DNA from: Microbispora hainanensis
Lineage (GTDB): Bacteria; Actinomycetota; Actinomycetes; Streptosporangiales; Streptosporangiaceae
Direction of reading: 5' to 3'
Length of the DNA: 64,000 nt
Assembly: GCF_036186745.1 (NCBI RefSeq)
Contig: NZ_CP108086.1
Span: forward strand, 5,394,001 to 5,458,000
The number at the start of each line of letters is the position of its first letter. Within the stretch, counting starts at the first letter, position 1. The position numbers and the translations under genes were made by a program. The notes below the pieces were generated by a model. That model made no database searches, was not told where the DNA came from, and saw only the letters and a list, made by a program, of their open reading frames with translations. Below are positions 1 to 64,000 of the stretch, one piece after another.

Positions 1-52
1 GAGTCTCGTCGAAGTAGTCCCCGGCAGCGGGCACAATGTCATTGACGGCCAC
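1..52 (-). CDS. 5' end of an unidentified gene cut by the window edge
   Basis: On the minus strand a GTG at 52-50 is preceded, about five bases upstream, by an AAGGGG ribosome-binding site, and the frame is open to the window edge (reads MAVNDIVPAAGDYFDET). Only about 17 codons are visible, so no family can be named. The good ribosome-binding site and the acidic, non-repetitive peptide are the only support. The 243 bases between this start and the next gene at 296 hold both divergent promoters but no sequence I can assign. Confidence 0.35.
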   Translation of the reverse strand, partial: MAVNDIVPAAGDYFDET

Positions 53-295
53 TTCATCCCCTTCGTGTCTGAATGTGCGAATCGAAGGATTACGAAGTGG
101 CCGTCTCTTGTCACATGGATCTCTCCCGTCGCACCAAGGGAAAGATCACCCGTACACCACTCCCATGGACGCTAACCCGCGTGACCCGGCCTCCGGCGAG
201 CCGTGCGACTTGCTGACAGCCGTTTTGCCGTCAGCGGGTGTGGCCGGTGCGAGCATCGCGAGAGGCAGAAGCGATCACCACGGCTTGGGGGAAGC

Positions 296-739
296 ATGCT
301 TCGAACACTGATCGTGCTGGTGGGCATGGCCGTAGCGGCGTCGCCGGCCGCCAACGCCTGGGCAGGCGACGTGCCTGCGGTTCCACAGGCACGGACGGTC
401 GCAGCAACCTCGCCGGCCGGGCAGACGGCGGGTGCGTGCAGCCCCGGATCGCTGTGTGCGGCGGTCGACTGTGGTCCCGGCCGCGTCTGCGTGCCCTCTC
501 CCAAGCAGTGCTTCACCACACCATGCCCGCAGTACGACTGCGTGCCCGAGGCCTCGGTTTCCCGCGCGAATCACCGGCCTCCGTACGCAGGCTCACACCC
601 GGGCGGCCGGTGGCGGCCCCGCGACCCGGAGCAGCGACCGGCCTACCCGCACGACCGGCGAACGACGGATCGTTCAGAGAACCCGCCTGGGGGCGCTCCG
701 GCGCGGAACATCGGACTGGCGATCGACCTCCAGCCCTGA
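296..739 (+). CDS. Small secreted Cys-rich protein
   Basis: Predicted exported protein of 147 residues, function unknown. The start is the ATG at 296, just behind a GGGGGAAG ribosome-binding site; a longer frame from 203 would bury the signal peptide. Residues 1-23 look like a Sec signal (MLRTLIVLVGMAVAAS, then an AWA-type cleavage site). The mature part has a compact cluster of seven cysteines (CSPGSLC, VDC, RVC, KQC, TPC, YDC) in roughly 35 residues, suggesting a small disulfide-knotted domain that recalls short extracellular protease-inhibitor or binding modules. The C-terminal 60 residues are Arg/Pro-rich and probably disordered. It stands alone, divergent from the edge gene. Confidence 0.6.
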   Translation: MLRTLIVLVGMAVAASPAANAWAGDVPAVPQARTVAATSPAGQTAGACSPGSLCAAVDCGPGRVCVPSPKQCFTTPCPQYDCVPEASVSRANHRPPYAGSHPGGRWRPRDPEQRPAYPHDRRTTDRSENPPGGAPARNIGLAIDLQP

Positions 740-848
740 ACCCGGCTCGATAGGCCCTGGCGGCCCTGCCGCGCCTGTGCCTCCCGCGCTATTGAGTGTC
801 ATAAGCCCCGGTGTTGCCTCTGCTCCGTACGCCCGTGTCCGCTCCGTT

Positions 849-1328
849 TCAGAGCCAGAAGGTGTCGTGGCGGAGGTAGAACTCCGCCTTCTCCTCTTCG
901 CTCATGTCCGCGAGTGTGAGCAGCCCCTCGAAGTAGCCCTCCCGGGGTGCGCCGGGCGCGAAGTGCAGCAGCATCGACGCCGGCTCTCCCGACTCGTTCC
1001 GGAACGCGTGGGTGCCGCCCTCCGGAACGTGTACGAAGTCGCCAGGGCCGGTGTCGATCCAACGCCGGCCGTCGTAGATCCGCACCGTGCCGGTGAGGAT
1101 GTAGAACGACTCGGAGATCGACCGGTGGAAGTGCGCCGCCGGGCCGCTGGGCTCCGGTCCCATGTCCCAGCGGTAGAGCCCGAACTGCCCGTTGGTGGTC
1201 GCACCGGTCGCCAGATAGTGCACCGTGGTTCCGCTCGGGTAGACCAGCTCGGGCGTGGCGTCCGGGCGCCGGTACGACGCCGTCGGCTCGCCCGTCTCAC
1301 CGTGGTAGGCCGGTGGGGGATAGGTCAC
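849..1328 (-). CDS. Cupin-domain protein
   Basis: Single-domain cupin of 159 residues, presumably a soluble metal-binding protein. The two cupin motifs are visible: a first box with AHFHRSISESFYILTG (metal ligands His-His-Glu) and a second with PGDFVHVPEGGTHAF (third His). These residues normally hold Mn, Fe, Ni or Zn in a jelly-roll barrel. About 55 residues precede the motif, typical of stand-alone cupins described as quercetinase-like or sugar-binding. No partner gene adjoins it, so the substrate cannot be inferred. The C-terminal tail (LTLADMSEEEKAEFYLRHDT) is helical and may cap the barrel. Confidence 0.8.
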   Translation of the reverse strand: MTYPPPAYHGETGEPTASYRRPDATPELVYPSGTTVHYLATGATTNGQFGLYRWDMGPEPSGPAAHFHRSISESFYILTGTVRIYDGRRWIDTGPGDFVHVPEGGTHAFRNESGEPASMLLHFAPGAPREGYFEGLLTLADMSEEEKAEFYLRHDTFWL

Positions 1329-1401
1329 TGCTCGTCCTCTCCTCGGGTTCGAGCCGTTCGGCCTCCGGATCGCGGCACGCGCCGCTGAAGGCCGATCGTC
1401 G

Positions 1402-1698
1402 TCACTCGCGAGTTCCTACCCGGTGTCGCCGGGTGCGCACAGCGGCACTCGCCGACCGAAGTCGACCGTACGCCCACCGCCCGCCGAGGTATAGGTGATG
1501 CGCACACCGCCGGCTCCTGCTGAGGCGTGCTGAACCGCCAAGGCACGGCGGAGGTCGTCGCACCGCGTTGGTCGAGCAACAGGCCGAACCGCCGCACATC
1601 GCCACGCCGATCGTCGCGCAGCCGCACACGACAACGACGCAGCCGGTCCAGCCCGCGATCGTGTGCCCGAGGTCCACATCGTCGTGTATGCCGCTCAT
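1402..1698 (-). CDS. Small membrane protein resembling the HGxxPAAW family
   Basis: 98-residue reading frame with ATG at 1698 and a strong GAGGAG ribosome-binding site 4 bases upstream. The N-terminus (LGHTIAGWTGCVVVVCG) matches the HGxxPAAW signature of small actinobacterial membrane proteins that carry a His-Gly dipeptide followed by a hydrophobic helix, but with IAGW for PAAW. One membrane segment (about residues 14-36) is followed by a Cys/Arg-rich tail unlike the family's usual second helix, so the 3' half may be frameshifted. The translation start abuts a truncated marR gene, so the locus looks rearranged. It may be a decayed copy. Confidence 0.4.
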   Translation of the reverse strand: MSGIHDDVDLGHTIAGWTGCVVVVCGCATIGVAMCGGSACCSTNAVRRPPPCLGGSARLSRSRRCAHHLYLGGRWAYGRLRSASAAVRTRRHRVGTRE

Positions 1699-1700
1699 GG

Positions 1701-2012
1701 TTCTCCTCGGCGGTGACCGGCGTGCTGAACCGGCTGGAGAAGGCCGGGTACGCGCACCGGCAGCCGGATCCCGAGGACCGCCGCCGGGTGCGCGTCGTCG
1801 CCGGCCCGGCCGTGGCCGCCACCGCCGCGGCCGTCTACGAACCCTTCTATCGGCGGTTGAACGAGCTGTTCGCCGACTACACGCCCGCGGAGATCGCCGT
1901 GCTGTCCGACTGGTTCACTCGCGCGGGCGACCTGATGCGGACGTATCTGGAGGAGATCCGGAGCGACCAGCTCGCCGGTGTGCCCCGCTCTCGGCGCACG
2001 CGGAGCCGTTGA
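1701..2012 (+). pseudogene. C-terminal remnant of a MarR-family regulator
   Basis: The frame from about 1704 reads as the recognition helix and wing of a MarR winged helix (VTGVLNRLEKAGY, then PDPEDRRRVRV), followed by the usual C-terminal dimerisation helices, ending at 2012. The first 50 or so residues (N-terminal dimer helix and start of the HTH) are absent. Upstream of 1701 the frame runs antisense through the minus-strand small membrane gene, and no start codon with a ribosome-binding site precedes the homologous part. It is therefore a 5'-truncated gene joined to foreign sequence at about 1700. Confidence 0.65.
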
Positions 2013-2106
2013 GGCCGCGCGCCCCTTCCGCGCGCCGGGCCCGCCGCTCTCTCCACCGGCCGCACCGGGCGGTTCCGCCCGGTGCGGCCACCGTGCGTGG
2101 GCCGGG

Positions 2107-2397
2107 TCAGCGTTCGTCGATGACCCGGCCGTTCAGGGCGGTGGCGTCCTTGGTCAGGGCCATGGTCAGCGGCGCCTCCGGGAAGGTGGGCAGGGCGGCG
2201 AGCGCGGCGCCCATCTGCTCCCCGCTCTCCCAGTGCCAGGTGTCGGTGTAGGTGCCGTCCTCGAGCTGGACCAGCACGGTGCGGATGAGGCCGGGGTGCC
2301 CCTCCCTGATGGTCGCGATCAGCGAGGTCCTGCGGGCCAGGAACTCCTCCAGGTCGGCCTCGGGGACGGAGTAGCGGTGCGAGCGGACGGCGGACAT
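2107..2397 (-). CDS. Antibiotic-biosynthesis-monooxygenase-like protein (dimeric alpha/beta barrel)
   Basis: 96-residue soluble protein with the layout of a ferredoxin-like ABM domain: an N-terminal segment with a charged helix (EADLEEFLARRTSLIATIRE), a central strand with a W-H-W pattern (TDTWHWESGEQMGAAL) and a C-terminal helix. The family includes small cofactor-independent oxygenases and stress or heme-handling proteins; no catalytic assignment is possible here. It lies 30 bases after the AhpD-type gene on the same strand, so the two are probably cotranscribed from the promoter between 2881 and 2996. Confidence 0.6.
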   Translation of the reverse strand: MSAVRSHRYSVPEADLEEFLARRTSLIATIREGHPGLIRTVLVQLEDGTYTDTWHWESGEQMGAALAALPTFPEAPLTMALTKDATALNGRVIDER

Positions 2398-2427
2398 ACC
2401 GGTGTCTCCTGTGTGAGGGGTGGGGGC

Positions 2428-2880
2428 TTACCAGCTGCCGGCGATCTGCCGGACCGGGGCGTTCAGGCGGTTGAAGAGGTTGGTGACGGCGATCATCAAC
2501 AGGATCGAGGCCAGCTGCTTCTCGTCGAAGTGGCCGGCGGCGTTGTCCCAGACCACGTCGGAGACGGCGTCGGCGCGGTCGGCCAACCGGGTCGAGGCCT
2601 CCGCCAGCTCCAGCGCGGCCCGTTCGGCGTCGGTGTAGTACGGGGCCTCGCGCCAGGCGCTGACCAGGCCGATGCGCTCGTCGCTCTCGCCGAGCTTGCG
2701 CAGGCTCTTCAGGCCGCTGTCGACGCAGGGGCTGCAGCCGTTGATCTGGCTGACCCGCAGGTGCACCAGCTCCAGGAGCTCCTGGGGGACACCTTGCGAC
2801 TGAGCGGCCTTCATCAGCTCCATGATCGGCTTCATCGCGGCGGGGATGATCGCGGCGGGGTTCTTCATCCGGGCTTCCAT
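2428..2880 (-). CDS. Carboxymuconolactone decarboxylase / AhpD-type peroxidase-like protein
   Basis: 150 residues with the AhpD core: a CxxC active site (NGCSPCVDSG, near residue 50) plus a following helical region rich in acidic residues. In this family the cysteine pair reduces peroxides or partner proteins, with a nearby His and Glu as proton relay; a His in the loop before the final helices (AAGHFDEKQL) is compatible. The start at 2880 has a GGAGGA ribosome-binding site 7 bases upstream. It is first of a two-gene unit with the ABM-like gene and is divergent from the SARP regulator, a common pairing of regulator and redox target. Confidence 0.8.
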   Translation of the reverse strand: MEARMKNPAAIIPAAMKPIMELMKAAQSQGVPQELLELVHLRVSQINGCSPCVDSGLKSLRKLGESDERIGLVSAWREAPYYTDAERAALELAEASTRLADRADAVSDVVWDNAAGHFDEKQLASILLMIAVTNLFNRLNAPVRQIAGSW

Positions 2881-2897
2881 CGGTGGTTCCTCCGTAT

Positions 2898-2932
2898 CGG
2901 TTCTGCGAGATTCGTCTCGGTTCGTGTGAGAT
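2898..2932. promoter_or_regulatory. Direct repeat, candidate SARP operator
   Basis: Two imperfect copies of CGGTTC followed by a GAGAT end (2898-2911 and 2918-2932) are spaced 20 bases start to start, two helical turns, in the divergent promoter region between the AhpD-type gene and the SARP gene. SARP regulators bind direct repeats on one DNA face near the -35 region. Assignment to the adjacent regulator is inference. Confidence 0.3.
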
Positions 2933-2996
2933 CAGAGTGGCCGTCCGGATTGATACATTCGCTATGCGCGCACGATGCGATCGTGATGGGGGGACG

Positions 2997-5809
2997 ATGC
3001 TGCGCTTCACCCTGCTCGGCCCCGTCGAGATGGTCGTCGACGGCGCGGCGCTGACGGGCATCGCCCCACGTCACCGGGCTGTCCTGGCCTACCTCCTGCT
3101 CAACGCCGGCCGCGTGATCGGCATCGAGCGGCTGATCGACGCGATGTGGGGTTACGACCGGCCCGACACCGCCCGGTCGCAGATCCACGCCTCGATCACC
3201 GCGATCCGCAAGGTGCTGCGCGGCGCGGGAGCCGTACGGCTCCTGGAGACGCGCGCCGGCGGCTACATCGCGCAGCCGGCGCCCGGACAGGTCGAGGCGC
3301 AGGAGTTCACCGAGCTGGTGGCCGCAGGTGAGCTGCGCAGGGCCCTGGACCTGTGGAGCGGCGAGGCGCTGGAGGACGTGCACGCGCTTACGTCACCGGC
3401 GTCCGGGAGCTCTGGAACGACCGGCGGCTGTCGGCGTACGAGCGCCTGGTGGAGGGTGAGCTCGCCGCCGGGCGGCACGGAGATCTGCTCGACGAGCTCG
3501 CCGCCCAGGTGGCCGCCAACCCGCTGCGCGAGAAGCTCAACGGCCATCTCGTCCTGGCCCTGCACCGGGCGGGGCGGCAGCCCGACGCCCTGGCCGCCGC
3601 GCGCGCCTACCGTACGGCTCTCGCGGACGAACAGGGGCTCGACCCCGGACACGCCTTCACCGAAATGGAGCGGGCGGTCCTGGCGGACGACCCGGCCCTG
3701 CGCCTGGCCGGCGCGGCGACGGCGGCTTCCCAACCGGCGTCCCGCTCCACCTTCCTGCCGTACGACATTCCCGATTTCTCCGGACGGACCGCCGAACTGC
3801 AGCGGCTCGCGGACGAGCACCACACCGACAACGGGCCGGCGGTCGTCACGATCGACGGCATGGCGGGGATCGGCAAGACCACTCTCGTCGTCCACGTGGC
3901 CCACCGGCTGGCCGCCCGCTATCCGGACGGCCGGCTCTTCATCGACCTGCAGGCCCACACGGCGGGCCGGGAGCCGATCGACGCCGCCGCGGCGCTGGAG
4001 ACACTCCTCCGCCAGCTCGGGGTGCCCGCCGACCGCATCCCGGTCGCCCCGGCCGAGCGGAGCGCCCTCTGGCGCGCCGAGCTGGCCGATCGCCGGGTGC
4101 TCGCCGTACTGGACAACGCTCTCGACTCCGAGCACGTGCGCCCCCTGTTGCCGGGACGCTCCGGCACCCTCGTCCTGATCACCAGCAGGCGGCGGCTCGT
4201 CGACCTGGACGGCGCCCAGGCGTTGTCGGTGGACGTGCTGGGCGAGGCGGACGCCGCCGAGCTGTTCGAGCGGATCGTGGGCGAACGCGCTCACCAGGAG
4301 CCGGAGGCCGTACGCGAGGTGCTGCGGCTGTGCGGGCACCTCCCGCTCGCCATCCGGATCTCCGCCGCCCGCCTCCAGCATCGCCCGCGCTGGACCGTGT
4401 CCTATCTGGCCGGGCGGCTGCGGGACCATCGCCGGCTCCTGGACGGGGTGTCGGCGGCCTTCGCGCTCTCCTACGAGCAGCTCCACGAGGACAAGCAGCG
4501 CATGTTCCGCCTGCTCGGACTGGTTCCGGGGCGCGACATCGACGTCTGCGGCGCGGCCGCGCTGGCCGGGATCCGCGAAGACGAGGCCGAGGAACTGCTC
4601 GAGGGCCTCCTCGACGCCCACATGCTCCTGCAGCTCGAACCGGGCCGCTACACCTTCCACGATCTGCTCCGCGAGCACGCCCGCTCGCTCGCCGAGGACG
4701 ACGGCGCCGTCATGCGGCTGCTCACCTACTACCTGCACCGCTCCCGCGCGGCGATGGACCGGCTCTTCCCGTACACCGTCGGCCAGCGGGAGGGCATCCC
4801 CCAGCCGGCCGCCCCGATCGCGCCCATCCGCGACGCCGCGGAGGCGATCGCCTGGCTCGACGCCGAACGCTCCAACATCATCGCGACCGCCGTCCACGGC
4901 CCCGAGATCTGCCTGGGCATGCTGGCCCTGGCGATGCGCCCCTACCTCGACCGGCACGCGCATCACGACGACGCGCTGACGCTGCACACCCTGGCGCTGC
5001 GGCGCAGCCGCGCGCTCGGCGATCCCGACGTTCAGGCGCGAGCGCTCACCGATCTGGCGCGGACCTACTGGCGGCTCGGCGAGTACGAGCGGGCGGAGGA
5101 GCACGCTCACCAGGCCCTCGACGCGTGCGAGGAGGCCGGCGAACGGGCCCGGGCACTGCTCACCCTGGGAAACGTGGCCCTGCGCCGGGGCCGGGACACC
5201 CAGGCGGAGCAGCACCTCAAGCAGGCGCTCGACCTCACCCGCATCGGCGCCGACACCTGGGGCGAGGCCAACGTGCTCGGCGTCCTCGCCCTCCTCCTCG
5301 ACCGGGCCGGCCGTCCCGAGGAGGCCCGGCGCCATCTCGACCTGGCGCTGGCACTCCACCGCAAGGTGGGCGACCCGGCGGGAGAGGCGGCGATCCTCGA
5401 CCATCTCGGCGTCGTCCTGCGGCGCCAGGGCGAGCTCGCCCAGGCGCGCATCCGCCACGAGCAGGCCGCGGCGGTCTACCGCGCCCTCGGCGACACCGCC
5501 GACGAGGCGGCCGCGCTCAACGGGCTGGCCGAGGCGGCGGGCGACCCGGCTCGGGCCGTCGAGGAGCACACGGCCGCGCTCGCGCTCGCCGACCTGACGC
5601 GCAACCGGCCGGAGCGGGCGCGTGCGCACGACGGGCTGGCGCGCGCCCACCTCGCGCTCGGGCACGCGGAGCAGGCGTGTGAGCATGGGCGGCTGGCTCT
5701 CGGCCTCTACGGCGAGCTCGGTGTTCCGGAGGCCGAGAAGGTCCGCGACTTCCTGGAGAGCGCCGGAGAGTCCGCGAGGCAGAGCCACGCGCAGTCCGTG
5801 GGGTCATAA
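2997..5809 (+). pseudogene. SARP/AfsR-type regulator with NB-ARC and TPR domains, frameshifted
   Basis: Start at ATG 2997 behind a GGGGGGA ribosome-binding site. The first frame encodes an OmpR-type winged helix (residues 1-95, with RHRAVLAYLLLNAGRV and the RSQIHASITAIRKVL recognition region) and the start of the bacterial activation domain. At about 3385 (GTGCACGCGCTTACG) the homology moves to another frame, consistent with loss of one base, and continues to 5809. That frame has the rest of the activation domain, an NB-ARC ATPase (Walker A GMAGIGKTT, hhhhD near LAVLDNAL) and TPR-like repeats to the C-terminus. Repaired, it would be about 937 residues, normal for AfsR-like regulators, which switch on secondary metabolism or local genes after ATP binding. 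Everything downstream of the shift is intact, so a sequencing error or very recent mutation is likely. Confidence 0.7.
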
Positions 5810-5864
5810 CCGCTCCGCCGCAGCACGGCTTCGGCCGCCTCGGACCGGACTCCCGGCGCGTCCG

Positions 5865-6314
5865 TCAGCCGCCGAGCACCGCGCTGAGAGCGGTCAGAGC
5901 CTCGGCGGCGTCGTCGCCGGTGGCGCGCAGGGTCACGGTCTGCCCACTGGTGGCGCCCAGGCCCATCAGCGACAGCACGCTGCGCACGTCGACCGTGCGA
6001 GAGCCGTACGAGAGGGTGACGGCCGAGGTGAAGGCGGCGGCGGTCTGCGCGAGCGCGCTCGCGGGGCGGGCGTGCAGGTCCTCGCTCAGGACGATCGTGC
6101 GCTCGTCCGCGCCGGCCTTGGAAGGCACAGCCGCAGGGCTCGCCCCAGCAGGGGGCATCATGGCAGCGGTCGCTGCGGCGGGTTCAGCCACAGCGGGGCT
6201 CGTCGCGGCCGCAGCAGGGGCCGCCACCGCAGGGGGCGTCGCAGGCGGAGGGCTCGCGCCGGCAGGGCTTGCCGTCGGCGCTGGGGTTGCCGTGGGGTCA
6301 GAGCTTACGGACAT
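5865..6314 (-). CDS. HPr-family phosphocarrier with Ala/Pro-rich N-terminal extension
   Basis: 149 residues: about 70 Ala/Pro/Thr-rich residues, then a complete HPr domain. The phospho-accepting histidine sits in LHARPASALA and the position equivalent to regulatory Ser46 in VRSVLSLMGLG. HPr passes phosphate from enzyme I to a PTS EIIA, here probably the DhaM protein encoded just upstream. The start at 6314 lies inside the 3' end of dhaM, a 17-base overlap, so translation is coupled. In E. coli the EIIA and HPr parts of DhaM are one polypeptide; the flexible N-terminal extension here looks like the linker of such a fusion split into two genes. No enzyme I domain is encoded in the window. Confidence 0.8.
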   Translation of the reverse strand: MSVSSDPTATPAPTASPAGASPPPATPPAVAAPAAAATSPAVAEPAAATAAMMPPAGASPAAVPSKAGADERTIVLSEDLHARPASALAQTAAAFTSAVTLSYGSRTVDVRSVLSLMGLGATSGQTVTLRATGDDAAEALTALSAVLGG

Positions 6315-6672
6315 GCCACGCCTCCTCGGCCGCCGCCAGCACACCGTCCAGCGAGGCGCCGCCGCCCGCCGCCACGACCGCGGAGATGGCGCCCTCCACG
6401 AACGGCACGTCGGCGATCACGACGTCATCCGGGGTCTGCAGCAACTTGGCGGTGAGCACCGAGCTGCCGAGGTCGGGGATGAGCACGACCCCGTCCCCCC
6501 GGTCCACCTCCTTGATGGCGGCGGTCACCAGGTCGGGGCTGGTGCCGAGACCGCCGTCCTCGGTGCCTCCCGCCGCCGCCAGCGGCACATGTGCGCCGCC
6601 GATCTGCCTTGCCAGTGCGGCCACTTCCGCGGCCAGGCTGCTGCTGTGTGAAATGAGTACGATGCCAACCAT
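6298..6672 (-). CDS. dhaM: DhaM, PTS EIIA-type phosphoryl donor for dihydroxyacetone kinase
   Basis: 124 residues, the size of a stand-alone EIIA-Man-type domain. The N-terminus VGIVLISHSSSLAAEV carries the phosphorylated histidine (His9). The later segment (DGVVLIPDLGSSVLT) is the conserved core of DhaM. It takes phosphate from HPr and rephosphorylates the ADP kept on DhaL, so dihydroxyacetone is phosphorylated at the expense of PEP rather than ATP. It is divergent from the IclR regulator across 36 bases that contain a palindromic operator, and is followed by the HPr gene. Confidence 0.85.
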   Translation of the reverse strand: MVGIVLISHSSSLAAEVAALARQIGGAHVPLAAAGGTEDGGLGTSPDLVTAAIKEVDRGDGVVLIPDLGSSVLTAKLLQTPDDVVIADVPFVEGAISAVVAAGGGASLDGVLAAAEEAWHVRKL

Positions 6673-6691
6673 TCGTTATTCCTGAAGATCG

Positions 6692-6706
6692 TTCGGCATA
6701 ATCGAA
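6692..6706. promoter_or_regulatory. IclR operator, dhaM/iclR promoter
   Basis: TTCGGCATAATCGAA, an inverted repeat TTCG-N7-CGAA, lies between the divergent dhaM and iclR genes and 2 bases before the iclR start. An equivalent 15-base site occurs before the glpF-dhaKL operon (10063-10077). The shared spacing and arms point to one regulator, most simply the IclR protein encoded here, which would repress itself and dhaM. Confidence 0.55.
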
Positions 6707-6708
6707 AA

Positions 6709-7473
6709 GTGATCCAGTCGGTGGAGCGCGCGGCGCTCATCCTGAAGGTCCTCGGGTCAGGCACCCCCCGGCTCGGGGTCACCGAGATCGCCGAGCGGGT
6801 GGGCCTGGCCAAGCCGACCGTGCACGGGCTGCTGCGCACGCTCGCCGCCTGCGAGCTGGTCGTGCAGGACCCCGACACCGGCAAGTACGCGCTCGGGCCC
6901 GCCGTGCTGCAACTCGGCAACGCCTATCTGGAGGGGTCCGAACTGCGGGCCAGGAGCCTGTTGTGGGCCGACTCTCTGGCCCAGCGGGTCAACGAGGCCG
7001 TCTGGGTCGGCACGCTGTCGGGGAGCCGGGTGATCGTGCTGCACCACGTGTTCCGGCCCGACGACGTCGTGCAGATCCTGGAGGTCGGCGCGGCGATCCC
7101 GTGGCACGCCTGCGCCCTCGGCCACGCCATCGCCGCCCACGACCCGCGCCGGGACGAGCTGCTGTCGGGCGACCTCGCCCCGCTGACCGGGCTCACCAGG
7201 ACCGTCCGCGACGACCTTGAGCGGGTGCTCGCGGAGGTGCGCCGCCGGGGGTACGCCGTCGAGGACCAGGAGGCGGCGCTGGGAGACGCGGGCGTCGCCG
7301 CGCCCGTTTTCTCCCGGGACGGCTCGGTGGCCGGCGCCGTCGCCGTGGTCGGGCCGGTCGAGCGGGTGCTGGACCCGGCGCGGCGGGAGGAGATCGCGCT
7401 GGCCGTGCGCGAGACCGCACGGGCGGTCTCGCGCGATCTCGGCGCGCCCCGCTACGGCGGCCCGGCCGTCTGA
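6709..7473 (+). CDS. IclR-family regulator of the glycerol/dihydroxyacetone locus
   Basis: 254 residues from a GTG start. Residues 1-70 form a winged helix (IQSVERAALILKVLGSG; helix-turn-helix LAKPTVHGLLRTL); residues 80-250 are the IclR ligand domain with the conserved HACALGHAIAAH segment and the YAVEDQEA motif near the effector pocket. Streptomyces GylR, of this family, represses glycerol operons and responds to a glycerol-derived ligand. Lying between dhaM-HPr and the convergent dhaL, with TTCG-N7-CGAA sites at both divergent promoters, it is very likely the locus repressor. Confidence 0.85.
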   Translation: MIQSVERAALILKVLGSGTPRLGVTEIAERVGLAKPTVHGLLRTLAACELVVQDPDTGKYALGPAVLQLGNAYLEGSELRARSLLWADSLAQRVNEAVWVGTLSGSRVIVLHHVFRPDDVVQILEVGAAIPWHACALGHAIAAHDPRRDELLSGDLAPLTGLTRTVRDDLERVLAEVRRRGYAVEDQEAALGDAGVAAPVFSRDGSVAGAVAVVGPVERVLDPARREEIALAVRETARAVSRDLGAPRYGGPAV

Positions 7474-7622
7474 CCGGCCCACGTCCACCCGGCCCGAGCC
7501 CGCCCGGCCCCGGCGGCTCACGACCCGGCCGTCCAGCCGGTTCGCGTGCCCCTGCTCCCAGGCGCTGGACGGGTGGGCCGGCGCCGGGACCCGGCTCGTC
7601 GCGGCCCGGCCGCGGCTCGCGG

Positions 7623-8249
7623 TCATCGGGAGGCGGCCGCCTTCAGCGCGCCGAACAGCAGAGCCGTGGAGGCGGCGCCGGGATCCTCGTGCCCGACGCT
7701 GCGCGGTCCCAGGTAGCTGGCCCGCCCCTTGCGCGCCTGTAACGGGACCGTCGCCCTGGCGCCCTGCTCGGCCGCGGCGGCCGCCGCCTCCAGCGCCTCC
7801 TCCGGCTTCAGCCCGTCCTGTACGGCCTGGCCCAGCGCCTTGGCGGCCGGGGCGAGGGCGTCGACCATGGTCTTGTCGCCCTCGGCCGCCGCGCCGAGGC
7901 GCTGTACGCCGGACAGGGCCGCGTTCAGGCCCGTGCTCAGCTCGGCCGGCGTGATCTCCGCGGCCTCGCCGAACGCCTTGCCCATCTCCCGGAAGGCGGT
8001 GCCGTACAGGGGACCCGAGGCCCCGCCGACCTTGCGGATCAGCGTGGACCCGACGAGCACGAGGAGCGCGCCCGGGGTCTGCGGGGAGGCGCCGGCCAGC
8101 GCCTCCTGCGCGGCGGTGAACCCGCGGTCGAGGTTGGCGCCGTGGTCGGCGTCGCCGATCGCGGCGTCCAGTTGGGTGAGGTGGTCGCGCTGTGCCCGTA
8201 CGGCGGCGGCGATCTCCTCGATCCAGGCGGCGAAGAACTGGGTGTTCAC
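7623..8249 (-). CDS. dhaL: DhaL, ADP-binding subunit of PTS-dependent dihydroxyacetone kinase
   Basis: 208 residues. The nucleotide-binding signature AIGDADHGANLDRGF near residue 30 gives the Asp residues that hold two Mg ions and ADP; a second conserved stretch is SGPLYGTAF. DhaL carries ADP as a tightly bound cofactor and passes phosphate from DhaM to dihydroxyacetone held covalently by DhaK. It follows dhaK by 28 bases in the glpF-dhaK-dhaL operon. The C-terminal motif GPRSVGHEDPGAAS is the family's usual ending. Confidence 0.9.
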   Translation of the reverse strand: MNTQFFAAWIEEIAAAVRAQRDHLTQLDAAIGDADHGANLDRGFTAAQEALAGASPQTPGALLVLVGSTLIRKVGGASGPLYGTAFREMGKAFGEAAEITPAELSTGLNAALSGVQRLGAAAEGDKTMVDALAPAAKALGQAVQDGLKPEEALEAAAAAAEQGARATVPLQARKGRASYLGPRSVGHEDPGAASTALLFGALKAAASR

Positions 8250-8277
8250 GAGCGGACTCCAGAGGTTCGGATGGCGG

Positions 8278-9270
8278 TCAGCGGCCCCAGCGCAGCGCGG
8301 GTGTCTCCACCGGCGCGTCCCAGAGCCGGGTGAGCTCGCCGGTCAGCGAGCACGTCGTCACCGAGAAGCCTTGCATGTCGAGGCTGGTCACGTAGTTGCC
8401 GACCAGGCTGCGTACGGCCGTCGCGCCCTTCTCCCGAAGGTAGGCCTCCACCTCGGCGAAGACGATGTACAGCTCGATGAGCGGCGTGCCGCCCATGCCG
8501 TTGACCATGACGAGCGTCTCGCCGGACAGCGGCAGGTCGGCGTCGATCGCGTCCATGGCCGTACGGACGATCTCCCGGGCCTCGCGCATCGGGGCCCGGG
8601 TGCGGCCGGGCTCGCCGTGGATGCCGATGCCGAGCTCGATCTCCGTGTCGCCCAGCTCGAACGTGGGCTTGCCCGCGGCCGGGACCGTGCAGGGCGTCAG
8701 CGCCACCCCGAACGAGCGGCTGCGCTCGTTGACCTCCCGGGCGACCCGTGCCACCTCGGCCAGGGGCGCCCCGGTCTCGGCCAGCGCCCCGGCGATCTTC
8801 TCCACGAACAGCGTGGCCCCGGTGCCCCTGCGGCCCGCCGTGTAGAGGGAGTCCTGCACCGCCACGTCGTCGTTGACGAGCACGGTCGCGACCTCGACGC
8901 CTTCGTCGCCGCTCAGCTCGGCGGCCATCTCGAAGTTCAGCACGTCGCCCGTGTAGTTCTTCACGATGTGCAGCACGCCCGCGCCGCCGTCCACGCCCTT
9001 GGTCGCCTCGATGAGCTGGTCGGGGACGGGGGAGGTGAAGATCTCGCCGGGACAGGCCGCGTCGAGCATGCCGTAGCCGACGAACCCGCCGTGCAGCGGC
9101 TCGTGACCGGAACCGCCGCCGGAGACCAGGCCGACCTTGCCCTGCCGTGGGGCGTCGGCGCGGAAGACCACCTTGTTCTCGATGTCGACGCGGAGCGAGG
9201 GGTGCGCCGCGGCGATGCCGCGAAGCGCGTCGGTGACGACGGAGTCGACGCTGTTGATGAGCTTCTTCAT
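8278..9270 (-). CDS. dhaK: DhaK, dihydroxyacetone-binding kinase subunit
   Basis: 330 residues. Substrate-binding features are visible: [12 protein letters not shown] near residue 45, and the active-site histidine in [10 protein letters not shown] near residue 215, which binds dihydroxyacetone as a hemiaminal. GDVLNF and NDDVAV segments are also family hallmarks. The ATG at 9270 overlaps the glpF stop as ATGA, so translation is coupled. With DhaL and DhaM it forms the PEP-dependent kinase giving dihydroxyacetone phosphate for glycolysis. A longer upstream frame runs inside glpF and is not real. Confidence 0.95.
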
Positions 9271-10037
9271 GATGCGGTCCCTACTGCCGTGGTCGTGCTC
9301 TCCAGCTTCGTCCTTCCTCGCGAGGCCGCAAGCGCCGTGTAGGCGAGTGCCCCGATCAGGCCGCCCGCGAACTCCCCGATGAAGTACGCCGGCACCTGGG
9401 CCCAGCTCGCCGAGCCGCCCCAGGCGGCGTCCACGAGGAACGGGCCGAGGTAGCGGGCCGGGTTGATCGCGGCTCCGGTCACCGGGCCCACGATGACGAT
9501 GATCGCGAAGACGATCGAGCCGATCGCCATCGGCGCCCATCCGGGTATGGCCCGCCGGTCGAGCACCCCGAAGATGACGAAGACCAGGATGAACGTGCCG
9601 ATCGCCTCGACCAGCGTGCCGCGGGCGAAGCCGACCTCGGCGGCGTACGCGGTGACGCCGCCTCCGGCGGCCTTGGCGGCGTCCGCGCCGAGCGTCGCGA
9701 AGATCCCGAGCGCGCCGGCGACCGCCCCGGCGGCCTGCGCCGCTACGTAGCCGGGCACCTCACGCCAGGGGAAGCGGCCGGTCGCGGCGAGGGCGACCGT
9801 GACCGCCGGATTGATGTGGGCGCCGGAGATGTGCCCGATGGCATAGACCGTGCCCACGATGACCAGCATGAACGCGAAGCTGATCATGCCGAGCTGGGCC
9901 ATGGAGAAGGGTGCCTGGGATCCGGCGGCGATGACCCCGGTGGCGGCGGCCGAGCCGGCGCCGACGTACACGAGGAAGGCGGTGCCGAGCAGTTCTGACA
10001 GGAGCTTCTGGAACGTGGAGGGGGGTGAGTCGTTCAT
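9267..10037 (-). CDS. glpF: MIP-family glycerol facilitator/aquaporin
   Basis: About 256 residues with six membrane helices and both half-helix motifs: [10 protein letters not shown] (NPA) after the second helix and [11 protein letters not shown] (NPAR) in the second half. This is a passive channel bringing glycerol, and possibly dihydroxyacetone, into the cell. The start at 10037 ([10 protein letters not shown]) is chosen over an in-frame ATG at 10088 because the longer form lacks a ribosome-binding site and would translate through the palindromic operator at 10063-10077. First gene of the glpF-dhaK-dhaL operon. Confidence 0.9.
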
Positions 10038-10062
10038 GAGACCGTCCAGATCGTGAACATCG

Positions 10063-10077
10063 TTCGATAATGTCGAA
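10063..10077. promoter_or_regulatory. IclR operator, glpF-dhaK-dhaL promoter
   Basis: TTCGATAATGTCGAA, extending to a perfect 17-base inverted repeat GTTCGATAATGTCGAAC at 10062-10078, about 25 bases upstream of the glpF start. It matches the TTCG-N7-CGAA site at 6692-6706 beside the iclR gene. Confidence 0.6.
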
Positions 10078-10254
10078 CGCGATTTCATAGAAGTTAAATC
10101 TGGAGGCCATCCACGTCAAGGGGTCGTCGGCGCTTCCCGCGCGGGAGCCGTCCACGGCATCCGTGTGAGGTGCGTCACTGCCGTTCATGGGCAGGCGGGC
10201 TGTCTCGTCTCTAGTGCCGAGCGCGACTTCATCAGCGCGACGAACAGAGACGAC

Positions 10255-10947
10255 ATGAAGATCTTCATCGCCGGGGCGTCCGGGGCGATCGGCACCCACC
10301 TCGTCACCCGGTTGGTGGCACGCGGCCATCAGGTGGTCGGCACGACCCGCTCGCAGGCCAAGACCGGGCCGCTGCGTGCACTGGGCGCCGAACCGGTCGC
10401 CGACGAGAACGGCCGGATCGAGCCGGACCCGCCCGGCGACGCCGCGGAGGCCGTGGCCGCGCTGCGCCACGTGGAGGATGCTGTGACCGGCATCACCTGG
10501 GCCGACGGCATCGTGCTCCGTTACGGTTCCTTCTACGGCCCCGGGACGGGCCTCAGCGCCGCGCCGGACGCGGTCATGACCGGGCAGATCCGCAAGCGGA
10601 GGTTCCCCATCATCGGCAGCGGCGACGGCGTGTGGTCGCTGGTGCACATCGCCGATGCCGCGGCGGCCACCGTCGCGGCCGTCGAGAAAGGCGAGACCGG
10701 GATCTACCACGTCGCCGACGACGACCCGGCTCCGGTGCGCGTCTGGCTGCCCTACCTGGCCCGTACGCTCGGCGCCGGACCGCCGCGCCGGGTGCCGGCC
10801 TGGCTCGCCCGCCCGCTGGCCGGCGAGGGGGCGGTCGACATGATGACACGGGCCCGCGGGATCTCAAGCGAGAAGACCAAGCGCGAACTCGGGTGGGCGC
10901 CGCGGCACCCGAGCTGGCGCACCGGGTTCGTCGACGGATTGAGCTGA
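10255..10947 (+). CDS. NAD-dependent epimerase/dehydratase-like protein lacking its central region
   Basis: 230 residues from the ATG at 10255. The N-terminus has an intact Rossmann motif (IFIAGASGAIGTHL) and the C-terminal half is typical of extended SDR enzymes (VLRYGSFYGPGTGLS, then VHIADAAAATVAAVE). Relatives are about 310 residues; here the sequence passes from GAEPVADENG to the segment before VLRYG, missing roughly 80 residues that include the usual catalytic Tyr-x-x-x-Lys. The deletion is in frame, so a protein may be made but is unlikely to be catalytic. It precedes the ECF41 sigma gene by 6 bases; ECF41 factors are commonly linked to carboxymuconolactone decarboxylases, oxidoreductases and epimerases. 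Confidence 0.7.
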   Translation: MKIFIAGASGAIGTHLVTRLVARGHQVVGTTRSQAKTGPLRALGAEPVADENGRIEPDPPGDAAEAVAALRHVEDAVTGITWADGIVLRYGSFYGPGTGLSAAPDAVMTGQIRKRRFPIIGSGDGVWSLVHIADAAAATVAAVEKGETGIYHVADDDPAPVRVWLPYLARTLGAGPPRRVPAWLARPLAGEGAVDMMTRARGISSEKTKRELGWAPRHPSWRTGFVDGLS

Positions 10948-10953
10948 CCCGGC

Positions 10954-11880
10954 ATGTCCACCTCTGACCTGTACGGCGAGCTGCGGCCGCGCGCCTTCGC
11001 CATCGCCTACCAGATGCTCGGCAGCGTCGGCGAAGCCGAAGACGTGGTGCAGGAGGCGTTCCTGCGGCTGCACCAGACCCAGAGCGGAGGCGAGACGATC
11101 GCCTCACCACGGGCCTACATCGCCACCCTGGTCACCCGGCTGGCCATCGACCAGTTGCGCTCGGCACGCGTACGGCGGGAGCGCTACATCGGCGAGTGGC
11201 TGCCGGAACCGCTCGCCACCGATCCCACGCCGGGCGAGCACGCCGAGACCGCCGACTCGCTGTCGCTGGCCGTCCTGGTGCTGCTGGAAAGCCTGACGCC
11301 ACAGCAGCGGGCCGCGTTCCTGCTTCGCGAGGTCTTCGACTATCCGTACGCGGAGGTCGCCGAGATCGTCGGCACCGACGTGGACAGCACGCGGCACCTG
11401 GTCGCCCGCGCCCGCGGCCACCTCCGGCAGCGCCGCCCGCGCTATCACGCCTCCCGGCAGCAGCGGCAGGAGCTCGCCGGGCGCTTCTTCGCCGCCGTCG
11501 AGCACGGCGACCTGCGCGCGCTGGAAGAGCTGCTGGCGCAGGACGTGGCGATGCACGGCGACGGCGGCGGCAAGGTGCCGGCGCTGGGACGTCCGCTCAA
11601 CGGACGCCTGCGCGTGGCGCGCGTCCTGGCGGCGATGGCGCCCCTGCTGGCCCGTGCCGGCGGTGTGCGCTTCCATCTCACGCAGGTCAACGGCCAGCCG
11701 GGGGCCCTGGTCTACGACGCCCGCGACCTGCTGGTCGGGGTGATGGGACTGGACATCGCCGACGGCCGGATCCAGACCATCCACTCCATCGTCAACCCCG
11801 ACAAGCTCCAGCATTTCGACCGGGTCGGCGACCTCGGCGCCCTGGTCCGCGCAAGCCACGGGGGCACCTGGAAGGGCTGA
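10954..11880 (+). CDS. ECF41-type RNA polymerase sigma factor (SigJ-like)
   Basis: 308 residues. Region 2 (residues 5-75; AYQMLGSVGEAEDVVQEAFL), region 4 (105-165; LTPQQRAAFLLREVFDYPY) and a C-terminal SnoaL-like domain. The extension carries the NGQPGA and NPDKL motifs by which ECF41 factors control their own activity in place of a classic anti-sigma factor. It sits directly behind the epimerase-like gene and ahead of doxX, so the three probably form one unit. No ECF41 promoter (TGTCACA with CGTC) could be found confidently upstream. Confidence 0.9.
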   Translation: MSTSDLYGELRPRAFAIAYQMLGSVGEAEDVVQEAFLRLHQTQSGGETIASPRAYIATLVTRLAIDQLRSARVRRERYIGEWLPEPLATDPTPGEHAETADSLSLAVLVLLESLTPQQRAAFLLREVFDYPYAEVAEIVGTDVDSTRHLVARARGHLRQRRPRYHASRQQRQELAGRFFAAVEHGDLRALEELLAQDVAMHGDGGGKVPALGRPLNGRLRVARVLAAMAPLLARAGGVRFHLTQVNGQPGALVYDARDLLVGVMGLDIADGRIQTIHSIVNPDKLQHFDRVGDLGALVRASHGGTWKG

Positions 11881-11940
11881 TCTCGCCGGGCACACGGGGC
11901 TGACGACCCCCGGCGGTCCCCAGCGCCGGCCCCCGGCGAC

Positions 11941-12131
11941 GAGCGGCCCGCCGTCGGAACCGGCCGAGCATGGCGCTCGCATCGCGCGATGCGAGCGAGC
12001 GGCGCTGTCCCCGAACCGGCTGAGCCAGGTGCCCTGCATTGCTGATGCGATCGAGCGGCGCCGTCCCCGAACCGGCCGAGCCAGGCGCCTGCATCGCTGA
12101 TGCGGCCGAGCGGTGCCGTCGCCGGACCCGG
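11941..12131. repeat. 56-bp imperfect tandem repeat, three and a half copies
   Basis: Units beginning GAGCGG start at 11941, 11997, 12053 and 12108 (the last partial). Each contains an AACCGG-GAGC core and a GCAT...GATGCG inverted segment; in the first unit this is a perfect 22-base palindrome at 11975-11996. The array fills the 375-base gap between the sigma factor and doxX. It could act as a transcription attenuator, or as a repeat array with no function. Confidence 0.7.
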
Positions 12132-12256
12132 CACCGTCCGGCAGCCGCCGGAAACCACCGGTTCAACCGCCGCCGGACGCCCGGCGGCCTCTGTTCCATC
12201 CGCGCCCCTGGGCCCTTCCACGACGTTCGTACCCTTGATCACGACTGGACGACTCG

Positions 12257-12451
12257 ATGAACCTCGCACTGTGGATCGTTGCCGGACTGCTGGCCGTGGT
12301 GGCCCTGGCCGGTGGTGCCATCAAGGCATTCACGCCGAAGGAGAAGCTCGCCGCGACCCCAGGTGGAGCATGGACGCGAAGCGTCAGCGCCGGGGGAGTC
12401 AAGACCCTCGGCGTCCTGGAGATCCTCGCCGCGGCCGGCTTCACACTGCCC
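12257..12451 (+). pseudogene. DoxX-family membrane protein, 5' part, interrupted by IS110
   Basis: Start at ATG 12257. Encodes the first membrane helix (WIVAGLLAVVALAGGAIKAF) and the second (TLGVLEILAAAGFTLP), typical of four-helix DoxX-like proteins of about 120 residues. Homology stops at Leu-Pro (ctgccc, 12446-12451), where the IS110 element begins; the frame then reads on into the element. The rest lies at 13897-14088. Without the insertion the two parts join in frame as FTLP-PATG. Confidence 0.8.
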
Positions 12452-12674
12452 TACCTTCTTGAGTGCGAGCGCGCTCCGGTTGGTGTAGAAGATCGGGGTG
12501 TGCGAACGAGGCAGGGATGGCTCTCACGCTGGCTGCCCTCGATGGCAAGGGAGGCTCGGCCCCCTGCCTCGTCGCTTCTCCTTGACCGCTGATTAGGCAC
12601 TGCGATTGATCGCTATGTAGGGCATGGACGGCGAGGAGAGGCTGCATGGCAGTGACGGGAGAGGAAGGAGTGGC
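12452..12674 (+). ncRNA. Candidate bridge-RNA region of the IS110 element
   Basis: Non-coding left end upstream of the transposase. IS110-group elements such as IS621 transcribe a bridge RNA from this position, whose loops pair with target and donor DNA. Here CTTGAC-N5-ATTAGGCA (12581-12599) resembles CTTGAC-N6-ATTAGGCA at the right terminus (13876-13895), as expected if one loop carries donor-specific guide sequence. CTGCCC at 12533-12538 also occurs in the left target flank (CACTGCCC). RNA structure and boundaries are not established. Confidence 0.4.
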
Positions 12675-13880
12675 ATGGCCGTCGCTGTAGGTATCGACGT
12701 TTCCAAGGAGTTCCACTGGGCCGAGATCAAGGTCGCTGAGACCGGGAAGGTGCTGCTCAGCCGCCGCTTCGACAACGCCCCCGGTGCCATTGGCGAGCTG
12801 ATCGAGCACATCACCGTCGCGCAGGCCGAGCACGGCCCGGCCACTGTCGGGATCGACGTGCTGGGTGGTATCGCCGGCCTGCTGGAGGCGATGCTGCTGC
12901 ACGCGGGCCTTGCCGTGGTCCATGTGCCGGGGATGGCGGTCAACCGGGCACGGCGCGCCACCGTGGGCGGGGAGCGCAAGAGCGACCCCAAGGACGCCCG
13001 CGTGATCGCCGATCAGGTGCGCATGCGCGATGACCTGCGACCAGTGCAGCCGGGCCGGGAACTGGACGCCGAACTGCGGCTGCTGGTCGGCCGGCGTGCG
13101 GAGCTGGTCACCGACGCCACCCGGCGGGCCGCCCGCCTGCGGGATCTGCTCACCTCGATCCACCCCGGCCTGGAGCGAGTGGTCGATGTCACCGGCAAGC
13201 TCGGTCTCCACCTGCTGACCCGCTTTGTCACTCCGGCCGAGATCCGCGACGCCGGGCTGGAGGACGTACTGGCCCATCTGCGCCAGGTGCGGCATGTGAA
13301 GGCGTCGATGGTCCGAGCGCTGGCCGAGGCGGCGATCGACGCCGCGGCAGCCCAGCACATCGCCGTCCCCGGGCAGACGGTGGCTGCGGACATCATCCGC
13401 GACCTGGCGGCCGAAGCGCTGGCCGGACGTGAACGGCTGGCCCAGCTCGATGCGCGCATCCAGGAGGTGCTGGCGCGCCACCCTGATGCGGCCCTCATCC
13501 TCAGCCTGCCGGGGATGGGGGCGACCCTGACTGCGGAGTTCCTCGCCGAAACCGGCGGCATTGCCCGATTCGCCAGCCCCGACCAGCTCGCCTCGGCCGC
13601 GGGCCTGGCCCCGGTGCTCAAGCAGTCGGGCAAGGTCCGCTACTTGCAGCGCGCCACGGCAGGCAACAAGGCCCTCAAGCGGGTCTTCTACCAGTCGGCC
13701 TTCATCGCTATCAGCTGCGACCCGGCCAGCCGGGCCTTCTACGACCGCAAACGCGCCGCAGGCAAACGGCATCACCAGGCCCTCATCGCCCTGGCCCGCC
13801 GCCGTGTCAACGTCCTGCACGCGATTCTGCGGCACAGGAGGCCGTACGACCCTAGCCATGTCCGGGCTGCGGTGGCTTGA
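12675..13880 (+). CDS. IS110-family transposase (DEDD recombinase)
   Basis: 401 residues. The start at ATG 12675 follows GGAAGGAG by 4 bases. The N-terminal RuvC-like DEDD domain shows VGIDVSK (first Asp), VGIDVLGG (second acidic position, Asp where Glu is common) and KSDPKDARVIAD (last two Asp). The C-terminal Tnp_20 domain has SLPGMGATLTAEF and GLAPVLKQSGK with the serine used for strand attack. No frameshift is present, so the element may be active. The protein would act with the RNA transcribed from the upstream end. Confidence 0.95.
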   Translation: MAVAVGIDVSKEFHWAEIKVAETGKVLLSRRFDNAPGAIGELIEHITVAQAEHGPATVGIDVLGGIAGLLEAMLLHAGLAVVHVPGMAVNRARRATVGGERKSDPKDARVIADQVRMRDDLRPVQPGRELDAELRLLVGRRAELVTDATRRAARLRDLLTSIHPGLERVVDVTGKLGLHLLTRFVTPAEIRDAGLEDVLAHLRQVRHVKASMVRALAEAAIDAAAAQHIAVPGQTVAADIIRDLAAEALAGRERLAQLDARIQEVLARHPDAALILSLPGMGATLTAEFLAETGGIARFASPDQLASAAGLAPVLKQSGKVRYLQRATAGNKALKRVFYQSAFIAISCDPASRAFYDRKRAAGKRHHQALIALARRRVNVLHAILRHRRPYDPSHVRAAVA

Positions 13881-13896
13881 CAAAAGCATTAGGCAG

Positions 13897-14088
13897 CCCC
13901 CCGCGACCGGCATCGCACCGGTGCTGGTGCCGGTGACCGCGCTCTGCTGGATCGCGCTGATGGTCGGCGCGATGATCACGCACGGCCGTCGCGGCGAGCT
14001 CCGGTTCGCGGCGCTGAACCTGGCCTACCTCGCGCTCGCCGTTTTCGTCGCCTGGGGCCGCTTCGGCCCCGGCGCCTTCACCGGCTGA
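13897..14088 (+). pseudogene. DoxX-family membrane protein, 3' part, after IS110
   Basis: Encodes PATGIAPVLVPVTALCW onward: the third and fourth membrane helices with the usual MVGAMITHGRRGE link, ending at 14088. It continues the frame broken at 12451 and has no own start. Four-helix DoxX proteins are associated with redox and quinone functions in some actinobacteria, and here with an ECF41 sigma factor. Confidence 0.75.
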
Positions 14089-14171
14089 CCGCCGGCTTCC
14101 AGGGCGATGCCGGGGGGCCGGACCGGCGGGCTCGGTCCTGCCCCCGGCGCGGCCCCCGGCGCGACGCTTGC

Positions 14172-14204
14172 CGGACCACGGTCGGACCACGGTCGGACCA
14201 CGGT
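14172..14204. repeat. 11-bp tandem repeat, three copies
   Basis: Three exact copies of CGGACCACGGT. Confidence 0.85.
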
Positions 14205-14235
14205 CGGCCCGCCGCCGGACCACATGTCCCTGCTG

Positions 14236-14303
14236 ACCGCACGCCTCTGCCAACCGCACGCCCCTGTCAACCGCACGCCTCTGCCGACCGCACGCCCCTG
14301 CCG
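14236..14303. repeat. 17-bp tandem repeat, four copies
   Basis: Four copies of ACCGCACGCCYCTGYCR (start points 14236, 14253, 14270, 14287), directly head to tail without spacers. Alternate copies share the same base at the variable position, suggesting stepwise duplication. Confidence 0.85.
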
Positions 14304-14507
14304 TTCGTGGGCGTGTGCTCCCCGCGCGCCGGCGTCTACTCCCGCTGCCGGTGCCGAGGCCGCGGCCAACGCCGGAGGAAAACGTTCGAGCGCCGCGCTG
14401 TCGCCGGCGGGAAAACCGTTTGAGCCTGCCGTACGCGCTCTCGTAGGGTGCCTGCGGCCCATCGCAGTGAGGACAGAGGACATAACCGCGTGACCCCGCC
14501 CGCTCTG

Positions 14508-14631
14508 TAGACCTGACACCTTCTTCCGCTCACCTTCACGCCGACCGTTCCGTCGGCTCTGCCGGGCTGCCCGCGTGCGCCCGGTCATGCAGCGTTTGGG
14601 GCCGCGCGCAATCGGCCTCGTGTCAGGTCTA
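14508..14631 (+). promoter_or_regulatory. Long-range inverted repeat in the DUF1062 leader
   Basis: TAGACCTGACAC at 14508-14519 is perfectly complementary to GTGTCAGGTCTA at 14620-14631, enclosing 100 bases and ending 8 bases before the ATG at 14640. If the region is transcribed, the 12-bp stem would bring the ribosome-binding site near the base of a closed hairpin. It could also be the ends of a small lost element. No known riboswitch class is recognised. Confidence 0.4.
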
Positions 14632-14639
14632 GAGAGATC

Positions 14640-15200
14640 ATGTCTTCACAACCTCATATCGTGCTGCCCTGGGTCGTCCGCCGGACCAGGCTGCCTCTGC
14701 TGTCGTCGCGGTGCGTGGACTGCCGGTCGGAGTCCGCCACCACCGGCGAGGGCAGGTTCCGCGTCAACGCCAACGGCAAGCTGCTGGACGTGTGGCTGCT
14801 GGTCCGCTGCGTGTCCTGCGACCGCACGAGCAAGCTCAACGTGCACGAACGGGCGCCGGTCGCCTCGTTCGACCCGGCCGAGCTGGAGCGCTACCACGCC
14901 AACGATCCGGAGCTGGTGGCGTCCACGCTGCTCGATCCGCTGTTCGCCCGGCGCAACCGCGTCGCTCTCGATTGGACGGGGGCCTGGCGGCTGGACACCC
15001 CGTCGGCATGGCTCGACGAGGGGTGGCCCGTCCGGGTGGAGGTCGTCTTCGACGATCCGGTGCCGGTGCGCCCGGAGCGGCTCATCGCGCAGGGGCTCGG
15101 CCTCAGCAGGAACGAGATGCTGCGCCGGGTCAAGTGCGACGTTCCGCCGCGCCGTACGACGAGCACCGGGTTCGCCTTCACCGTGCTGCCCGGGGACTGA
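14640..15200 (+). CDS. DUF1062-family protein
   Basis: 186 residues, start behind a short AGAGAG ribosome-binding site. Two CxxC pairs (CVDC near residue 28 and CVSC near residue 60) probably hold one zinc ion in an N-terminal ribbon. The following helices contain the conserved stretches of DUF1062 (ERYHANDPELV, WLDEGWPVRV, GLGLSRNEMLRRV). The family is found in actinobacteria and firmicutes with no known function. It stands alone behind the inverted-repeat leader. Confidence 0.8.
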   Translation: MSSQPHIVLPWVVRRTRLPLLSSRCVDCRSESATTGEGRFRVNANGKLLDVWLLVRCVSCDRTSKLNVHERAPVASFDPAELERYHANDPELVASTLLDPLFARRNRVALDWTGAWRLDTPSAWLDEGWPVRVEVVFDDPVPVRPERLIAQGLGLSRNEMLRRVKCDVPPRRTTSTGFAFTVLPGD

Positions 15201-15446
15201 CCGGATGTAGCCGCGGCGCGTGAGCCGGACGGGGGCGGTTCCGGAGGCCCGGAGCCGCCCCCGGACGCGTACGGAGCGAGGCCCGGCCCGGCCGCGCGGT
15301 GGTTCCGGGGCTCGGAGTGCCCGCCGTGTCTGGCGTCGCACGCATGATTTGGACGATCATCGTCGCGTACGTTCACCCGCGTCTGATATGGCGTTCCGGG
15401 GGGCGGGTGTAGGAGTATCGCAGGGGCCTGAGTCATGGGAGGCGTT

Positions 15447-16220
15447 GTGTCGGTGTTGCGTGATCTGGTGGACGGCATCCGGAGCGGGGGGATCGAGGTG
15501 CTCGACCTCACCGCGCCGCTGAGCGACAAGACGCCGATCCTGTTGCTGCCGGAGCCCTTCGGGCAGACGGTGCCGTTCTCGATGCAGGAGATCAGCCGAT
15601 ACGACGACCGCGGCCCGGCCTGGTATTGGAACAACTTCACCACGGGCGAGCACACCGGCACGCACTTCGACGCGCCGGTCCACTGGGTGACCGGACGCGA
15701 CGGCGAGGACGTGTCGCAGGTGGCCCCCGCCAAGCTGATCGCGCCCGCCGTGGTGCTCGACTTCAGCGCCCAGTCGGCCGCCGACCCCGACTTCCTGCTG
15801 GAGGTCGACCACGTCAAGGCATGGGAGGCCGAGCACGGGCCGCTGCCCGACGGCGGCTGGCTGCTCTACCGCACCGGGTGGGACGCCCGCGCCCAAGACC
15901 AGGCGGAGTTTCTGAACGCCGACGAGACCGGGCCGCACACGCCGGGCATGTCCATCGACTGCGCCCGCTACCTTGCCGAGGAGACCCCGATCACGGGCAT
16001 CGGCGTGGAGACCGTCGGCACCGACGCGGGCGCGGCCCACTCCTTCGACCCCCCCTTCCCCTGCCACTCCTTCCTGCTCGGCGCCGGGAAGTACGGCCTG
16101 ACGCAGTTGCGCAATCTCGACCGGCTGCCGCCCACCGGAGCGGTGGTGGTCGCCGGGCCGCTGCCGATCGTCGGCGGCTCGGGCAGCCCGGTCCGCGTGC
16201 TCGCGCTGGTGGAGCGGTGA
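15447..16220 (+). CDS. Cyclase-family metal hydrolase (kynurenine-formamidase fold)
   Basis: 257 residues. The metal-binding signature HTGTHFDAPVHW (HxGTHxDxPxH) near residue 75 marks this fold, which in relatives hydrolyses formylkynurenine, isatin or cyclic amides using Mn or Zn. A GTG at 15447 is chosen because GGGAGG lies 4 bases upstream; the ATG at 15435 has no ribosome-binding site. It overlaps the downstream ThDP-enzyme gene by GTGA, so the two products are made together. Large size and the C-terminal tail (GPLPIVGGSGSPVR) place it with bacterial cyclases of uncertain substrate. Confidence 0.8.
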   Translation: MSVLRDLVDGIRSGGIEVLDLTAPLSDKTPILLLPEPFGQTVPFSMQEISRYDDRGPAWYWNNFTTGEHTGTHFDAPVHWVTGRDGEDVSQVAPAKLIAPAVVLDFSAQSAADPDFLLEVDHVKAWEAEHGPLPDGGWLLYRTGWDARAQDQAEFLNADETGPHTPGMSIDCARYLAEETPITGIGVETVGTDAGAAHSFDPPFPCHSFLLGAGKYGLTQLRNLDRLPPTGAVVVAGPLPIVGGSGSPVRVLALVER

Positions 16221-17971
16221 ACGTCGCGGAGGCCGTCGGCGCGGCCCTCGCCGCCCTCGGCGTGAGGGCGGCCTTCGGCGTCGTCGGCAGCGGCAACTTC
16301 CACGTCACCAACGCCCTCATCGAGCACGGCGTGCGCTACGTCGCGGCGCGGCACGAGGGCGGGGCCGCCACGATGGCCGACGCCTACGCCCGGATGAGCG
16401 GCACGGTCGCCGTGCTCACCGTCCACCAGGGGCCCGGCCTGACCAACGCGCTGACCGGTGTCACCGAGGCGGCCAAGAGCCGCACCCCGCTGCTCGTGCT
16501 AGCCCCGGAGGTGACCTCGCCCACCTCCAACTTCCGCATCGACCAGACCGCGCTCGCCGAGGCCGTGGGCGCGCACTGCGCCAGGGTCGGCTCGGCCGCC
16601 ACGGTCGTGGACGACACCGTGATGGCCTTCCTCGCCGCGCTGCTCGGGCGCCGGACCGTGGTGCTCAACCTGCCTCTCGATGTGCAGGCCGAGGAGCTGC
16701 CCGACGAGGCCGCCGAGGCCGTACGCGAACTGCTGGCCGGCCGGGGCGGCGCGCACCGCGACGTGGCGAGCCGCGTGCCGGCGGCGTGGGGGCTGACGTT
16801 CCCCATCGAGGCCAGGGACGACGAGGAGACGCAGGGCATCCCGGCGGAGCCGTCCGACGCGCTGACGCGGCTCGCGCGGATGCTGGCGGAGGCCGAGCGG
16901 CCGGTCTTCGTGGCCGGCCGGGGAGCCCGCGGCTCGCGGCGGGAGCTGGAGGCGCTCGGCGAGCGGGTGGGGGCGCTGTTCGCCACCTCGGCGGTCGCCA
17001 AGGGCCACTTCCACGGCAGCCCGTGGGACCTCGACGTGAGCGGCGGTTTCGCCACCCCGCTCGCGGCCGAGCTGATCCGGAGCGCCGACCTCGTCGTCGG
17101 CTGGGGCTGCACGTTCACCATGTGGACCACGCGGCACGGCGCGCTGATCGGGCCGGACACGAAGGTCGTCCAGGTGGACCTCGACCCCGACGCGCTCGGC
17201 GTGCACCGCGAGATCGACCTCGGCGTGGTCGGCGACGTACGCGAGACCGCGCGGGCGGTCGTCGCCCTGCTCGGCGAGGCCGAGCCCGCGACGGAGGGGG
17301 AGACGGGGACGCGCGGCTACCGCTCCCCGGAGATCGCCGAGCGCATCGCCCGCGAGGGCCGCTGGCGCGACGTGCCCTACGACGACCTGAGCACCGGCGG
17401 GCGCATCGACCCCCGCACGCTGACCATCGGGCTCGACGACCTGCTCCCGCAGGAGCGGCTGGTGTCGGTCGACTCGGGGAACTTCATGGGATATCCGTCG
17501 ATGTTCCTCACGGTCCCGGACGGCAGCGCGTTCTGCTTCACCCAGGCGTACCAGTCGATCGGGCTCGGCCTGGCGACCGCCATCGGCGCGGCCGTCGCGC
17601 GGCCCGACCGGCTCGCGGTCGCCGCCCTCGGGGACGGCGGGGCGCTGATGGGCGTCGCCGAACTGGAGACGGTCGTACGGCTCGGCCTGCCGATGGTGGT
17701 CGTGGTCTACGACGACGAGGGATACGGCGCGGAGGTCCACCATTTCGGCCCGCACGGGTTCCCGCTCGGCGCGGTCACGTTCCCGCCCGCCGACATCGCG
17801 GCGATCGCGCGGGGCTTCGGCTTCGAAGCGGTGACCGTACGGCGTGAGGAGGACCTGTCGGGGGTCGCCGCGTGGCTGAAAGGGCCGCGCGACAAGCCCC
17901 TGCTCGTCCACGCGAAGGTCACCGCCGACCGCCCCTCGTGGTGGCTGGAGGAGGCCTTCCGCGGTCACTGA
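16217..17971 (+). CDS. Thiamine-diphosphate-dependent decarboxylase/synthase (acetolactate-synthase-like)
   Basis: 584 residues with the three-domain layout of the family. The N-terminal PYR domain has the activating Glu (RHEGGAATMADAYARM). A central domain follows, and the C-terminal PP domain has the cofactor motif GDGGALMGVAEL, closed by DD (VVYDDEGYGAE) where Asn is more common. Substrate cannot be read from sequence: relatives include acetolactate synthase, benzoylformate decarboxylase and oxalyl-CoA decarboxylase. Coupled translation with the cyclase gene suggests consecutive steps, ring opening and then C-C cleavage of a 2-oxo acid, but this is inference. Confidence 0.85.
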   Translation: MNVAEAVGAALAALGVRAAFGVVGSGNFHVTNALIEHGVRYVAARHEGGAATMADAYARMSGTVAVLTVHQGPGLTNALTGVTEAAKSRTPLLVLAPEVTSPTSNFRIDQTALAEAVGAHCARVGSAATVVDDTVMAFLAALLGRRTVVLNLPLDVQAEELPDEAAEAVRELLAGRGGAHRDVASRVPAAWGLTFPIEARDDEETQGIPAEPSDALTRLARMLAEAERPVFVAGRGARGSRRELEALGERVGALFATSAVAKGHFHGSPWDLDVSGGFATPLAAELIRSADLVVGWGCTFTMWTTRHGALIGPDTKVVQVDLDPDALGVHREIDLGVVGDVRETARAVVALLGEAEPATEGETGTRGYRSPEIAERIAREGRWRDVPYDDLSTGGRIDPRTLTIGLDDLLPQERLVSVDSGNFMGYPSMFLTVPDGSAFCFTQAYQSIGLGLATAIGAAVARPDRLAVAALGDGGALMGVAELETVVRLGLPMVVVVYDDEGYGAEVHHFGPHGFPLGAVTFPPADIAAIARGFGFEAVTVRREEDLSGVAAWLKGPRDKPLLVHAKVTADRPSWWLEEAFRGH

Positions 17972-18148
17972 CCGGACACGGCGCCGCGCACCGGGTACGG
18001 CACAGCGCCGCACCGGGCACGGCGCCGCACCGGAGCCGGTCCGGGGCGGTGCCGAACGCGGGACCGACGCGGGGCGCCGACGTGTAGCGGCCGGAAAGAG
18101 GACTTTCGGCCCACAAAAGTTACGGGCGAGTAGGTTACGGTTTCAGGC

Positions 18149-18886
18149 ATGGCCGAGATCGTGTACCCACCGGTCCTGTGGACCGCGCTGACCGCCTTCA
18201 AGCTGCTCGACATCAGGTTCCGGATGGAGGGCACGGAGCGGATTCCGCGGAGCGGCGGCGCGGTCCTGGTGAGCAACCACGTCAGCTACCTCGACTTCAT
18301 CTTCGCCGGCTTCGCCGCCCACCCGGCCGGGCGGCTGGTCCGGTTCATGGCGAAGAAGGAGGTCTTCGACCACCCCGTGTCGGGCCCGCTGATGCGCGGC
18401 ATGCACCACATCCCGGTGGACCGGTCGGCCGGGGCGGGCGCCTACGACGCCGCCGTACAGGCGCTCAAGGACGGCGAGATCGTCGGCAACTTCGCCGAGG
18501 CGACGATCAGCAGGTCGTTCACCATCAAGGAGATCAAGAGCGGCCCGATCCGGATGGCCGCCGAGGCCGGGGTGCCCGTGATCCCGGTCGCCCTGTGGGG
18601 CGGCCAGCGGCTGTGGACCAAGGGCCGGCCCCGCAGGCTGCTGCAGCGGCATGTCCCGATCACGATCCTGGTCGGCGAGCCCGTGCTTCCCGGCGTGGGC
18701 GACGACATCGCCGCGCTCACCGGCGACCTGCGGCGGCGGATGGCGGACCTGCTCGACGCGGCCCAGCGGACCTACCCCGACCAGCGGCAAGGCGTGTGGT
18801 GGCAGCCGGCCCACCTGGGCGGCACGGCGCCCACCCCGGAGGAGGCCGCCGCGCTCGACGCCGCCGCCCGGCCCCGCCGCGCGTAG
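18149..18886 (+). CDS. 1-acyl-sn-glycerol-3-phosphate acyltransferase (PlsC family)
   Basis: 245 residues. The catalytic motif NHVSYLD (NHxxxxD) near residue 47 and the later GNFAEAT and PVIPVALWG motifs identify an acyltransferase of phospholipid synthesis, acting at the membrane inner face. A hydrophobic N-terminal segment (residues 5-20) would anchor it. The EGT of the usual FPEGT motif reads EAT here. No ribosome-binding site precedes the ATG; TAGGTT at 18131-18136 may be a -10 element with a very short leader. It is monocistronic. Confidence 0.85.
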   Translation: MAEIVYPPVLWTALTAFKLLDIRFRMEGTERIPRSGGAVLVSNHVSYLDFIFAGFAAHPAGRLVRFMAKKEVFDHPVSGPLMRGMHHIPVDRSAGAGAYDAAVQALKDGEIVGNFAEATISRSFTIKEIKSGPIRMAAEAGVPVIPVALWGGQRLWTKGRPRRLLQRHVPITILVGEPVLPGVGDDIAALTGDLRRRMADLLDAAQRTYPDQRQGVWWQPAHLGGTAPTPEEAAALDAAARPRRA

Positions 18887-19015
18887 GGCTCCGGAGATCT
18901 GTCCGGTTCCGCAACACGGCCGTTACTCCGGAGGGTTGACCGGCGGTCAAGAGGCGGGGATAACTGAGCCGTAGCCGAGCCTGGGGGACTCGCAACCCTG
19001 ACCCTGGAGCCGTGG

Positions 19016-22000
19016 ATGAGCATCGTGCCCCCGCCCCCGCTGGTCGGACGCGCCACTGAGCTGCGGACTCTCATCGACGCGGTGACCCGCCCCCCGGCGG
19101 TCGTGCTGGTGGAGGGCGAGGCGGGCATCGGAAAAACCCGGCTCGTCCGCGCCGCGCTCGACCGCCTGCCGTCCGGCGACCGGGCCGTCCTCCTCGGCTA
19201 CTGCCACCAGATCCGCGAGCCCTTCCCGTACGGGCCGGTCTTCGAGGCGCTGCGGGACATCAGGGGACGGCTCCCGGCGGCGCACCGGCTCAACCCGGTC
19301 ATCGGCGCGCTCCGCGACCACCTCCCCGAGCTGGACGGCGCGCTGCCGCCGTCGCCACAGCCCCTGGACGACCCGCGGGCCGAACGCCACCGGGTGTTCC
19401 GCGCGATACGCGCCCTGCTGGCGGCGGTGGGACCGGCCGTGCTCGTCGTGGAGGACCTGCACTGGGCCGACGACGGCACGCTCGACCTGCTGCGCTTCCT
19501 GGCCGGGCAGCCGCCGCAGGGGCTGGCGGTGGTCGCGACGTGCCGCCGCGACGGCGTCACCGGCCCGCCGCTCGGCCGGGCCTACCGGCACCAGCCCGAC
19601 ACGACCAGCGTGGTCGTACGGCTCACGCCGCTGGACGCGTCAGGCGTGGCCAGCCTGGCCGGCGCGCTTCTGGAGCGGTCCGATCTGTCACCGGGGTTCG
19701 TCACGCGGCTGCACGAGCGCACGGCGGGCATCCCGTTCGTGGTGGAGGAGCTGGTCCGATCCCTGCCCGCCTCGCCGCCCGGCACGGACGACCCGGACGC
19801 GCTCGACCGCGCCGTCGACCGGGCGGGCGTCCCGCTGCTGCTGCGCGAGGCGATGGCCGAGCGGATGGCCGGTCTTTCCCCGGCGGCGGCCGCGGCGGTC
19901 CGGGCGGCGGCGGTGCTGCGGCTCCCCGCGGACGAGCGGCTCATCACCGCGGTCGGCGCCGACCCCGCCGCGCTGAGCTCTGCTGTCCTGAGCTCTTCTG
20001 CGTTCGGCCCTTCTGCGCTGGGCCCTTCTGCGCTGGGCCCTTCTGCGCTGGGCCCTTCTGCGCTGGGCCCTGCTGTCGTGAGCCCCGCCGCCCTTGACCC
20101 TGCCGGGCAGGGCCTCGCCGGGCCGGACTCCACCGGACCGGGTCCTGTCGCATCGGGCGCTGCGGGGCTGGCCGAGGCGCTGCGCGCCGGAGTCCTGCAC
20201 GAGCACCCCGGCGGCCGGTACGGCTTCCGCCACGCGCTGGCCCAGCAGGCCGTCTACGACGCCATCCCCGGCCCGGAACGCCGTGCCGCGCACGTCCGGG
20301 CGATGGCCGCGCTCGCGGCGACGGACGCGCCGCCACTGGTGCAACTGGCCTTCCACGCCCGGCAGGCCGGGGACACCGACGCCTGGGTGCGCCACGGGGC
20401 CGCCGCCGCCCAGCAGGCCGCCGCGCTGGGCGACACCGCCCTCGCCGTCGAGGTGGTCGAGGGCATGCTCGACGACCCCGATCTCCCGGTGCGCAACAGA
20501 GGTCCGCTGGTGCTGATGCTGAGCCGCTTCGCGGCGACGGGCCTGTCGCACCAGCGGGTGGTGCGGCTGCTGCGCCAGGTGCTGCGGGGCGATTTCCTGT
20601 CCCGCGGCGTCCGCGGCGAGGTGCGGCTCAACCTCGGGGTGGTCCTGTCCAACCAGGCGGGCGACGCCGCCGCGGGACGGCCGGAGATCATGGCCGCCCT
20701 CGCCGAGCTGACCGACCGGCCGACGCTCGCCGCCCGCGGCTGGGCCAGCATGGCGATGCCCGAGTGGGGCGCCGAGTCGCTGGCGGAGCACGCGGAATGG
20801 ATGGCGAGGGCCGAGGCGCTCGTCGCCACCGCAGACAACCCGGAGCTGTCGGCCGCGGTCCTGGCCAACCGTGCTTCCTTCGAGATGACGACCGGCTCTC
20901 CCGGCGCGTTCGACGTCGCCGCCCGGCTGCCGGCCGACGACCCGCGTACGGGGGTCCGGCGGGAGGTCGCCCGCGCCTACTGCAACCTCCACGACTCGGC
21001 GACGACCGTGGGCCTCTACGCGGCGGCCGAGCGATTCGGCCGGGAGGGGCGGCGGCTCGCCCTGGAGACCGGCGCGCAGTATCCCGCCTTCCTCCTCGAC
21101 GCCTCCACGATCCGCAGGGAGTGGCTCACCGGGCGATGGGACGGGCTGCGCGACCGGGCGGCGTCCCTGAGCGAGTCGGCCACGGAGACGCCGCTGGTCG
21201 CGGTGGACCTGTGGCTGGTGCTCGGGCTGCTCGCCCTCGCGACGGGCGAATGGGAGGAGGCGGTCAGGCAGTTCCACCGCGCGGGGCTGGACGCGCCGGA
21301 GGCCCGCAACGTCCCGGTCGTGACGGCCGCCGCCGGTGGGCTCGTCGATCTGCATCTCGCCCGTGGGGCGGTGAACGAGGCGGCCGCGGAGGCCGAGGCG
21401 GCGGTCGCCCGGCTGCGCCGCAAGGGCGTGTGGGTGTGGGGCGCGGGCCTCGTCCCGCCGGCCGTGGCCGCGTTCGCCCGGGTGGGCCGCATGGAGACGG
21501 CGGCGGAGCTGGTGGACGAGTACGCCGCCGGGATCGCGGGCCGGGTGGCGCCCGCCGCGCACGCCGCGCTCGACGCCGCCCAGGGCGCGCTCGCCGCCGC
21601 GCGGCTCCGGCACGCCGACGCCGCCGCGTTCTTCGCCCGGGCCCGGGAGGCGTACGCCGCCCTGCCCCAGCCGTACGCGGCGGCGCGGGCGGCCGAAGGA
21701 GAGGCGGGAGCCCGGCTCGCGCTCGGGGACCGTGCCGCGGCGACGGGCTTCCGGGAGGCCGCGGAGACGTACGGCATGCTCGGCGCCACCCACGACGCCG
21801 CCCGGTGCAGGCGGGTGCTGCGCGACATCGGGGTTGACGTCCCGCTCCCGCGCGGCGGGCGGCGCGGCGCCGGGACGCTGTCGCAGCGGGAGCGGGAGGT
21901 GGCCCGGCTCGTCGCGCTCGGCCGTACCAACCGTGAGATCGCCGACGTGCTCTTCCTGTCCACGCGCACCGTCGAGACCCACGTCGCGACCGTGCTGCGC

Positions 22001-22045
22001 AAGCTCGGCGTGCGGTCGCGGACCCAGATCGCGCCGCCCGCCTGA
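19016..22045 (+). CDS. Large LuxR-family regulator with AAA ATPase domain (LAL type)
   Basis: 1009 residues. N-terminal ATPase: Walker A EGEAGIGKTR near residue 35, Walker B LVVEDLHWADD near residue 145. The middle is TPR-like helical repeats, and the C-terminal 60 residues are a LuxR helix-turn-helix (LSQREREVARLVALGRTNREIADVL). LAL regulators are ATP-dependent activators of carbon-use or secondary-metabolite genes. A run of 15-base DNA repeats inside the gene (19996-20070) gives a repeated SALGP peptide in a linker. It converges on the M4 protease gene with a shared terminator. Confidence 0.9.
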   Translation: MSIVPPPPLVGRATELRTLIDAVTRPPAVVLVEGEAGIGKTRLVRAALDRLPSGDRAVLLGYCHQIREPFPYGPVFEALRDIRGRLPAAHRLNPVIGALRDHLPELDGALPPSPQPLDDPRAERHRVFRAIRALLAAVGPAVLVVEDLHWADDGTLDLLRFLAGQPPQGLAVVATCRRDGVTGPPLGRAYRHQPDTTSVVVRLTPLDASGVASLAGALLERSDLSPGFVTRLHERTAGIPFVVEELVRSLPASPPGTDDPDALDRAVDRAGVPLLLREAMAERMAGLSPAAAAAVRAAAVLRLPADERLITAVGADPAALSSAVLSSSAFGPSALGPSALGPSALGPSALGPAVVSPAALDPAGQGLAGPDSTGPGPVASGAAGLAEALRAGVLHEHPGGRYGFRHALAQQAVYDAIPGPERRAAHVRAMAALAATDAPPLVQLAFHARQAGDTDAWVRHGAAAAQQAAALGDTALAVEVVEGMLDDPDLPVRNRGPLVLMLSRFAATGLSHQRVVRLLRQVLRGDFLSRGVRGEVRLNLGVVLSNQAGDAAAGRPEIMAALAELTDRPTLAARGWASMAMPEWGAESLAEHAEWMARAEALVATADNPELSAAVLANRASFEMTTGSPGAFDVAARLPADDPRTGVRREVARAYCNLHDSATTVGLYAAAERFGREGRRLALETGAQYPAFLLDASTIRREWLTGRWDGLRDRAASLSESATETPLVAVDLWLVLGLLALATGEWEEAVRQFHRAGLDAPEARNVPVVTAAAGGLVDLHLARGAVNEAAAEAEAAVARLRRKGVWVWGAGLVPPAVAAFARVGRMETAAELVDEYAAGIAGRVAPAAHAALDAAQGALAAARLRHADAAAFFARAREAYAALPQPYAAARAAEGEAGARLALGDRAAATGFREAAETYGMLGATHDAARCRRVLRDIGVDVPLPRGGRRGAGTLSQREREVARLVALGRTNREIADVLFLSTRTVETHVATVLRKLGVRSRTQIAPPA
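19996..20070 (+). repeat. 15-bp in-frame tandem repeat inside the LAL regulator
   Basis: Five copies of TTCTGCGCTGGGCCC (first copy slightly diverged) with degenerate copies on both sides. They encode repeats of Ser-Ala-Leu-Gly-Pro in a region without domain structure. Copy number could vary by slippage without breaking the frame. Confidence 0.85.
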
Positions 22046-22100
22046 CGAGCACCGGGCACGCGGCACCCTGGACCTGCGGAAACCCCCGGACGCGCGGAAA

Positions 22101-22126
22101 CCCCCGGGACCGTGCGATCCCGGGGG
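22101..22126. terminator. Convergent terminator hairpin
   Basis: CCCCCGGGA (22101-22109) and TCCCGGGGG (22118-22126) form a 9-bp GC stem with an 8-base loop between the ends of the LAL gene and the protease gene. There is no U-tract, as is usual in actinobacteria. It can serve both strands. Confidence 0.65.
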
Positions 22127-22141
22127 CCGGTGCCGCGTCGC

Positions 22142-24370
22142 TCAGAGCGTGATGCTCCACGAGTCGAGGTAGCCGGTGTCGAGGTAGTACTGGTCGCGGA
22201 TCTCAAGCGTCCAGGTGCCCGCCGCCGTCTGGGTGACCGGGACGGAGTAGGTCCTGGTGCCGAAGGAGGTGCAGCTCGATCCGCCGCTGGACTTGACCGT
22301 GTAGTAGGTGCCGCTCGGGCCCCGGAGCCTGATCCGCAGGTCCTCGGCGCAGGTGTGCGAGATCGTGATGCTGAGCTGCACCGGGGAGATCGCCGCTCCC
22401 GTGGCGGTCGAGGTGATCGGGCTGTTGATCGTGGTCAGGTCGTTGATCGTGTAGTTGGTGCCGTTGGTGAACGTACGCCCGCCGGAGGTGCCCGACACCG
22501 TCAGCGTGTAGGAAGCGGTGTGCGAGCCGGACGAGCCGCTTCCGGTGACCGTCACCGTGTACGTCCCGGAGGGCGTGGACGCGCTGGTGGCGATCGTCAG
22601 GGTGGAGGAGCCGCCCGAGCTCACCGACGACGGGCTGAAGCTCGCGGTGGCGCCGGAGGGAAGCCCGGAGGCGCTGAAGCTCACCGTCTGCGCGCTACCC
22701 GAGGTGGTCGACGTCGCGACCGTGGCGGTGGCCGACTGGCCCGGCGTCACGCTGCCCGAGGTGGGGCTGAGCGACAGCGAGAAGTCGCCGCCCGACGAGG
22801 TGCAGCTCGCCTCGCCCGACTGCGCCGGCACGCCGACCGCGTTCCAGGCCGCCTTGGTGGCCGCGCACTCGGCGCTGCTCGCGCCGTACAGCTCGACCGC
22901 CGCCGCCAGCGAGGCGGTCCTGACGTTGACGTACTTCCAGGTCGAGGTCTTGCGCTGCAGCGCGCCCATGTAGATCTTGCCGGCCTTCTGGATGCCGACG
23001 CCGGTCACCGAGGACGGGCCGCCCGAGCAGATCGGGCTGTTCGGCTTGCCGCCGCCGGGCGAGGAGCCCTCGGCGAGCAGGTAGAACCAGTGGTTCAGCG
23101 GGCCGGCCGCGGCGTGCACCTCGGTGCTCGGGATCGAGCTGGAGTAGCAGTTGGGGTCGCCGGCGAGGGACGGGTTGTACATGTAGCGGATCGGCCCGGA
23201 ACCGACGAGGTTGACCTTCTCGCCCACCTGGTAGTCCGGCGGGTCGTTCGGGTTGTTGGCGTACGCCTCGGTGAGCGAGCCGAAGATGTCGCCGGTGGCC
23301 TCGTTCAGGCCGCCGTTCTCGTTGCCCGAGCCGGCGCCGCCGGCGGTCGTCTGGAAGATGGCGTGGCCGAACTCGTGCGCCACGACGTCGATCGGCGTGG
23401 CCTGGCGGGCGTTGTCCTGCGAGTGCCCGAAGTTGGTGTAGCTGCCGTTCCAGTAGGCGTTGACGTCGTTCAGGCCCACGCGGGCGGGGAAGCCACCGCC
23501 GCTGCCGTTGATGCCGTTGCGGCCGAGCCAGTCGCGCAGCATGTCCCACTCGCGCTGCACGCTGTAGAGCGCGTCCACGCAGGCGGTCTCCAGGTTGGTG
23601 CCGCTGCCGTTGCCCCAGGAGTCGTCCGAGCCGGTGTACGCGGAGCCGTTCTGCCCGCCGCACCGGATGCCGCTGCGCGTGGAGTCGGTCATCGAGTAGG
23701 AGCTGCCCGAGCCGCTCGTGTTGATGGTGACCGTGCCGTAGTAGTAGCCGTTGCCGGTGCCGGCCTTCACCTGGTCGTAGGAGTCGGCGATCTCCCCGGA
23801 GACCGCGTCCACGAACACGTGCTGGATGCTCGGCCTGCCGCCGGCGATGCCGGAGACCACCGCCTCCCAGGTCAGCCGCGGCTTCTCGCCCCAGGCCAGG
23901 ACGACCAGGCGCGGGGCCGCGGTGTCGTCGACGCGGGACAGCACGGTCTTCGCCGTCTCGGTGGCGGCCTCGGCGCTGACCGTCGGCGAGGTCGGCACGC
24001 CCAGGGGGAGGGCGCCGGACGCCGACTCGGTGTCGCGCACCCGCCCGTTGGAGTCGGTGACCACGACCGCGTCGCCGCCCACGATGGGCAGGCCCTTGTA
24101 CGTGCGCTCGTAGGTGACGTAGAACATGCCGCCGCCCGGTGTGACGGCGGTGCGCCGGTAGGTCTCGTTCGGGGACACGCGCAGGTCGTCCAGGCCGCTC
24201 GCGACGGCCTGGTCCGCGGCGGCCGCGGCCCGCTGCGCGGGGTCGTCGGCGAGGGACCTGACCGCGGTCTCGCTGCCGGGCGTGGGCTTGGCGGCAGCGG
24301 CGGTGGCGGGTGCCACCACACCGGTCACGGCCAGCGCGGCGGCGGCCGCGAGCAGTGCTGTGCGCCTCAT
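22142..24370 (-). CDS. Secreted M4-family (thermolysin-like) metalloprotease with Ig-like and P domains
   Basis: 742 residues, start ATG 24370 with an AAGGAAG ribosome-binding site. Order: signal peptide (1-26), FTP and PepSY propeptide regions (about 30-190), catalytic domain with HEFGH near residue 335 and the third zinc ligand in NEATGD, and catalytic His in EVHAAAGPLNHWF. Then come an Ig-like Ser/Thr/Gly-rich repeat domain, and a C-terminal proprotein-convertase P domain (ISHTCAEDLRIRL through DSWSITL). The propeptide keeps it inactive until export; the P domain aids folding or substrate binding. Monocistronic, converging on the LAL regulator. Confidence 0.95.
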   Translation of the reverse strand: MRRTALLAAAAALAVTGVVAPATAAAAKPTPGSETAVRSLADDPAQRAAAAADQAVASGLDDLRVSPNETYRRTAVTPGGGMFYVTYERTYKGLPIVGGDAVVVTDSNGRVRDTESASGALPLGVPTSPTVSAEAATETAKTVLSRVDDTAAPRLVVLAWGEKPRLTWEAVVSGIAGGRPSIQHVFVDAVSGEIADSYDQVKAGTGNGYYYGTVTINTSGSGSSYSMTDSTRSGIRCGGQNGSAYTGSDDSWGNGSGTNLETACVDALYSVQREWDMLRDWLGRNGINGSGGGFPARVGLNDVNAYWNGSYTNFGHSQDNARQATPIDVVAHEFGHAIFQTTAGGAGSGNENGGLNEATGDIFGSLTEAYANNPNDPPDYQVGEKVNLVGSGPIRYMYNPSLAGDPNCYSSSIPSTEVHAAAGPLNHWFYLLAEGSSPGGGKPNSPICSGGPSSVTGVGIQKAGKIYMGALQRKTSTWKYVNVRTASLAAAVELYGASSAECAATKAAWNAVGVPAQSGEASCTSSGGDFSLSLSPTSGSVTPGQSATATVATSTTSGSAQTVSFSASGLPSGATASFSPSSVSSGGSSTLTIATSASTPSGTYTVTVTGSGSSGSHTASYTLTVSGTSGGRTFTNGTNYTINDLTTINSPITSTATGAAISPVQLSITISHTCAEDLRIRLRGPSGTYYTVKSSGGSSCTSFGTRTYSVPVTQTAAGTWTLEIRDQYYLDTGYLDSWSITL

Positions 24371-24650
24371 GGGCGTCTTCCTTTCTCTGCCTCCCACGGG
24401 GCGTCCGCCTTGTGGGCGGGCACCGGCGGCCCGCCTCCGGGAGACGAACCCGGGCGGCGGACACGGTGGGATTCGGGGGGTGATGAGAGAAATGGATGGG
24501 GGCTTCCGGCCGGGGAATCCGGCCCGTGCGCGACGTTAGAACCACGGTCCCGACGCGAACATCCGTAGCGATATCCGTACATCTACGGAAAAGCGACTGG
24601 CTTTGTGCGTAGGTCGTAAGAAAACGGCCGCCACGTGGGGAAGACGAAAG

Positions 24651-25100
24651 ATGCGGGGCGATAGCTTCGACACCATGGAGAGGATGACCGAGGCGGAGTG
24701 GCGCGAGTTCGCGATGAGCGGCACCAGGACCGGGAAGCTCGCCGTCACCCGGGCGGACGGGCGGCCGCACGTGACGCCGATCTGGTTCGCCCTCGACGGG
24801 GACGACGTGGTGTTCACCACCCACGAGAGCGGGGTGAAGGCCGGCGCGCTGCGCCGCGATCCCCGGGCGGCCATGTGCGTCGACGACCAGGCCCCGCCGT
24901 ACTCGTACGTGCTGATCGAGGGGGAGACGACCCTGTCGGACGACCTCGCCGAGGTGCGCCACTGGGCGACGGTGCTCGGCGGCCGTTACATGGGCCAGGA
25001 GCGGGCCGAGGAGTACGGCAGGCGCAACGGCGTGCCGGGAGAGCTCCTCGTGCGGCTGCGCGTCGGCAAGGTCATCGCGTTCAAGGACGTCGCCGGCTGA
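24651..25100 (+). CDS. PPOX-class (flavin or F420-dependent) oxidoreductase
   Basis: 149 residues from the ATG at 24651, with GGGGAAG about nine bases upstream. The split-barrel fold typical of pyridoxamine-5'-phosphate-oxidase-like proteins is indicated by GKLAVTRADGRPHVTPIWF, the VVFTTHESGVKAGAL phosphate-binding segment, and the C-terminal LLVRLRVGKVIAFKD. In actinobacteria this subgroup binds F420 or FMN and reduces small substrates; the choice cannot be made from sequence. Confidence 0.8.
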   Translation: MRGDSFDTMERMTEAEWREFAMSGTRTGKLAVTRADGRPHVTPIWFALDGDDVVFTTHESGVKAGALRRDPRAAMCVDDQAPPYSYVLIEGETTLSDDLAEVRHWATVLGGRYMGQERAEEYGRRNGVPGELLVRLRVGKVIAFKDVAG

Positions 25101-25131
25101 GGACGCCGCCCGGCGACATAGGCAAAGCGTG

Positions 25132-25161
25132 TTGACTTCTGTTGTGGGGCGCGAGCATGAT
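25132..25161 (+). promoter_or_regulatory. Sigma-70-type promoter with possible operator, MBL-fold gene
   Basis: TTGACT (25132-25137) and CATGAT (25156-25161) are 18 bases apart, close to -35 and -10 consensus. Just downstream, GAGGC (25166-25170) and GCCTC (25182-25186) form an inverted repeat with 11 bases between, a plausible repressor site. The gene start is at 25235. Confidence 0.45.
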
Positions 25162-25234
25162 GACAGAGGCAAAACAATTACGCCTCAGTCAACCCGGCTG
25201 AGAGCCGGACCGGCTTCCCGAAGGAAACACCCCC

Positions 25235-26077
25235 ATGGCACGCCTGCTGGACTACTCCGTGTATGTCGCACCGTCGAAGTTCGTGGTCTCCGACGACCTG
25301 CCCCCCGGCGAGGCGCGGCGGATGTGGTCGCCGACCGCGTCGACCCTCATCTACGGCGCGAACGACGCGGTCCTGGTGGACCCGCTCATGACCATCGACG
25401 AATCACGTGCCCTGGCCGACTGGGTGGCGGCCACCGGCAAGAACGTGACCACCGTCTTCGTCACGCACGCCCACGGCGACCACTTCTTCGGTGCCCCCGC
25501 GCTCCTCGAGCGCTTCCCGGAGGCCACGCTCGTCGCCACGCCGGCCGTGGCGGCGCAGATGGGCGCCCAATGGGGGCCGCGCTGGTTCGACGGGTTCTGG
25601 GACCCGCGCTTCCCCGGCCAGATCTCGGATCGGCGCGTGGTCGCGCGACCGCTGACCGGCGACATCGAGCTGGAAGGGGAGCGGCTCCACGCGATCGAGC
25701 TGGGACACACCGACACCGACGCCACCAGCGCACTGCACGTCCCGTCCATCGGGCTGGTCGTGGCGGGCGACGCCGTGTACGGAGACGTCCACCTCTACAT
25801 GGCCGAGTCGAAGGGCGACGGCACGCGGCAGTGGCTCGACGCACTGGACACCATCGAGAGCCTCCGGCCCAGCGCCGTCGTCTCCGGCCACAAGCGCGAC
25901 GGCGATCCCGACAGCCCCGGCGACATCGCCAGGACCCGCCGCTACATCGAGGACTTCGCTGCCGCGGCGGACAAGGCCGGAGACCACGCCGACCTGTACG
26001 AGGCCGTCGTCGCCCTCTATCCCGACCGGATCAACCGCGGGGTGCTGTGGAACTCCGCGAGGGCCGTCACGTCCTGA
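25235..26077 (+). CDS. Metallo-beta-lactamase-fold hydrolase
   Basis: 280 residues. The zinc motif THAHGDHFFG near residue 80 and downstream ligands in ELGHTDTDAT and GLVVAGDAVYG are visible. Start ATG 25235 behind GAAGGAAAC. Relatives include SDSULF-type sulfatases, lactonases and glyoxalase II-like enzymes; the GHTDTDAT motif and a longer C-terminal helix fit proteins acting on small hydrophobic esters or peptides. No operon partner. Confidence 0.8.
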   Translation: MARLLDYSVYVAPSKFVVSDDLPPGEARRMWSPTASTLIYGANDAVLVDPLMTIDESRALADWVAATGKNVTTVFVTHAHGDHFFGAPALLERFPEATLVATPAVAAQMGAQWGPRWFDGFWDPRFPGQISDRRVVARPLTGDIELEGERLHAIELGHTDTDATSALHVPSIGLVVAGDAVYGDVHLYMAESKGDGTRQWLDALDTIESLRPSAVVSGHKRDGDPDSPGDIARTRRYIEDFAAAADKAGDHADLYEAVVALYPDRINRGVLWNSARAVTS

Positions 26078-26121
26078 GCCGTCTCGCGCCGTGGCACGCG
26101 AACAGGACGAGAGGGGCGCGC

Positions 26122-26577
26122 CTATGCGTCGTGTCGTCCGTCCGCCATGGCACGCACCACGAGCGCCAGCGTGGCGCCGTACGCCACATGCGCCGCGGCC
26201 ATGACGACCGGGCGTCCGCGCGCGGGGTCGCGCGAGGCGGGCGGCAGGATGTTCAGCGCGGGCACCCAGCCCTCGTAGGCGCCGAGCCAGATCAGCAGGG
26301 CGTAGCCCACCCCGAGGGGAACGCCGGCCCCGCGCCCGCGGGTGAGCAGCGCGAACGCCGCGCCGCAGGTGGCGCCGAATCCCAGGTGCGCGGCGGCGCC
26401 GAGCACGCGTTCGCCGGGCTTGGGCCGGTGCCGGTGGCCCGGCAGAGCGGCCCTCACGATGTGCTTGGGCGGCTGGCCCGGCATGAGGCCGCTCTTCTGC
26501 CCGGCGAGCATCACCCCGCTCATCGCGAGGGTGGACAGCGCTCCGGCGGCGGCGCCGCGTACGAGTCGGCGGATCAA
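26122..26577 (-). CDS. DUF6789-like integral membrane protein
   Basis: 151 residues from a TTG start at 26577 with an AGGAGGAAG ribosome-binding site; no in-frame ATG explains the N-terminus. About four hydrophobic segments, starting with RRLVRGAAAGALSTLAMSGVM and including GFGATCGAAFALL and AHVAYGATLALVV. The family is of unknown function. It follows the small hypothetical gene at 26598-27008 by 20 bases, so they are probably cotranscribed. Confidence 0.7.
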   Translation of the reverse strand: MIRRLVRGAAAGALSTLAMSGVMLAGQKSGLMPGQPPKHIVRAALPGHRHRPKPGERVLGAAAHLGFGATCGAAFALLTRGRGAGVPLGVGYALLIWLGAYEGWVPALNILPPASRDPARGRPVVMAAAHVAYGATLALVVRAMADGRHDA

Positions 26578-26597
26578 GGGTCTTCCTCCTGGAGCTT

Positions 26598-27008
26598 CTA
26601 CAGACGGCGGGACAGCTTCTCGGCGAGTCCCGCGGGGTCGGCGACCGTCACGGTCAGGCCGGGATGGCGCAGCAGCCCGAGCGGCTCGCCGCCCCGGATC
26701 GGCTCCTGGAACCGTACGCACAGCCCCTTGCGGGCGTTGGTGGCGAACGTCAGGCCGCGGTCGGCGAGCGACACGTGCACCCCGATCGCCCGCCATGGGG
26801 AGTAGGGGCCGGTCGTCTCGACGCCCGAGACGTTGGCCAGCGGGGTCTCGATCACCCAGGGCCCGAAGCGGACCCGCAGCGTGCCAGGGCCGACCAGGAC
26901 CCCGGCGGTGTCCTGGCGGATGCCCAGCACGGACAGCAGGGCGGCGAAGCGGGAGTCGAAGTCGAACGCGAAGCGTTCCGGTGTGCTCGCCATGGTGTCG
27001 TCGGTCAT
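26598..27008 (-). CDS. Conserved hypothetical protein
   Basis: 136 residues from ATG 27008 (SD GGGGGAG). Mostly beta-rich: pairs of strands such as TLRVRFGPWVIETPLAN and AIGVHVSLADRGLTFATN, then a region with charged loops, ending in an amphipathic helix. No signal peptide or membrane segment. The shape suggests a PH-like or lipocalin-like ligand-binding fold, but I recognise no family. The ISL3 element lies just upstream, and its left target duplicate (27038-27045) is within 30 bases of the start. Confidence 0.65.
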   Translation of the reverse strand: MTDDTMASTPERFAFDFDSRFAALLSVLGIRQDTAGVLVGPGTLRVRFGPWVIETPLANVSGVETTGPYSPWRAIGVHVSLADRGLTFATNARKGLCVRFQEPIRGGEPLGLLRHPGLTVTVADPAGLAEKLSRRL

Positions 27009-27057
27009 CGCTCCCCCTTCCGGCGCGCGCACATGCCGCCATACCGGCTCTTCGAAG

Positions 27058-28383
27058 TTAAGCGGGGTTGAGGAATCCGCGGCTTCGTCGGGTGGTGGCG
27101 CAGCGGGTGCGTAACCGCTGGTTTTCGGGGTTGCGGAAGCCGTACGCGTCGCGGGCGACGGTCTTGATCACGCGGTTGGTGCCCTCGGAGCCGGCGTTGG
27201 TGATGCCGGTGTGGATGAACGCGAGGATCTCGGGCCACCAGGTCTCGACCGTGCTCGCCAGGCGTTCCAGTTCAGGCAGGCCGGAGGCGGCGCAGCGGTC
27301 ATAGAAGCGGAACAGCCGGCCGGCGACGACGGAGCGATCGGGGTGGGTGCGCGCCAAGGCGAGCAGGTCGAGCAGGTCTTCCTTGGCGTTCCACGCGGCC
27401 AGGATCGGCACTCCGATCCGCCTCGGTAGCGCCATCAGGTCATCGACCATCGGGTCGAGTTGCGAGCCGTGCATCCGGGCGGCCGAGCGGGTCAGCCGGT
27501 TACGTAGTTCCCATTCGCGGTTGCCCTTGCGCCCGCGCCTGCCCCGCACCTGGACGGTGACGCGGCGGCGGACCTCGGTGACGGCGGCGTTGGCCAGCTG
27601 CACGATGTGGAAGTGGTCGACCACCAGCCTGGCCTGCGGTAACGCCACCCGGACGGCGGATTTGAAGATGGTGCACATGTCGATCGCGACGAAGGTCACG
27701 CCATCACGCCAGGCCTGAGTACGCTGGCCGAGCCAGCCGGTGACAGCAGTGCTGGTACGGCCTTCGACCTGGCCGAGCAGGCCTTGCCCGCCGGACAGGT
27801 CGACGAAGCCGACATGCCATCGGTCCACGACGGTCTGCCAGGTGCCGGTGGTCTCATCCCAGGTCCAGCGGGGCCGGCCTCGGCGGATCTCATCGATCCC
27901 CAGCACCGTGACGGGGGCGGGCTGACCGGGCAGCACCCGCTGGGCGTGCGCGGTGAACGCCGCACAGGCCACCGGCCAGGACACGCCGTGGTCGCGAGCC
28001 GACTGCACGATCGTCCTCCCACGGTCGGCGACGGCTTCCCCGGCGGCCTGGCGTAATCGCACCGTCAGCCGGGCCCGGGCCGGGACCTGTGCGACGTGCT
28101 CGGTGAACGTCCCTCTCGGGCAGGCCGGCTCGTCGCAGTACCACCGGCGTTTACGCCAGCGCAGGTCACAGCGGCGGCCCGCGACCGGTAGGTCACGCGG
28201 GCGGGTGGTCACCCACTCCTTGACCCGGGCCGCGAACACCCCGCACTCGGGGCAGGCCCGAGCGCTCTCGTCGGCGGTGACCAGATGCACGATCGGCCCC
28301 TGCCTGCTGTCTTCACCTGCTGCGACGACGTCGACGACGGCCAGGCCCTCCAGGCCCAGCAGCCGGGTCGTATCGTTGACCAT
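27058..28383 (-). CDS. ISL3-family transposase
   Basis: 441 residues. An N-terminal zinc-binding region has CPECGVF and, later, a CDEPACPRG pair. The DDE catalytic core shows VTVLGIDEIRRGR (first Asp), FVAIDMCTIFK (second Asp) and a conserved C-terminal Glu in GITNAGSEGTNRVIK. No frameshift. The stop codon TAA lies inside the left terminal repeat, a common economy in small IS elements. Confidence 0.95.
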   Translation of the reverse strand: MVNDTTRLLGLEGLAVVDVVAAGEDSRQGPIVHLVTADESARACPECGVFAARVKEWVTTRPRDLPVAGRRCDLRWRKRRWYCDEPACPRGTFTEHVAQVPARARLTVRLRQAAGEAVADRGRTIVQSARDHGVSWPVACAAFTAHAQRVLPGQPAPVTVLGIDEIRRGRPRWTWDETTGTWQTVVDRWHVGFVDLSGGQGLLGQVEGRTSTAVTGWLGQRTQAWRDGVTFVAIDMCTIFKSAVRVALPQARLVVDHFHIVQLANAAVTEVRRRVTVQVRGRRGRKGNREWELRNRLTRSAARMHGSQLDPMVDDLMALPRRIGVPILAAWNAKEDLLDLLALARTHPDRSVVAGRLFRFYDRCAASGLPELERLASTVETWWPEILAFIHTGITNAGSEGTNRVIKTVARDAYGFRNPENQRLRTRCATTRRSRGFLNPA

Positions 28384-28446
28384 GCTCGCGGCTCTTCTGT
28401 TGATCTTCTGCGTAGATAACAGAAATGATCAACGGGAGCCGCGAGC
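28384..28446. repeat. Stem-loop inside the ISL3 element upstream of the transposase
   Basis: GCTCGCGGCTC (28384-28394) and GAGCCGCGAGC (28436-28446) form a perfect 11-bp stem that begins directly before the transposase ATG. Inside it lie TGTTGATC and GATCAAC, which could extend pairing after a short mismatch. In IS elements such hairpins may reduce read-in transcription or hide the translation start. Confidence 0.55.
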
Positions 28447-28688
28447 TCCCTCAAGAGGCAATCCATCCCGCAGCCGCGCGAGCAGGCGCAGCCTCGCCTC
28501 AACCCCGATCAAGTTCGATGAGCCGCCATACCCCCTCGGCCCAGATCAAACAGGGCCTCCCGCGAAGCCCCGGCCCGGGGAGGGCCGTGGTTCCGGCGAC
28601 CGCCCTCCGTACGGCGCGGACGGACGGCCGTCCACCCCCGGCGGCCCGGCGTACCCGGGCGCCCGTTCGCTTTGTACGCTTGCGCGTC

Positions 28689-29351
28689 ATGAGCGTGCAG
28701 GTGCGCAACAACGTGGGAGTCACCGGCCGGGCGGACGGCCGCCCCATGGTCTTCGCCCACGGGTTCGGATGCGACCAGAACATGTGGCGGCTGGTCGCGC
28801 CCGCGTTCGAGGACGACCACCGGGTCGTCCTGTTCGACTACGTGGGCTCCGGCGACTCCGACCTGTCGGCCTACTCGCCCGAGCGCTACTCCTCGCTCCA
28901 GGGGTACGCGCAGGACGTCCTGGACGTCTGCGCCGAGCTCGACCTGACCGGCGCGGTCTTCGTGGGCCATTCGGTGAGCGCGATGATCGGCGCGCTGGCG
29001 GCCATCAGGGAGCCGGCGCGCTTCGGGGCGCTGGTGATGGTCGGGCCGTCGCCTTGCTACATCGACGACGAGGGCTACACCGGCGGCTTCAGCGCGGCCG
29101 ACATCGAGGAACTGCTGGAGTCTCTCGACAGCAACTACCTCGGCTGGTCCAGCGCCATGGCCCCGGTGATCATGGGCAATCCGGAGCGCCCCGAGCTGGG
29201 GGCCGAGCTGACCAACAGCTTCTGCCGCACCGATCCGGACATCGCCAAGCGGTTCGCGACGGTGACGTTCCTGTGCGGGCCGCCGGAGACATGGTCGGCG
29301 AGATCGGGCGACCCGGCAGCGTCCTCGGCCTGCTGCCCAAGATCAGGCTGA
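28689..29351 (+). pseudogene. RsbQ-like alpha/beta hydrolase, 3'-truncated
   Basis: The N-terminal 195 or so residues match RsbQ: HGFGCDQNMWRL oxyanion region, DYVGSGDSD, nucleophile elbow GHSVSA, and GPSPCYIDDEGYTGGF. Full-length relatives have about 270 residues with a catalytic Asp and His in the lost C-terminal part. At about 29272 homology stops (after FATVTFL) and the frame reads nonsense to 29351. In Bacillus RsbQ partners the PAS-PP2C phosphatase RsbP; here a phosphatase fragment begins at the same point in another frame. Start ATG 28689 has no ribosome-binding site, and TACGCT 8 bases upstream may be a leaderless -10. Confidence 0.65.
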
Positions 29352-29590
29352 CCGACGTCGACGTCGATCTCGCCCCCGGCGACGTGGTCCTCTTCTACAC
29401 CGACGGCGTCGTCGAGGCGCGCAGGGGCGAGGACCTGTACGGCGAGGACCGGCTGCGGCGCCTGCTCGGCGCCTCCCGCGCCATGGACGCCGCGGGGATC
29501 GCCGAGGCGGTCGTGGACGAGGCCGTCGCCTTCCAGTCCGGGCTGCCGCGCGACGACATCGCCGTCCTCGTGCTCAAGATCCCCGCCTGA
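29273..29590 (+). pseudogene. C-terminal fragment of a SpoIIE/RsbP-type PP2C phosphatase
   Basis: In a different frame from the RsbQ part, 29273-29590 encodes the end of a SpoIIE-type phosphatase: EIGRPGSVLGLLPKIRL, LAPGDVVLFYTDGVVEAR, and the metal-binding RDDIAVLVLKIP. The first half, including PAS and the GGD and GDV motifs, is missing. Joined directly to the RsbQ gene, it looks like the scar of a deletion that removed the 3' end of rsbQ and the 5' part of rsbP. Confidence 0.65.
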
Positions 29591-29783
29591 TCGCGCAGTC
29601 TCCCCGCGCCGCCCGCGCCGCCCGCCCGCTCCGCCCGCGCTGTCTGCCCGCTCCGCCCGCCCGTGCCGTCCTCCCGTGCCGTCCTCCCGGGCGGAAACAG
29701 GGGACGGCGACTGGTGATTTCCCCGATGCCGTGACCGGTTCAGATCACGAGACTCCTGTCATCCCCCACGGCAAGGAGATCTC

Positions 29784-30449
29784 ATGCGTAGGATCGTCGG
29801 CCCCCTCCTCGGCATCCTGGCCCTGCTCGGCTTCCTCGCCCCCACTGCCCCCGCGCAGGCGGCCACGCACAACCCCGTCGTATTCGTCCACGGCTACACC
29901 GGAAACAGCACCAACTTCGCCACCCTGCAGGCGTACCTGGTGGCCAACGGCTGGTCCGCCAGCCGGCTGTACGGCTACAACTACAACTGGGCCGGCTCGA
30001 ACGTGGTCAGCGCCCAGGGCCTGGCCGCCCTCGTCAACCAGATCAAGGCGAGCACGGGCGCGTCCCAGGTCGACATCGTCAACCACTCGATGGGCGGCCT
30101 GGTGACGCGGTACTACCTGCAGAAGCTCGGCGGCGCCGCCAACGTCGGCCACGTCGCCTCGCTGGCCGGCGCCAACCACGGCACGACGTACGCCGCCGCC
30201 TGCACCATCTATGTCTCGTGCATCGAGATGCTGCCCGGCTCGGCGTACATCACCTCGCTGAGCGGCGACGAGACGCCCGGGTCGGCGAAATACGGCACCT
30301 GGGTGTCGCCCTGCGACGGCATCATCATCCCCTACACCAGCACCCGGCTGTCCGGGGCGGACAACCACACCCTCGCCTGTGTCGACCACCTGTCGATCCT
30401 GAGCAACATCCAGGCGATGTCCGGCATCCGCGATCTGCTCAACAGCTGA
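29784..30449 (+). CDS. Secreted triacylglycerol lipase/esterase
   Basis: 221 residues. AAGGAGAT lies 5 bases before the ATG. A signal peptide (MRRIVGPLLGILALL, cleaved near AQA, residue 26) precedes an alpha/beta hydrolase of the LipA/EstA class. Oxyanion FVHGYTGN is near residue 35, and the nucleophile motif is NHSMGG (Asn replacing the usual Gly). The catalytic His is likely in the C-terminal VDHLSIL. Two Cys pairs (ACTIYVSC, and PC with AC) may be disulfides. It acts outside the cell on esters or short-chain lipids. Confidence 0.9.
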   Translation: MRRIVGPLLGILALLGFLAPTAPAQAATHNPVVFVHGYTGNSTNFATLQAYLVANGWSASRLYGYNYNWAGSNVVSAQGLAALVNQIKASTGASQVDIVNHSMGGLVTRYYLQKLGGAANVGHVASLAGANHGTTYAAACTIYVSCIEMLPGSAYITSLSGDETPGSAKYGTWVSPCDGIIIPYTSTRLSGADNHTLACVDHLSILSNIQAMSGIRDLLNS

Positions 30450-30583
30450 TCGCCTCTGTTTCCGGCCGGGCGGCCCACCGCCGCCCGGCCGCGTCACGAT
30501 GGAGGAGTGACGCCATCGGTGACACGGGTGCGGGACGCGCGGGCGGCGGGATCATCGCCGCGAACCCCGGGATCCGGGACGGG

Positions 30584-31192
30584 TCAGCTCCCGGTCGGCG
30601 ACGGACTGGGCGAGACGGCCGGCGAGGAGCCGGGTGAAAGGGCAGGCGTCGGACTGGGCGAAAGGGCGGGCGACGGAGTGGGTGAGGCGAACGGCGACAT
30701 GCCCGGCCAGGGGGAGTAGGTGCTCCGCCACGTTCCCGGCGGCAGGACCGGCACGTCCACCCGGGTCGTCCCCGCGTTCTGGAACCGGAACGTCACGGGG
30801 ATCGTGCCGCCGCTGCGCAGCGGGCGGGTGAGGCCGACGAGCAGCACCTGCGGGAAGGGCGTCCCGCCGACGTACTTCCCGGCGGGGATCTCCAGGCCGT
30901 CCGGGGCGGGCAGGCGGGCCTCCCGGAACAGGCCCCCGGTGTCCACCGACACCAGGCGGTCGGCGCGGCCCGTCTGGTTGAGCAGCATCATGTACATCGG
31001 CATGTCGGTCCCCGGCGGGGCGGGCTGCAGCGGGCCGATGATGAAGGCGTTGCGGAGCAGCATGCCGGGCAGGTCCGCGTTCGCCCCGTCGTTCTGGGGG
31101 ATCGTCTCGGTGTAGAAGTCCTGCTTCATGTCGCCGCAGGCCGCGGTGACGGTCGCGGCCGCGACGCAGAGAGCCGCCAGGATTGCGCGCAT
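30584..31192 (-). CDS. Lipoprotein with Pro/Ser-rich tail
   Basis: 202 residues. A lipobox TAAC at residues 16-19 follows a short signal (MRAILAALCVAAATV), so the protein is lipid-anchored outside the membrane. The mature part is beta-rich with a Met-rich stretch (TDMPMYMMLLN) that recalls PCu(A)C-type copper chaperones, but the normal His/Met ligand pattern is not complete. About 50 C-terminal residues are Pro/Ser/Thr repeats, as in exposed lipoproteins that cross the wall. Function unknown. Confidence 0.65.
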   Translation of the reverse strand: MRAILAALCVAAATVTAACGDMKQDFYTETIPQNDGANADLPGMLLRNAFIIGPLQPAPPGTDMPMYMMLLNQTGRADRLVSVDTGGLFREARLPAPDGLEIPAGKYVGGTPFPQVLLVGLTRPLRSGGTIPVTFRFQNAGTTRVDVPVLPPGTWRSTYSPWPGMSPFASPTPSPALSPSPTPALSPGSSPAVSPSPSPTGS

Positions 31193-31318
31193 GTCGACCT
31201 CGGCTCGCTCGTAGGCGTCTTTCGAGGCTGGGTACCCCTCTAACCCGGTTGTTTACCGCCGGGGAATCATGCGAGCGCCGGGACCCCGGAGGAATCCCCG
31301 AGAACGCGGAGGAGACGC

Positions 31319-32124
31319 ATGCGGCTGATCGCCCCGGAGAGGGCAGGGTTCCCTGCGGACCTGCCCCACCGGCTGGACGCCCTCGTACGGCGGGGCGGGG
31401 CCCCGGCCCTGCACGGCGTCGTGGTGGCCCGGCACGGCCGCGTCGTCCTCGAGTGGTACGGCGGCGGCGAGGACCACGTGCTGAACACCCCGCTCGGCCA
31501 CGTGGACTTCGGGCCGGACACGCCGCACGACCTGCGCTCGGTCACCAAGAGCCTGGTGGCGCTCCTGTACGGCATGGCGCTGGAGTCCGGCCTGGTGCCG
31601 GAGCCCGGCGAGCCGCTCCTGACGGTCTTCCCCGAGCACGCCGACCTCGCGGCCGATCCCCGCCGGGCCGGGCTGACGATCGGGCACGCGCTGACGATGA
31701 CGATGGGCCTGGAGTGGGACGAGAGCGCGCCTACACCAGCCCGGCCAACAGCGAGATCGCCATGGAGTTGGCGCGGGACCGCTGCCGCTACGTGCTGGAG
31801 CGCCACCTGACGCCGCGCGGCCTGGCCCGGATCGGCCAGGCCCTGCTGAACCGGGAGATCGCCCCCGGCTGGATCGGGGAGATGCTGCGCCCGCGGGTGC
31901 CCGCCTGGGAGGGCGTCTCCTACGGGCACCTGTGGTACGTGGGCGAGGAGGGGCGGGCGACGGCCATGGGCAACGGCGGCCAGCGGCTGTTCCTGCTGCC
32001 CGATCTCGATCTCGTGGTCGTCGTCCCGGCGGGCGCCTACGATGAGGCCGGACAGGACACGGCGCCGAGAGCGGTCCTGGAAGATGTGGTGCTGGCCGCG
32101 ATCACACGAGGAGACGCCAGATGA
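31319..32124 (+). pseudogene. Serine hydrolase (beta-lactamase class C fold), frameshifted and internally deleted
   Basis: 31319-31730 encodes an N-terminal part with SVTK (catalytic Ser and Lys) near residue 76. At about 31730 homology moves to another frame (lost base in GCGCCTAC), continuing with YTSPANSEIAMELA. It then passes directly from YVLERH to LTPRGLARIG: about 75 residues with the second active-site element (Tyr-x-Asn/Gly) are missing. A further gap precedes RPRVPAWEG. These losses indicate decay, not one sequencing error. Its stop overlaps the next gene's ATG (ATGA). Confidence 0.75.
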
Positions 32125-32453
32125 TTTTCATCACCGCGAAGTTCCGGGTGCTGCCGCAGTACGCCGACCAGTGGCCGGAGATCACCCGTGAGTTCACCGA
32201 GGCGACCCGCGCCGAGCCGGGCTGCCTGTGGTTCGACTGGTCGCGCAGCCTCGACGACCCCGCCGAGTACGTGCTCGTCGAGGCGTTCCGGGACGACGAG
32301 GCCGGAGCCGCGCACGTCGGGTCGGAGCACTTCCGTACGGCCCAGCGGACGCTGCCGCCCCACCTCGCCGAGACCCCGAGAATCGTCAACGTCAAGGTCC
32401 CGCAGGACGACTGGTCCCTCCTCGGCGAGATGGCCGTCCCCGCCGAGGACTGA
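32121..32453 (+). CDS. Antibiotic-biosynthesis-monooxygenase-like protein
   Basis: 110 residues, dimeric alpha/beta-barrel (ABM) fold: FITAKFRVLPQYADQWPEIT, then EPGCLWFDWSRSLDDPAEYVLVEAF with the usual Asp-Pro turn, and a His segment (AHVGSEHF) lining the cleft. Stress or quinol-oxidase-like roles are common; no substrate can be inferred. It overlaps the decayed serine hydrolase by ATGA and ends in a strong terminator shared with the convergent pruA gene. Confidence 0.8.
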   Translation: MIFITAKFRVLPQYADQWPEITREFTEATRAEPGCLWFDWSRSLDDPAEYVLVEAFRDDEAGAAHVGSEHFRTAQRTLPPHLAETPRIVNVKVPQDDWSLLGEMAVPAED

Positions 32454-32490
32454 AACGCACCCAGAAGAGCCGGGTCCCCGTGTGAGACGA

Positions 32491-32532
32491 CGATGCCCTC
32501 GGAGCCCCCAGTGAGGGGGTCCGAGGGCATCG
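32491..32532. terminator. Bidirectional terminator hairpin
   Basis: CGATGCCCTCGGA (32491-32503) and its perfect complement TCCGAGGGCATCG (32520-32532) form a 13-bp stem with a loop that itself contains a GCCCCC/GGGGG pair. It lies between the convergent ABM-like and pruA genes and needs no U-tract. Confidence 0.8.
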
Positions 32533-32539
32533 TGGTGTG

Positions 32540-34212
<1,673 letters not shown>

Positions 34213-34216
<4 letters not shown>

Positions 34217-35124
34217 TTACCCCTCAAAGCGCGAAGGAAGAAGGCGACGTTGGCCGGGCGCTCGGCGAGGCGGCGCATGAAGTAGCCGTACCAGTCGTCG
34301 CCGTAGGGGACGTAGACCCGCACCCGGGACCCGGCCGCGGCCAGCGCCGCCTGCCTGTCGGCCCGGATGCCGTAGAGCATCTGGAACTCGTAGTCGTCCG
34401 GGCCGCGCCCGGCGCTCACCGCGAGCGACTCGGCGATCGCGATCAGCCGGTCGTCGTGCGTGGCCACCATGGGATAGCCCGTGCCCGACATGAGGGTCCG
34501 CAGGCACCGCACGTACGCGCGGTCGACCTCGGCCTTGCTCTGCCAGGCCACCGAGGCGGGCTCGGCGTAGGCGCCCTTGACCAGCCGCACCCGCGACCCC
34601 GCGAGATCGCGGCAGTCGGCCTCGCTGCGGAACAGGTAGGCCTGGATCGCCACGCCCGTCTCCGGGAAGTCCTCCCGCAGCGCGCGCAGCGTGCCGAGCG
34701 TCGCGTCGACGGTGGTGTGGTCCTCCATGTCCAGGGTGACGGTGGAGCCGCACTCGCGCGCCGCCGCGCAGATCTGCCGTGCGTTCTCCAGCGCCATGCC
34801 CGGGTCGAGGGCCTGGCCGACGGCCGACAGCTTGACCGACACCTCGGCCCGGTCGCCGAGGCCGAGCGGCCGCAGCTCCTCGAGCAGGGAGACGTACGCC
34901 TTGGCGGTGGCGACGGCGGCGCCGGGGTCCCGGACCTCCTCGCCCAGATGGTCGATGGTGACGGACAGCCCCGAGCCGGTCAGGCGGCGCGTCGCGGCGA
35001 CGGCGTCCGCGGTGGACTCTCCGGCCACGAAGCGGTCGACGACCTTGCGCGTGAGCGGGAGCCCCGACACGGCCCGGCGGGCGAGCGGGCTTCGTGAGCA
35101 CGCGAGAAGCAGGGAACCGAGCAT
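34213..35124 (-). CDS. putB: Proline dehydrogenase
   Basis: 303 residues, the short monofunctional form. FAD-barrel hallmarks: SVKLSAVGQALD near residue 95, TLDMEDHTTVD near residue 130, RLVKGAYAEP near residue 180 and YGIRADRQAAL near the C-terminus with the substrate-gating Arg pair FMRRLAERP. It oxidises proline to P5C with FAD and is probably membrane-associated. It is first in the putB-pruA operon; the divergent regulator begins 84 bases away. Confidence 0.95.
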
Positions 35125-35207
35125 GGCCTCAGGCTAAATCCGCACGTCACGGAAGTTCCACGGACATCCGCCACAGCATTTTTCGACAAATGTACAAGAA
35201 TGTCAGC

Positions 35208-36257
35208 ATGCAAGACATCGTCGATGAGATCTCCCGGCTGCTGGACGCCTCCGTGACCCTGGAGGACCGCTCCTTCAACCTGCTGGCGTACGGCGCGCAG
35301 AGCGGGGACATCGACCGCGTGCGGCAGGAGTCGATCCTGCGCCGCCACGCGTCCGACGAGGTGAGGGCCCACTTCGAGGCGTACGGCATCGCCACCGCGA
35401 CGGGCCCGGTGCGCATCCCCGGGCTGTCCGGCCTGCTCGGCCGCGTGTGCGTGCCGCTGCGGCACGAGGGGGTGACCTACGGCTACCTGTGGGCGCTCGA
35501 ATCCGGGGAGCTCACCGACGAGCGGCTGGCCGAGATCGCGCCGCTGGTCGCTCAGGCGGCCGCGCTGCTGGCCAGGCAGGCCCGCGGCCGGCACGCCCCG
35601 CTGCGCCAGTTCTTCTCGGCCGACCCCGCGGTCCGCGCCACCGCCCGGGTGGACGTCGAGGGACCGGTGACGGCGCTGGCCGTGCGGACGCCCACGGCGG
35701 TCTCCGGGCCGCCGCGCACGCTGCCGCGCGGCGTGCTGGCCGACCCGGACGTGACCGACACGGCCGTGGACGCGCCGCTGCTCGCCGTGCTGGCGCCCGC
35801 CGGGCAGGCCGCGCACGTCGCGCGCCTCCTGCACAAGCTGTACGGCATGGCCGCCGGGATCGGGGGTCCGCGCGACGATCCGGGGGAGGCGTGGCAGAGC
35901 TGGCGGGAGGCGCTGCTGGCGCTGCGGGTGGCCGAGCACGTCGGGCGGCACGCCCCGGTGGCCGACTGGAGCACGCTCGGCGTCTATCGGCTGCTGGCCC
36001 GGCTGTCGCCGCGCGACCTGGCCGATCTCGCCGCCGAGTCGGCCGCCCTCACGCCCGGGATCGCGGCGAGCGTGGAGACCTACCTCGACCACGCCGGGCA
36101 GGTCCAGGAGACGGCTGCGGTGCTGGGCGTGCACCGGCAGACGCTGTACTACCGCCTGGGCAAGGCCGGGCGCCTCACCGGGCTCGACCTCGCCGACGGG
36201 GAGGACCGCCTGCTGCTCCACCTGTCGCTGAAGGCGGCGGCCCTGCTCCCCTCGTGA
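35208..36257 (+). CDS. PucR-type (CdaR-like) regulator of proline catabolism
   Basis: 349 residues from ATG 35208 (MQDIVDEISRLLDAS; an in-frame ATG at 35190 is an alternative, neither with a ribosome-binding site). The middle shows weak sensory-domain homology, and the C-terminal 60 residues are a PucR helix-turn-helix (ETAAVLGVHRQTLYYRL). In Streptomyces a regulator of this type is divergent from the proline genes and activates them. The 84-base divergent gap includes an AT-rich TTTTTCGACAAATGTACA stretch that may be its site. Confidence 0.8.
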   Translation: MQDIVDEISRLLDASVTLEDRSFNLLAYGAQSGDIDRVRQESILRRHASDEVRAHFEAYGIATATGPVRIPGLSGLLGRVCVPLRHEGVTYGYLWALESGELTDERLAEIAPLVAQAAALLARQARGRHAPLRQFFSADPAVRATARVDVEGPVTALAVRTPTAVSGPPRTLPRGVLADPDVTDTAVDAPLLAVLAPAGQAAHVARLLHKLYGMAAGIGGPRDDPGEAWQSWREALLALRVAEHVGRHAPVADWSTLGVYRLLARLSPRDLADLAAESAALTPGIAASVETYLDHAGQVQETAAVLGVHRQTLYYRLGKAGRLTGLDLADGEDRLLLHLSLKAAALLPS

Positions 36258-36260
36258 CGG

Positions 36261-36698
36261 CTATCCGATCCTGGTCATGTTCGACTCGTAGCCCCCGCCG
36301 CCCGGGTAGTTCCATCGTCCGGTCATGGCGTCGCCGTCCGGGGTGAAGGTGCCCCGGAAGTACGCCGGAGACCCCTTCGCGCCGAACCAGATGGTCAGCG
36401 TGTCGCCGTCGAGTTCGTAGACGTAGTCGAGGGTGTCGCCTGAGCTGCTGTAATAGCGGGACTTGATGTCCTCGCTCGGCCCGTCGGCCCCGTATGACCT
36501 CTCCCTGCCGATGATCTCCAGGCCGGTGATCGGCTGACCGTCCTGCTCCAGCCGGATGTCCTGGATGAGGAAGAAGCCCCCCTCCATCCAGCGGTAGGTG
36601 ACCGTGCCCTCCGAGCCGCCGGTCACGCGCCAGGTGCCGACGAGCCGGTTCAGCGCCCGGAGCTGTTCGTCCGGCTGCGTCGTGGTGATGTCCGGCAT
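36261..36698 (-). CDS. DUF1579-like conserved protein
   Basis: 145 residues, likely a lipocalin-type barrel: LNRLVGTWRVTGGSEGTV at the N-terminus (a GxW lipocalin motif), several short strands with alternate aromatic residues, and the end GRWNYPGGGGYESNM. Related proteins often sit next to ECF sigma factors; here it follows the SigG-like gene by 87 bases on the same strand, so it may belong to its regulon. Function unknown. Confidence 0.65.
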   Translation of the reverse strand: MPDITTTQPDEQLRALNRLVGTWRVTGGSEGTVTYRWMEGGFFLIQDIRLEQDGQPITGLEIIGRERSYGADGPSEDIKSRYYSSSGDTLDYVYELDGDTLTIWFGAKGSPAYFRGTFTPDGDAMTGRWNYPGGGGYESNMTRIG

Positions 36699-36785
36699 GG
36701 TGTCTCCCTTCCTTCCGTTCGTGTGATGCCGCTCGTACGACGGCGCGGGCGGGGAAAGGGAATCGGTCCGGACGGAAGAAATAGA

Positions 36786-37850
36786 TCACGACTCGATAAC
36801 GGCGGATTCGATCGAGAGCGGCAGGCCGAACAGCGGCAGCAGCTCGGGGCCGAACGTGGTGATCTCCGTGATGAGGCCGTCCTCGGCGCACAGCACGTCG
36901 ATGTTGACGGCGGCGTAGGAGGTCTCGCCGGGCCGCCGCACGTAGTTCGCCACCGCGGGCTGCCGGTTCACCGCGAGCGGGACGCAGTGCCACTCGCCCC
37001 AGCGCTCCTCGCCCTCCAGCACCGGACGCCACATGTCGAGCACGGCCGCCCGCCCCACGTACACCAGGGCGGCGGGCGGCATGGCCTGCAGGACGTCCTC
37101 GCGCAGCAGCGCCGCCAGCGCCGGCAGGTCGGCGTTCCTGGATGCGGTGACATAGCGCTGCAGCAGGTCGAGCTCCTCGCGGGTGGGCCGGGTGGCCGCG
37201 GCCCAGTCCGCCCGCCGCCTGGGCAGCCGTTCGCGCAGCGTCGCGCGGGCGCGCTGCAACGCGCTCTTGACCGAGGCGACGCTCATCTCCAGCGCCTCGG
37301 CGGTCTCGGTCACCGGCCAGCCGGCGACGTCGCGCAGGATCAGCACGGCCCGCTGCCGCGGCGGGAGGTGCTGGATCGCCGCCAGGAACGCCAGCTCGAC
37401 GGTCTCCCTGGCGATGGCCGCCGCGTCGGGCGCGCCCTCGTCCGGCGCCGCCAGGTCGAGCAGGTCGTCCGGATAGGGCTGGAGCCAGGCGACGTCGGCC
37501 GCGGCCGGACGCCCCGGGCTCTCCGCGACGTCCGCCGCCACCGTCTCGCGGGCGCGGGCCGGGCCGGACAGTGCGTCGAGGCAGGCGTTCGTGGCGATCC
37601 GGTAGAGCCACGCCCGGAACGTCGAGCGTCCCTCGAAGCTCTCCCGCGCCCGCCAGGCCCGCAGCAGCGTCTCCTGCACCATGTCTTCGGCGTCGGTGAA
37701 CGACCCGAGCATCCGGTAGCAGTGCACCCGCAGCTCGTGCTGGTGACGCGCGGCGAGCTCGCCGAAGACGGCCTGGTCGCCCGACCGGACGGCCTCCGCC
37801 ATGGCGTCGGCGGCCGGGGAGTCCCCGGCCGTGACGTGCTGTTCGCTCAC
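36786..37850 (-). CDS. ECF sigma factor of the SigG/TIGR02960 type
   Basis: 354 residues. Region 2 (about 35-100) shows HCYRMLGSFTDAEDMVQETL and RIATNACLDAL; region 4 (150-210) LPPRQRAVLILRDVAGWPVTE and MSVASVKSALQRARATL. A C-terminal SnoaL-like extension (230-354) replaces a separate anti-sigma factor in this group. M. tuberculosis SigG is the best-known relative. No promoter motif for it is recognised in the window. Confidence 0.9.
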   Translation of the reverse strand: MSEQHVTAGDSPAADAMAEAVRSGDQAVFGELAARHQHELRVHCYRMLGSFTDAEDMVQETLLRAWRARESFEGRSTFRAWLYRIATNACLDALSGPARARETVAADVAESPGRPAAADVAWLQPYPDDLLDLAAPDEGAPDAAAIARETVELAFLAAIQHLPPRQRAVLILRDVAGWPVTETAEALEMSVASVKSALQRARATLRERLPRRRADWAAATRPTREELDLLQRYVTASRNADLPALAALLREDVLQAMPPAALVYVGRAAVLDMWRPVLEGEERWGEWHCVPLAVNRQPAVANYVRRPGETSYAAVNIDVLCAEDGLITEITTFGPELLPLFGLPLSIESAVIES

Positions 37851-37893
37851 GCCCGCCCCGCGTCTCCGTCACCCGTACGTGATCAGCCGGAGC

Positions 37894-39276
37894 CTACTGC
37901 GGGGCCCGGTAGACCCGCACCCACTCGACGTACACCGTGCCGCCGGAGGCGTCGTTGCGCAGCACCAGGCCCAGCGGAGACCGGGGGACGTACGGGCCGG
38001 TGTAGTTCCACACCTGCCTGCCGTCCAGCCAGAAGGTCACCCGGCCGGGCAGCCAGTCGACGGTGACCGTGTGCCCCTGGGTGAAGGCGGTCGCCAGCTC
38101 GGCCCGGGCCAGCTCCCGGCCCTGCCGGACGGAGAGCTCCGCGCGCCCGCCCGCGGTCGCCGCCACGCCGATCGCCGCGTCCTCGGCCCCGGCGTCCCCG
38201 GCCCCCGTGCCACGCGTCCCCGGGAACCGCGCGGATCCCGGGACGTCGTCCCGCGAGCCGCCGCGCCGCGAGCCACCGTACTGCGAGCCGTACGCGGAGT
38301 CGCCGTACACGTCGTCGTACACGTCGTCGTACGAGTCGCCGTACGGGTTGTCGTATCGGGCACCGTCGAGGGAGTCGTACGAGGGGTCGTCGTAGCGGGG
38401 TGCCTCGGCGGAGGATCGGCCGGACCGGGAGCCGCCGCGCCGCGCGTTTCCATACTCGGCGGCGTCCGACCGGGGCGACTGCAGCAGCACGGCGGGAAGC
38501 GCCCCCTCGTCGGCCTGCAGGCGGACCTCCCAGCGGCCGTACCGTTGGAGCGCGGCCCCGGAAAGGTCCACGCCGCCGCCGTTCGCGGTGACGCGCAGCG
38601 CCTGCCCGCCGAAGTCCTCGGCCAGGGCCGGCGCGCCCCAGCCGGTCGCGGAGGCGCCGGACGCGGAGGCTCCGGACGCGCGGGGAGCCGGTGTGCCGGA
38701 CGGCGGGCTCGCCGGCGCGCTCGGCGCCTTGCTCTGCGCTGTGCTCGGCGGCGGAGAGGACGCCGGTGCGGCCCCGGGGGTCGCCTGGGCGGCGGCCCGG
38801 GGCACGTCCTCCGGTTCGATGGCGTGAACCACGACCGGCCCGTCCGCGGGGCGAACGGGCTCCGCCAGCCGCATCGGCGGCTCGGTTCCGGTTCCGGCCG
38901 ACGCCCGCGCGCCGGGCGAAAGGCCGGGAGACGGAAGGGGGGACGGGCTGGGGGAGGGACGCGGCGCGACCGCGGGGATGTCGCCGATCTTCTCCGCGAT
39001 CGTGGCGTCGCCGGTCGTGTCCGCGGCCTTCTCGCCCTCCTGCCCGGCGTCCTCGGCGGGTGCGGCGGCCGGGGTGGCGATCTGCGTCGCGCTCAGCCCC
39101 GCCGCGTTCGCGTTGCCCGGCCGCGCGCCGGACGAGTCGGGGGAGGACGCCGATCCCTGTGCGGCGGACTCGTCTCCGGCGGTGAACACCTTCACGGAGT
39201 CCGCGTTCGAACAGGCCGTGGCGGCGGCGATGAGCATCGCCGCCGCCACCGCTAAACCAGGCCCATGACGTGACAT
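37894..39276 (-). CDS. GH16-like lipoprotein with low-complexity insert
   Basis: 460 residues. A lipobox-like LIAAATACSN near residue 20 follows the signal peptide. Residues 25-210 are Pro/Ala/Ser-rich and probably disordered. The C-terminal half is a GH16-type jelly roll (GRWEVRLQADEGALPAVLL, VDWLPGRVTFWLDGRQVW, GLVLRNDASGGTVYVEWVRV), but the catalytic ExDxxE is not seen. At its place lies an Asp/Tyr/Gly-rich insert with repeated YDDVY units. The enzyme is thus probably not catalytic, perhaps a wall- or glycan-binding protein. The start at 39276 has no clear ribosome-binding site. Confidence 0.65.
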   Translation of the reverse strand: MSRHGPGLAVAAAMLIAAATACSNADSVKVFTAGDESAAQGSASSPDSSGARPGNANAAGLSATQIATPAAAPAEDAGQEGEKAADTTGDATIAEKIGDIPAVAPRPSPSPSPLPSPGLSPGARASAGTGTEPPMRLAEPVRPADGPVVVHAIEPEDVPRAAAQATPGAAPASSPPPSTAQSKAPSAPASPPSGTPAPRASGASASGASATGWGAPALAEDFGGQALRVTANGGGVDLSGAALQRYGRWEVRLQADEGALPAVLLQSPRSDAAEYGNARRGGSRSGRSSAEAPRYDDPSYDSLDGARYDNPYGDSYDDVYDDVYGDSAYGSQYGGSRRGGSRDDVPGSARFPGTRGTGAGDAGAEDAAIGVAATAGGRAELSVRQGRELARAELATAFTQGHTVTVDWLPGRVTFWLDGRQVWNYTGPYVPRSPLGLVLRNDASGGTVYVEWVRVYRAPQ

Positions 39277-39341
39277 GAGCCGAGTTAATCACATCATTTC
39301 ACTCAGATAACTGCCTTAATCCGGTAATATCTCTTGCCTTT

Positions 39342-40394
39342 TTACGCGCACGTCTTCTCGTAAACGCGGAGCAGTTCCATGCTGATTCGTTCGACCGAAT
39401 AGCGGGAACGCGCGCGGTCGGCGGCCGCGTAGCCGATGGCCGTGCGCAGGGTGGGGTCGCCGAGCAGGCGGCGGATCCGATGGGCGATCTCCAGCGGGCG
39501 GTCGGGCCGGGTCAGGAAGCCGGTCACGCCGTCCACGACCGAGTCGAGATGCGCGCCGGTGGCCGAGGCGATGACCGGGATGCCGCAGGCCATGGCCTCC
39601 AGCGCGGCCGTGCCCGTGGGGACGGTCGACGGCAGCGACAGCACCAGATCGGCGCTGCGCATGAGCTTGGGCATCGCGGTGTGCGGCACCATGCCGAGCA
39701 TCTCCACGCGGTCGGCCACGCCGTGCTCCGTGGCGAGGGCGCGCAGCCGCTCGACGCTCAGGTCGTCGCCGCCGGCGATCACGAGCTCGGCCTCCGGAAC
39801 GGCACGCAGGGCGTGCACGGCCCAGTCGGCGCCCACGTGCCCCACGTGGAGGAGGCGGGGCCGCTCGCCCCTCGGGAAGGCGGGGCCCTGGCGGCGGAAG
39901 CGCTCGATGTCCACGCCGTGCGGGACGACCGAGATGTTGCGGCGCGGCACGCCCATCCGGATCAGCTCGGACTCCTCGTCGGCGCAGGCGGCGATGACGG
40001 CCCTGGCCCTGCGGCCGATCGCGCACTCCAGCCGCCGTACGGGCGCGGCGCTGCGGCTGTCGTCGTAGTGGCTGTGGAAGGTCTGGGTGACCGGCACGCC
40101 CAGGCCCTCGGACCCGGCGATGGCGGCCAGGCCGCTCGACCACGAGTAGGCGTGGATGATGTCCGGGCGGTGCTCCCGCCACCGGCGCCGCAGGCCGTCG
40201 CTGAAGTCCGGGATGTAGGGGAGGAGGTCGTTTTCCGACAGCTCCATGTCGGGCCCGGCGGGCACGTGCTCGACGCCGTCCCCCTGCACCTTCGAACGGG
40301 TGTAGACGGTGACCCGGTGGCCCCGGCCCAGCTCGCGGGCGATGGCGGGAGTGTCGGGAGTCAGTTCGTGCGCGGAGACGATGGCGATATCCAT
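39342..40394 (-). CDS. Group 1 (GT4-type) glycosyltransferase
   Basis: 350 residues from ATG 40394, with a weak GAGG ribosome-binding site. Two Rossmann halves: the N-terminal acceptor domain has MDIAIVSAHELTPD and HSHYDDSRSAAP; the C-terminal donor domain has VVPHGVDIERF, then SLPSTVPTGTAALEAMACGIPVI (EX7E-type nucleotide-sugar site). It transfers sugar from a nucleotide donor; the acceptor is unknown. It stands alone between the GH16-like lipoprotein and the phosphatase gene. Confidence 0.9.
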   Translation of the reverse strand: MDIAIVSAHELTPDTPAIARELGRGHRVTVYTRSKVQGDGVEHVPAGPDMELSENDLLPYIPDFSDGLRRRWREHRPDIIHAYSWSSGLAAIAGSEGLGVPVTQTFHSHYDDSRSAAPVRRLECAIGRRARAVIAACADEESELIRMGVPRRNISVVPHGVDIERFRRQGPAFPRGERPRLLHVGHVGADWAVHALRAVPEAELVIAGGDDLSVERLRALATEHGVADRVEMLGMVPHTAMPKLMRSADLVLSLPSTVPTGTAALEAMACGIPVIASATGAHLDSVVDGVTGFLTRPDRPLEIAHRIRRLLGDPTLRTAIGYAAADRARSRYSVERISMELLRVYEKTCA

Positions 40395-40698
40395 GGCACA
40401 CCTCAAGACAGGAAGGCGTCTGAAAGGGTGTGCCTGCGTCCTAGGCACGATGTAGATGATGTTTACCTTACTCTGATTCGCGCTAAACGCCTAATCGGGA
40501 AAAATCATGCGCATGTCCGCAGGCCCGGCGCGGCGGCCGGCCCCCTGACGGCAGCCGCCCTTCTCCTGACATATGCCCAGGTAGCCGCCGATCCGACCCT
40601 CACGGACCATCCTCATCGGGCCGCTCGCCGCCATGCGCCGCATCCGCCTCCGCCCGCCCGTCTCGACCGCCCTCTCGGCCCGGCGGGGGAGGATCCCG
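40395..40698. other. 304-base intergenic stretch
   Basis: Between the glycosyltransferase start and the phosphatase stop. An AT-richer segment near 40440-40505 probably carries the glycosyltransferase promoter. No repeat, hairpin or small gene could be supported. Confidence 0.5.
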
Positions 40699-42504
40699 TC
40701 AGCGGGCCCGGCGCAGCGTGAGGACGGTGATCTCGTCGACCGCGTGGGTGCCGCAGAAGGCCCGGTGGTCCTCCTCGATGGCCTTGACGACCGCGCCAGG
40801 GGGCTGCCCGGAGCAGCGGGCGAGCGCCTCGGTGAGCCGCTGCTCGCCGTAGTTGTCCCCGGCCGGGCTCTGCGAGCCCACCAGGCCGTCGCTGTAGAGG
40901 ACGAGCGTCTCCCCGGCCGAGAGCGTGATCTCCTCCGTCGCGGGCACGGAGCCCTCCTCGAAGCCCAGCGGGACACCGCCGCCCTCGGAGAACCGGACGC
41001 CGCCGCCCGGCTGGATCAGCGCCGCGGGATGATGCCCCGCGGAGGCGAGCCGCACCTTTCGGCCCCGTACGAAGCCCGCGGCGGCCATCACGAACATGCC
41101 CGTCTTCTGCACGACGAGGGCATCGCTGACCTTGCGCAGGGCCTGCCCCGGGTCGTCCTCCCACACGCTCAGCACGCGCAGGCCGTTGCGGACCATGGCG
41201 GTCACGGCGGCCGCCTCCTCGCCGCGCCCTGCCGCGCTGCCGATCACGAAGCCCCACCCGTTCTTGACGGTGAACACGTCGTAGAACTCGCCGCCGATGG
41301 CGCGCATGCCGGAGCCGGGATGATAGGCGGCGGCGATCTCGAAGCCGGGGATCTCGGGGAGCGTCCGGGGGAGCACGCCGGTCTGCAGGGTGTCGGCGGC
41401 GTGGGCCCGGCGCTGGAACCCCTGCTGGGCCCGCATCGCGAGGCCGAGATGCAGCCCGATCTCCTCCAGCAGACCCAGGTCGGCGAGGCCGAACGGCGGG
41501 CGGTCGCGCAGCCGCACCAGCGTGAGCACGCCGCGTGCCTCGCCGTCGGCGCGGATCGGCACGCTGAGCAGCGAGCCCGCGCGCATCGCCTGGAGCACGT
41601 CGCCGCCGAGCAGGGAGTCGTCGGTCAGCATCTCGTGGACGACGCCGCTCTGCGTGGTCATCACCTGCTCCACGACCGGCGCGAGCGCGGGCGGAGCCTC
41701 CTCGACGGCCCGCTGCAGCCGCCCGACCGGCTGGTCGCTCGGCCCGATGACGACCGTGCGCACCAGGCCGCCGTCCCTGGCGACGTCCGCGATCACCCAG
41801 TCGGCCGTCTCCGCCGCGAGCAGGCGGGCCGCCCGCAGCAGGGCGACGGGCTCGCGCAGGCTCTCCTCGTCGAGCAGCAGCGTGGTCAGCCGCGACAGCA
41901 GCTCGTGCCGCCTGGCCGCCGCCAGCACGGCCGCGTCGTCGGGCACGCCTCCCTGTACGGCGGGCTCGGGCAGCTGGACCTCGGTGGGCAGCACGACCCC
42001 GGCGATCATCTCCTGCGGCTCGCCCGGCATGTGCAGGCGGCTCAGCACCAGCCGTACGGTGTGGGCGCGGCCCTGGTGGGCCAGCCGGGTCAGGAACGAG
42101 GCGCTGTCGTCGCCGTGGAGGACGGCGGCGAAACGCTGCCGGAACGCCGCGCGGGCGGTCACGTCGACGAGCAGGGGGAACGCGCGGCCGATCAGATAGC
42201 CGGCGGGGCTGCCGAGCAGGCGCGTGGTCTCGTTGTTGATGCGGCGCACCGTGCCGCCCGTGTCCATGATGACCACGGGGATCGGCAGCGCCCGGAACAC
42301 CTGGCGCAGCAGCTTCTGCTCGCGCTGACCGCCGCCGTCCCTGCGCCTGCGGCTGCGCGCCAGCTCGCTCAGGGCCTTGCGGACCAGTTCCTCGGCGGCG
42401 TCCAGCTCTCGTAGCATCGCGCCCGGGTCAGGATCTTCCCGTAGGGTGGCGATGCGGTCGGCGAGCCCGCTCAACGCGCGCTCGAGCTCGGCGGTGTCGG
42501 GCAA
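40699..42504 (-). CDS. PAS-GAF-SpoIIE-type serine phosphatase, possibly inactive
   Basis: 601 residues. A helical N-terminus (1-60) is followed by a PAS domain (about 65-160; VFRALPIPVVIMDTGGTVRRIN), a GAF domain (200-370) and a PP2C-like SpoIIE domain (390-600). SpoIIE phosphatases dephosphorylate STAS anti-anti-sigma proteins and so free sigma factors. Here the usual acidic metal positions GGD, GDV and DDI read GGE, GSA and DEI, so activity may be weakened or lost. Lies in the SigF locus with the GAF-ANTAR gene divergent from it. Confidence 0.85.
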   Translation of the reverse strand: MPDTAELERALSGLADRIATLREDPDPGAMLRELDAAEELVRKALSELARSRRRRDGGGQREQKLLRQVFRALPIPVVIMDTGGTVRRINNETTRLLGSPAGYLIGRAFPLLVDVTARAAFRQRFAAVLHGDDSASFLTRLAHQGRAHTVRLVLSRLHMPGEPQEMIAGVVLPTEVQLPEPAVQGGVPDDAAVLAAARRHELLSRLTTLLLDEESLREPVALLRAARLLAAETADWVIADVARDGGLVRTVVIGPSDQPVGRLQRAVEEAPPALAPVVEQVMTTQSGVVHEMLTDDSLLGGDVLQAMRAGSLLSVPIRADGEARGVLTLVRLRDRPPFGLADLGLLEEIGLHLGLAMRAQQGFQRRAHAADTLQTGVLPRTLPEIPGFEIAAAYHPGSGMRAIGGEFYDVFTVKNGWGFVIGSAAGRGEEAAAVTAMVRNGLRVLSVWEDDPGQALRKVSDALVVQKTGMFVMAAAGFVRGRKVRLASAGHHPAALIQPGGGVRFSEGGGVPLGFEEGSVPATEEITLSAGETLVLYSDGLVGSQSPAGDNYGEQRLTEALARCSGQPPGAVVKAIEEDHRAFCGTHAVDEITVLTLRRAR

Positions 42505-42601
42505 GCTGCCCCCCTCTCTCGACGTAGACGCTACGCCAAACCCCAGGTCTAATCGATCCAGCCTGGATTAACCCGAAAACTATGGGAATGGTCTTTCTAC
42601 C

Positions 42602-43312
42602 ATGGAGACGACATCCATTCTCGCGCGTGACCTCGCGGCTTTGGGCCGCGTGACAGAGGGCACGTCGGCCGAGAGCGTTCTGCGTGGCATCACCGAGGCG
42701 GTCGCCCGGGGCGTCCCCGGCTGCGCGGGCGGCACCGCCGAGCTGTGGATGGAGGGGCGGGTGCTGCTGGCCGCCTCCCACAGCGAGCTCACCCTGCTCA
42801 TCGACCGCGAACGCGACCTGCGCGAGGGCCCGTCGCGGGAGGCGCTGTCCACCGGGCGGCCGATGACGATCCCCGACGTCATGCGCGAGACCCGATGGTC
42901 CCGCTACGCCGCCACCGCCGTACGGCACGGGGTGCGCTCGGTGCTCGTCGTGCCGATCGCCGTGGAAGGCGCCGTCGTGATCATCGGCCTGTACGGCGTG
43001 CGCCCCGGCGTGTTCAGCTCCGGCGGCCCGCTCATGGCCCTGCTGCGCGAGCAGGTCACCGTGGCGCTGGCCAACATCTGGGAGTTCGACGACGTCCTGA
43101 CCGGCGCGGCGCAGATGCAGGAGGCGCTGGCCGGCCGGTCGGTGATCGACCAGGCCAAGGGCATCATCATGTCGAAGAGCGGCTGCTCGGCCGAGGAGGC
43201 GTTCGACGAGCTCAGACGGGTGTCGCAGCACCACCAGGTCAAGGTGGCCGACCTGGCCAGGCTCCTGGTGACCGAGCACCAGCAGAAGCACGGGGGAGCC
43301 GCCCCGGACTGA
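42602..43312 (+). CDS. GAF-ANTAR RNA-binding response protein
   Basis: 236 residues. A GAF domain (residues 20-155) precedes a C-terminal ANTAR domain (175-230) with the Ala/Arg pattern LAGRSVIDQAKGIIMSKSGC and EEAFDELRRVSQ. ANTAR domains bind double hairpins in nascent RNA and prevent termination. No phosphate-receiver domain is present, so the GAF domain is the sensor. It is divergent from the phosphatase gene across 97 bases and convergent with the STAS gene. Confidence 0.9.
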   Translation: METTSILARDLAALGRVTEGTSAESVLRGITEAVARGVPGCAGGTAELWMEGRVLLAASHSELTLLIDRERDLREGPSREALSTGRPMTIPDVMRETRWSRYAATAVRHGVRSVLVVPIAVEGAVVIIGLYGVRPGVFSSGGPLMALLREQVTVALANIWEFDDVLTGAAQMQEALAGRSVIDQAKGIIMSKSGCSAEEAFDELRRVSQHHQVKVADLARLLVTEHQQKHGGAAPD

Positions 43313-43358
43313 GCGGAGCCGTACGCGCCGGCGGGCACGTGGCGGCCGGCGGGCGGGC

Positions 43359-43715
43359 TCAGGCGGCGAACGCGGCGAGGGCCTCGTCGAGGGTGTCGAA
43401 CAGGGGAAGCCGCTCCGACAGGCCGGTCACCCACATCACCTTGGAGTTCGGGTATTGCACGGAGATCAGCGCGAAGTTGCCGCCGGCCGTGGTCGAGCGC
43501 TGCCAGTGGTGCACGATCAGGCCCAGCGCGCGCGAGTCCATGAACGTCACGCCGCCCAGGTCGAGCACCATGCCGGGGCCGTGGTCGTCGGCCGCGGCGT
43601 CCAGGTAGTCCGAGAACTGCTCACGAGTCGTGGCGTCGAGGACGCCGTTCACATGGATCACCACGATGTCCCCCGCCATGCTGGACGTCAGGGACAGCAG
43701 CCCGTTGTCAGACAC
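43359..43715 (-). CDS. STAS-domain anti-anti-sigma factor
   Basis: 118 residues. Start at GTG 43715, chosen because AGAGGAGG lies 6 bases upstream; the in-frame ATG at 43739 has no such site. STAS fold with GDIVVIHVNGVLDATTRE and the phosphorylatable serine in VTFMDSRALGLIV. Unphosphorylated, it would bind the RsbW-type kinase at 44839-45255 and free SigF. It lies head-to-head with the sigF gene, a typical partner-switching arrangement. Confidence 0.85.
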   Translation of the reverse strand: MSDNGLLSLTSSMAGDIVVIHVNGVLDATTREQFSDYLDAAADDHGPGMVLDLGGVTFMDSRALGLIVHHWQRSTTAGGNFALISVQYPNSKVMWVTGLSERLPLFDTLDEALAAFAA

Positions 43716-43899
43716 CTCGCGCCTCCTCTGCGGCAACATTACTGGTGCCGAGGGGGTGGTGATACTCCCGATTTTCCGGCAATATACTGATGCAGAGGTC
43801 CAGCAGAGGGCCTCGTCTCGATACTGTAGCGAGGCGTGCCTTCTGCGTGGTCAACCCAGGCGTAGGCGCCCTCGCGAGAAATACGAGGGGACTGCGCAG

Positions 43900-44679
43900 A
43901 TGGCTGCCGAGGTCCGTGCAGAGACCGCCAGCAATCCGACCGCCGAAGAGCTCCTGGCCGAACTGGTCATGGACGGTCTGTCCGAGGAGCGGCGGGAACG
44001 CCTCCGCGAGAAGATCGTCGAAATGCACCGTCCGATGGCGAGGGACATCGCCCGGCGGTACCTCAACCGCGGCGAGCCCATGGAGGACCTCCTCCAGGCC
44101 GCGTACGTCGGCCTCATGAAGGCCATCAACGGCTTCGACCCCACCCTCGGCCACAGCTTCCGCGGGTACGCCATGGTCACCATGACGGGCGAGGTCAAGC
44201 GGCACTTCCGCGACCGCACCTGGGCCGTCCGGGTGCCCCGCCTCTACCAGGAGCGCCGGGCCGAGCTCAACCGGCACGTCGCCGACATGACCCAGGAGCT
44301 GGGCCGGTTCCCCACCGTCGCCGAGCTCGCCAAGAAGATGGGGCTGTCCGAGGAGGACATGCTCCTCACCATGGACGCCTCCGCGGCGTACAGCACGCTC
44401 TCCCTCGACGCGCCGATCGGCGCGGACGACGACGCCGCCGCGCTCGGCGACGTGATCCCCGAAGAGGACGACGCGCTCGACACCCTCGTGGACAGCGAGG
44501 CGCTGAAGCCGCTCATCGACCTTCTCCCCGAGCGGGAGAAGAACATCCTCCTGCTGCGCTTCTACGGCAACATGACGCAGGCCGAGATCGCGGCTGAGTT
44601 CGGCATATCGCAGATGCACGTCTCACGGATCCTCCGCAAGACCCTCGACCAGCTCCGGGCGGAGCTCGTCGCGGGATGA
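43900..44679 (+). CDS. sigF: SigB/SigF-type alternative sigma factor
   Basis: 259 residues from ATG 43900. Region 2 shows EPMEDLLQAAYVGLMKAI and HSFRGYAMVTMTGEVKRHFR, region 3 RHVADMTQELGRFPTVAEL, and region 4 LLPEREKNILLLRFYGNMTQ with the recognition helix ISQMHVSRILRKTL. This group controls general-stress, osmotic and spore-development genes in actinobacteria. Its STAS antagonist and RsbW-type kinase are adjacent. TATACT at 43783-43788 may be a -10 of an upstream promoter. It ends with a hairpin at 44707-44769. Confidence 0.9.
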   Translation: MAAEVRAETASNPTAEELLAELVMDGLSEERRERLREKIVEMHRPMARDIARRYLNRGEPMEDLLQAAYVGLMKAINGFDPTLGHSFRGYAMVTMTGEVKRHFRDRTWAVRVPRLYQERRAELNRHVADMTQELGRFPTVAELAKKMGLSEEDMLLTMDASAAYSTLSLDAPIGADDDAAALGDVIPEEDDALDTLVDSEALKPLIDLLPEREKNILLLRFYGNMTQAEIAAEFGISQMHVSRILRKTLDQLRAELVAG

Positions 44680-44706
44680 GAGGATGCGGCGATGGCCGGG
44701 ACGATG

Positions 44707-44769
44707 CCCGGGACACCGTCGTGCCACGGCGGCTGTGCCACGGCGGCTGTGCCACGGCGGTGTCCCGGG
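44707..44769 (+). terminator. sigF terminator hairpin with tandem repeats in the loop
   Basis: CCCGGGACACC (44707-44717) pairs perfectly with GGTGTCCCGGG (44759-44769). The enclosed loop holds nearly three copies of a 14-base unit, GTGCCACGGCGGCT (44721-44760). A variable-copy loop in a terminator would change hairpin size but not the stem. Confidence 0.7.
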
Positions 44770-44838
44770 GTATCTTCGTCCTGCCCATAGCCCAAAGACC
44801 CTGAGACGGCCAGATTTCCGGCGGGAGGCGTGTACCGG

Positions 44839-45255
44839 GTGAAAGATGACGGCGTTCCCGCGCACGTCACCGGAGCGGCCAAGGAGCGTGCCTTCTCCTT
44901 AGCCGATCTGCCCGACCTGCGGGAGTTCGCCGCCGCCGAGGCGCTGCGTCGCGGCATGCCGGAGGACGCGATCGGCGACTTCCTGGTCGCGCTCAACGAG
45001 GTCGCCACCAACGCGGTCACCCACGGGTCGACGAAGGCGCGGCTGGGCATCCGGAGCGACGGGACCGCCCTGGTGGTCGCCGTGCACGACGACGGCCGGG
45101 CCTGGCGTCCAGAGGGCGAGCCCGGCCACGACCCGCCTCCGGAGAACGCGACCAGCGGCATGGGGCTGTGGGTCGCGCGCATGCTGAGCAACGAGCTCCA
45201 GGTCACCACCGGTCCCAGGGGAACCACGGTGACGATGCGTTTCCTCCTCGCGTAG
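44839..45255 (+). CDS. RsbW-type anti-sigma factor (HATPase_c serine kinase)
   Basis: 138 residues from GTG 44839 (GGGAGG 10 bases upstream; a GTG at 44830 is only 1 base from it). Bergerat ATP-binding fold: N box LNEVATNAVTHG near residue 55, G1 box HDDGRAW, and G2 TSGMGLWVARML. Such kinases bind a sigma factor and phosphorylate their STAS antagonist. Position 150 bases after sigF suggests SigF as target; it may also be cotranscribed with the Ndh gene that follows 15 bases later. Confidence 0.85.
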   Translation: MKDDGVPAHVTGAAKERAFSLADLPDLREFAAAEALRRGMPEDAIGDFLVALNEVATNAVTHGSTKARLGIRSDGTALVVAVHDDGRAWRPEGEPGHDPPPENATSGMGLWVARMLSNELQVTTGPRGTTVTMRFLLA

Positions 45256-45270
45256 GGGTAGGGGACAGCC

Positions 45271-46569
45271 ATGGCTGTCCCACGGATTCTGATCGTCGGC
45301 GGCGGATACGTCGGCATGTACACGGCACTGCGCCTGCAGCGCAGGCTCCGCCGCGGCGAGGCGCTCGTGACCGTCGCGGACCTCGACTCCTACATGACCT
45401 ACCAGCCCTTCCTGCCGGAGGCGGCCGCGGGGAACATCGAGGCGCGGCACGTCGTCGTCCCGCTCAGGCGGGTGCTGAACCGGTGCCAGATCCTCAGCGG
45501 CCGGATCACCCAGGTGCGGCTGGGCGACCGCAAGGCGGAGTTCACCCCGCACGAGGGGCCCGACCTCACCATCGACTACGACTATCTCGTCATCGCGCCG
45601 GGCTCGATCTCCCGGCTGCTGCCGGTGCCCGGCCTCGCCGAGCACGGCATCGGCTTCAAGACCATCGAAGAGGCCATCGCCCTGCGCAACCACGTGCTCG
45701 GCCGCCTCGACATCGCCGCGTCCACGCCGGACCCGGAGGTCCGCCGCAGGGCCCTCACCTTCGTCTTCGTCGGCGGCGGCTACGCCGGCGTGGAGGCGCT
45801 GGCCGAGCTGGAGGACATGGCGTCGGACGCGCTCGAATACTTCACCGGGCTGCGCCGCGAGGACATGCGCTGGGTGCTGGTGGAGGCCACCGACCGCATC
45901 CTGCCCGAGGTCGGCCCCGACATGGGCAAGTGGACTGCCCTCCAGCTGCGCGAGCGGGGCATCGAGATCCGCATGAACACGCTGCTGAAGTCCGCGGAGG
46001 GCGGCCACATCGTGCTGAGCGACGGCGAGGAGTTCGACGCCGACACCCTGGTCTGGACGGCCGGCGTCAAGCCCAACCCGCTGGTCGCCGCGGGCGACCT
46101 GCCCCTGGACAAGAGGGGCAGGATCAAGGTCGACGCCTGCCTGCGCGTGCACGGCACCGACTTCGCCTTCGCCGCGGGCGACTCCGCCGCCGTCCCCGAC
46201 CTGACCCGGCCGGGCGAGTTCTGCCCGCCCAACGCCCAGCACGCCGTACGGCAGGCCAGGACGCTGGCCGGCAACCTCCTCGCGGCGCTGCGGGGGGAGG
46301 TCCAGCGGCCCTACCGGCACAAGTACGCCGGGTCGGTGGCGAGCCTGGGGCTCTACAAGGGGGTCGCGCAGATCTACGGCCGGGAGCTTCGCGGCTTCCC
46401 CGCCTGGCTGATGCACCGCACCTATCACCTGACGCGGATGCCGACGTTCAACAAGAAGACCCGGATCCTCATGGACTGGACGCTCGGGCTGTTCTTCCCT
46501 CGCGAGATCATCTCGCTGGGGGCCATCGAGGAGCCGCGCAAGGAGTTCACGCTGTCCGCCCGCTCGTGA
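45271..46569 (+). CDS. ndh: Type II NADH dehydrogenase (Ndh-like)
   Basis: 432 residues. Two Rossmann motifs: RILIVGGGYVGMYTAL for FAD at residues 5-20 and LTFVFVGGGYAGVEAL for NADH near residue 165. AAGDSAAVPDL near residue 310 is the second FAD contact. The C-terminal 50 residues (FNKKTRILMDWTLGLFFP) form the amphipathic membrane anchor. It passes electrons from NADH to quinone without pumping protons. Ribosome-binding site TAGGGGA precedes ATG 45271. Confidence 0.9.
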   Translation: MAVPRILIVGGGYVGMYTALRLQRRLRRGEALVTVADLDSYMTYQPFLPEAAAGNIEARHVVVPLRRVLNRCQILSGRITQVRLGDRKAEFTPHEGPDLTIDYDYLVIAPGSISRLLPVPGLAEHGIGFKTIEEAIALRNHVLGRLDIAASTPDPEVRRRALTFVFVGGGYAGVEALAELEDMASDALEYFTGLRREDMRWVLVEATDRILPEVGPDMGKWTALQLRERGIEIRMNTLLKSAEGGHIVLSDGEEFDADTLVWTAGVKPNPLVAAGDLPLDKRGRIKVDACLRVHGTDFAFAAGDSAAVPDLTRPGEFCPPNAQHAVRQARTLAGNLLAALRGEVQRPYRHKYAGSVASLGLYKGVAQIYGRELRGFPAWLMHRTYHLTRMPTFNKKTRILMDWTLGLFFPREIISLGAIEEPRKEFTLSARS

Positions 46570-46762
46570 GCGCACTCCGGCGGCCGCCTTTCCGGGGCGT
46601 CACACCGGCGCCGAGTCGTGCCTGCGACGAGCGTCACGCTACGTGGCTCGGGGGGCTCGGAGGCGGCTGCAGGCGGCTCGGAGGCGGCTGCGCCGGGCGG
46701 CTCCGAGCCCGGGCACCCCCGCCGGGCCGGGGGAACCGGCGGCCCGGCGGGAAACGCGCTGA

Positions 46763-48748
46763 TCACCCCACTTCGGCGGCGGGGGCGTCCTCATCGGTCA
46801 GGGCCCCGGCGAACTGCGCCGAATAGAGCCGGTGATAGGCGCCCCGCGCGGCGAGCAGCTCGTCGTGGGTGCCGTGCTCGACGATGCTTCCGGACTCCAT
46901 CACCAGGATGAGGTCGGCGTCGCGGATGGTGGACAGCCGGTGGGCGATGACGAAGCTGGTCCTGTCGCTGCGCAGCGCGGCCATCGCGTGCTGCACCAGG
47001 ACCTCGGTGCGGGTGTCGACCGAGCTGGTCGCCTCGTCCAGGATCAGCAGCGACGGGTCGGCGAGGAACGCGCGGGCGATGGTCAGCAGCTGCTTCTCGC
47101 CGGCGCTGATGTTGCCGCCCTCCTCGTCGATCACGGTGTCGTACCCGTCGGGGAGGGTGCGGACGAACCGGTCGACGTACGTCGCGCGTGCCGCCGCCTG
47201 GATCTCCTCGTCGGTCGCCCGCGGGTTGCCGTAGGCGATGTTGTCGCGGATCGTCCCGCCGAACAGCCAGGTGTCCTGCAGCACCATGCCGATCTGGGAG
47301 CGCAGGTCCTCGCGGCGCATCGCCGTGATGTCGACGCCGTCGAGGGTGATGCGGCCCGCGTCCAGCTCGTAGAAGCGCATGATCAGGTTGACCAGCGTGG
47401 TCTTCCCCGCGCCGGTCGGGCCGACGATCGCGATCGTGTGCCCGGGCTCGGCAACCAGCGACAGGTCCTCGATGAGGGGCTGCTCGGGGTCGTACCTGAA
47501 GGACACGTGCTCGAACTCCACGCGCCCCCGCCGGGTCGCGGGCAGCGCCGGCTCGGCCGGGTCGGGCTCCTGCTCCTCGGCGTCCAGCAGCTCGAAGACC
47601 CGCTCGGCGGAGGCCACCCCCGACTGCAGCAGGTTGGCCATCGAGGCGACCTGGGTCAGCGGCTGGGTGAACTGCCGGGAGTACTGGATGAACGCCTGCA
47701 CGTCGCCCAGGCTCATCGAGCCGTTCGCCACCCGTACGGCGCCGACGACCGCGATGGCGACGTAGTTGAGGTTCCCGATGAACATCATCGCCGGCATGAT
47801 GATCCCGGAGATGAACTGGGCGCCGAAGCTCGCCTTGTAGAGGGCCTCGTTGCGCTCCCGGAACACCTGCTCCACCTCCGGGCCCCGCCCGAAGACCTTC
47901 ACCAGCTCGTGACCGGTGAACGCCTCCTCGATGTGGGCGTTCAGCGTGCCCGTGTGGGCCCACTGGGCGACGAACTGCTTCTGCGACCGCTTGGCGATCC
48001 GCCCCGTGACGATCATCGTGACCGGGATCGTCACCAGCGCGATCACCGCGAGCAGCGGCGAGATCACGAACATCATGACCACCACGCCGATCACGGTGAG
48101 CAGCGAGCTCAGCAGCTGGCTCAGCGTCTGCTGCAGGGTCTGCGACACGTTGTCGATGTCGTTGGTGACCCGGCTGAGCAGCTCGCCGCGCGGCTGGCCG
48201 TCGAAGAACTTCAGCGGCAGCCGGTGCAGTTTGTCCTCGACGTCGGCCCTGAGGCGGAACACCGTGCGCTGCGTCACGTCGTTGAGCAGCCGGCCCTGCA
48301 GCCACATGAACAGCGACGCCGCGACGTACAGCACCAGCACCCACGCCAGGACCGTGCCCAGCGCGCCGAAGTCGATGCCCTGACCGGGAACGACGTCCAT
48401 CCCCGCCAGCATGTCGGCGAAGTCGCCGTGACCCGAGGCGCGCAGGCCCTCCACGGCCTGCTCCTTGGTCGTCCCGGCGGGCAGCCGTCCGCCGATCACA
48501 CCGCTGAAGATCACGTCGGTCGCGCGGCCGAGCAGCTTCGGCCCGATGACGGAGAACACCACGCTGATCACGGCGAGGGCGATCACGGCCACGAGCCTCG
48601 GCCGTTCGGGGCTCAACCGGCGCAGCAGCCGCCGCACGGAGGGGCCGAAGTTCATCGACTTCTCCGCCGGCATCTGCCCGCCGCCGAAGGGCCCGAAGCC
48701 GCCACCCCCGGGCCGGGGTCGTACGGGTGCCGTGGGCCGGTTGCTCAT
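46763..48748 (-). CDS. ABC exporter subunit with consensus Walker B (transmembrane-ATPase fusion)
   Basis: 661 residues. A Gly/Pro-rich N-terminus, a six-helix membrane domain (about 50-370), then an ATPase domain: Walker [10 protein letters not shown], signature NISAGEKQL instead of the common LSGGQ, Walker [13 protein letters not shown] with the catalytic Glu, and switch His in [10 protein letters not shown]. Second gene of the operon, overlapping the first by ATGA. Its partner has D and Q at the corresponding catalytic positions, so the pair should form a heterodimer with one canonical site. Confidence 0.9.
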
Positions 48749-50478
48749 ACCGCACTCCCCGCGGTCAGTTGGGACTCGACGATCTCGACGTACGTCGGGC
48801 AGGTGCCGAGCAGTTCGTCATGGGTGCCGATGCCGGCGACGACACCGTCGTCCAGCACGACGATCTGGTCGGCGTCGGCGATGGTGGAGACCCGCTGGGC
48901 GACGATCACCACGGCGGCGCCGGCCGTGTGGGGGCGCAGCGCGGCGCGCAGCCGGGCGTCGGTGGCCAGGTCGAGCGCCGAGAACGAGTCGTCGAACAGG
49001 TAGATCTCCGGCTTGGCGACCAGCGCGCGGGCGATGGACAGGCGCTGGCGCTGCCCCCCCGACACGTTCGTGCCGCCCTGGGAGATCGGGGCCTGCAGGC
49101 CCTCGGGCATCGCCTCGACGAAGTCGCGGGCCTGGGCCACCTCCAGCGCCTCCCACAGCTCCTCGTCGGTCGCGTCCGGGTTGCCGTACCGCAGGTTGCT
49201 CGCGATGGTTCCGGAGAACAGGTACGGCTTCTGCGGCACCAGGCCGATGCGCGTCCAGAGCATCTGGGGATCGAGGTCGCGTACGTCGACGCCGTCGATC
49301 AGCACGGCGCCGGACGTCGCGTCGAACAGCCGGGGCACCAGCGAGACCAGCGTCGTCTTCCCCGAACCGGTGCTGCCGATGATGGCCGTGGTCTGTCCCG
49401 CGGTCACGCGGAAGGAAATGCCGGACAACACCGGCGCCTCCGCACCCGGGTAGCGGAACTCGACGTCGCGCAGCTCCAGCTCGCCCCGGCGGTCCACGTG
49501 GCGTACGGGGTTATCGGACGGGCGCACGGACGACTCGGTGTCCAGCACCTCCGTGATGCGCTCCGCGCAGACCGCGGCGCGCGGGATCATGATCGAGATG
49601 AAGGTGGCCATCATCATCGACATAAGGATCTGCATCAGATACATGAGGAACGCGGTGAGGGCGCCCACCTGCATCTCGCCGCTGTCCACCCGGGCGGCGC
49701 CGAACCACAGCACGGCGACGCTGGAGGCGTTCAGGATCAGCATCACGGTGGGGAAGATGAGCGCGGTCAGCCGCCCGACGCGCAGCGCCGTGCCGGTCAG
49801 CTCGTCGTTGGCCGTGGCGAACCGGCGGGTCTCCTCACGCTCCCGCACGAACGCCCGCACCACCCGGATGCCGGAAAGCTGCTCGCGCAGCACCTGGTTC
49901 ACCACGTCGATGCGGGTCTGCATGGCGCGGAACTGCGGGACCATGCGGAAGACGATCAGCCCGATCGAGACCAGCAGCACCGGGACGCAGACCAGCATGA
50001 GCCACGACAGCCCGACGTCCTGACGCAGGGCCATGATGATGCCGCCGACCCCCATGATGGGCGCGGCGACCAGCATCGTGCAGGTCATCACCACGAGCAT
50101 CTGGATCTGCTGCACGTCGTTGGTGTTGCGGGTGATCAACGAGGGAGCCCCGAACTGGGCGACCTCCCGCTGGGAGAAGCCGCTCACGCGGTGGAAGACC
50201 GCCGACCGGACATCCCGGCCGAACCCCGCCGCGACCCGGGCGCCGTAGTAGACCGCCGCGATCGAGCAGGCGATCTGCACGAGGGACACGGTCAGCATCC
50301 AGCCGCCGGTGGCCAGGATGTAGCCGGTGTCGCCCGTGGCCACCCCCTGGTCGATGATGTCGGCGTTCAGGCTCGGCAGGTAGAGGGAGGCGATGGTGCC
50401 GACGAGCTGGAACAGCACCACCGCCGCGAGCGCGGGGGAGTAGGGCCGCAGGAACGTGCGGAGCAGACGGCTCAGCAC
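48745..50478 (-). CDS. ABC exporter subunit with degenerate catalytic residues
   Basis: 577 residues from GTG 50478. Six membrane helices (1-320; [20 protein letters not shown] near residue 35), then Walker [10 protein letters not shown], signature NVSGGQRQR, Walker [13 protein letters not shown] with Asp replacing the catalytic Glu, and the switch residue Gln in [10 protein letters not shown]. The D/Q pattern with the atypical signature of the partner marks the degenerate site of heterodimeric exporters such as TM287/288 and BmrCD. Substrate unknown; such pairs export drugs, lipids or peptides. Confidence 0.9.
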
Positions 50479-50571
50479 GGCGGTGGTCCAGGGAAGCGTC
50501 GCGGGGAGGGGAAAATCATGCCGAACACGCTATATGAGCAGCTAACTCACTCACTCGTGGTTTTCGGCACG

Positions 50572-50588
50572 AGCGAACGGCGTTCGCT
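50572..50588. promoter_or_regulatory. 17-bp palindrome upstream of the ABC exporter operon
   Basis: AGCGAACGGCGTTCGCT: 7-base arms around GGC, about 95 bases upstream of the operon start at 50478. It may be an operator or the base of a hairpin. Confidence 0.35.
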
Positions 50589-50613
50589 GGTCGTGGACGG
50601 AATCGAGGACGTC

Positions 50614-50643
50614 CAGGGGGCGTCAGGGGGCGTCAGGGGGCGT
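50614..50643. repeat. 10-bp tandem repeat, three copies
   Basis: Three exact copies of CAGGGGGCGT. Confidence 0.8.
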
Positions 50644-50745
50644 CGGGCACGCGGCCGATCGTGCGGGTCGGCCTTTTCCCACGTGCCGGGCTCAGGGGTC
50701 AATGGGGCGTACTTCTCGCGGGTTTCTCGTGACACACAGCGATGA

Positions 50746-50773
50746 GGTCTCGCGGGTGGGCACCCGCGAGACC
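50746..50773. terminator. Hairpin terminator of the small-membrane-protein cluster
   Basis: GGTCTCGCGGGTG (50746-50758) and CACCCGCGAGACC (50761-50773) make a 13-bp perfect stem separated by GG. Downstream of the minus-strand gene 50871-51065, it should end that transcript. Confidence 0.65.
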
Positions 50774-50785
50774 CTCAGCGCGTTT

Positions 50786-50855
50786 TCGGCGTTGTGCTGT
50801 CGGCGTTGTGCTGTCGGCGTTGTGCTGTCGGCGTGGTGCTTTCGGCGTGGTGCGG
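50786..50855. repeat. 14-bp tandem repeat, five copies
   Basis: Five head-to-tail copies of TCGGCGTTGTGCTG, the last two changed at a few bases. No spacers, so not CRISPR. It lies just inside the transcribed end of the small membrane gene. Confidence 0.85.
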
Positions 50856-50870
50856 GGAGACGTCGCGGGG

Positions 50871-51065
50871 TCAGCGGCGGACGCGTCCACCGCGCCAGCC
50901 GCCACGCCAGGAGTTCACCCCGGCGGTGCCGACGCCGGCCTGGTGCAGGGCCAGCAGGCACAGGCCGAGGGCGAGCAGCGCGGTCAGGCCGATGCCGATG
51001 CTCGCGTTGAGTAGATCGAGGAGAAAGGCGATCCCGAAGACGACCGCCGCGGCGATGGCGAGCAT
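50871..51065 (-). CDS. Small hydrophobic membrane protein
   Basis: 64 residues, ATG 51065 with a GTGAGG ribosome-binding site. Two hydrophobic helices (IAAAVVFGIAFLLDLLNASI and LTALLALGLCLLALHQAGV) with an Arg/Gly-rich cytoplasmic tail. It follows the TDGTA-repeat gene by 7 bases on the same strand, so it is last of a three-gene envelope cluster (52616-50871). No family recognised. Confidence 0.75.
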   Translation of the reverse strand: MLAIAAAVVFGIAFLLDLLNASIGIGLTALLALGLCLLALHQAGVGTAGVNSWRGGWRGGRVRR

Positions 51066-51072
51066 TGTTACC

Positions 51073-51978
51073 TCACTTCCGGTTCAGATGGGCAAGTAAC
51101 GTGTGGTACTCGTGCAGGGCCAGGCGCAGCGCCTCGGTGTCGCCCCGCTCGTCGTCCTTCCACTGGTCGAGCAGCTCCTGACGGCGGCTGGTGAGGGCCG
51201 ACAGGGCCTCCTCCACCAGCGCGTCCGCCTGCTCGACCGAGTGACGGGGATCGTCGACGAAGCCCGTCTTGATCTCCCGCCACCGGCTGTCGAACGCCTC
51301 GTCGTCTCCGGGGGCGGCGGCGGTGGTGGTGGGGTAGGCCACCGGACCGTCCACCATGGCGCCGGTGGTCGTGCCGGTGATGGCGTTGCCGTCCGTGCCG
51401 GGGTCGAGGTCCGTGGCGGCGTCGTGGGTGCCGTACGCGCCGGTCGCGACGTCGCCGGATGCCTCGGCGAGGGATCCGGCGTGGTCGCCCGCGACGAGGG
51501 GGTCGTCCTCCGCCGTGTGCCCGCCGCCGGTCTTGGGCGACGTGAGGACGTCGTCGCCCGCCTGGCCGTACGGCTCGTCGTCCGCGTCATCGCGGGTCTC
51601 CGGGGCATCGGAGTACGCGCGGTCGCCGGCGTCGGGAACCGTGCCGTCCGCGTGCGCAGTGCCATCCGCGTACGCGGCGCCGTCCGTGTCCGCCGCGCCG
51701 TCCGTGTGCACGGTGCCGTTCGAGTGCGCTGTGCCGTCCGTCTCCGCAGTGCCGTCCGTGTCCGCCGTGCCCTTCGTCTGCGCTGTGCCGTCCGTGTGGT
51801 CGGGGGCGTACGCGGCGCCGGGGGAGTAGACCGGGCCGGGGCCCTCGTGCTCGTCGCGTCCGGCGTCCGCGACGGCCTGCTCCCTGCGCGCCTCCTCCTC
51901 AAGGGGTTCGGGCGTCTCGGGAGTCGGTCGCTCGGTGATGTCGTCGCGCTCGTCGTGCCTGTTCGTCCGCATGGTCAT
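51073..51978 (-). CDS. Acidic repeat protein with C-terminal domain shared with its neighbour
   Basis: 301 residues from ATG 51978. Residues 1-45 are charged; about 60-120 are near-repeats of (D/E)TDGTA-type hexapeptides from 18-base tandem DNA units. The C-terminal 75 residues (FDSRWREIKTGFVDDPRHSV, then LRLALHEYHTLLAHL) align with the last part of the next protein upstream (WAEVQERFVDAPGFAV, then LRQAMVHYRALFQEL), implying duplication. No signal peptide or membrane helix. The start overlaps the upstream stop by ATGA. Confidence 0.7.
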   Translation of the reverse strand: MTMRTNRHDERDDITERPTPETPEPLEEEARREQAVADAGRDEHEGPGPVYSPGAAYAPDHTDGTAQTKGTADTDGTAETDGTAHSNGTVHTDGAADTDGAAYADGTAHADGTVPDAGDRAYSDAPETRDDADDEPYGQAGDDVLTSPKTGGGHTAEDDPLVAGDHAGSLAEASGDVATGAYGTHDAATDLDPGTDGNAITGTTTGAMVDGPVAYPTTTAAAPGDDEAFDSRWREIKTGFVDDPRHSVEQADALVEEALSALTSRRQELLDQWKDDERGDTEALRLALHEYHTLLAHLNRK

Positions 51979-52616
51979 CGCTGCGCCTTCCGTACGTCCG
52001 CGTGGTGGCCGTTCGTCGAAGTGCCGTCGTAGCCGTCGGTGGCGTACGTGGCGTCGTCGGTGTGGTCGTGCCGGGGAGCGTCGGCGCCGTCGCCGAGAAG
52101 CTCCTGGAACAGCGCGCGATAGTGGACCATCGCCTGGCGGAGCTCCTCGGTGGTGGCCTCCTGCCGGGCGGCGCGGCTGCTGACGTCGTGGGCCTTGCGG
52201 TAGTGGTCGAGCGTGGTGGCGTGGGCCACCGACAGGTCGCTCAGACGCTGCTCGAACTCGTCCGTGGGATAGCCGCGCTCGGCCATCACCGCGGTGACCA
52301 GCGCGTCCGCCTCGGTCACGGCGAAGCCGGGAGCGTCCACGAACCGCTCCTGCACCTCGGCCCACTTCCTCGCGTACTGTTCCCGGGTCTGCGGGTCGAG
52401 CGGGCGGATGTCCAGCGTGGCGTGGCGCTCCTCGCGGGCGAGCAGTTCCTGCTCGGCCTCTTTACGGCTGTCGCTCTCCCGCACCGCCCGTTCGTACTCG
52501 GGCCCGAAACGGTCCTGCAGGTGGCGCCGGCGGTTGCGGGCCGACACCAAGTAACCGACTGCAAGGATCACCAGCACGGCGACGATCACGACGGCCACCC
52601 ATGCTACGGCGGTCAT
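51975..52616 (-). CDS. Membrane-anchored protein of the same unknown family
   Basis: 213 residues. A single N-terminal membrane helix (VAWVAVVIVAVLVILAVGYL) followed by a long soluble, helix-rich part rich in Glu/Arg. Residues around 85-175 (WAEVQERFVDAPGFAVTEAD, LRQAMVHYRALFQEL) share a domain with the downstream neighbour. ATG 52616 is preceded by GGAGG. First of the three-gene cluster; the divergent gene at 52736 is DUF6458. Function unknown; coexpression suggests a membrane complex. Confidence 0.7.
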   Translation of the reverse strand: MTAVAWVAVVIVAVLVILAVGYLVSARNRRRHLQDRFGPEYERAVRESDSRKEAEQELLAREERHATLDIRPLDPQTREQYARKWAEVQERFVDAPGFAVTEADALVTAVMAERGYPTDEFEQRLSDLSVAHATTLDHYRKAHDVSSRAARQEATTEELRQAMVHYRALFQELLGDGADAPRHDHTDDATYATDGYDGTSTNGHHADVRKAQR

Positions 52617-52699
52617 TTCTGCCTCCAGGGGTGATTGCGTTGTTCACCCGCACTGCCCTGGAATGCGGCCTTCACGCCTCGCGTAATCGCGAATTCTGG

Positions 52700-52705
52700 G
52701 GGTAA
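52700..52705 (+). promoter_or_regulatory. Possible SigF/SigB-type -10 element
   Basis: GGGTAA upstream of the DUF6458 gene (start 52736), with a GTAA about 13 bases before it. SigB/SigF-type promoters have GTTT-N14-16-GGGTA. The match is partial; listed because a SigF module lies in the window. Confidence 0.2.
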
Positions 52706-52735
52706 AGGGGCGTTCTACCAGCAGAGGAGGTAGCC

Positions 52736-53071
52736 ATGGGCTTCGGGGCCAGTCTCGCCTTCATCGCGGTCGGCGCGGTTCTCGCGTTCGCCGTCAAATG
52801 GGACGTTCCTGGAATCGACCTGCAAATGATCGGCTGGATTCTCATGACCGTGGGGGTCGTCGGCATGGTGCTGACCGGCCGTTACACCCGCCGTCCGCGG
52901 ACGGAGGAGACGGTGGAGACCATCGAGCCGGACACGATGTACACCGTGGACCCGGCGGCCGAGCCGCACGTCCACGTCCAGGAGACCCAGCCGCACACCG
53001 CCGTCCACCCGGGCGAGCGCCATGTGCACGTACGCGAGGAAACCACGCACCTGCCCCGCGACGGCGCGTGA
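52736..53071 (+). CDS. DUF6458-family membrane protein
   Basis: 111 residues, AGAGGAGG 7 bases before the ATG. Two membrane helices at residues 4-20 (GASLAFIAVGAVLAF) and 31-49 (GWILMTVGVVGMVLTG), typical of DUF6458, then a polar tail rich in Glu and His (HVHVQE, HVHVREE). Widespread in actinobacteria, role unknown. Divergent from the envelope cluster. Confidence 0.8.
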   Translation: MGFGASLAFIAVGAVLAFAVKWDVPGIDLQMIGWILMTVGVVGMVLTGRYTRRPRTEETVETIEPDTMYTVDPAAEPHVHVQETQPHTAVHPGERHVHVREETTHLPRDGA

Positions 53072-53081
53072 GCCGTACGGG

Positions 53082-53516
53082 TCAGGACGTGGTGCCCGCC
53101 GCGTCCGTGGCTTCGCGGGCCTCGGCGAGGACCCGGGCGATGTGCGAGTCGTCCCCGGCGGGCACCTCGTGGAAGCCCATCTCCGGGTCATAGGCGATGT
53201 CGAGCCTGTTGTCGACCAGCCGGTTCGCCCACCGCAAGGCGGTGTTGAGCCTTTCCTTCGGGACTCGGCGCCCCTGGGCCGCGGCGGAGAGGTTCCGCAG
53301 ATTGGTGGCGGGGCCGCTCTGGCTGTGCTCGCGCCGGAGCTTCCACGGCAGGGCACGGCTGTGGTCCGTCATCGGCTTGGACAGGCCGGCGGCCCGCTTC
53401 GCCTGGAGGACGCCCGACTCCGTGACACCGAAGTGCTCGGCCAGACGGGCGTTGGTCCACCCTTCGGCCGCCAGCCGGACGAGTTCTTCCTGGTCGATGC
53501 GCGCCTTCCGCCCCAT
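53082..53516 (-). CDS. Helix-turn-helix DNA-binding protein
   Basis: 144 residues. Residues 9-45 form a helix-turn-helix (QEELVRLAAEGWTNARLAEH, FGVTESGVLQAKRAAG). The rest includes a conserved basic stretch (RALPWKLRREHSQSGPATNL) and an acidic C-terminus. The layout resembles small actinobacterial and phage regulators that recognise tRNA-adjacent or mobile genes. It ends 10 bases after the DUF6458 stop, on the opposite strand, and lies next to the tRNA gene. Confidence 0.7.
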   Translation of the reverse strand: MGRKARIDQEELVRLAAEGWTNARLAEHFGVTESGVLQAKRAAGLSKPMTDHSRALPWKLRREHSQSGPATNLRNLSAAAQGRRVPKERLNTALRWANRLVDNRLDIAYDPEMGFHEVPAGDDSHIARVLAEAREATDAAGTTS

Positions 53517-53608
53517 GATCGCCAGCCTAGGCCCACCGGCGCGGTTCGTGTACGCACGAGGGCGGAATCTGCGCTAAGGTTTGGGTGTGCCCAGGGAGAC
53601 CAGGGCAA

Positions 53609-53682
53609 CGGGACGTAGCGCAGTTTGGCAGCGCACTTGACTGGGGGTCAAGGGGTCGTGGGTTCAAATCCCGCCGTCCCGA
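53609..53682 (+). tRNA. tRNA-Pro (GGG anticodon)
   Basis: 74 bases. Acceptor stem CGGGACG with CGTCCCG, D-arm GCGC...GCGC, anticodon stem CTTGA/TCAAG around CTGGGGG (anticodon GGG, reads CCC), and T-arm GTGGG with TTCAAAT loop and CCCGC. The 3' CCA is not encoded. tRNA 3' ends are frequent sites of integrative elements; the genes on the downstream side include an anti-phage module. No duplicated 3' end was found. Confidence 0.95.
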
Positions 53683-53701
53683 CACTGTTCTAGCAGGTCA
53701 G

Positions 53702-53733
53702 AGCCACAGTTCCCAAGATCGGGGATTGTGGCT
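53702..53733 (+). terminator. Terminator after tRNA-Pro
   Basis: AGCCAC (53702-53707) and GTGGCT (53728-53733) form a stem followed by TTTCT, a rho-independent-type signal. Confidence 0.6.
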
Positions 53734-54094
53734 TTTCTGTTGTGTCACCCAGGTGTCATCAAGAGTCGCCCTCCCGGACCGTGCCGCCCGGTGACAGATG
53801 TCTGTCCAGCGTGTCACCGCATTCGCCGGTCCTCTGGCCGGGGGAGCGCCTCGTGTTCAAACGGACTGGGAGATCTACACCGTAAAGGACCCTGCTTCTG
53901 AGCGGTAGGAACTTGATCGACAACGCATCCGCAGCGGGAAGCCATCGCAGACGCCCGTAGCTGCCCTGGCGACCTTCCTGGCTACGACTTGGTGACCGTC
54001 GTTCGCCACACCGACGCTGGGGACGTGGAGAGCTGCGAGCCGGGGCTGGGAGCAGTGCGTTGTCACCTGTAGCGAGCATCGGTAGGTTCCGATC
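53734..54094. other. Gene-free stretch between tRNA and Lsr2/DUF6461 gene
   Basis: About 360 bases. Frames are broken and no homology is recognised. Base composition is less GC-rich than the chromosome around it. May be debris at the tRNA end of an inserted region. Confidence 0.4.
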
Positions 54095-54883
54095 ATGTCC
54101 GACGCCGACTTCACTCCGCTCCGTGTCACCCAGGTGGCGTACGGGCGTGACATCGACTTGGCGATCCGGGAGTGGGCGCGGGCCAATGGACACCCGATCA
54201 GCGATTGCGGCCGGGTCGGTCACGGGCTCGTCGAGGCATTCTTCGCTGCCAACCCTGACGTGTATGAGCGGGCTGAGAAGACCGAGGCGGTGCATGCCGC
54301 CGCCCGCATGCCCGGTGCCTCGCCGGAGGACTATGCGTGGCAGGACGAGGGCCCGCTGGGACCGATCTACACGATCACCCTCGTCAGGGGAGTGGAGGAG
54401 TACGAGGTGCTGCGGCGGTTGGGCGCCGCCCCGGAACACATCCGCCTGATCGACGTGGATGAGTACCCCGACTCCAGCCGCACAGAGATCGTCACGGTAC
54501 GGCGGGCGGGAGATTGGACCATCGTGATCGAGGAGTGCGGCTGGCTCGGCGTGCAACGCGAGGTCATCGGTAAGCTGTCCCGCGATGGCGAGGAGGCTGT
54601 CGCCGTGATGCGACACGATTACGCCGCCAGGCACGACTTCGCCTACGCCCTCGACGGTGAGCTCGTCACCGGTTTCGATCCGAGCCAACCCGGAACCCGC
54701 TGGGGCACCGCACCCGACCGGCTCAACCGGCATCTTCGCCAGCTCGGCATCGACCCGGCCACCGACGACTGGATCGACAACGCCATCCAGGCCGTCCTCG
54801 CGCTTGCCGGCCGAATCTCCGGCGTCGTGGTCACACCCGCGCACATCGAGCGTCCCGTTCTCGGTGCTGCATTCTTCCGTTGA
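54095..54883 (+). CDS. Lsr2-type DNA-binding domain fused to a DUF6461 domain
   Basis: 262 residues. Residues 18-45 (LAIREWARANGHPISDCGRV) match the C-terminal DNA-binding motif of Lsr2, the actinobacterial nucleoid protein that binds AT-rich, foreign DNA in the minor groove through an RGR-type loop; here the loop reads DCGRV. Residues from about 145 on (WTIVIEECGWLGVQREVIGK, RHDYAARHDFAYALDGELV) fit DUF6461, a poorly known domain in defence-linked genes. No dimerisation domain of Lsr2 is present. Lies between the tRNA and the defence operon, perhaps as a sensor or regulator. Confidence 0.65.
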   Translation: MSDADFTPLRVTQVAYGRDIDLAIREWARANGHPISDCGRVGHGLVEAFFAANPDVYERAEKTEAVHAAARMPGASPEDYAWQDEGPLGPIYTITLVRGVEEYEVLRRLGAAPEHIRLIDVDEYPDSSRTEIVTVRRAGDWTIVIEECGWLGVQREVIGKLSRDGEEAVAVMRHDYAARHDFAYALDGELVTGFDPSQPGTRWGTAPDRLNRHLRQLGIDPATDDWIDNAIQAVLALAGRISGVVVTPAHIERPVLGAAFFR

Positions 54884-55207
54884 AGCCGGCTCTGCCGCCT
54901 CGGTGTCCGGCTGATCCAAACCGGCGTAGAGGCCGGATGGTCAACTGCGAGTTCTCCGGGCCGACTTGCAGCCGGACGATAGTCGGAGGTTCTTCCACTG
55001 GGGTCATGGGACGGTTACGGAAGGCGTCGAATTGTCCCTTATCGTGGTTTTATTCCTGCCCGTAATTGTGGTTCAAGTTGATAACGAGGTGATTGCTCGA
55101 ACGGTAGGGCAAAGGCGTTCGGGGCTAGTGTTCACTCGTGCTTCTTGATCGCATCCACACGGCTTCTCGGTCTGCTGATCGTGCGTGTGATCGGAAGAGG
55201 TGAGCGC
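54884..55207. other. Leader region of the defence operon
   Basis: 324 bases with lower GC than its surroundings, especially 55030-55110, and no gene. A TTGATA at 55078-55083 may be a -35 element, but no good -10 is paired with it. It must contain the promoter for the three-gene operon. Confidence 0.45.
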
Positions 55208-57451
55208 GTGGGATTCTTGGACCGTTTTCGGGGTGAGCCGGGCCGGCGTCGAGCGGCCGAGGGGCATCATCCGTCCGGGCACGACGGTAGGCAGGCTGCA
55301 GCTCCCCGCCGCGCGGTAGTCCCTGCAGGAACGGGATATCCGCAGCAGCCGCAGTCGCCCCCGCCTCCGCCGCCTCCCGTGGGACCTTGGCTGCCGCCAG
55401 GCGTCGGGGTCGGCGTCGCGGGGCTCAACATCGTCGGCGGCCTGCTGTATGTGGGCGCCGGTTTACCGTCGGTATCGGGGCAGACGGTCGAACCGGCGTT
55501 GATCGACCCGCGACTGCCCGTCGACCTGCGCCGTCCGGATTGGACGGGACAGGGCCTGCGCTACTGGCCGTCCTATGCGTCGATTCCGCCGGATTCGCGT
55601 GCCGCCTATCTGTCCTGGCTCGCCGACGGACGGCGCTACCCGCATGTGCCCATTGGCTATGTGTTCCTCTACTTCTATGGCCTGGAACGACGGGCTCTGC
55701 ACGATCTACGCCTGGATCGTTCCACTGTGGGGCGCGAGTTGTCGATCATCCAGGCCGAGGTTCGCCGGCTTCTCCGGATCTACGGTGAGAACTCCTCCTT
55801 CCGGAGCTATGCCGGTGAGTTCGACCAAGTCCTCGACCTGCTGATCCTGGCGGGCCAGGACACGCAGCCCAGCGCTGGGCATCCCCCTGAGCCTTCTCGC
55901 GAGGTGACGCCGCTTCGGCTGACGGTGGGATTGGGGGAGTTCGCGGCGGAGGGACGACCAGTCCCCGCCGAGTGGGCGTTGGCCTGGATCCGCTCCCACC
56001 CCGACTACTACCCGCGTACTCCGGCGACGCGTTGCGCCGCTCAGTTCGATGCGCTGTTCCGCGCGCGGTACGCCGCGCGTCATCGTGCCGGGCTGGTGGT
56101 CCGGCCTGGACGCAAGGAAGTCTCCCTTGATTACCGGCCCGCCAGTGCCGGCTTCGGCGGGTACCCCCGGCTGACACTCCACGGCATCCCCGACGTGCTG
56201 ACGCTGGCCGCGCCGACACGCAAGCTCGTGGCGTTGGCTGACGAGTGCACCACCGACTTGGACGCCTACAGCCGTTTCGTCGGACGCTTCCCGGACCGGC
56301 AGGCGAGTGTGCAGGCGCAAGCACTGCTTCCGGCAGAGTTGCTGGACCTCGAGTCGGGAGGCGCGAGCCGCGCCGTGACGTGGGCGCGGAACCGTCTTGG
56401 CGCGCAGGAGACCGCTCTCGTGCCGACGGAGGAGTTCGCCGCGCTGCTGGACGCGTCTGAGGCCAAGCCGGCGAAGAAAGACGTCGTCGCTTTGGCGCAA
56501 CTGCTGGGCAGCGTGGGGATCGGAGTCGAACCCGATCCGCGGCTGGGCGGTCCGGTCCTGTCGAGCGGTCCCATGGTGCTTTTCGCCGCTCCGGGCGGTC
56601 CCACCGCGGCATCCTCGGACGCCTACCGCGCCGCGACGATCCTGCTCCATCTGGCGGCGGCCGTGAGCGCCGCCGACGGGGAGACCTCGGAGGCGGAGCA
56701 GGGTCATCTCAGCGATCACCTCGAACGGGCCCTGCACCTGACACAGGACGAACGCCGGCGCCTGCACGCGCACCTGCGCTGGCTCATCGCCACCGAGGTG
56801 AAGCTCACCGGCCTGACCCGGCGCCTGGCCGAGATCGACGAGAGACAGCGGGCCTACGTGGCGGAGTTCCTCACCGGGGTGGCCGCAGCCGACGGTCATA
56901 TTTCTCCTGAAGAGGTCAAGACCCTCAGCCGTATCTATCGGCTGCTCGGACTCGATCCCGCCATGGTGAAGGCCGTGCTGCCTGCCGCCGCTCACCCCGC
57001 TCCAGCGGCCGGTCCAGTGGTCGTTCGCCATGCTGAGCCGGAGCCGGGCTTTGCGATTCCCCGCCCTGTCGACGTTCGAACGGCCCCGGCCGCCGTGCAC
57101 CTCGACCACGGTGCCATCGCCGCCAAGCTTGAGGAGACGGCCAGGGTGGGGGCGTTGCTGGGCTCGATCTTCACTGAAGAGGAGCCGACACACGCGCCCT
57201 CGCCGCCTCCGGCCGCTGATCCGGTCGCCGGGCTGGACGGCCCGCACTCCGGCCTCGTACGCGGCCTCCCGCAGGTGGAGCAGTTGTCTCGGGGGGAGTT
57301 CGAGGACCTCGCGGCGAAATGGAACCTGCTCCCCGATGGCGCACTCGATCGCATCAACGAAGCCGCCTACGAGGTGGGCGGTGAGCCGTTACTCGAGGGA
57401 GACGACCCGATCTGGGTCAATCGATACCTGCTGGGAGAGATGCTGACGTGA
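55208..57451 (+). CDS. sngA: TerB-domain protein, SngA of a Shango-type anti-phage system
   Basis: 747 residues from GTG 55208 (AGAGG ribosome-binding site). A Pro-rich disordered N-terminus (30-60), then a TerB-N domain (about 75-270; VGGLLYVGAGLPSV, YVFLYFYGLERRAL). A TerB-like helical domain around 480-590 (HLAAAVSAADGETSEAEQGHL and VAAADGHISPEEVKTLSRIY) carries acidic metal-type motifs. A C-terminal TerB-C region closes at 57451. In Shango, SngA works with an ATPase and a helicase. It overlaps sngB by GTGA, so the three genes are one operon. Confidence 0.8.
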   Translation: MGFLDRFRGEPGRRRAAEGHHPSGHDGRQAAAPRRAVVPAGTGYPQQPQSPPPPPPPVGPWLPPGVGVGVAGLNIVGGLLYVGAGLPSVSGQTVEPALIDPRLPVDLRRPDWTGQGLRYWPSYASIPPDSRAAYLSWLADGRRYPHVPIGYVFLYFYGLERRALHDLRLDRSTVGRELSIIQAEVRRLLRIYGENSSFRSYAGEFDQVLDLLILAGQDTQPSAGHPPEPSREVTPLRLTVGLGEFAAEGRPVPAEWALAWIRSHPDYYPRTPATRCAAQFDALFRARYAARHRAGLVVRPGRKEVSLDYRPASAGFGGYPRLTLHGIPDVLTLAAPTRKLVALADECTTDLDAYSRFVGRFPDRQASVQAQALLPAELLDLESGGASRAVTWARNRLGAQETALVPTEEFAALLDASEAKPAKKDVVALAQLLGSVGIGVEPDPRLGGPVLSSGPMVLFAAPGGPTAASSDAYRAATILLHLAAAVSAADGETSEAEQGHLSDHLERALHLTQDERRRLHAHLRWLIATEVKLTGLTRRLAEIDERQRAYVAEFLTGVAAADGHISPEEVKTLSRIYRLLGLDPAMVKAVLPAAAHPAPAAGPVVVRHAEPEPGFAIPRPVDVRTAPAAVHLDHGAIAAKLEETARVGALLGSIFTEEEPTHAPSPPPAADPVAGLDGPHSGLVRGLPQVEQLSRGEFEDLAAKWNLLPDGALDRINEAAYEVGGEPLLEGDDPIWVNRYLLGEMLT

Positions 57452-58800
57452 CCACGACGATCCCGATCCGCCCCCGCGAGCGTGACGCCCTCCTCCAGTC
57501 GCTGCGGGCGGGCGTAGTCCCTCGGGCCGGCCAGCGGCATGTGCAGGTGGGCCGGGCCCCCGAGGTCCAGGCCCTGGTGACCGACATCGATCGAATCGCC
57601 GGTGGTGGGTCAGCCGTGCGTTTCGTCATCGGTGACTTCGGCGCGGGCAAGACCTTCTTCCTGCACCTGGTGCGATCCATCGCTCTGGAGAAGAAACTGG
57701 TCACCGTTCACGCCGATCTCAACCCCGACCGCCGCCTGCACTCCACCGGCGGCCAGGCACGCAGCCTCTACGCCGAACTGATGCGCAACATGGCCACCAG
57801 AGCCAAGCCCGACGGCGGGGCACTTTCCGCAGTCGTCGAGAGGTTCGTCTCCACGGCACTTGCCGAGGCCCAGCAGGTCGGCGCCGACCCCGGGCAGGTC
57901 ATCCGTACGCGCCTTGCCCACCTGGCCGAGATGACCGGAGGATACGACTTCGCCGAGGTCGTCGGCGCCTACTGGCGCGGGCACGACAGCGGTGACGAGC
58001 AACTGAAGGCCGCCGCGGTGCGCTGGCTGCGGGCCGAATACTCCACCAAGACCGAAGCCAGGTCCGCGCTCGGCGTCCGGACGATCATCGACGACGCGAC
58101 CTTCCACGACCACCTCAAGCTGATGAGCCGGTTCGTCCGCCTGGCCGGATACGACGGCATGCTGGTGTGCCTGGATGAGATGGTCAACCTCTACAAGCTG
58201 GCCTCCACCCAGGCCCGCAACGCCAACTACGAGCAGATCCTGCGTATCTTCAACGACACACTGCAGGGCACGGCCGCGCACCTGGGCTTCTTGTTCGGCG
58301 GCACCCCCGAGTTCCTCACCGATTCCCGTCGCGGGCTCTACAGCTACGCCGCACTGCAGTCGCGGCTGGCGGAGAACTCCTTCGCCAGGGACGGGCTGGT
58401 GGACTACTCCGGGCCAGTGCTCCGTCTTACCGCCTTGACCCCGGAGGACCTCTACGTCCTACTCACGAAGATCCGGCACGTCTACGCCTTCGGCGACCCG
58501 TCCCGCTATCTCGTCGCCGACGACGCGCTGCCCGCGTTCATGCACCACTGCTCCAGCCGGGTCGGTGACGCCTACTTCCGCACGCCACGAACGACGATCA
58601 AAGCCTTCTGCGACCTGCTGGCCGTACTGGAGCAGAATCCCGGAGCGGACTGGCGGCGGATTCTCCCCTCGGTCGAGCTGGACCAGGAGAGCAACCCCGA
58701 TCTGGCCCCGCTCGAAGAAGACGAGGGTCTCGCCACGCAGGCATCGGTGACCCAGCCCGGAGCTTTCGGTGACGACGACCTCGCCTCCTTCCGGCTCTGA
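57448..58800 (+). CDS. sngB: BrxD-like ATPase (DUF2791), SngB of a Shango-type system
   Basis: 450 residues. Walker A IGDFGAGKTFFLHLVR near residue 60, Walker B DGMLVCLDEMVNLYK near residue 240, and sensor region FLFGGTPEFLTDSRRGLYSY. These match the BREX BrxD/DUF2791 ATPase, which lies near defence operons. GTG 57448 overlaps the sngA stop, and its 3' end overlaps sngC by 32 bases. Likely drives the helicase/TerB complex on phage DNA; direct evidence for this protein is lacking. Confidence 0.85.
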   Translation: MTTTIPIRPRERDALLQSLRAGVVPRAGQRHVQVGRAPEVQALVTDIDRIAGGGSAVRFVIGDFGAGKTFFLHLVRSIALEKKLVTVHADLNPDRRLHSTGGQARSLYAELMRNMATRAKPDGGALSAVVERFVSTALAEAQQVGADPGQVIRTRLAHLAEMTGGYDFAEVVGAYWRGHDSGDEQLKAAAVRWLRAEYSTKTEARSALGVRTIIDDATFHDHLKLMSRFVRLAGYDGMLVCLDEMVNLYKLASTQARNANYEQILRIFNDTLQGTAAHLGFLFGGTPEFLTDSRRGLYSYAALQSRLAENSFARDGLVDYSGPVLRLTALTPEDLYVLLTKIRHVYAFGDPSRYLVADDALPAFMHHCSSRVGDAYFRTPRTTIKAFCDLLAVLEQNPGADWRRILPSVELDQESNPDLAPLEEDEGLATQASVTQPGAFGDDDLASFRL

Positions 58801-61030
58801 CGCCTTCCAGCTGCTCCACCCCAAGGTGCAACGGTGGATCTGGCAGCAGGACTGGCCCGAGCTGCGCCCGGCCCAGGAGGCGGCCGCCGCTCCCGTTCTC
58901 GCGGGTGAGACAGACGTGCTCATCGCCGCGGCAACCGCCTCGGGGAAGACCGAGGCCGCGTTCCTTCCCGTCTGCTCGGCGCTGACCGCGGATCCGCCGC
59001 AAACCGGCGGGTTCGCTGCGATATACATCAGCCCGCTTAAGGCGTTGATCAACGACCAGTACGGCAGGCTCGACGAGCTGTGCGAACACCTGGACATCCC
59101 GGTGGCCCGCTGGCACGGCGACGTCGGCGCCGGCGTCAAGAGCAAGCTCCTCGACCGGCCCCGGGGCATCCTCCTGATCACCCCCGAATCGCTGGAGGCG
59201 ATGTTCGTCCTGCGCGGGTGGAAGATGCGCGACCTGGCCGGTGCCCTGCGCTACGTCGTCATCGACGAGATGCACTCGTTCATGGGCACCGAGCGCGGAG
59301 CACAACTGCAGTCCCTCATGCACCGGCTCGACCTGGCCGCCCGCCGCCGCGTCCCACGGATCGGACTATCGGCCACACTCGGCGACATGCGCGCGGCGGC
59401 GGATTTCCTCCGGCCCGGCAGCGGGGACAAGGTCACCGTGATCGTGTCGGACGCCGACGGTCAAGAGCTTCAGTTGCAGGTGCGCGGCTACGTCGAAACG
59501 CAGCCCAACCTCTCTGCCCTGGACAGAACCGCCGATGAGGACGCGGAGCAACAGACGGGCGAGGAGGACTCAGGGGAGCGGTCCGCCATCGCCGATCACC
59601 TGTTCACGACCCTGCGCGGCTCCCACAACCTGATCTTCGCGAATTCCCGGGGCGCTGTGGAGGAGTACACCGACCTGCTCAGCCGTCGATGCGACCAGGC
59701 GGGCGTGCCGAACGAGTTCGTCCCGCACCACGGAAACCTCTCCAAGGACATCCGCGAGCATGCCGAGTCCCGCCTCAAGGACCGTGCCCGGCCGGTCACC
59801 GCCGTCTGCACCTCCACCTTGGAAATGGGGATCGACATCGGATCGGTCTCGTCGGTCGCGCAGGTCGGAGCGCCCCCCGGGGTCGCCGCCCTGCGTCAGC
59901 GCCTCGGACGTTCCGGGCGACGCGGAGGGCCGGCGATCCTGCGGGTCTACATCCGCGAGCGTGAGCTGTCACCAACGCTGCACCCAGCCGAGGAACTTCG
60001 CGCTCAGCTCGTGCAGACCATCGCGACGATCGAGCTTCTGCTACAGCGCTGGTACGAACCCCCACACGGAACGGCGCTGCATCTGTCCACCCTGGTGCAG
60101 CAGACTCTCTCGCTGATCGCCCAACACGGCGGCATCACCCCGAACGACGCCTACCGAACGCTCTGCGGCCAGGGCCCTTTTCGGCTGGTCGACGCCGCGA
60201 CCTTCGCCGCCCTGCTGCGCGACCTCGGCGAAGCGACGATCATCCGGCAGGAGACCGATGGCCTCCTTCTGCACGGTGACGCGGGGGAGAAGCTGGTCAA
60301 CCATTACACCTTCTACGCCGCCTTCGCGGCTCCCACCGAATACCGCATCGTGCATGGGGGACGGGCTCTCGGAAGCCTGCCCATCGAACAGTCACTCCCC
60401 GAAGGTGCTCTGCTGATTTTCGCGGGCCGGCGTTGGCGAGTCCTCGCCATCGACGCGCGGGCAAAGGTCATCGAGGTCGCGCGAGCATCAGGCGGCCGCC
60501 CGCCACGCTTCACGGGAGCCGGCCCGGAGGTACACGACCGCATTCGGACCGAGATGCGGCGCGTTTACCAGGACAGCGCTGTTCCCATCTACCTGGATGC
60601 GACCGCCCAGCGCCTCTTGGAGGAGGGCCGCGCCGCCTACCGCCGCTTCGGCCTGGAAGCCCAGCCGATCCTGGCCTACGGAAACGACACCCTGCTCTTC
60701 CCGTTCTGCGGTGATGCGATCATGACGACGATCGCGCTCACCCTGCATACCAGGGGAGTCAGTGTGGAACGACAGGGGTTGGCACTGGCACTGTCCGGAG
60801 CATCGCCGCAGACCACCGCCGACCTGCTGAGAGAAATGAGCGAATCCGAGCTGCCCGCAGCGACCGAGCTGGCTCGGCTGATCCCCGACAAGAGAATCGA
60901 CAAGTACGACGAATTGATCGGGGAGGAGCTCTTGGCCCGATCTTTCGCTGCCCGGCAGCTTGATGTTCCTGGTGCTCGAAACGTGATCAGCCGTCTCGCC
61001 GAGCAGAGCGCCCTCGCCTGTCTCTCGTAG
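58769..61030 (+). CDS. sngC: DEAD/DEAH-box helicase, SngC of a Shango-type system
   Basis: 753 residues. Helicase motifs in order: Q motif region LRPAQEAAAAPVL, motif I ATASGKTEAAF, Ia SPLKALINDQYG, motif II DEMH, III SATLGD, IV-VI HGNLSKDIREHAESRLKD and LGRSGRRGG. The C-terminal half has no assigned domain and resembles Lhr-like helicases. GTG 58769 lies in the 3' end of sngB. Same protein order as the three-gene Shango system described in Pseudomonas and other bacteria. Confidence 0.85.
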   Translation: MTTTSPPSGSDAFQLLHPKVQRWIWQQDWPELRPAQEAAAAPVLAGETDVLIAAATASGKTEAAFLPVCSALTADPPQTGGFAAIYISPLKALINDQYGRLDELCEHLDIPVARWHGDVGAGVKSKLLDRPRGILLITPESLEAMFVLRGWKMRDLAGALRYVVIDEMHSFMGTERGAQLQSLMHRLDLAARRRVPRIGLSATLGDMRAAADFLRPGSGDKVTVIVSDADGQELQLQVRGYVETQPNLSALDRTADEDAEQQTGEEDSGERSAIADHLFTTLRGSHNLIFANSRGAVEEYTDLLSRRCDQAGVPNEFVPHHGNLSKDIREHAESRLKDRARPVTAVCTSTLEMGIDIGSVSSVAQVGAPPGVAALRQRLGRSGRRGGPAILRVYIRERELSPTLHPAEELRAQLVQTIATIELLLQRWYEPPHGTALHLSTLVQQTLSLIAQHGGITPNDAYRTLCGQGPFRLVDAATFAALLRDLGEATIIRQETDGLLLHGDAGEKLVNHYTFYAAFAAPTEYRIVHGGRALGSLPIEQSLPEGALLIFAGRRWRVLAIDARAKVIEVARASGGRPPRFTGAGPEVHDRIRTEMRRVYQDSAVPIYLDATAQRLLEEGRAAYRRFGLEAQPILAYGNDTLLFPFCGDAIMTTIALTLHTRGVSVERQGLALALSGASPQTTADLLREMSESELPAATELARLIPDKRIDKYDELIGEELLARSFAARQLDVPGARNVISRLAEQSALACLS

Positions 61031-61148
61031 CTCCAAACCGGTCCGTTGCTTCGTGAAGCATCCGGAAGCGGCGTCAGCGAGAGGGCGAAGCGACCGGCGG
61101 TGGGGGGTCGGGTGGGAAGGCGGAGGAGAGTTGGGGGGTGGTGTCGGC

Positions 61149-61480
61149 CTACTCGTACGGCTCGCTCGGTTCTGGGATTTCCGTCACCTGGATGGCGGTC
61201 ATCTCCGGTGGCACGGTTCCGTTCGGGATCTTGCGGGACCTCGGCGGGACCCAGGTGGCGGTCACCTCGACCCAGGTGTCGTCGGGCGGCGGAGCGGCGC
61301 CGAGCACAGCCACCTTAGGGCGATGGCGTCGGCCGCGCAGCAGCTCATCCGCATGCGGGTGACGTACCAGCGGTCTTTCTTCTTCGGCCGTACGACGAAG
61401 CCGGTCGCAGGACCCTCTTGCCGGTCGAGAGCGGGACGTAGGAACCGGTCGTCCCCGGGGCTAAAAGCACCAGCCGCGCC
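61149..61480 (-). pseudogene. Remnant of a TIGR03943-type permease-associated protein
   Basis: The minus strand encodes the C-terminus of a TIGR03943/DUF1980-like protein. One frame has KDRWYVTRMRMSCCAADAIA with the conserved Cys-Cys; after a one-base shift near 61315 another frame reads KVAVLGAAPPPDDTWVEVTA and ends IPEPSEPYE with stop at 61149. The N-terminal half is missing. TIGR03943 proteins are partners of zinc-responsive permeases. Next to a PepSY protein, it hints at a lost metal-uptake locus. Confidence 0.55.
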
Positions 61481-61697
61481 CAGGCCAGCCTCGCCCGGCC
61501 GACGCTGGTGCCGAAGACCTGGCCATCGTCTGATCTACCCGTCTTGTGAGCGTTTCAGGAGTTCCTCCGGCTGATTCCGCAACCGCGGCAGGCTGTAGAG
61601 CCTGGCCAGGCCCCATATGAAGGAAATGGACACCCATATCCGACAGCGATCAAACATGTCAAGAATGGAAGGTATATGGGCGTTCTGGGACGATTGC

Positions 61698-62270
61698 GCT
61701 GTGCATGTCGGCGGATCGTCCCTGCGTGCGTTACGTGCCGCGGTGTTCGCGGCAGCGTGCGTGCTGGTCTCAGCCGCTCTGCACATGCTGGCCGGCGGGG
61801 CTCCCGTGCGTGGGGGAACCCTGGTCGCCGCAATGGCGCTGACCTGGCTGGGCGCGTTCCTCCTCGCAGGCCGTCAGCGGGGCCTGGGGGTCCTGCTGAG
61901 CGCTTCCTTCGGCGCGCAGTACGGGATGCACCATCTGTTCACTCTCGGCGCCGCGCACGCGTCGCCGTCGCCGTGGACGGGTGAGCACGGCACCGGTTTG
62001 GGAATGCTGCTGATCCATGCCGCGCTGGCGGTCTTGTCCGCCTGGGTGCTGGAACACGGTGAGTCGGCCCTGGCGTTGATCGTGCATCTGGCCGTCACGC
62101 CGGTGCGCGGTCTGCGGGCCGTGTTGCGCGTCCTCGCGGGTGCGCTGGTCGGCATCGCCGCACCCTCTCCCCGCCCCGTGGTGGAACCTCTCCTCCGGGT
62201 CCCTCGTCGTTCCGACTTCGTCGTGGTGGTCGCTCGGCGCGGTCCGCCTCTGGCCGTCTCCGTTCTCTGA
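61698..62270 (+). CDS. Integral membrane protein, metal-locus associated
   Basis: 190 residues from GTG 61698 with a weak GGGA upstream; in-frame ATGs at 61617, 61659 and 61668 lack ribosome-binding sites and would add an unrelated charged N-terminus. Five hydrophobic segments (RAAVFAAACVLVSAALHML, then GTLVAAMALTWLGAFLLAG, HLFTLGA, LIHAALAVLSAWVLE). The C-terminus ends with RRGPPLAVSVL. Conserved beside PepSY and copper-handling genes in actinobacteria; function unknown. Followed by the PepSY gene after about 155 bases. Confidence 0.65.
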   Translation, partial: AVHVGGSSLRALRAAVFAAACVLVSAALHMLAGGAPVRGGTLVAAMALTWLGAFLLAGRQRGLGVLLSASFGAQYGMHHLFTLGAAHASPSPWTGEHGTGLGMLLIHAALAVLSAWVLEHGESALALIVHLAVTPVRGLRAVLRVLAGALVGIAAPSPRPVVEPLLRVPRRSDFVVVVARRGPPLAVSVL

Positions 62271-62424
62271 TACGGGCTGCCGCCTGCCATTGGCGGCATC
62301 GGCTCGCCATGCCGTACGCCCGTTTTCGCCGCCCTGAACCGCGCTGAACGCGGTCCGCGGCGTAACCCCCCTACGCAGGTGACGCGTACCTGTCGGTGTG
62401 CGCTCGCCGTGAACGGAGAACCCC

Positions 62425-63831
62425 ATGACTTCTACCGCTGATATTCAGCGTGCCGTCGATCCGGCCCGGCCTCCCCAGCCCAGGCGTGCGACCTGGGCGG
62501 TGCTGCGCCCGCTGGTGCTGCGCCTGCACTTCTATGCCGGAATCCTCATCGCCCCCTTCCTGCTCGTGGCCGCGACCACGGGCCTGCTGTACGCCGCCTC
62601 TTTCCAGATCGAGAACGTCGTCTACCGGCATGAGCTGACCGCGCCGGTGACTCAGACCAGCGTTCCCCTGAGCGAGCAGGTCACTGCGGCTCGCCAGGCG
62701 CTCCCCGAAGGGAAGGTGACCGCGGTGCGGCCCGCGGCCGAGCCCGGCCTGACCACCCGGGTGCTGCTGGACGTGCCGAACCTGCCCGAAAGCACTCAGA
62801 TGGCGGTCTTCGTCGACCCCGGCACCGGTCAGGTGCGCGGCACGCTGGAAAGCTACGGCGGCTCCGGCGCGCTGCCCGTACGCGCCTGGATCTCCGACCT
62901 GCACCGTCGCCTCCACCTGGGAGAGCCCGGGCGGATCTACAGCGAGCTGGCCGCCAGCTGGCTGTGGGTCGTCGCCCTCGGCGGGCTGGCGCTGTGGCTG
63001 AGCAGGCGTCGCCGCAACGGCCGCCGCCTCCGTGGCCTGCTCACTCCCGACCGCGCCGCCACTGGGCTACGCCGCACGCTGTCCTGGCACGGCTCGGTGG
63101 GCTTGTGGGCCGTGCTGGGCGTGCTGTTCCTGTCCGCCACCGGCCTGACCTGGTCGAAGTACGCCGGAGAGAACATCGGCGAGCTGCGTACGAGGTTCGG
63201 CTGGGCGACTCCGTCGATCAGCACCGATCTCGGTGAGCACGCCGGGCACACGGGGCACGCCGGGCACGCCGCGAGCGGCGGCCAGGCCGGCGACACCGCG
63301 GACGTGGGAATCGACAAGATCGCGCAGGCGGCGGCCAGCTGGCGGCTGTCCGGCCCGCTGGAGATCGTCCCGCCGGCCGAGCCCGGGGCCGCGTACGTGG
63401 TCAAGGAGATCCGCAAGACCGCTCCCACGCGACTGGACCAGCTGGCGTTCGACCCGGCGACCGGGCAGTTCGTGGGCGAGTTGCGGTTCGCCGACTACCC
63501 GCTGGCCGCCAAGCTCACCGAGTGGGGCATCGACGCGCATATGGGGCTGCTGTTCGGCCTGGCCAACCAGATCGTCCTGGCCGCGATCGCAATCGGGCTC
63601 GTCACGCTGATCGTGCTGGGCTACCGGATGTGGTGGCGGCGCCGTCCGACCCCCGGATTCGGCCGGCCCTACCCCCGCGGCGGTTGGCGGGCGGTGCACT
63701 GGGGAGTTCTGGCGCCGCTGGCCCTGCTCGCCCTCGTCGTGGGGTACTTCCTGCCCCTGATGGGCATCTCCCTGGCCGCGTTCCTGGTGATTGACACCCT
63801 ACTCGGGCTCCGTTCCAGGGTCGCCGGCTAG
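62425..63831 (+). CDS. PepSY-domain membrane protein (heme/iron-reductase-like)
   Basis: 468 residues, ATG 62425 behind GGAGAA. The PepSY-associated fold: a membrane helix at 33-52 (LHFYAGILIAPFLLVAATTG), extracytoplasmic PepSY regions, a second helix with SWLWVVALGGLALWLSRRR, a third (WHGSVGLWAVLGVLFLSATG), and two C-terminal helices with a HMGLLFGLANQIVLA motif. His in LHRRLHLG and LSWHG are likely heme or metal ligands. A short His/Gly-rich loop (HAGHTGHAGHAAS) may bind metal. Family members are linked with siderophore or copper uptake. Confidence 0.85.
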   Translation: MTSTADIQRAVDPARPPQPRRATWAVLRPLVLRLHFYAGILIAPFLLVAATTGLLYAASFQIENVVYRHELTAPVTQTSVPLSEQVTAARQALPEGKVTAVRPAAEPGLTTRVLLDVPNLPESTQMAVFVDPGTGQVRGTLESYGGSGALPVRAWISDLHRRLHLGEPGRIYSELAASWLWVVALGGLALWLSRRRRNGRRLRGLLTPDRAATGLRRTLSWHGSVGLWAVLGVLFLSATGLTWSKYAGENIGELRTRFGWATPSISTDLGEHAGHTGHAGHAASGGQAGDTADVGIDKIAQAAASWRLSGPLEIVPPAEPGAAYVVKEIRKTAPTRLDQLAFDPATGQFVGELRFADYPLAAKLTEWGIDAHMGLLFGLANQIVLAAIAIGLVTLIVLGYRMWWRRRPTPGFGRPYPRGGWRAVHWGVLAPLALLALVVGYFLPLMGISLAAFLVIDTLLGLRSRVAG

Positions 63832-63847
63832 GCGCATGGCTTGTGCA

Positions 63848-63883
63848 GCCGGAGCCCGGATCCGCGAGAATTCGGGCTCCGGC
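63848..63883 (+). terminator. Terminator hairpin
   Basis: GCCGGAGCCCG (63848-63858) and CGGGCTCCGGC (63873-63883) form an 11-bp stem with a 14-base loop, 17 bases after the PepSY stop. Confidence 0.75.
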
Positions 63884-64000
63884 CACATCACCCGCCGAGT
63901 GGTGAACAGTGGGCGTGTGTGGACATGACCGTGATGCGCGTACGGCGGGGAGGGCGCGGTTACGGAGCCTGGGGCCTGTAGTAGCGGGCCCGGCTCTCGC

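Follow-up and report, generated by a model that had tools for sequence, protein, structure and literature searches.

The described system closest to the locus reported here is Shango, represented by the operons of Pseudomonas aeruginosa PA14 and Escherichia coli. According to the available portion of PMC10250203, the homologous three-gene operon has been tested directly in Pseudomonas, where PA14 Shango lowers phage plating in PAO1, and the PA14 operon likewise occupies a hotspot receiving mobile elements. The accessible parts of the published accounts name no effector of Shango, those of PMC12458937 and PMC10952713 add nothing on its mechanism, and no phage assay on a Shango from Actinomycetota turned up in the accessible literature. 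A second point of comparison is type-2 BREX, whose BrxD and BrxHI form an ATPase-helicase pair homologous to SngB and SngC; in the excerpts available, BrxD and BrxHI are described as a tightly linked pair for which helicase loading is suggested (PMC12839542), and SngC is grouped with BrxHI, DruE, and DpdJ (PMC12278908).

The window analyzed in this study, a stretch of 64,000 nucleotides from a Microbispora chromosome, carries a complete and intact Shango operon at 55208-61030, accompanied by the following features.

53609..53683, + strand: tRNA-Pro (anticodon GGG), apparent integration target (ARAGORN)
53641..53705, + strand: putative attachment-site core, the tRNA 3' half plus about 22 bp, with direct repeats elsewhere (98-99% copies)
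53684..54094, no strand assigned: left end of the insertion, of which the part to 54033 is common to a second attachment-site copy in the same genome, G000 (90% over 397 bases at G000:C1:5594939-5595334)
54095..54883, + strand: protein of 262 aa with Lsr2 DNA-binding and DUF6461 domains (Pfam Lsr2_DNA-bd 4.7e-9, DUF6461 1.2e-32)
54884..55207, + strand: low-GC leader, probable promoter region (58% GC, minimum 52.4%)
55208..57451, + strand: sngA, TerB_N-TerB-TerB_C protein of 747 aa from the GTG at 55208 (PADLOC SngA 1.2e-88; Pfam)
57448..58800, + strand: sngB, BrxD-like AAA+ ATPase of 450 aa, Walker A GDFGAGKT, Walker B MLVCLDE (PADLOC SngB 2.3e-180; motifs)
58769..61030, + strand: sngC, SF2 DEAD/DEAH helicase of 753 aa, motifs intact, without the C-terminal exonuclease of its relatives (PADLOC SngC 2.1e-289; motifs)

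Overall, this arrangement is probably a genuine anti-phage Shango operon, intact and carried by an insertion at tRNA-Pro(GGG), that would act through helicase loading and would be accompanied by the Lsr2/DUF6461 gene as a passenger. An earlier reading made from the sequence only had proposed three overlapping genes in the described Shango order, and PADLOC, Pfam, and the coordinates bear this out: sngA, sngB, and sngC adjoin in that order, with a 4 bp GTGA overlap between sngA (end 57451) and sngB (start 57448) and a 32 bp overlap between sngB (end 58800) and sngC (start 58769), the sngC stop lying at 61030. The best PADLOC family of each protein is the Shango one (SngA 297 bits, next 28; SngB 598, next 147; SngC 960, next 420), so that the ATPase and the helicase fall in SngB and SngC and not in unrelated families, and the profile E-values place the block far beyond chance. 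At the domain level, Pfam recognizes TerB_N (5.4e-51), TerB (3.9e-14), and TerB_C (8.6e-19) in SngA, BrxC_BrxD (3.6e-153) in SngB, and DEAD (2.7e-30) and Helicase_C (1.2e-14) in SngC, and the ATPase and helicase motifs are intact. Translation of sngA probably begins at the GTG at 55208, just behind a purine-rich AGAGG; the TTG at 55145 given by the ORF caller is a less likely start. All 80 related loci, some of them on cut contigs, keep the sngA-B-C order, and all three genes are under purifying selection, with dN/dS of 0.09-0.21 in pairwise comparisons of the window with the three other Microbispora copies and G130. A PDB sequence search returned no solved relative of SngB at E<=0.1, and the solved relatives of SngA by sequence cover the TerB part only.

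Shango is widespread, with SngB relatives at E<=1e-60 in 680 of 72,556 plasmid records, and no phage record held one at E<=1e-30. A survey of relatives, as proposed in the sequence-only reading, found the operon patchy and not fixed, with Shango in 4 of 15 Microbispora genomes and SngB in 18 of 200 family genomes; by their lengths, the contigs of loci L003 and L004 are G005:C197 and G003:C55 of the genome survey, and these are not independent counts. Among 47 scanned of 112 picked island frames, six PADLOC families were matched nearby (mad3 in two frames, best 3.8e-29, mad2, mad8, two DRT models, and AriA), and these matches were not resolved to any particular defence system.

Homology of SngB to BrxD (2e-43) and of SngC to BrxHI (4.5e-126) in PADLOC raises the question of whether the operon could be a piece of type-2 BREX (Pgl), a reading that is scarcely credible because the Shango models score far above those of BREX (SngB 598 vs. 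147 bits, SngC 960 vs. 420 bits) and SngB scores 144 bits where the NCBIfam cut-off for BrxD is 350. In contrast to type-2 BREX, the window has a TerB protein, and the genes scanned encode neither a methyltransferase nor PglZ or PglW; PglX is likewise absent from the six adjoining genes covered (the one preceding the operon and five others), none of which matched any PADLOC family. At a distance of about 250 kb there is a distinct BrxD/BrxHI pair carrying a PglZ-like C-terminus (BrxD match 3.5e-182), and the profile scores speak against a BREX fragment. Very unlikely, too, is a housekeeping or tellurite-stress role outside phage defence: the TerB domain takes its name from tellurite resistance, and no complete other defence system was recognized among the six adjoining genes or the 47 island frames scanned, but the operon occurs patchily at an integration site, has SngB relatives in the 680 plasmid records, and has a three-gene homolog tested directly in Pseudomonas (PMC10250203, available portion). 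Another reading adds the Lsr2/DUF6461 protein as a fourth component, a silencer or sensor regulating Shango. In each of the four Microbispora genomes with Shango, the Lsr2/DUF6461 gene is collinear, on the same strand, and inside the shared block, and the leader between it and sngA is indeed low in GC, as noticed earlier (52.4% at 55000-55144 vs. 71.4% for the window, within the lowest 0.3% of 145-base stretches); AT-rich DNA is the target of Lsr2-type domains. A motif search found no sigma-70-type promoter match in the leader region. The four-gene reading is nevertheless quite unlikely, as the Lsr2/DUF6461 gene occurs in only 2 of 80 related Shango loci, both Microbispora, although 68 of the 80 hold more than 1.5 kb in front of sngA; its reading frame is split in the Shango-bearing genome G006, where sngA-C are intact, a partial copy is found in G009, which lacks Shango, and its dN/dS of 0.33-0.49 indicates weaker selection than on sngABC. 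The gene in front is real, as the sequence-only reading had it, and its membership in the module is not supported; given its distribution and decay, it is best regarded as an island passenger and not a Shango subunit. A literature search found no publication on DUF6461.

Judged by the PADLOC model and by Pseudomonas loci, not by the PA14 and E. coli sequences themselves, the Shango of those hosts consists of the same three proteins with a plain SngC (720 positions in the model, 745-763 aa in five Pseudomonas loci), whereas the window has an actinobacterial host, the tRNA-Pro(GGG) site, and close kinship to an exonuclease-bearing SngC lineage. This kinship was examined in a tree of 74 rows drawn from 80 loci and the window, leaving out loci without a complete SngC on the contig (L015, L028, L065), with a short SngC (L017, L047), or with broken frames (L021, L061); loci L161-L174, which are partly repeats (for instance, L163 = L011, L166 = L013, L168 = L018), are not in the tree. 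A C-terminal DnaQ-like 3'-5' exonuclease is present on SngC in 26 of the 74 comparable rows, all Actinomycetota (L005-L009, L011, L012, L014, L016, L019, L020, L022-L024, L027, L029-L031, L033, L038, L041, L042, L045, L050, L052, and L057), and also in G130, while 48 rows are plain. These fused loci have the same operon as the window, with PF00929 behind the helicase (7 of 7 full-length fused SngC scanned), and the window copy stops before it. The proposal of an actinobacterial version has to be amended: many Actinomycetota SngC carry an exonuclease domain that the window copy lacks. The strict DEDDh pattern was found in 22 of the 26 fused proteins; the third acidic residue is E in L023, L024, and L027, and L045 is without two exonuclease motifs. 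DNA is the presumed substrate, and DEDDh enzymes include RNases.

The nearest solved relatives of the L006 exonuclease domain are the DinG exonuclease (8zef), PolC, DnaQ epsilon, and Cas2-DEDDh, with Ribonuclease T also matched. In DinG, the 3'-5' exonuclease is N-terminal (chain residues 2-162), whereas it is C-terminal in fused SngC and missing from the window SngC. DinG, like the fused SngC, joins a helicase to an exonuclease. Literature searches found no publication on an SngC-exonuclease fusion. The fused exonuclease occurs in about a third of the rows and is missing from close sisters, a pattern suggestive of DNA-end processing, and the fused and plain sisters form ready-made comparison pairs that offer a handle on the Shango effector.

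Within Microbispora, all four SngC copies end before the exonuclease domain, and no exonuclease profile match was obtained in the window, in L003/L004, or in the G003, G005, and G006 stretches. No remnant of the G130 domain was found behind the window sngC, and the matches behind sngC in G003 and G006 (27 bases or fewer, E 0.003 or worse) are not credible. The window Shango has probably lost an exonuclease borne by most of its closest relatives, as suggested by G130, the closest relative outside the genus by SngB, being fused, by the Microbispora copies ending before the domain, and by the genes still being under selection. The SngC cores of the nearest fused relatives are 72-84% identical to that of the window. 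The loss reading is weakened by L035 and L010, plain loci from the same family, Streptosporangiaceae. Conversely, the exonuclease may have been gained several times in actinobacterial lineages, with Microbispora keeping the ancestral plain form: all 28 rows from other phyla and 20 of the 46 rows of the actinobacterial clade (L035 and L010 included) are plain, and the tree needs six changes, with gain and loss indistinguishable by counts alone. This alternative is unlikely in view of the distances between fused exonuclease domains, which follow those of the helicase core (Mantel r 0.92; 0 of 2000 permutations as high), and of the grouping of Microbispora with fused Acrocarpospora, Sphaerisporangium, and Nonomuraea (support 89 by SH-aLRT only in a quick tree; G130 is not in the tree). 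Additionally, the SngC of L013 stops at the apparent start of the exonuclease domain and L018 has the domain in another frame, both of which look like loss.

Under the preferred helicase-loading reading, SngA would sense infection or scaffold the response via its TerB parts, SngB, an ORC/Cdc6-like ATPase, would load or license the helicase SngC on phage DNA, and SngC would translocate along that DNA, unwinding it. A literature search on TerB_N function returned nothing useful. In relatives whose SngC carries the exonuclease, a single polypeptide would unwind the phage DNA and digest the freed 3' end, so that the helicase would drive the destruction of that DNA; in the window, digestion would have to fall to a host nuclease, or unwinding alone would have to be enough, as presumably in proteobacterial Shango, the sampled members of which are also without the domain. 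With 48 of 74 rows plain, the exonuclease is dispensable and hence not a universal Shango effector. A broader and more tentative possibility, short of probable, is that the Shango of Actinomycetota was at its root a helicase-exonuclease machine, in which SngB loaded SngC and SngC unwound and digested phage DNA 3'-5', and that the exonuclease was repeatedly lost (by clean truncation in Microbispora, truncation in L013, frame change in L018, and active-site decay in L045), leaving the window as a natural mutant kept under selection. If so, the core activity would be unwinding or loading and not cleavage, nucleases would be add-ons, and nature would supply pairs of similar operons, one with the effector and one lacking it.

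The operon was apparently brought in on a mobile island at tRNA-Pro(GGG), an integration hotspot. The tRNA and its upstream flank are conserved in 14 of 15 Microbispora genomes, copies of the tRNA 3' half precede the Shango block, and homology is lost at the end of sngC; together with the patchy distribution and the attachment-like repeats, this agrees with the earlier proposal of an acquired block tied to the tRNA. Copies of the putative core (98-99%) occur at G000:C1:5594939, G003:C55:57410-57474, and G006:C54:9355, and in G003 and G006 the direct repeats of the tRNA 3' part are separated by about 31 kb. The copy in the window's own genome is 147 kb away and its pairing is unsure; a single 147 kb element between the two G000 copies is not assumed because DNA from 5465 kb on is found shortly after the tRNA in G006 and G011 as well, and the second copy may be part of a different insertion. 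The surroundings of the Shango block showed no integrase, with the nearest PF00589 matches at distances of about 109 kb (upstream) and 131 kb (downstream), and none was found in 9 scanned frames of 25 picked from the G003 element. The Microbispora tRNA-Pro hotspot is a place to seek further cargo, and an integrase-like gene is located at G000:C1:5585969-5587042, 8 kb before the second attachment-site copy.

The three overlapping genes that the sequence-only reading had placed in the order of the described Shango system were confirmed by the profile searches it had proposed. PADLOC defence-family profiles assigned the proteins to SngA, SngB and SngC (E-values of 1.2e-88, 2.3e-180 and 2.1e-289, respectively), with the second-ranked families far behind for all three, and Pfam identified TerB_N-TerB-TerB_C in SngA, BrxC_BrxD in SngB and DEAD-Helicase_C in SngC. 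The same gene order was seen in 80/80 related loci, these being the best 80 of 540 confirmed relatives and therefore a sample biased to near relatives, with some contigs cut. In the window, SngB and SngC have intact Walker A/B and helicase motifs, respectively; across the 74 tree rows, Walker A is retained by all SngB and the DE.H and R.GR.GR motifs by all SngC. The window SngB shares 97% identity with its counterpart at a Microbispora hainanensis locus (L003), and the chromosome carrying the window (G000:C1:5394001-5458000) is a single contig of 8.8 Mb. The operon is a further copy of the already known Shango system. The features discussed are:

53609-53683, tRNA-Pro(GGG)
55208-61030, Shango operon, three overlapping genes

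The tRNA-Pro(GGG) and its upstream flank were found in 14/15 Microbispora genomes (missing in G012), and the synteny comparison suggested earlier revealed that the DNA downstream varies, with Shango present in 4/15 genomes, own included. Among the 13 genomes besides the window's own (G000), homology to the window ends within 53683-53705 in nine; it reaches 53741 in G008 and 53825 in G011, and in G003 and G005 it continues past the tRNA through Shango. These ends indicate variable DNA behind the tRNA, which on this comparison is an integration hotspot in Microbispora.

A direct repeat of the tRNA 3' half, starting at 53641, supplies an att-like core. In G003 (contig C55), the left end (the DNA between the tRNA and the Lsr2/DUF6461 gene), the Lsr2/DUF6461 gene and Shango begin at an intact tRNA, with a second core copy 31 kb further. 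The G006 counterpart (C54), 97% identical to the G003 block over at least 22 kb, begins at a partial tRNA copy, and some 31.7 kb further lies a 41-base copy of the core (93%); the intact G006 tRNA lies on a different contig with other DNA behind. Homology of G000 to G003 and G006 spans the block and stops within 2 bases of the sngC end; G005 matches the window arrangement further, to contig position 5463039. The core recurs in G000 147 kb away, together with about 390 bases of the same left end; the pair is not claimed to bound one element. Next to the Shango block no integrase was seen; the distant G000 copy has an integrase-like gene (PF00589, 4.1e-8) 8 kb ahead of it. Other contents were also recorded: the 31 kb of G003 (G003:C55:57410-88806, L152/L153), of which the first 22 kb are also present in G006:C54, encode DnaK (HSP70), DUF2795, DUF2716, a cNMP-binding oxidoreductase and others; a 4125-aa open frame lies between both G000 att copies (L146:6503-18880); and the 47 frames behind the G000 tRNA (G000:C1:5448000-5506000; L099, L141, L142) gave individual PADLOC matches to mad3 (2 frames, 3.8e-29), mad2 (4.4e-18), mad8 (3.8e-10), two DRT models and AriA.

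The 262-aa protein encoded upstream of sngA carries the Lsr2 and DUF6461 domains (Pfam), so the gene reported in front of the module is real, but its membership in the module did not hold. It was found by tblastn (E 1e-5) in 2/80 related loci (best 80 of 540), both Microbispora, with more than 1.5 kb upstream of sngA present in 68/80. Among the 15 Microbispora genomes, close full-length copies occur in G000, G003 and G005; the gene is broken into two frames in G006 beside whole sngABC, and G009 has a partial copy and no Shango. Remoter DUF6461 or Lsr2-part matches occur in 15/15. Additionally, its dN/dS is 0.33-0.49 vs 0.10-0.21 for sngABC over identical genome pairs. The Lsr2/DUF6461 protein is not a Shango subunit.

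The window SngC (753 aa) resembles in length the 28 tree rows of other phyla (728-768 aa) and the plain form of the actinobacterial clade (729-784 aa; 20 rows, window included), whereas 26 Actinomycetota rows have a fused SngC of 930-1301 aa. The additional part is a C-terminal DnaQ-like exonuclease, matched by Pfam RNase_T (1.2e-15 to 7.4e-24) in 7/7 full-length fused proteins scanned; among solved structures, the domain from the related locus L006 is closest to the DinG 3'-5' exonuclease, PolC, the DNA polymerase III epsilon chain and Cas2-DEDDh, Ribonuclease T ranking last. Of the 26 fused rows, 22 fit the strict DEDDh pattern; the third acidic residue is E in L023, L024 and L027, and two motifs are missing in L045. 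In a quick-method tree built from SngB and the SngC core (74 rows, SH-aLRT support only), 26/26 fused rows fall inside one 46-row clade (support 98), nearly all Actinomycetota, and the fused/plain state requires 6 changes vs 21.5 with shuffled labels (0/500 as low). Exonuclease distances track helicase-core distances (Mantel r 0.92, n=26, 0/2000 permutations as high), so the two have been passed on together for a long time. No description of the fusion was found in the titles and abstracts listed, which included few subscription papers, so it is not proven unpublished. A 1301-aa Blastococcus SngC (L019:11277-15182) has a TerB/BRCT-like stretch by eye beyond the exonuclease, neither domain being called by Pfam at E 0.001.

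The window SngC most likely lost its exonuclease. Its nearest non-Microbispora rows, Sphaerisporangium and Nonomuraea, are fused, as is the grouped Acrocarpospora (support 89); fused too is G130, a family genome whose SngB (90%) is the closest to the window's seen outside Microbispora, and whose DNA homology to the window covers 55364-61006 and ends ahead of the exonuclease domain. Repeated gain instead of loss in Microbispora is kept as a rival, since change counts do not prove direction and L035 (Rhizohabitans) and L010 (Bailinhaonella), within the same 11-row clade as the window, are plain, which counts against loss. The exonuclease profile matched nothing in the window, G003, G005 or G006, and no credible remnant was seen behind sngC in the window, G003 or G006 DNA. 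Immediately past the sngC stop begin two distinct right flanks, G000 sharing one with G005 and G003 the other with G006. Elsewhere, the L013 SngC ends at the apparent start of the exonuclease domain, and in L018 the domain is present in a different frame. Even so, selection maintains the plain form, with a SngC dN/dS of 0.11-0.18 among Microbispora.

The PA14 Shango operon protected PAO1 from several phages (PMC10250203), and SngC clusters with BrxHI, DruE and DpdJ (PMC12278908). BrxD is described as an ORC/Cdc6 ATPase and suggested loader of BrxHI (PMC12839542, whose main text has the words 'Shango' and 'TerB' 0 times). In the mechanism inferred here, SngA would act as sensor or scaffold, SngB as loader and SngC in unwinding phage DNA; in fused relatives the exonuclease would degrade the freed 3' end, and with the plain SngC of the window the final step would have to fall to a host nuclease or to unwinding alone.

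SngB was detected at E<=1e-100 in 18/200 family genomes, own included, and SngA identity was just 29-32% in 3/14 loci fetched from family genomes. SngB relatives occurred in 680/72,556 plasmid records, the best match being a chromosome-sized record, and in 0/50,697 phage records; the 680 included 449 Klebsiella and 144 Salmonella records, and 540 were predicted conjugative. Six of 38 scanned loci (from the 80) had tRNA genes (L003, L004, L010, L012, L033, L050), in five at most about 1.6 kb from the operon. In Lentzea fradiae a tRNA-Val (L050:14117-14170) lies 53 bases behind a fused sngC, another tRNA-linked Shango. Separately, the window's genome carries a partial type-2 BREX at G000:C1:5697000-5706100 (L100:2216-11082), encoding BrxD (PADLOC 3.5e-182), BrxHI (1029 bits), a PP2C phosphatase and a 522-aa protein whose C-terminus matches PglZ (9.7e-20); weak SngB matches (27-30%) in 9/15 Microbispora genomes may be of the same sort as this one scanned example.
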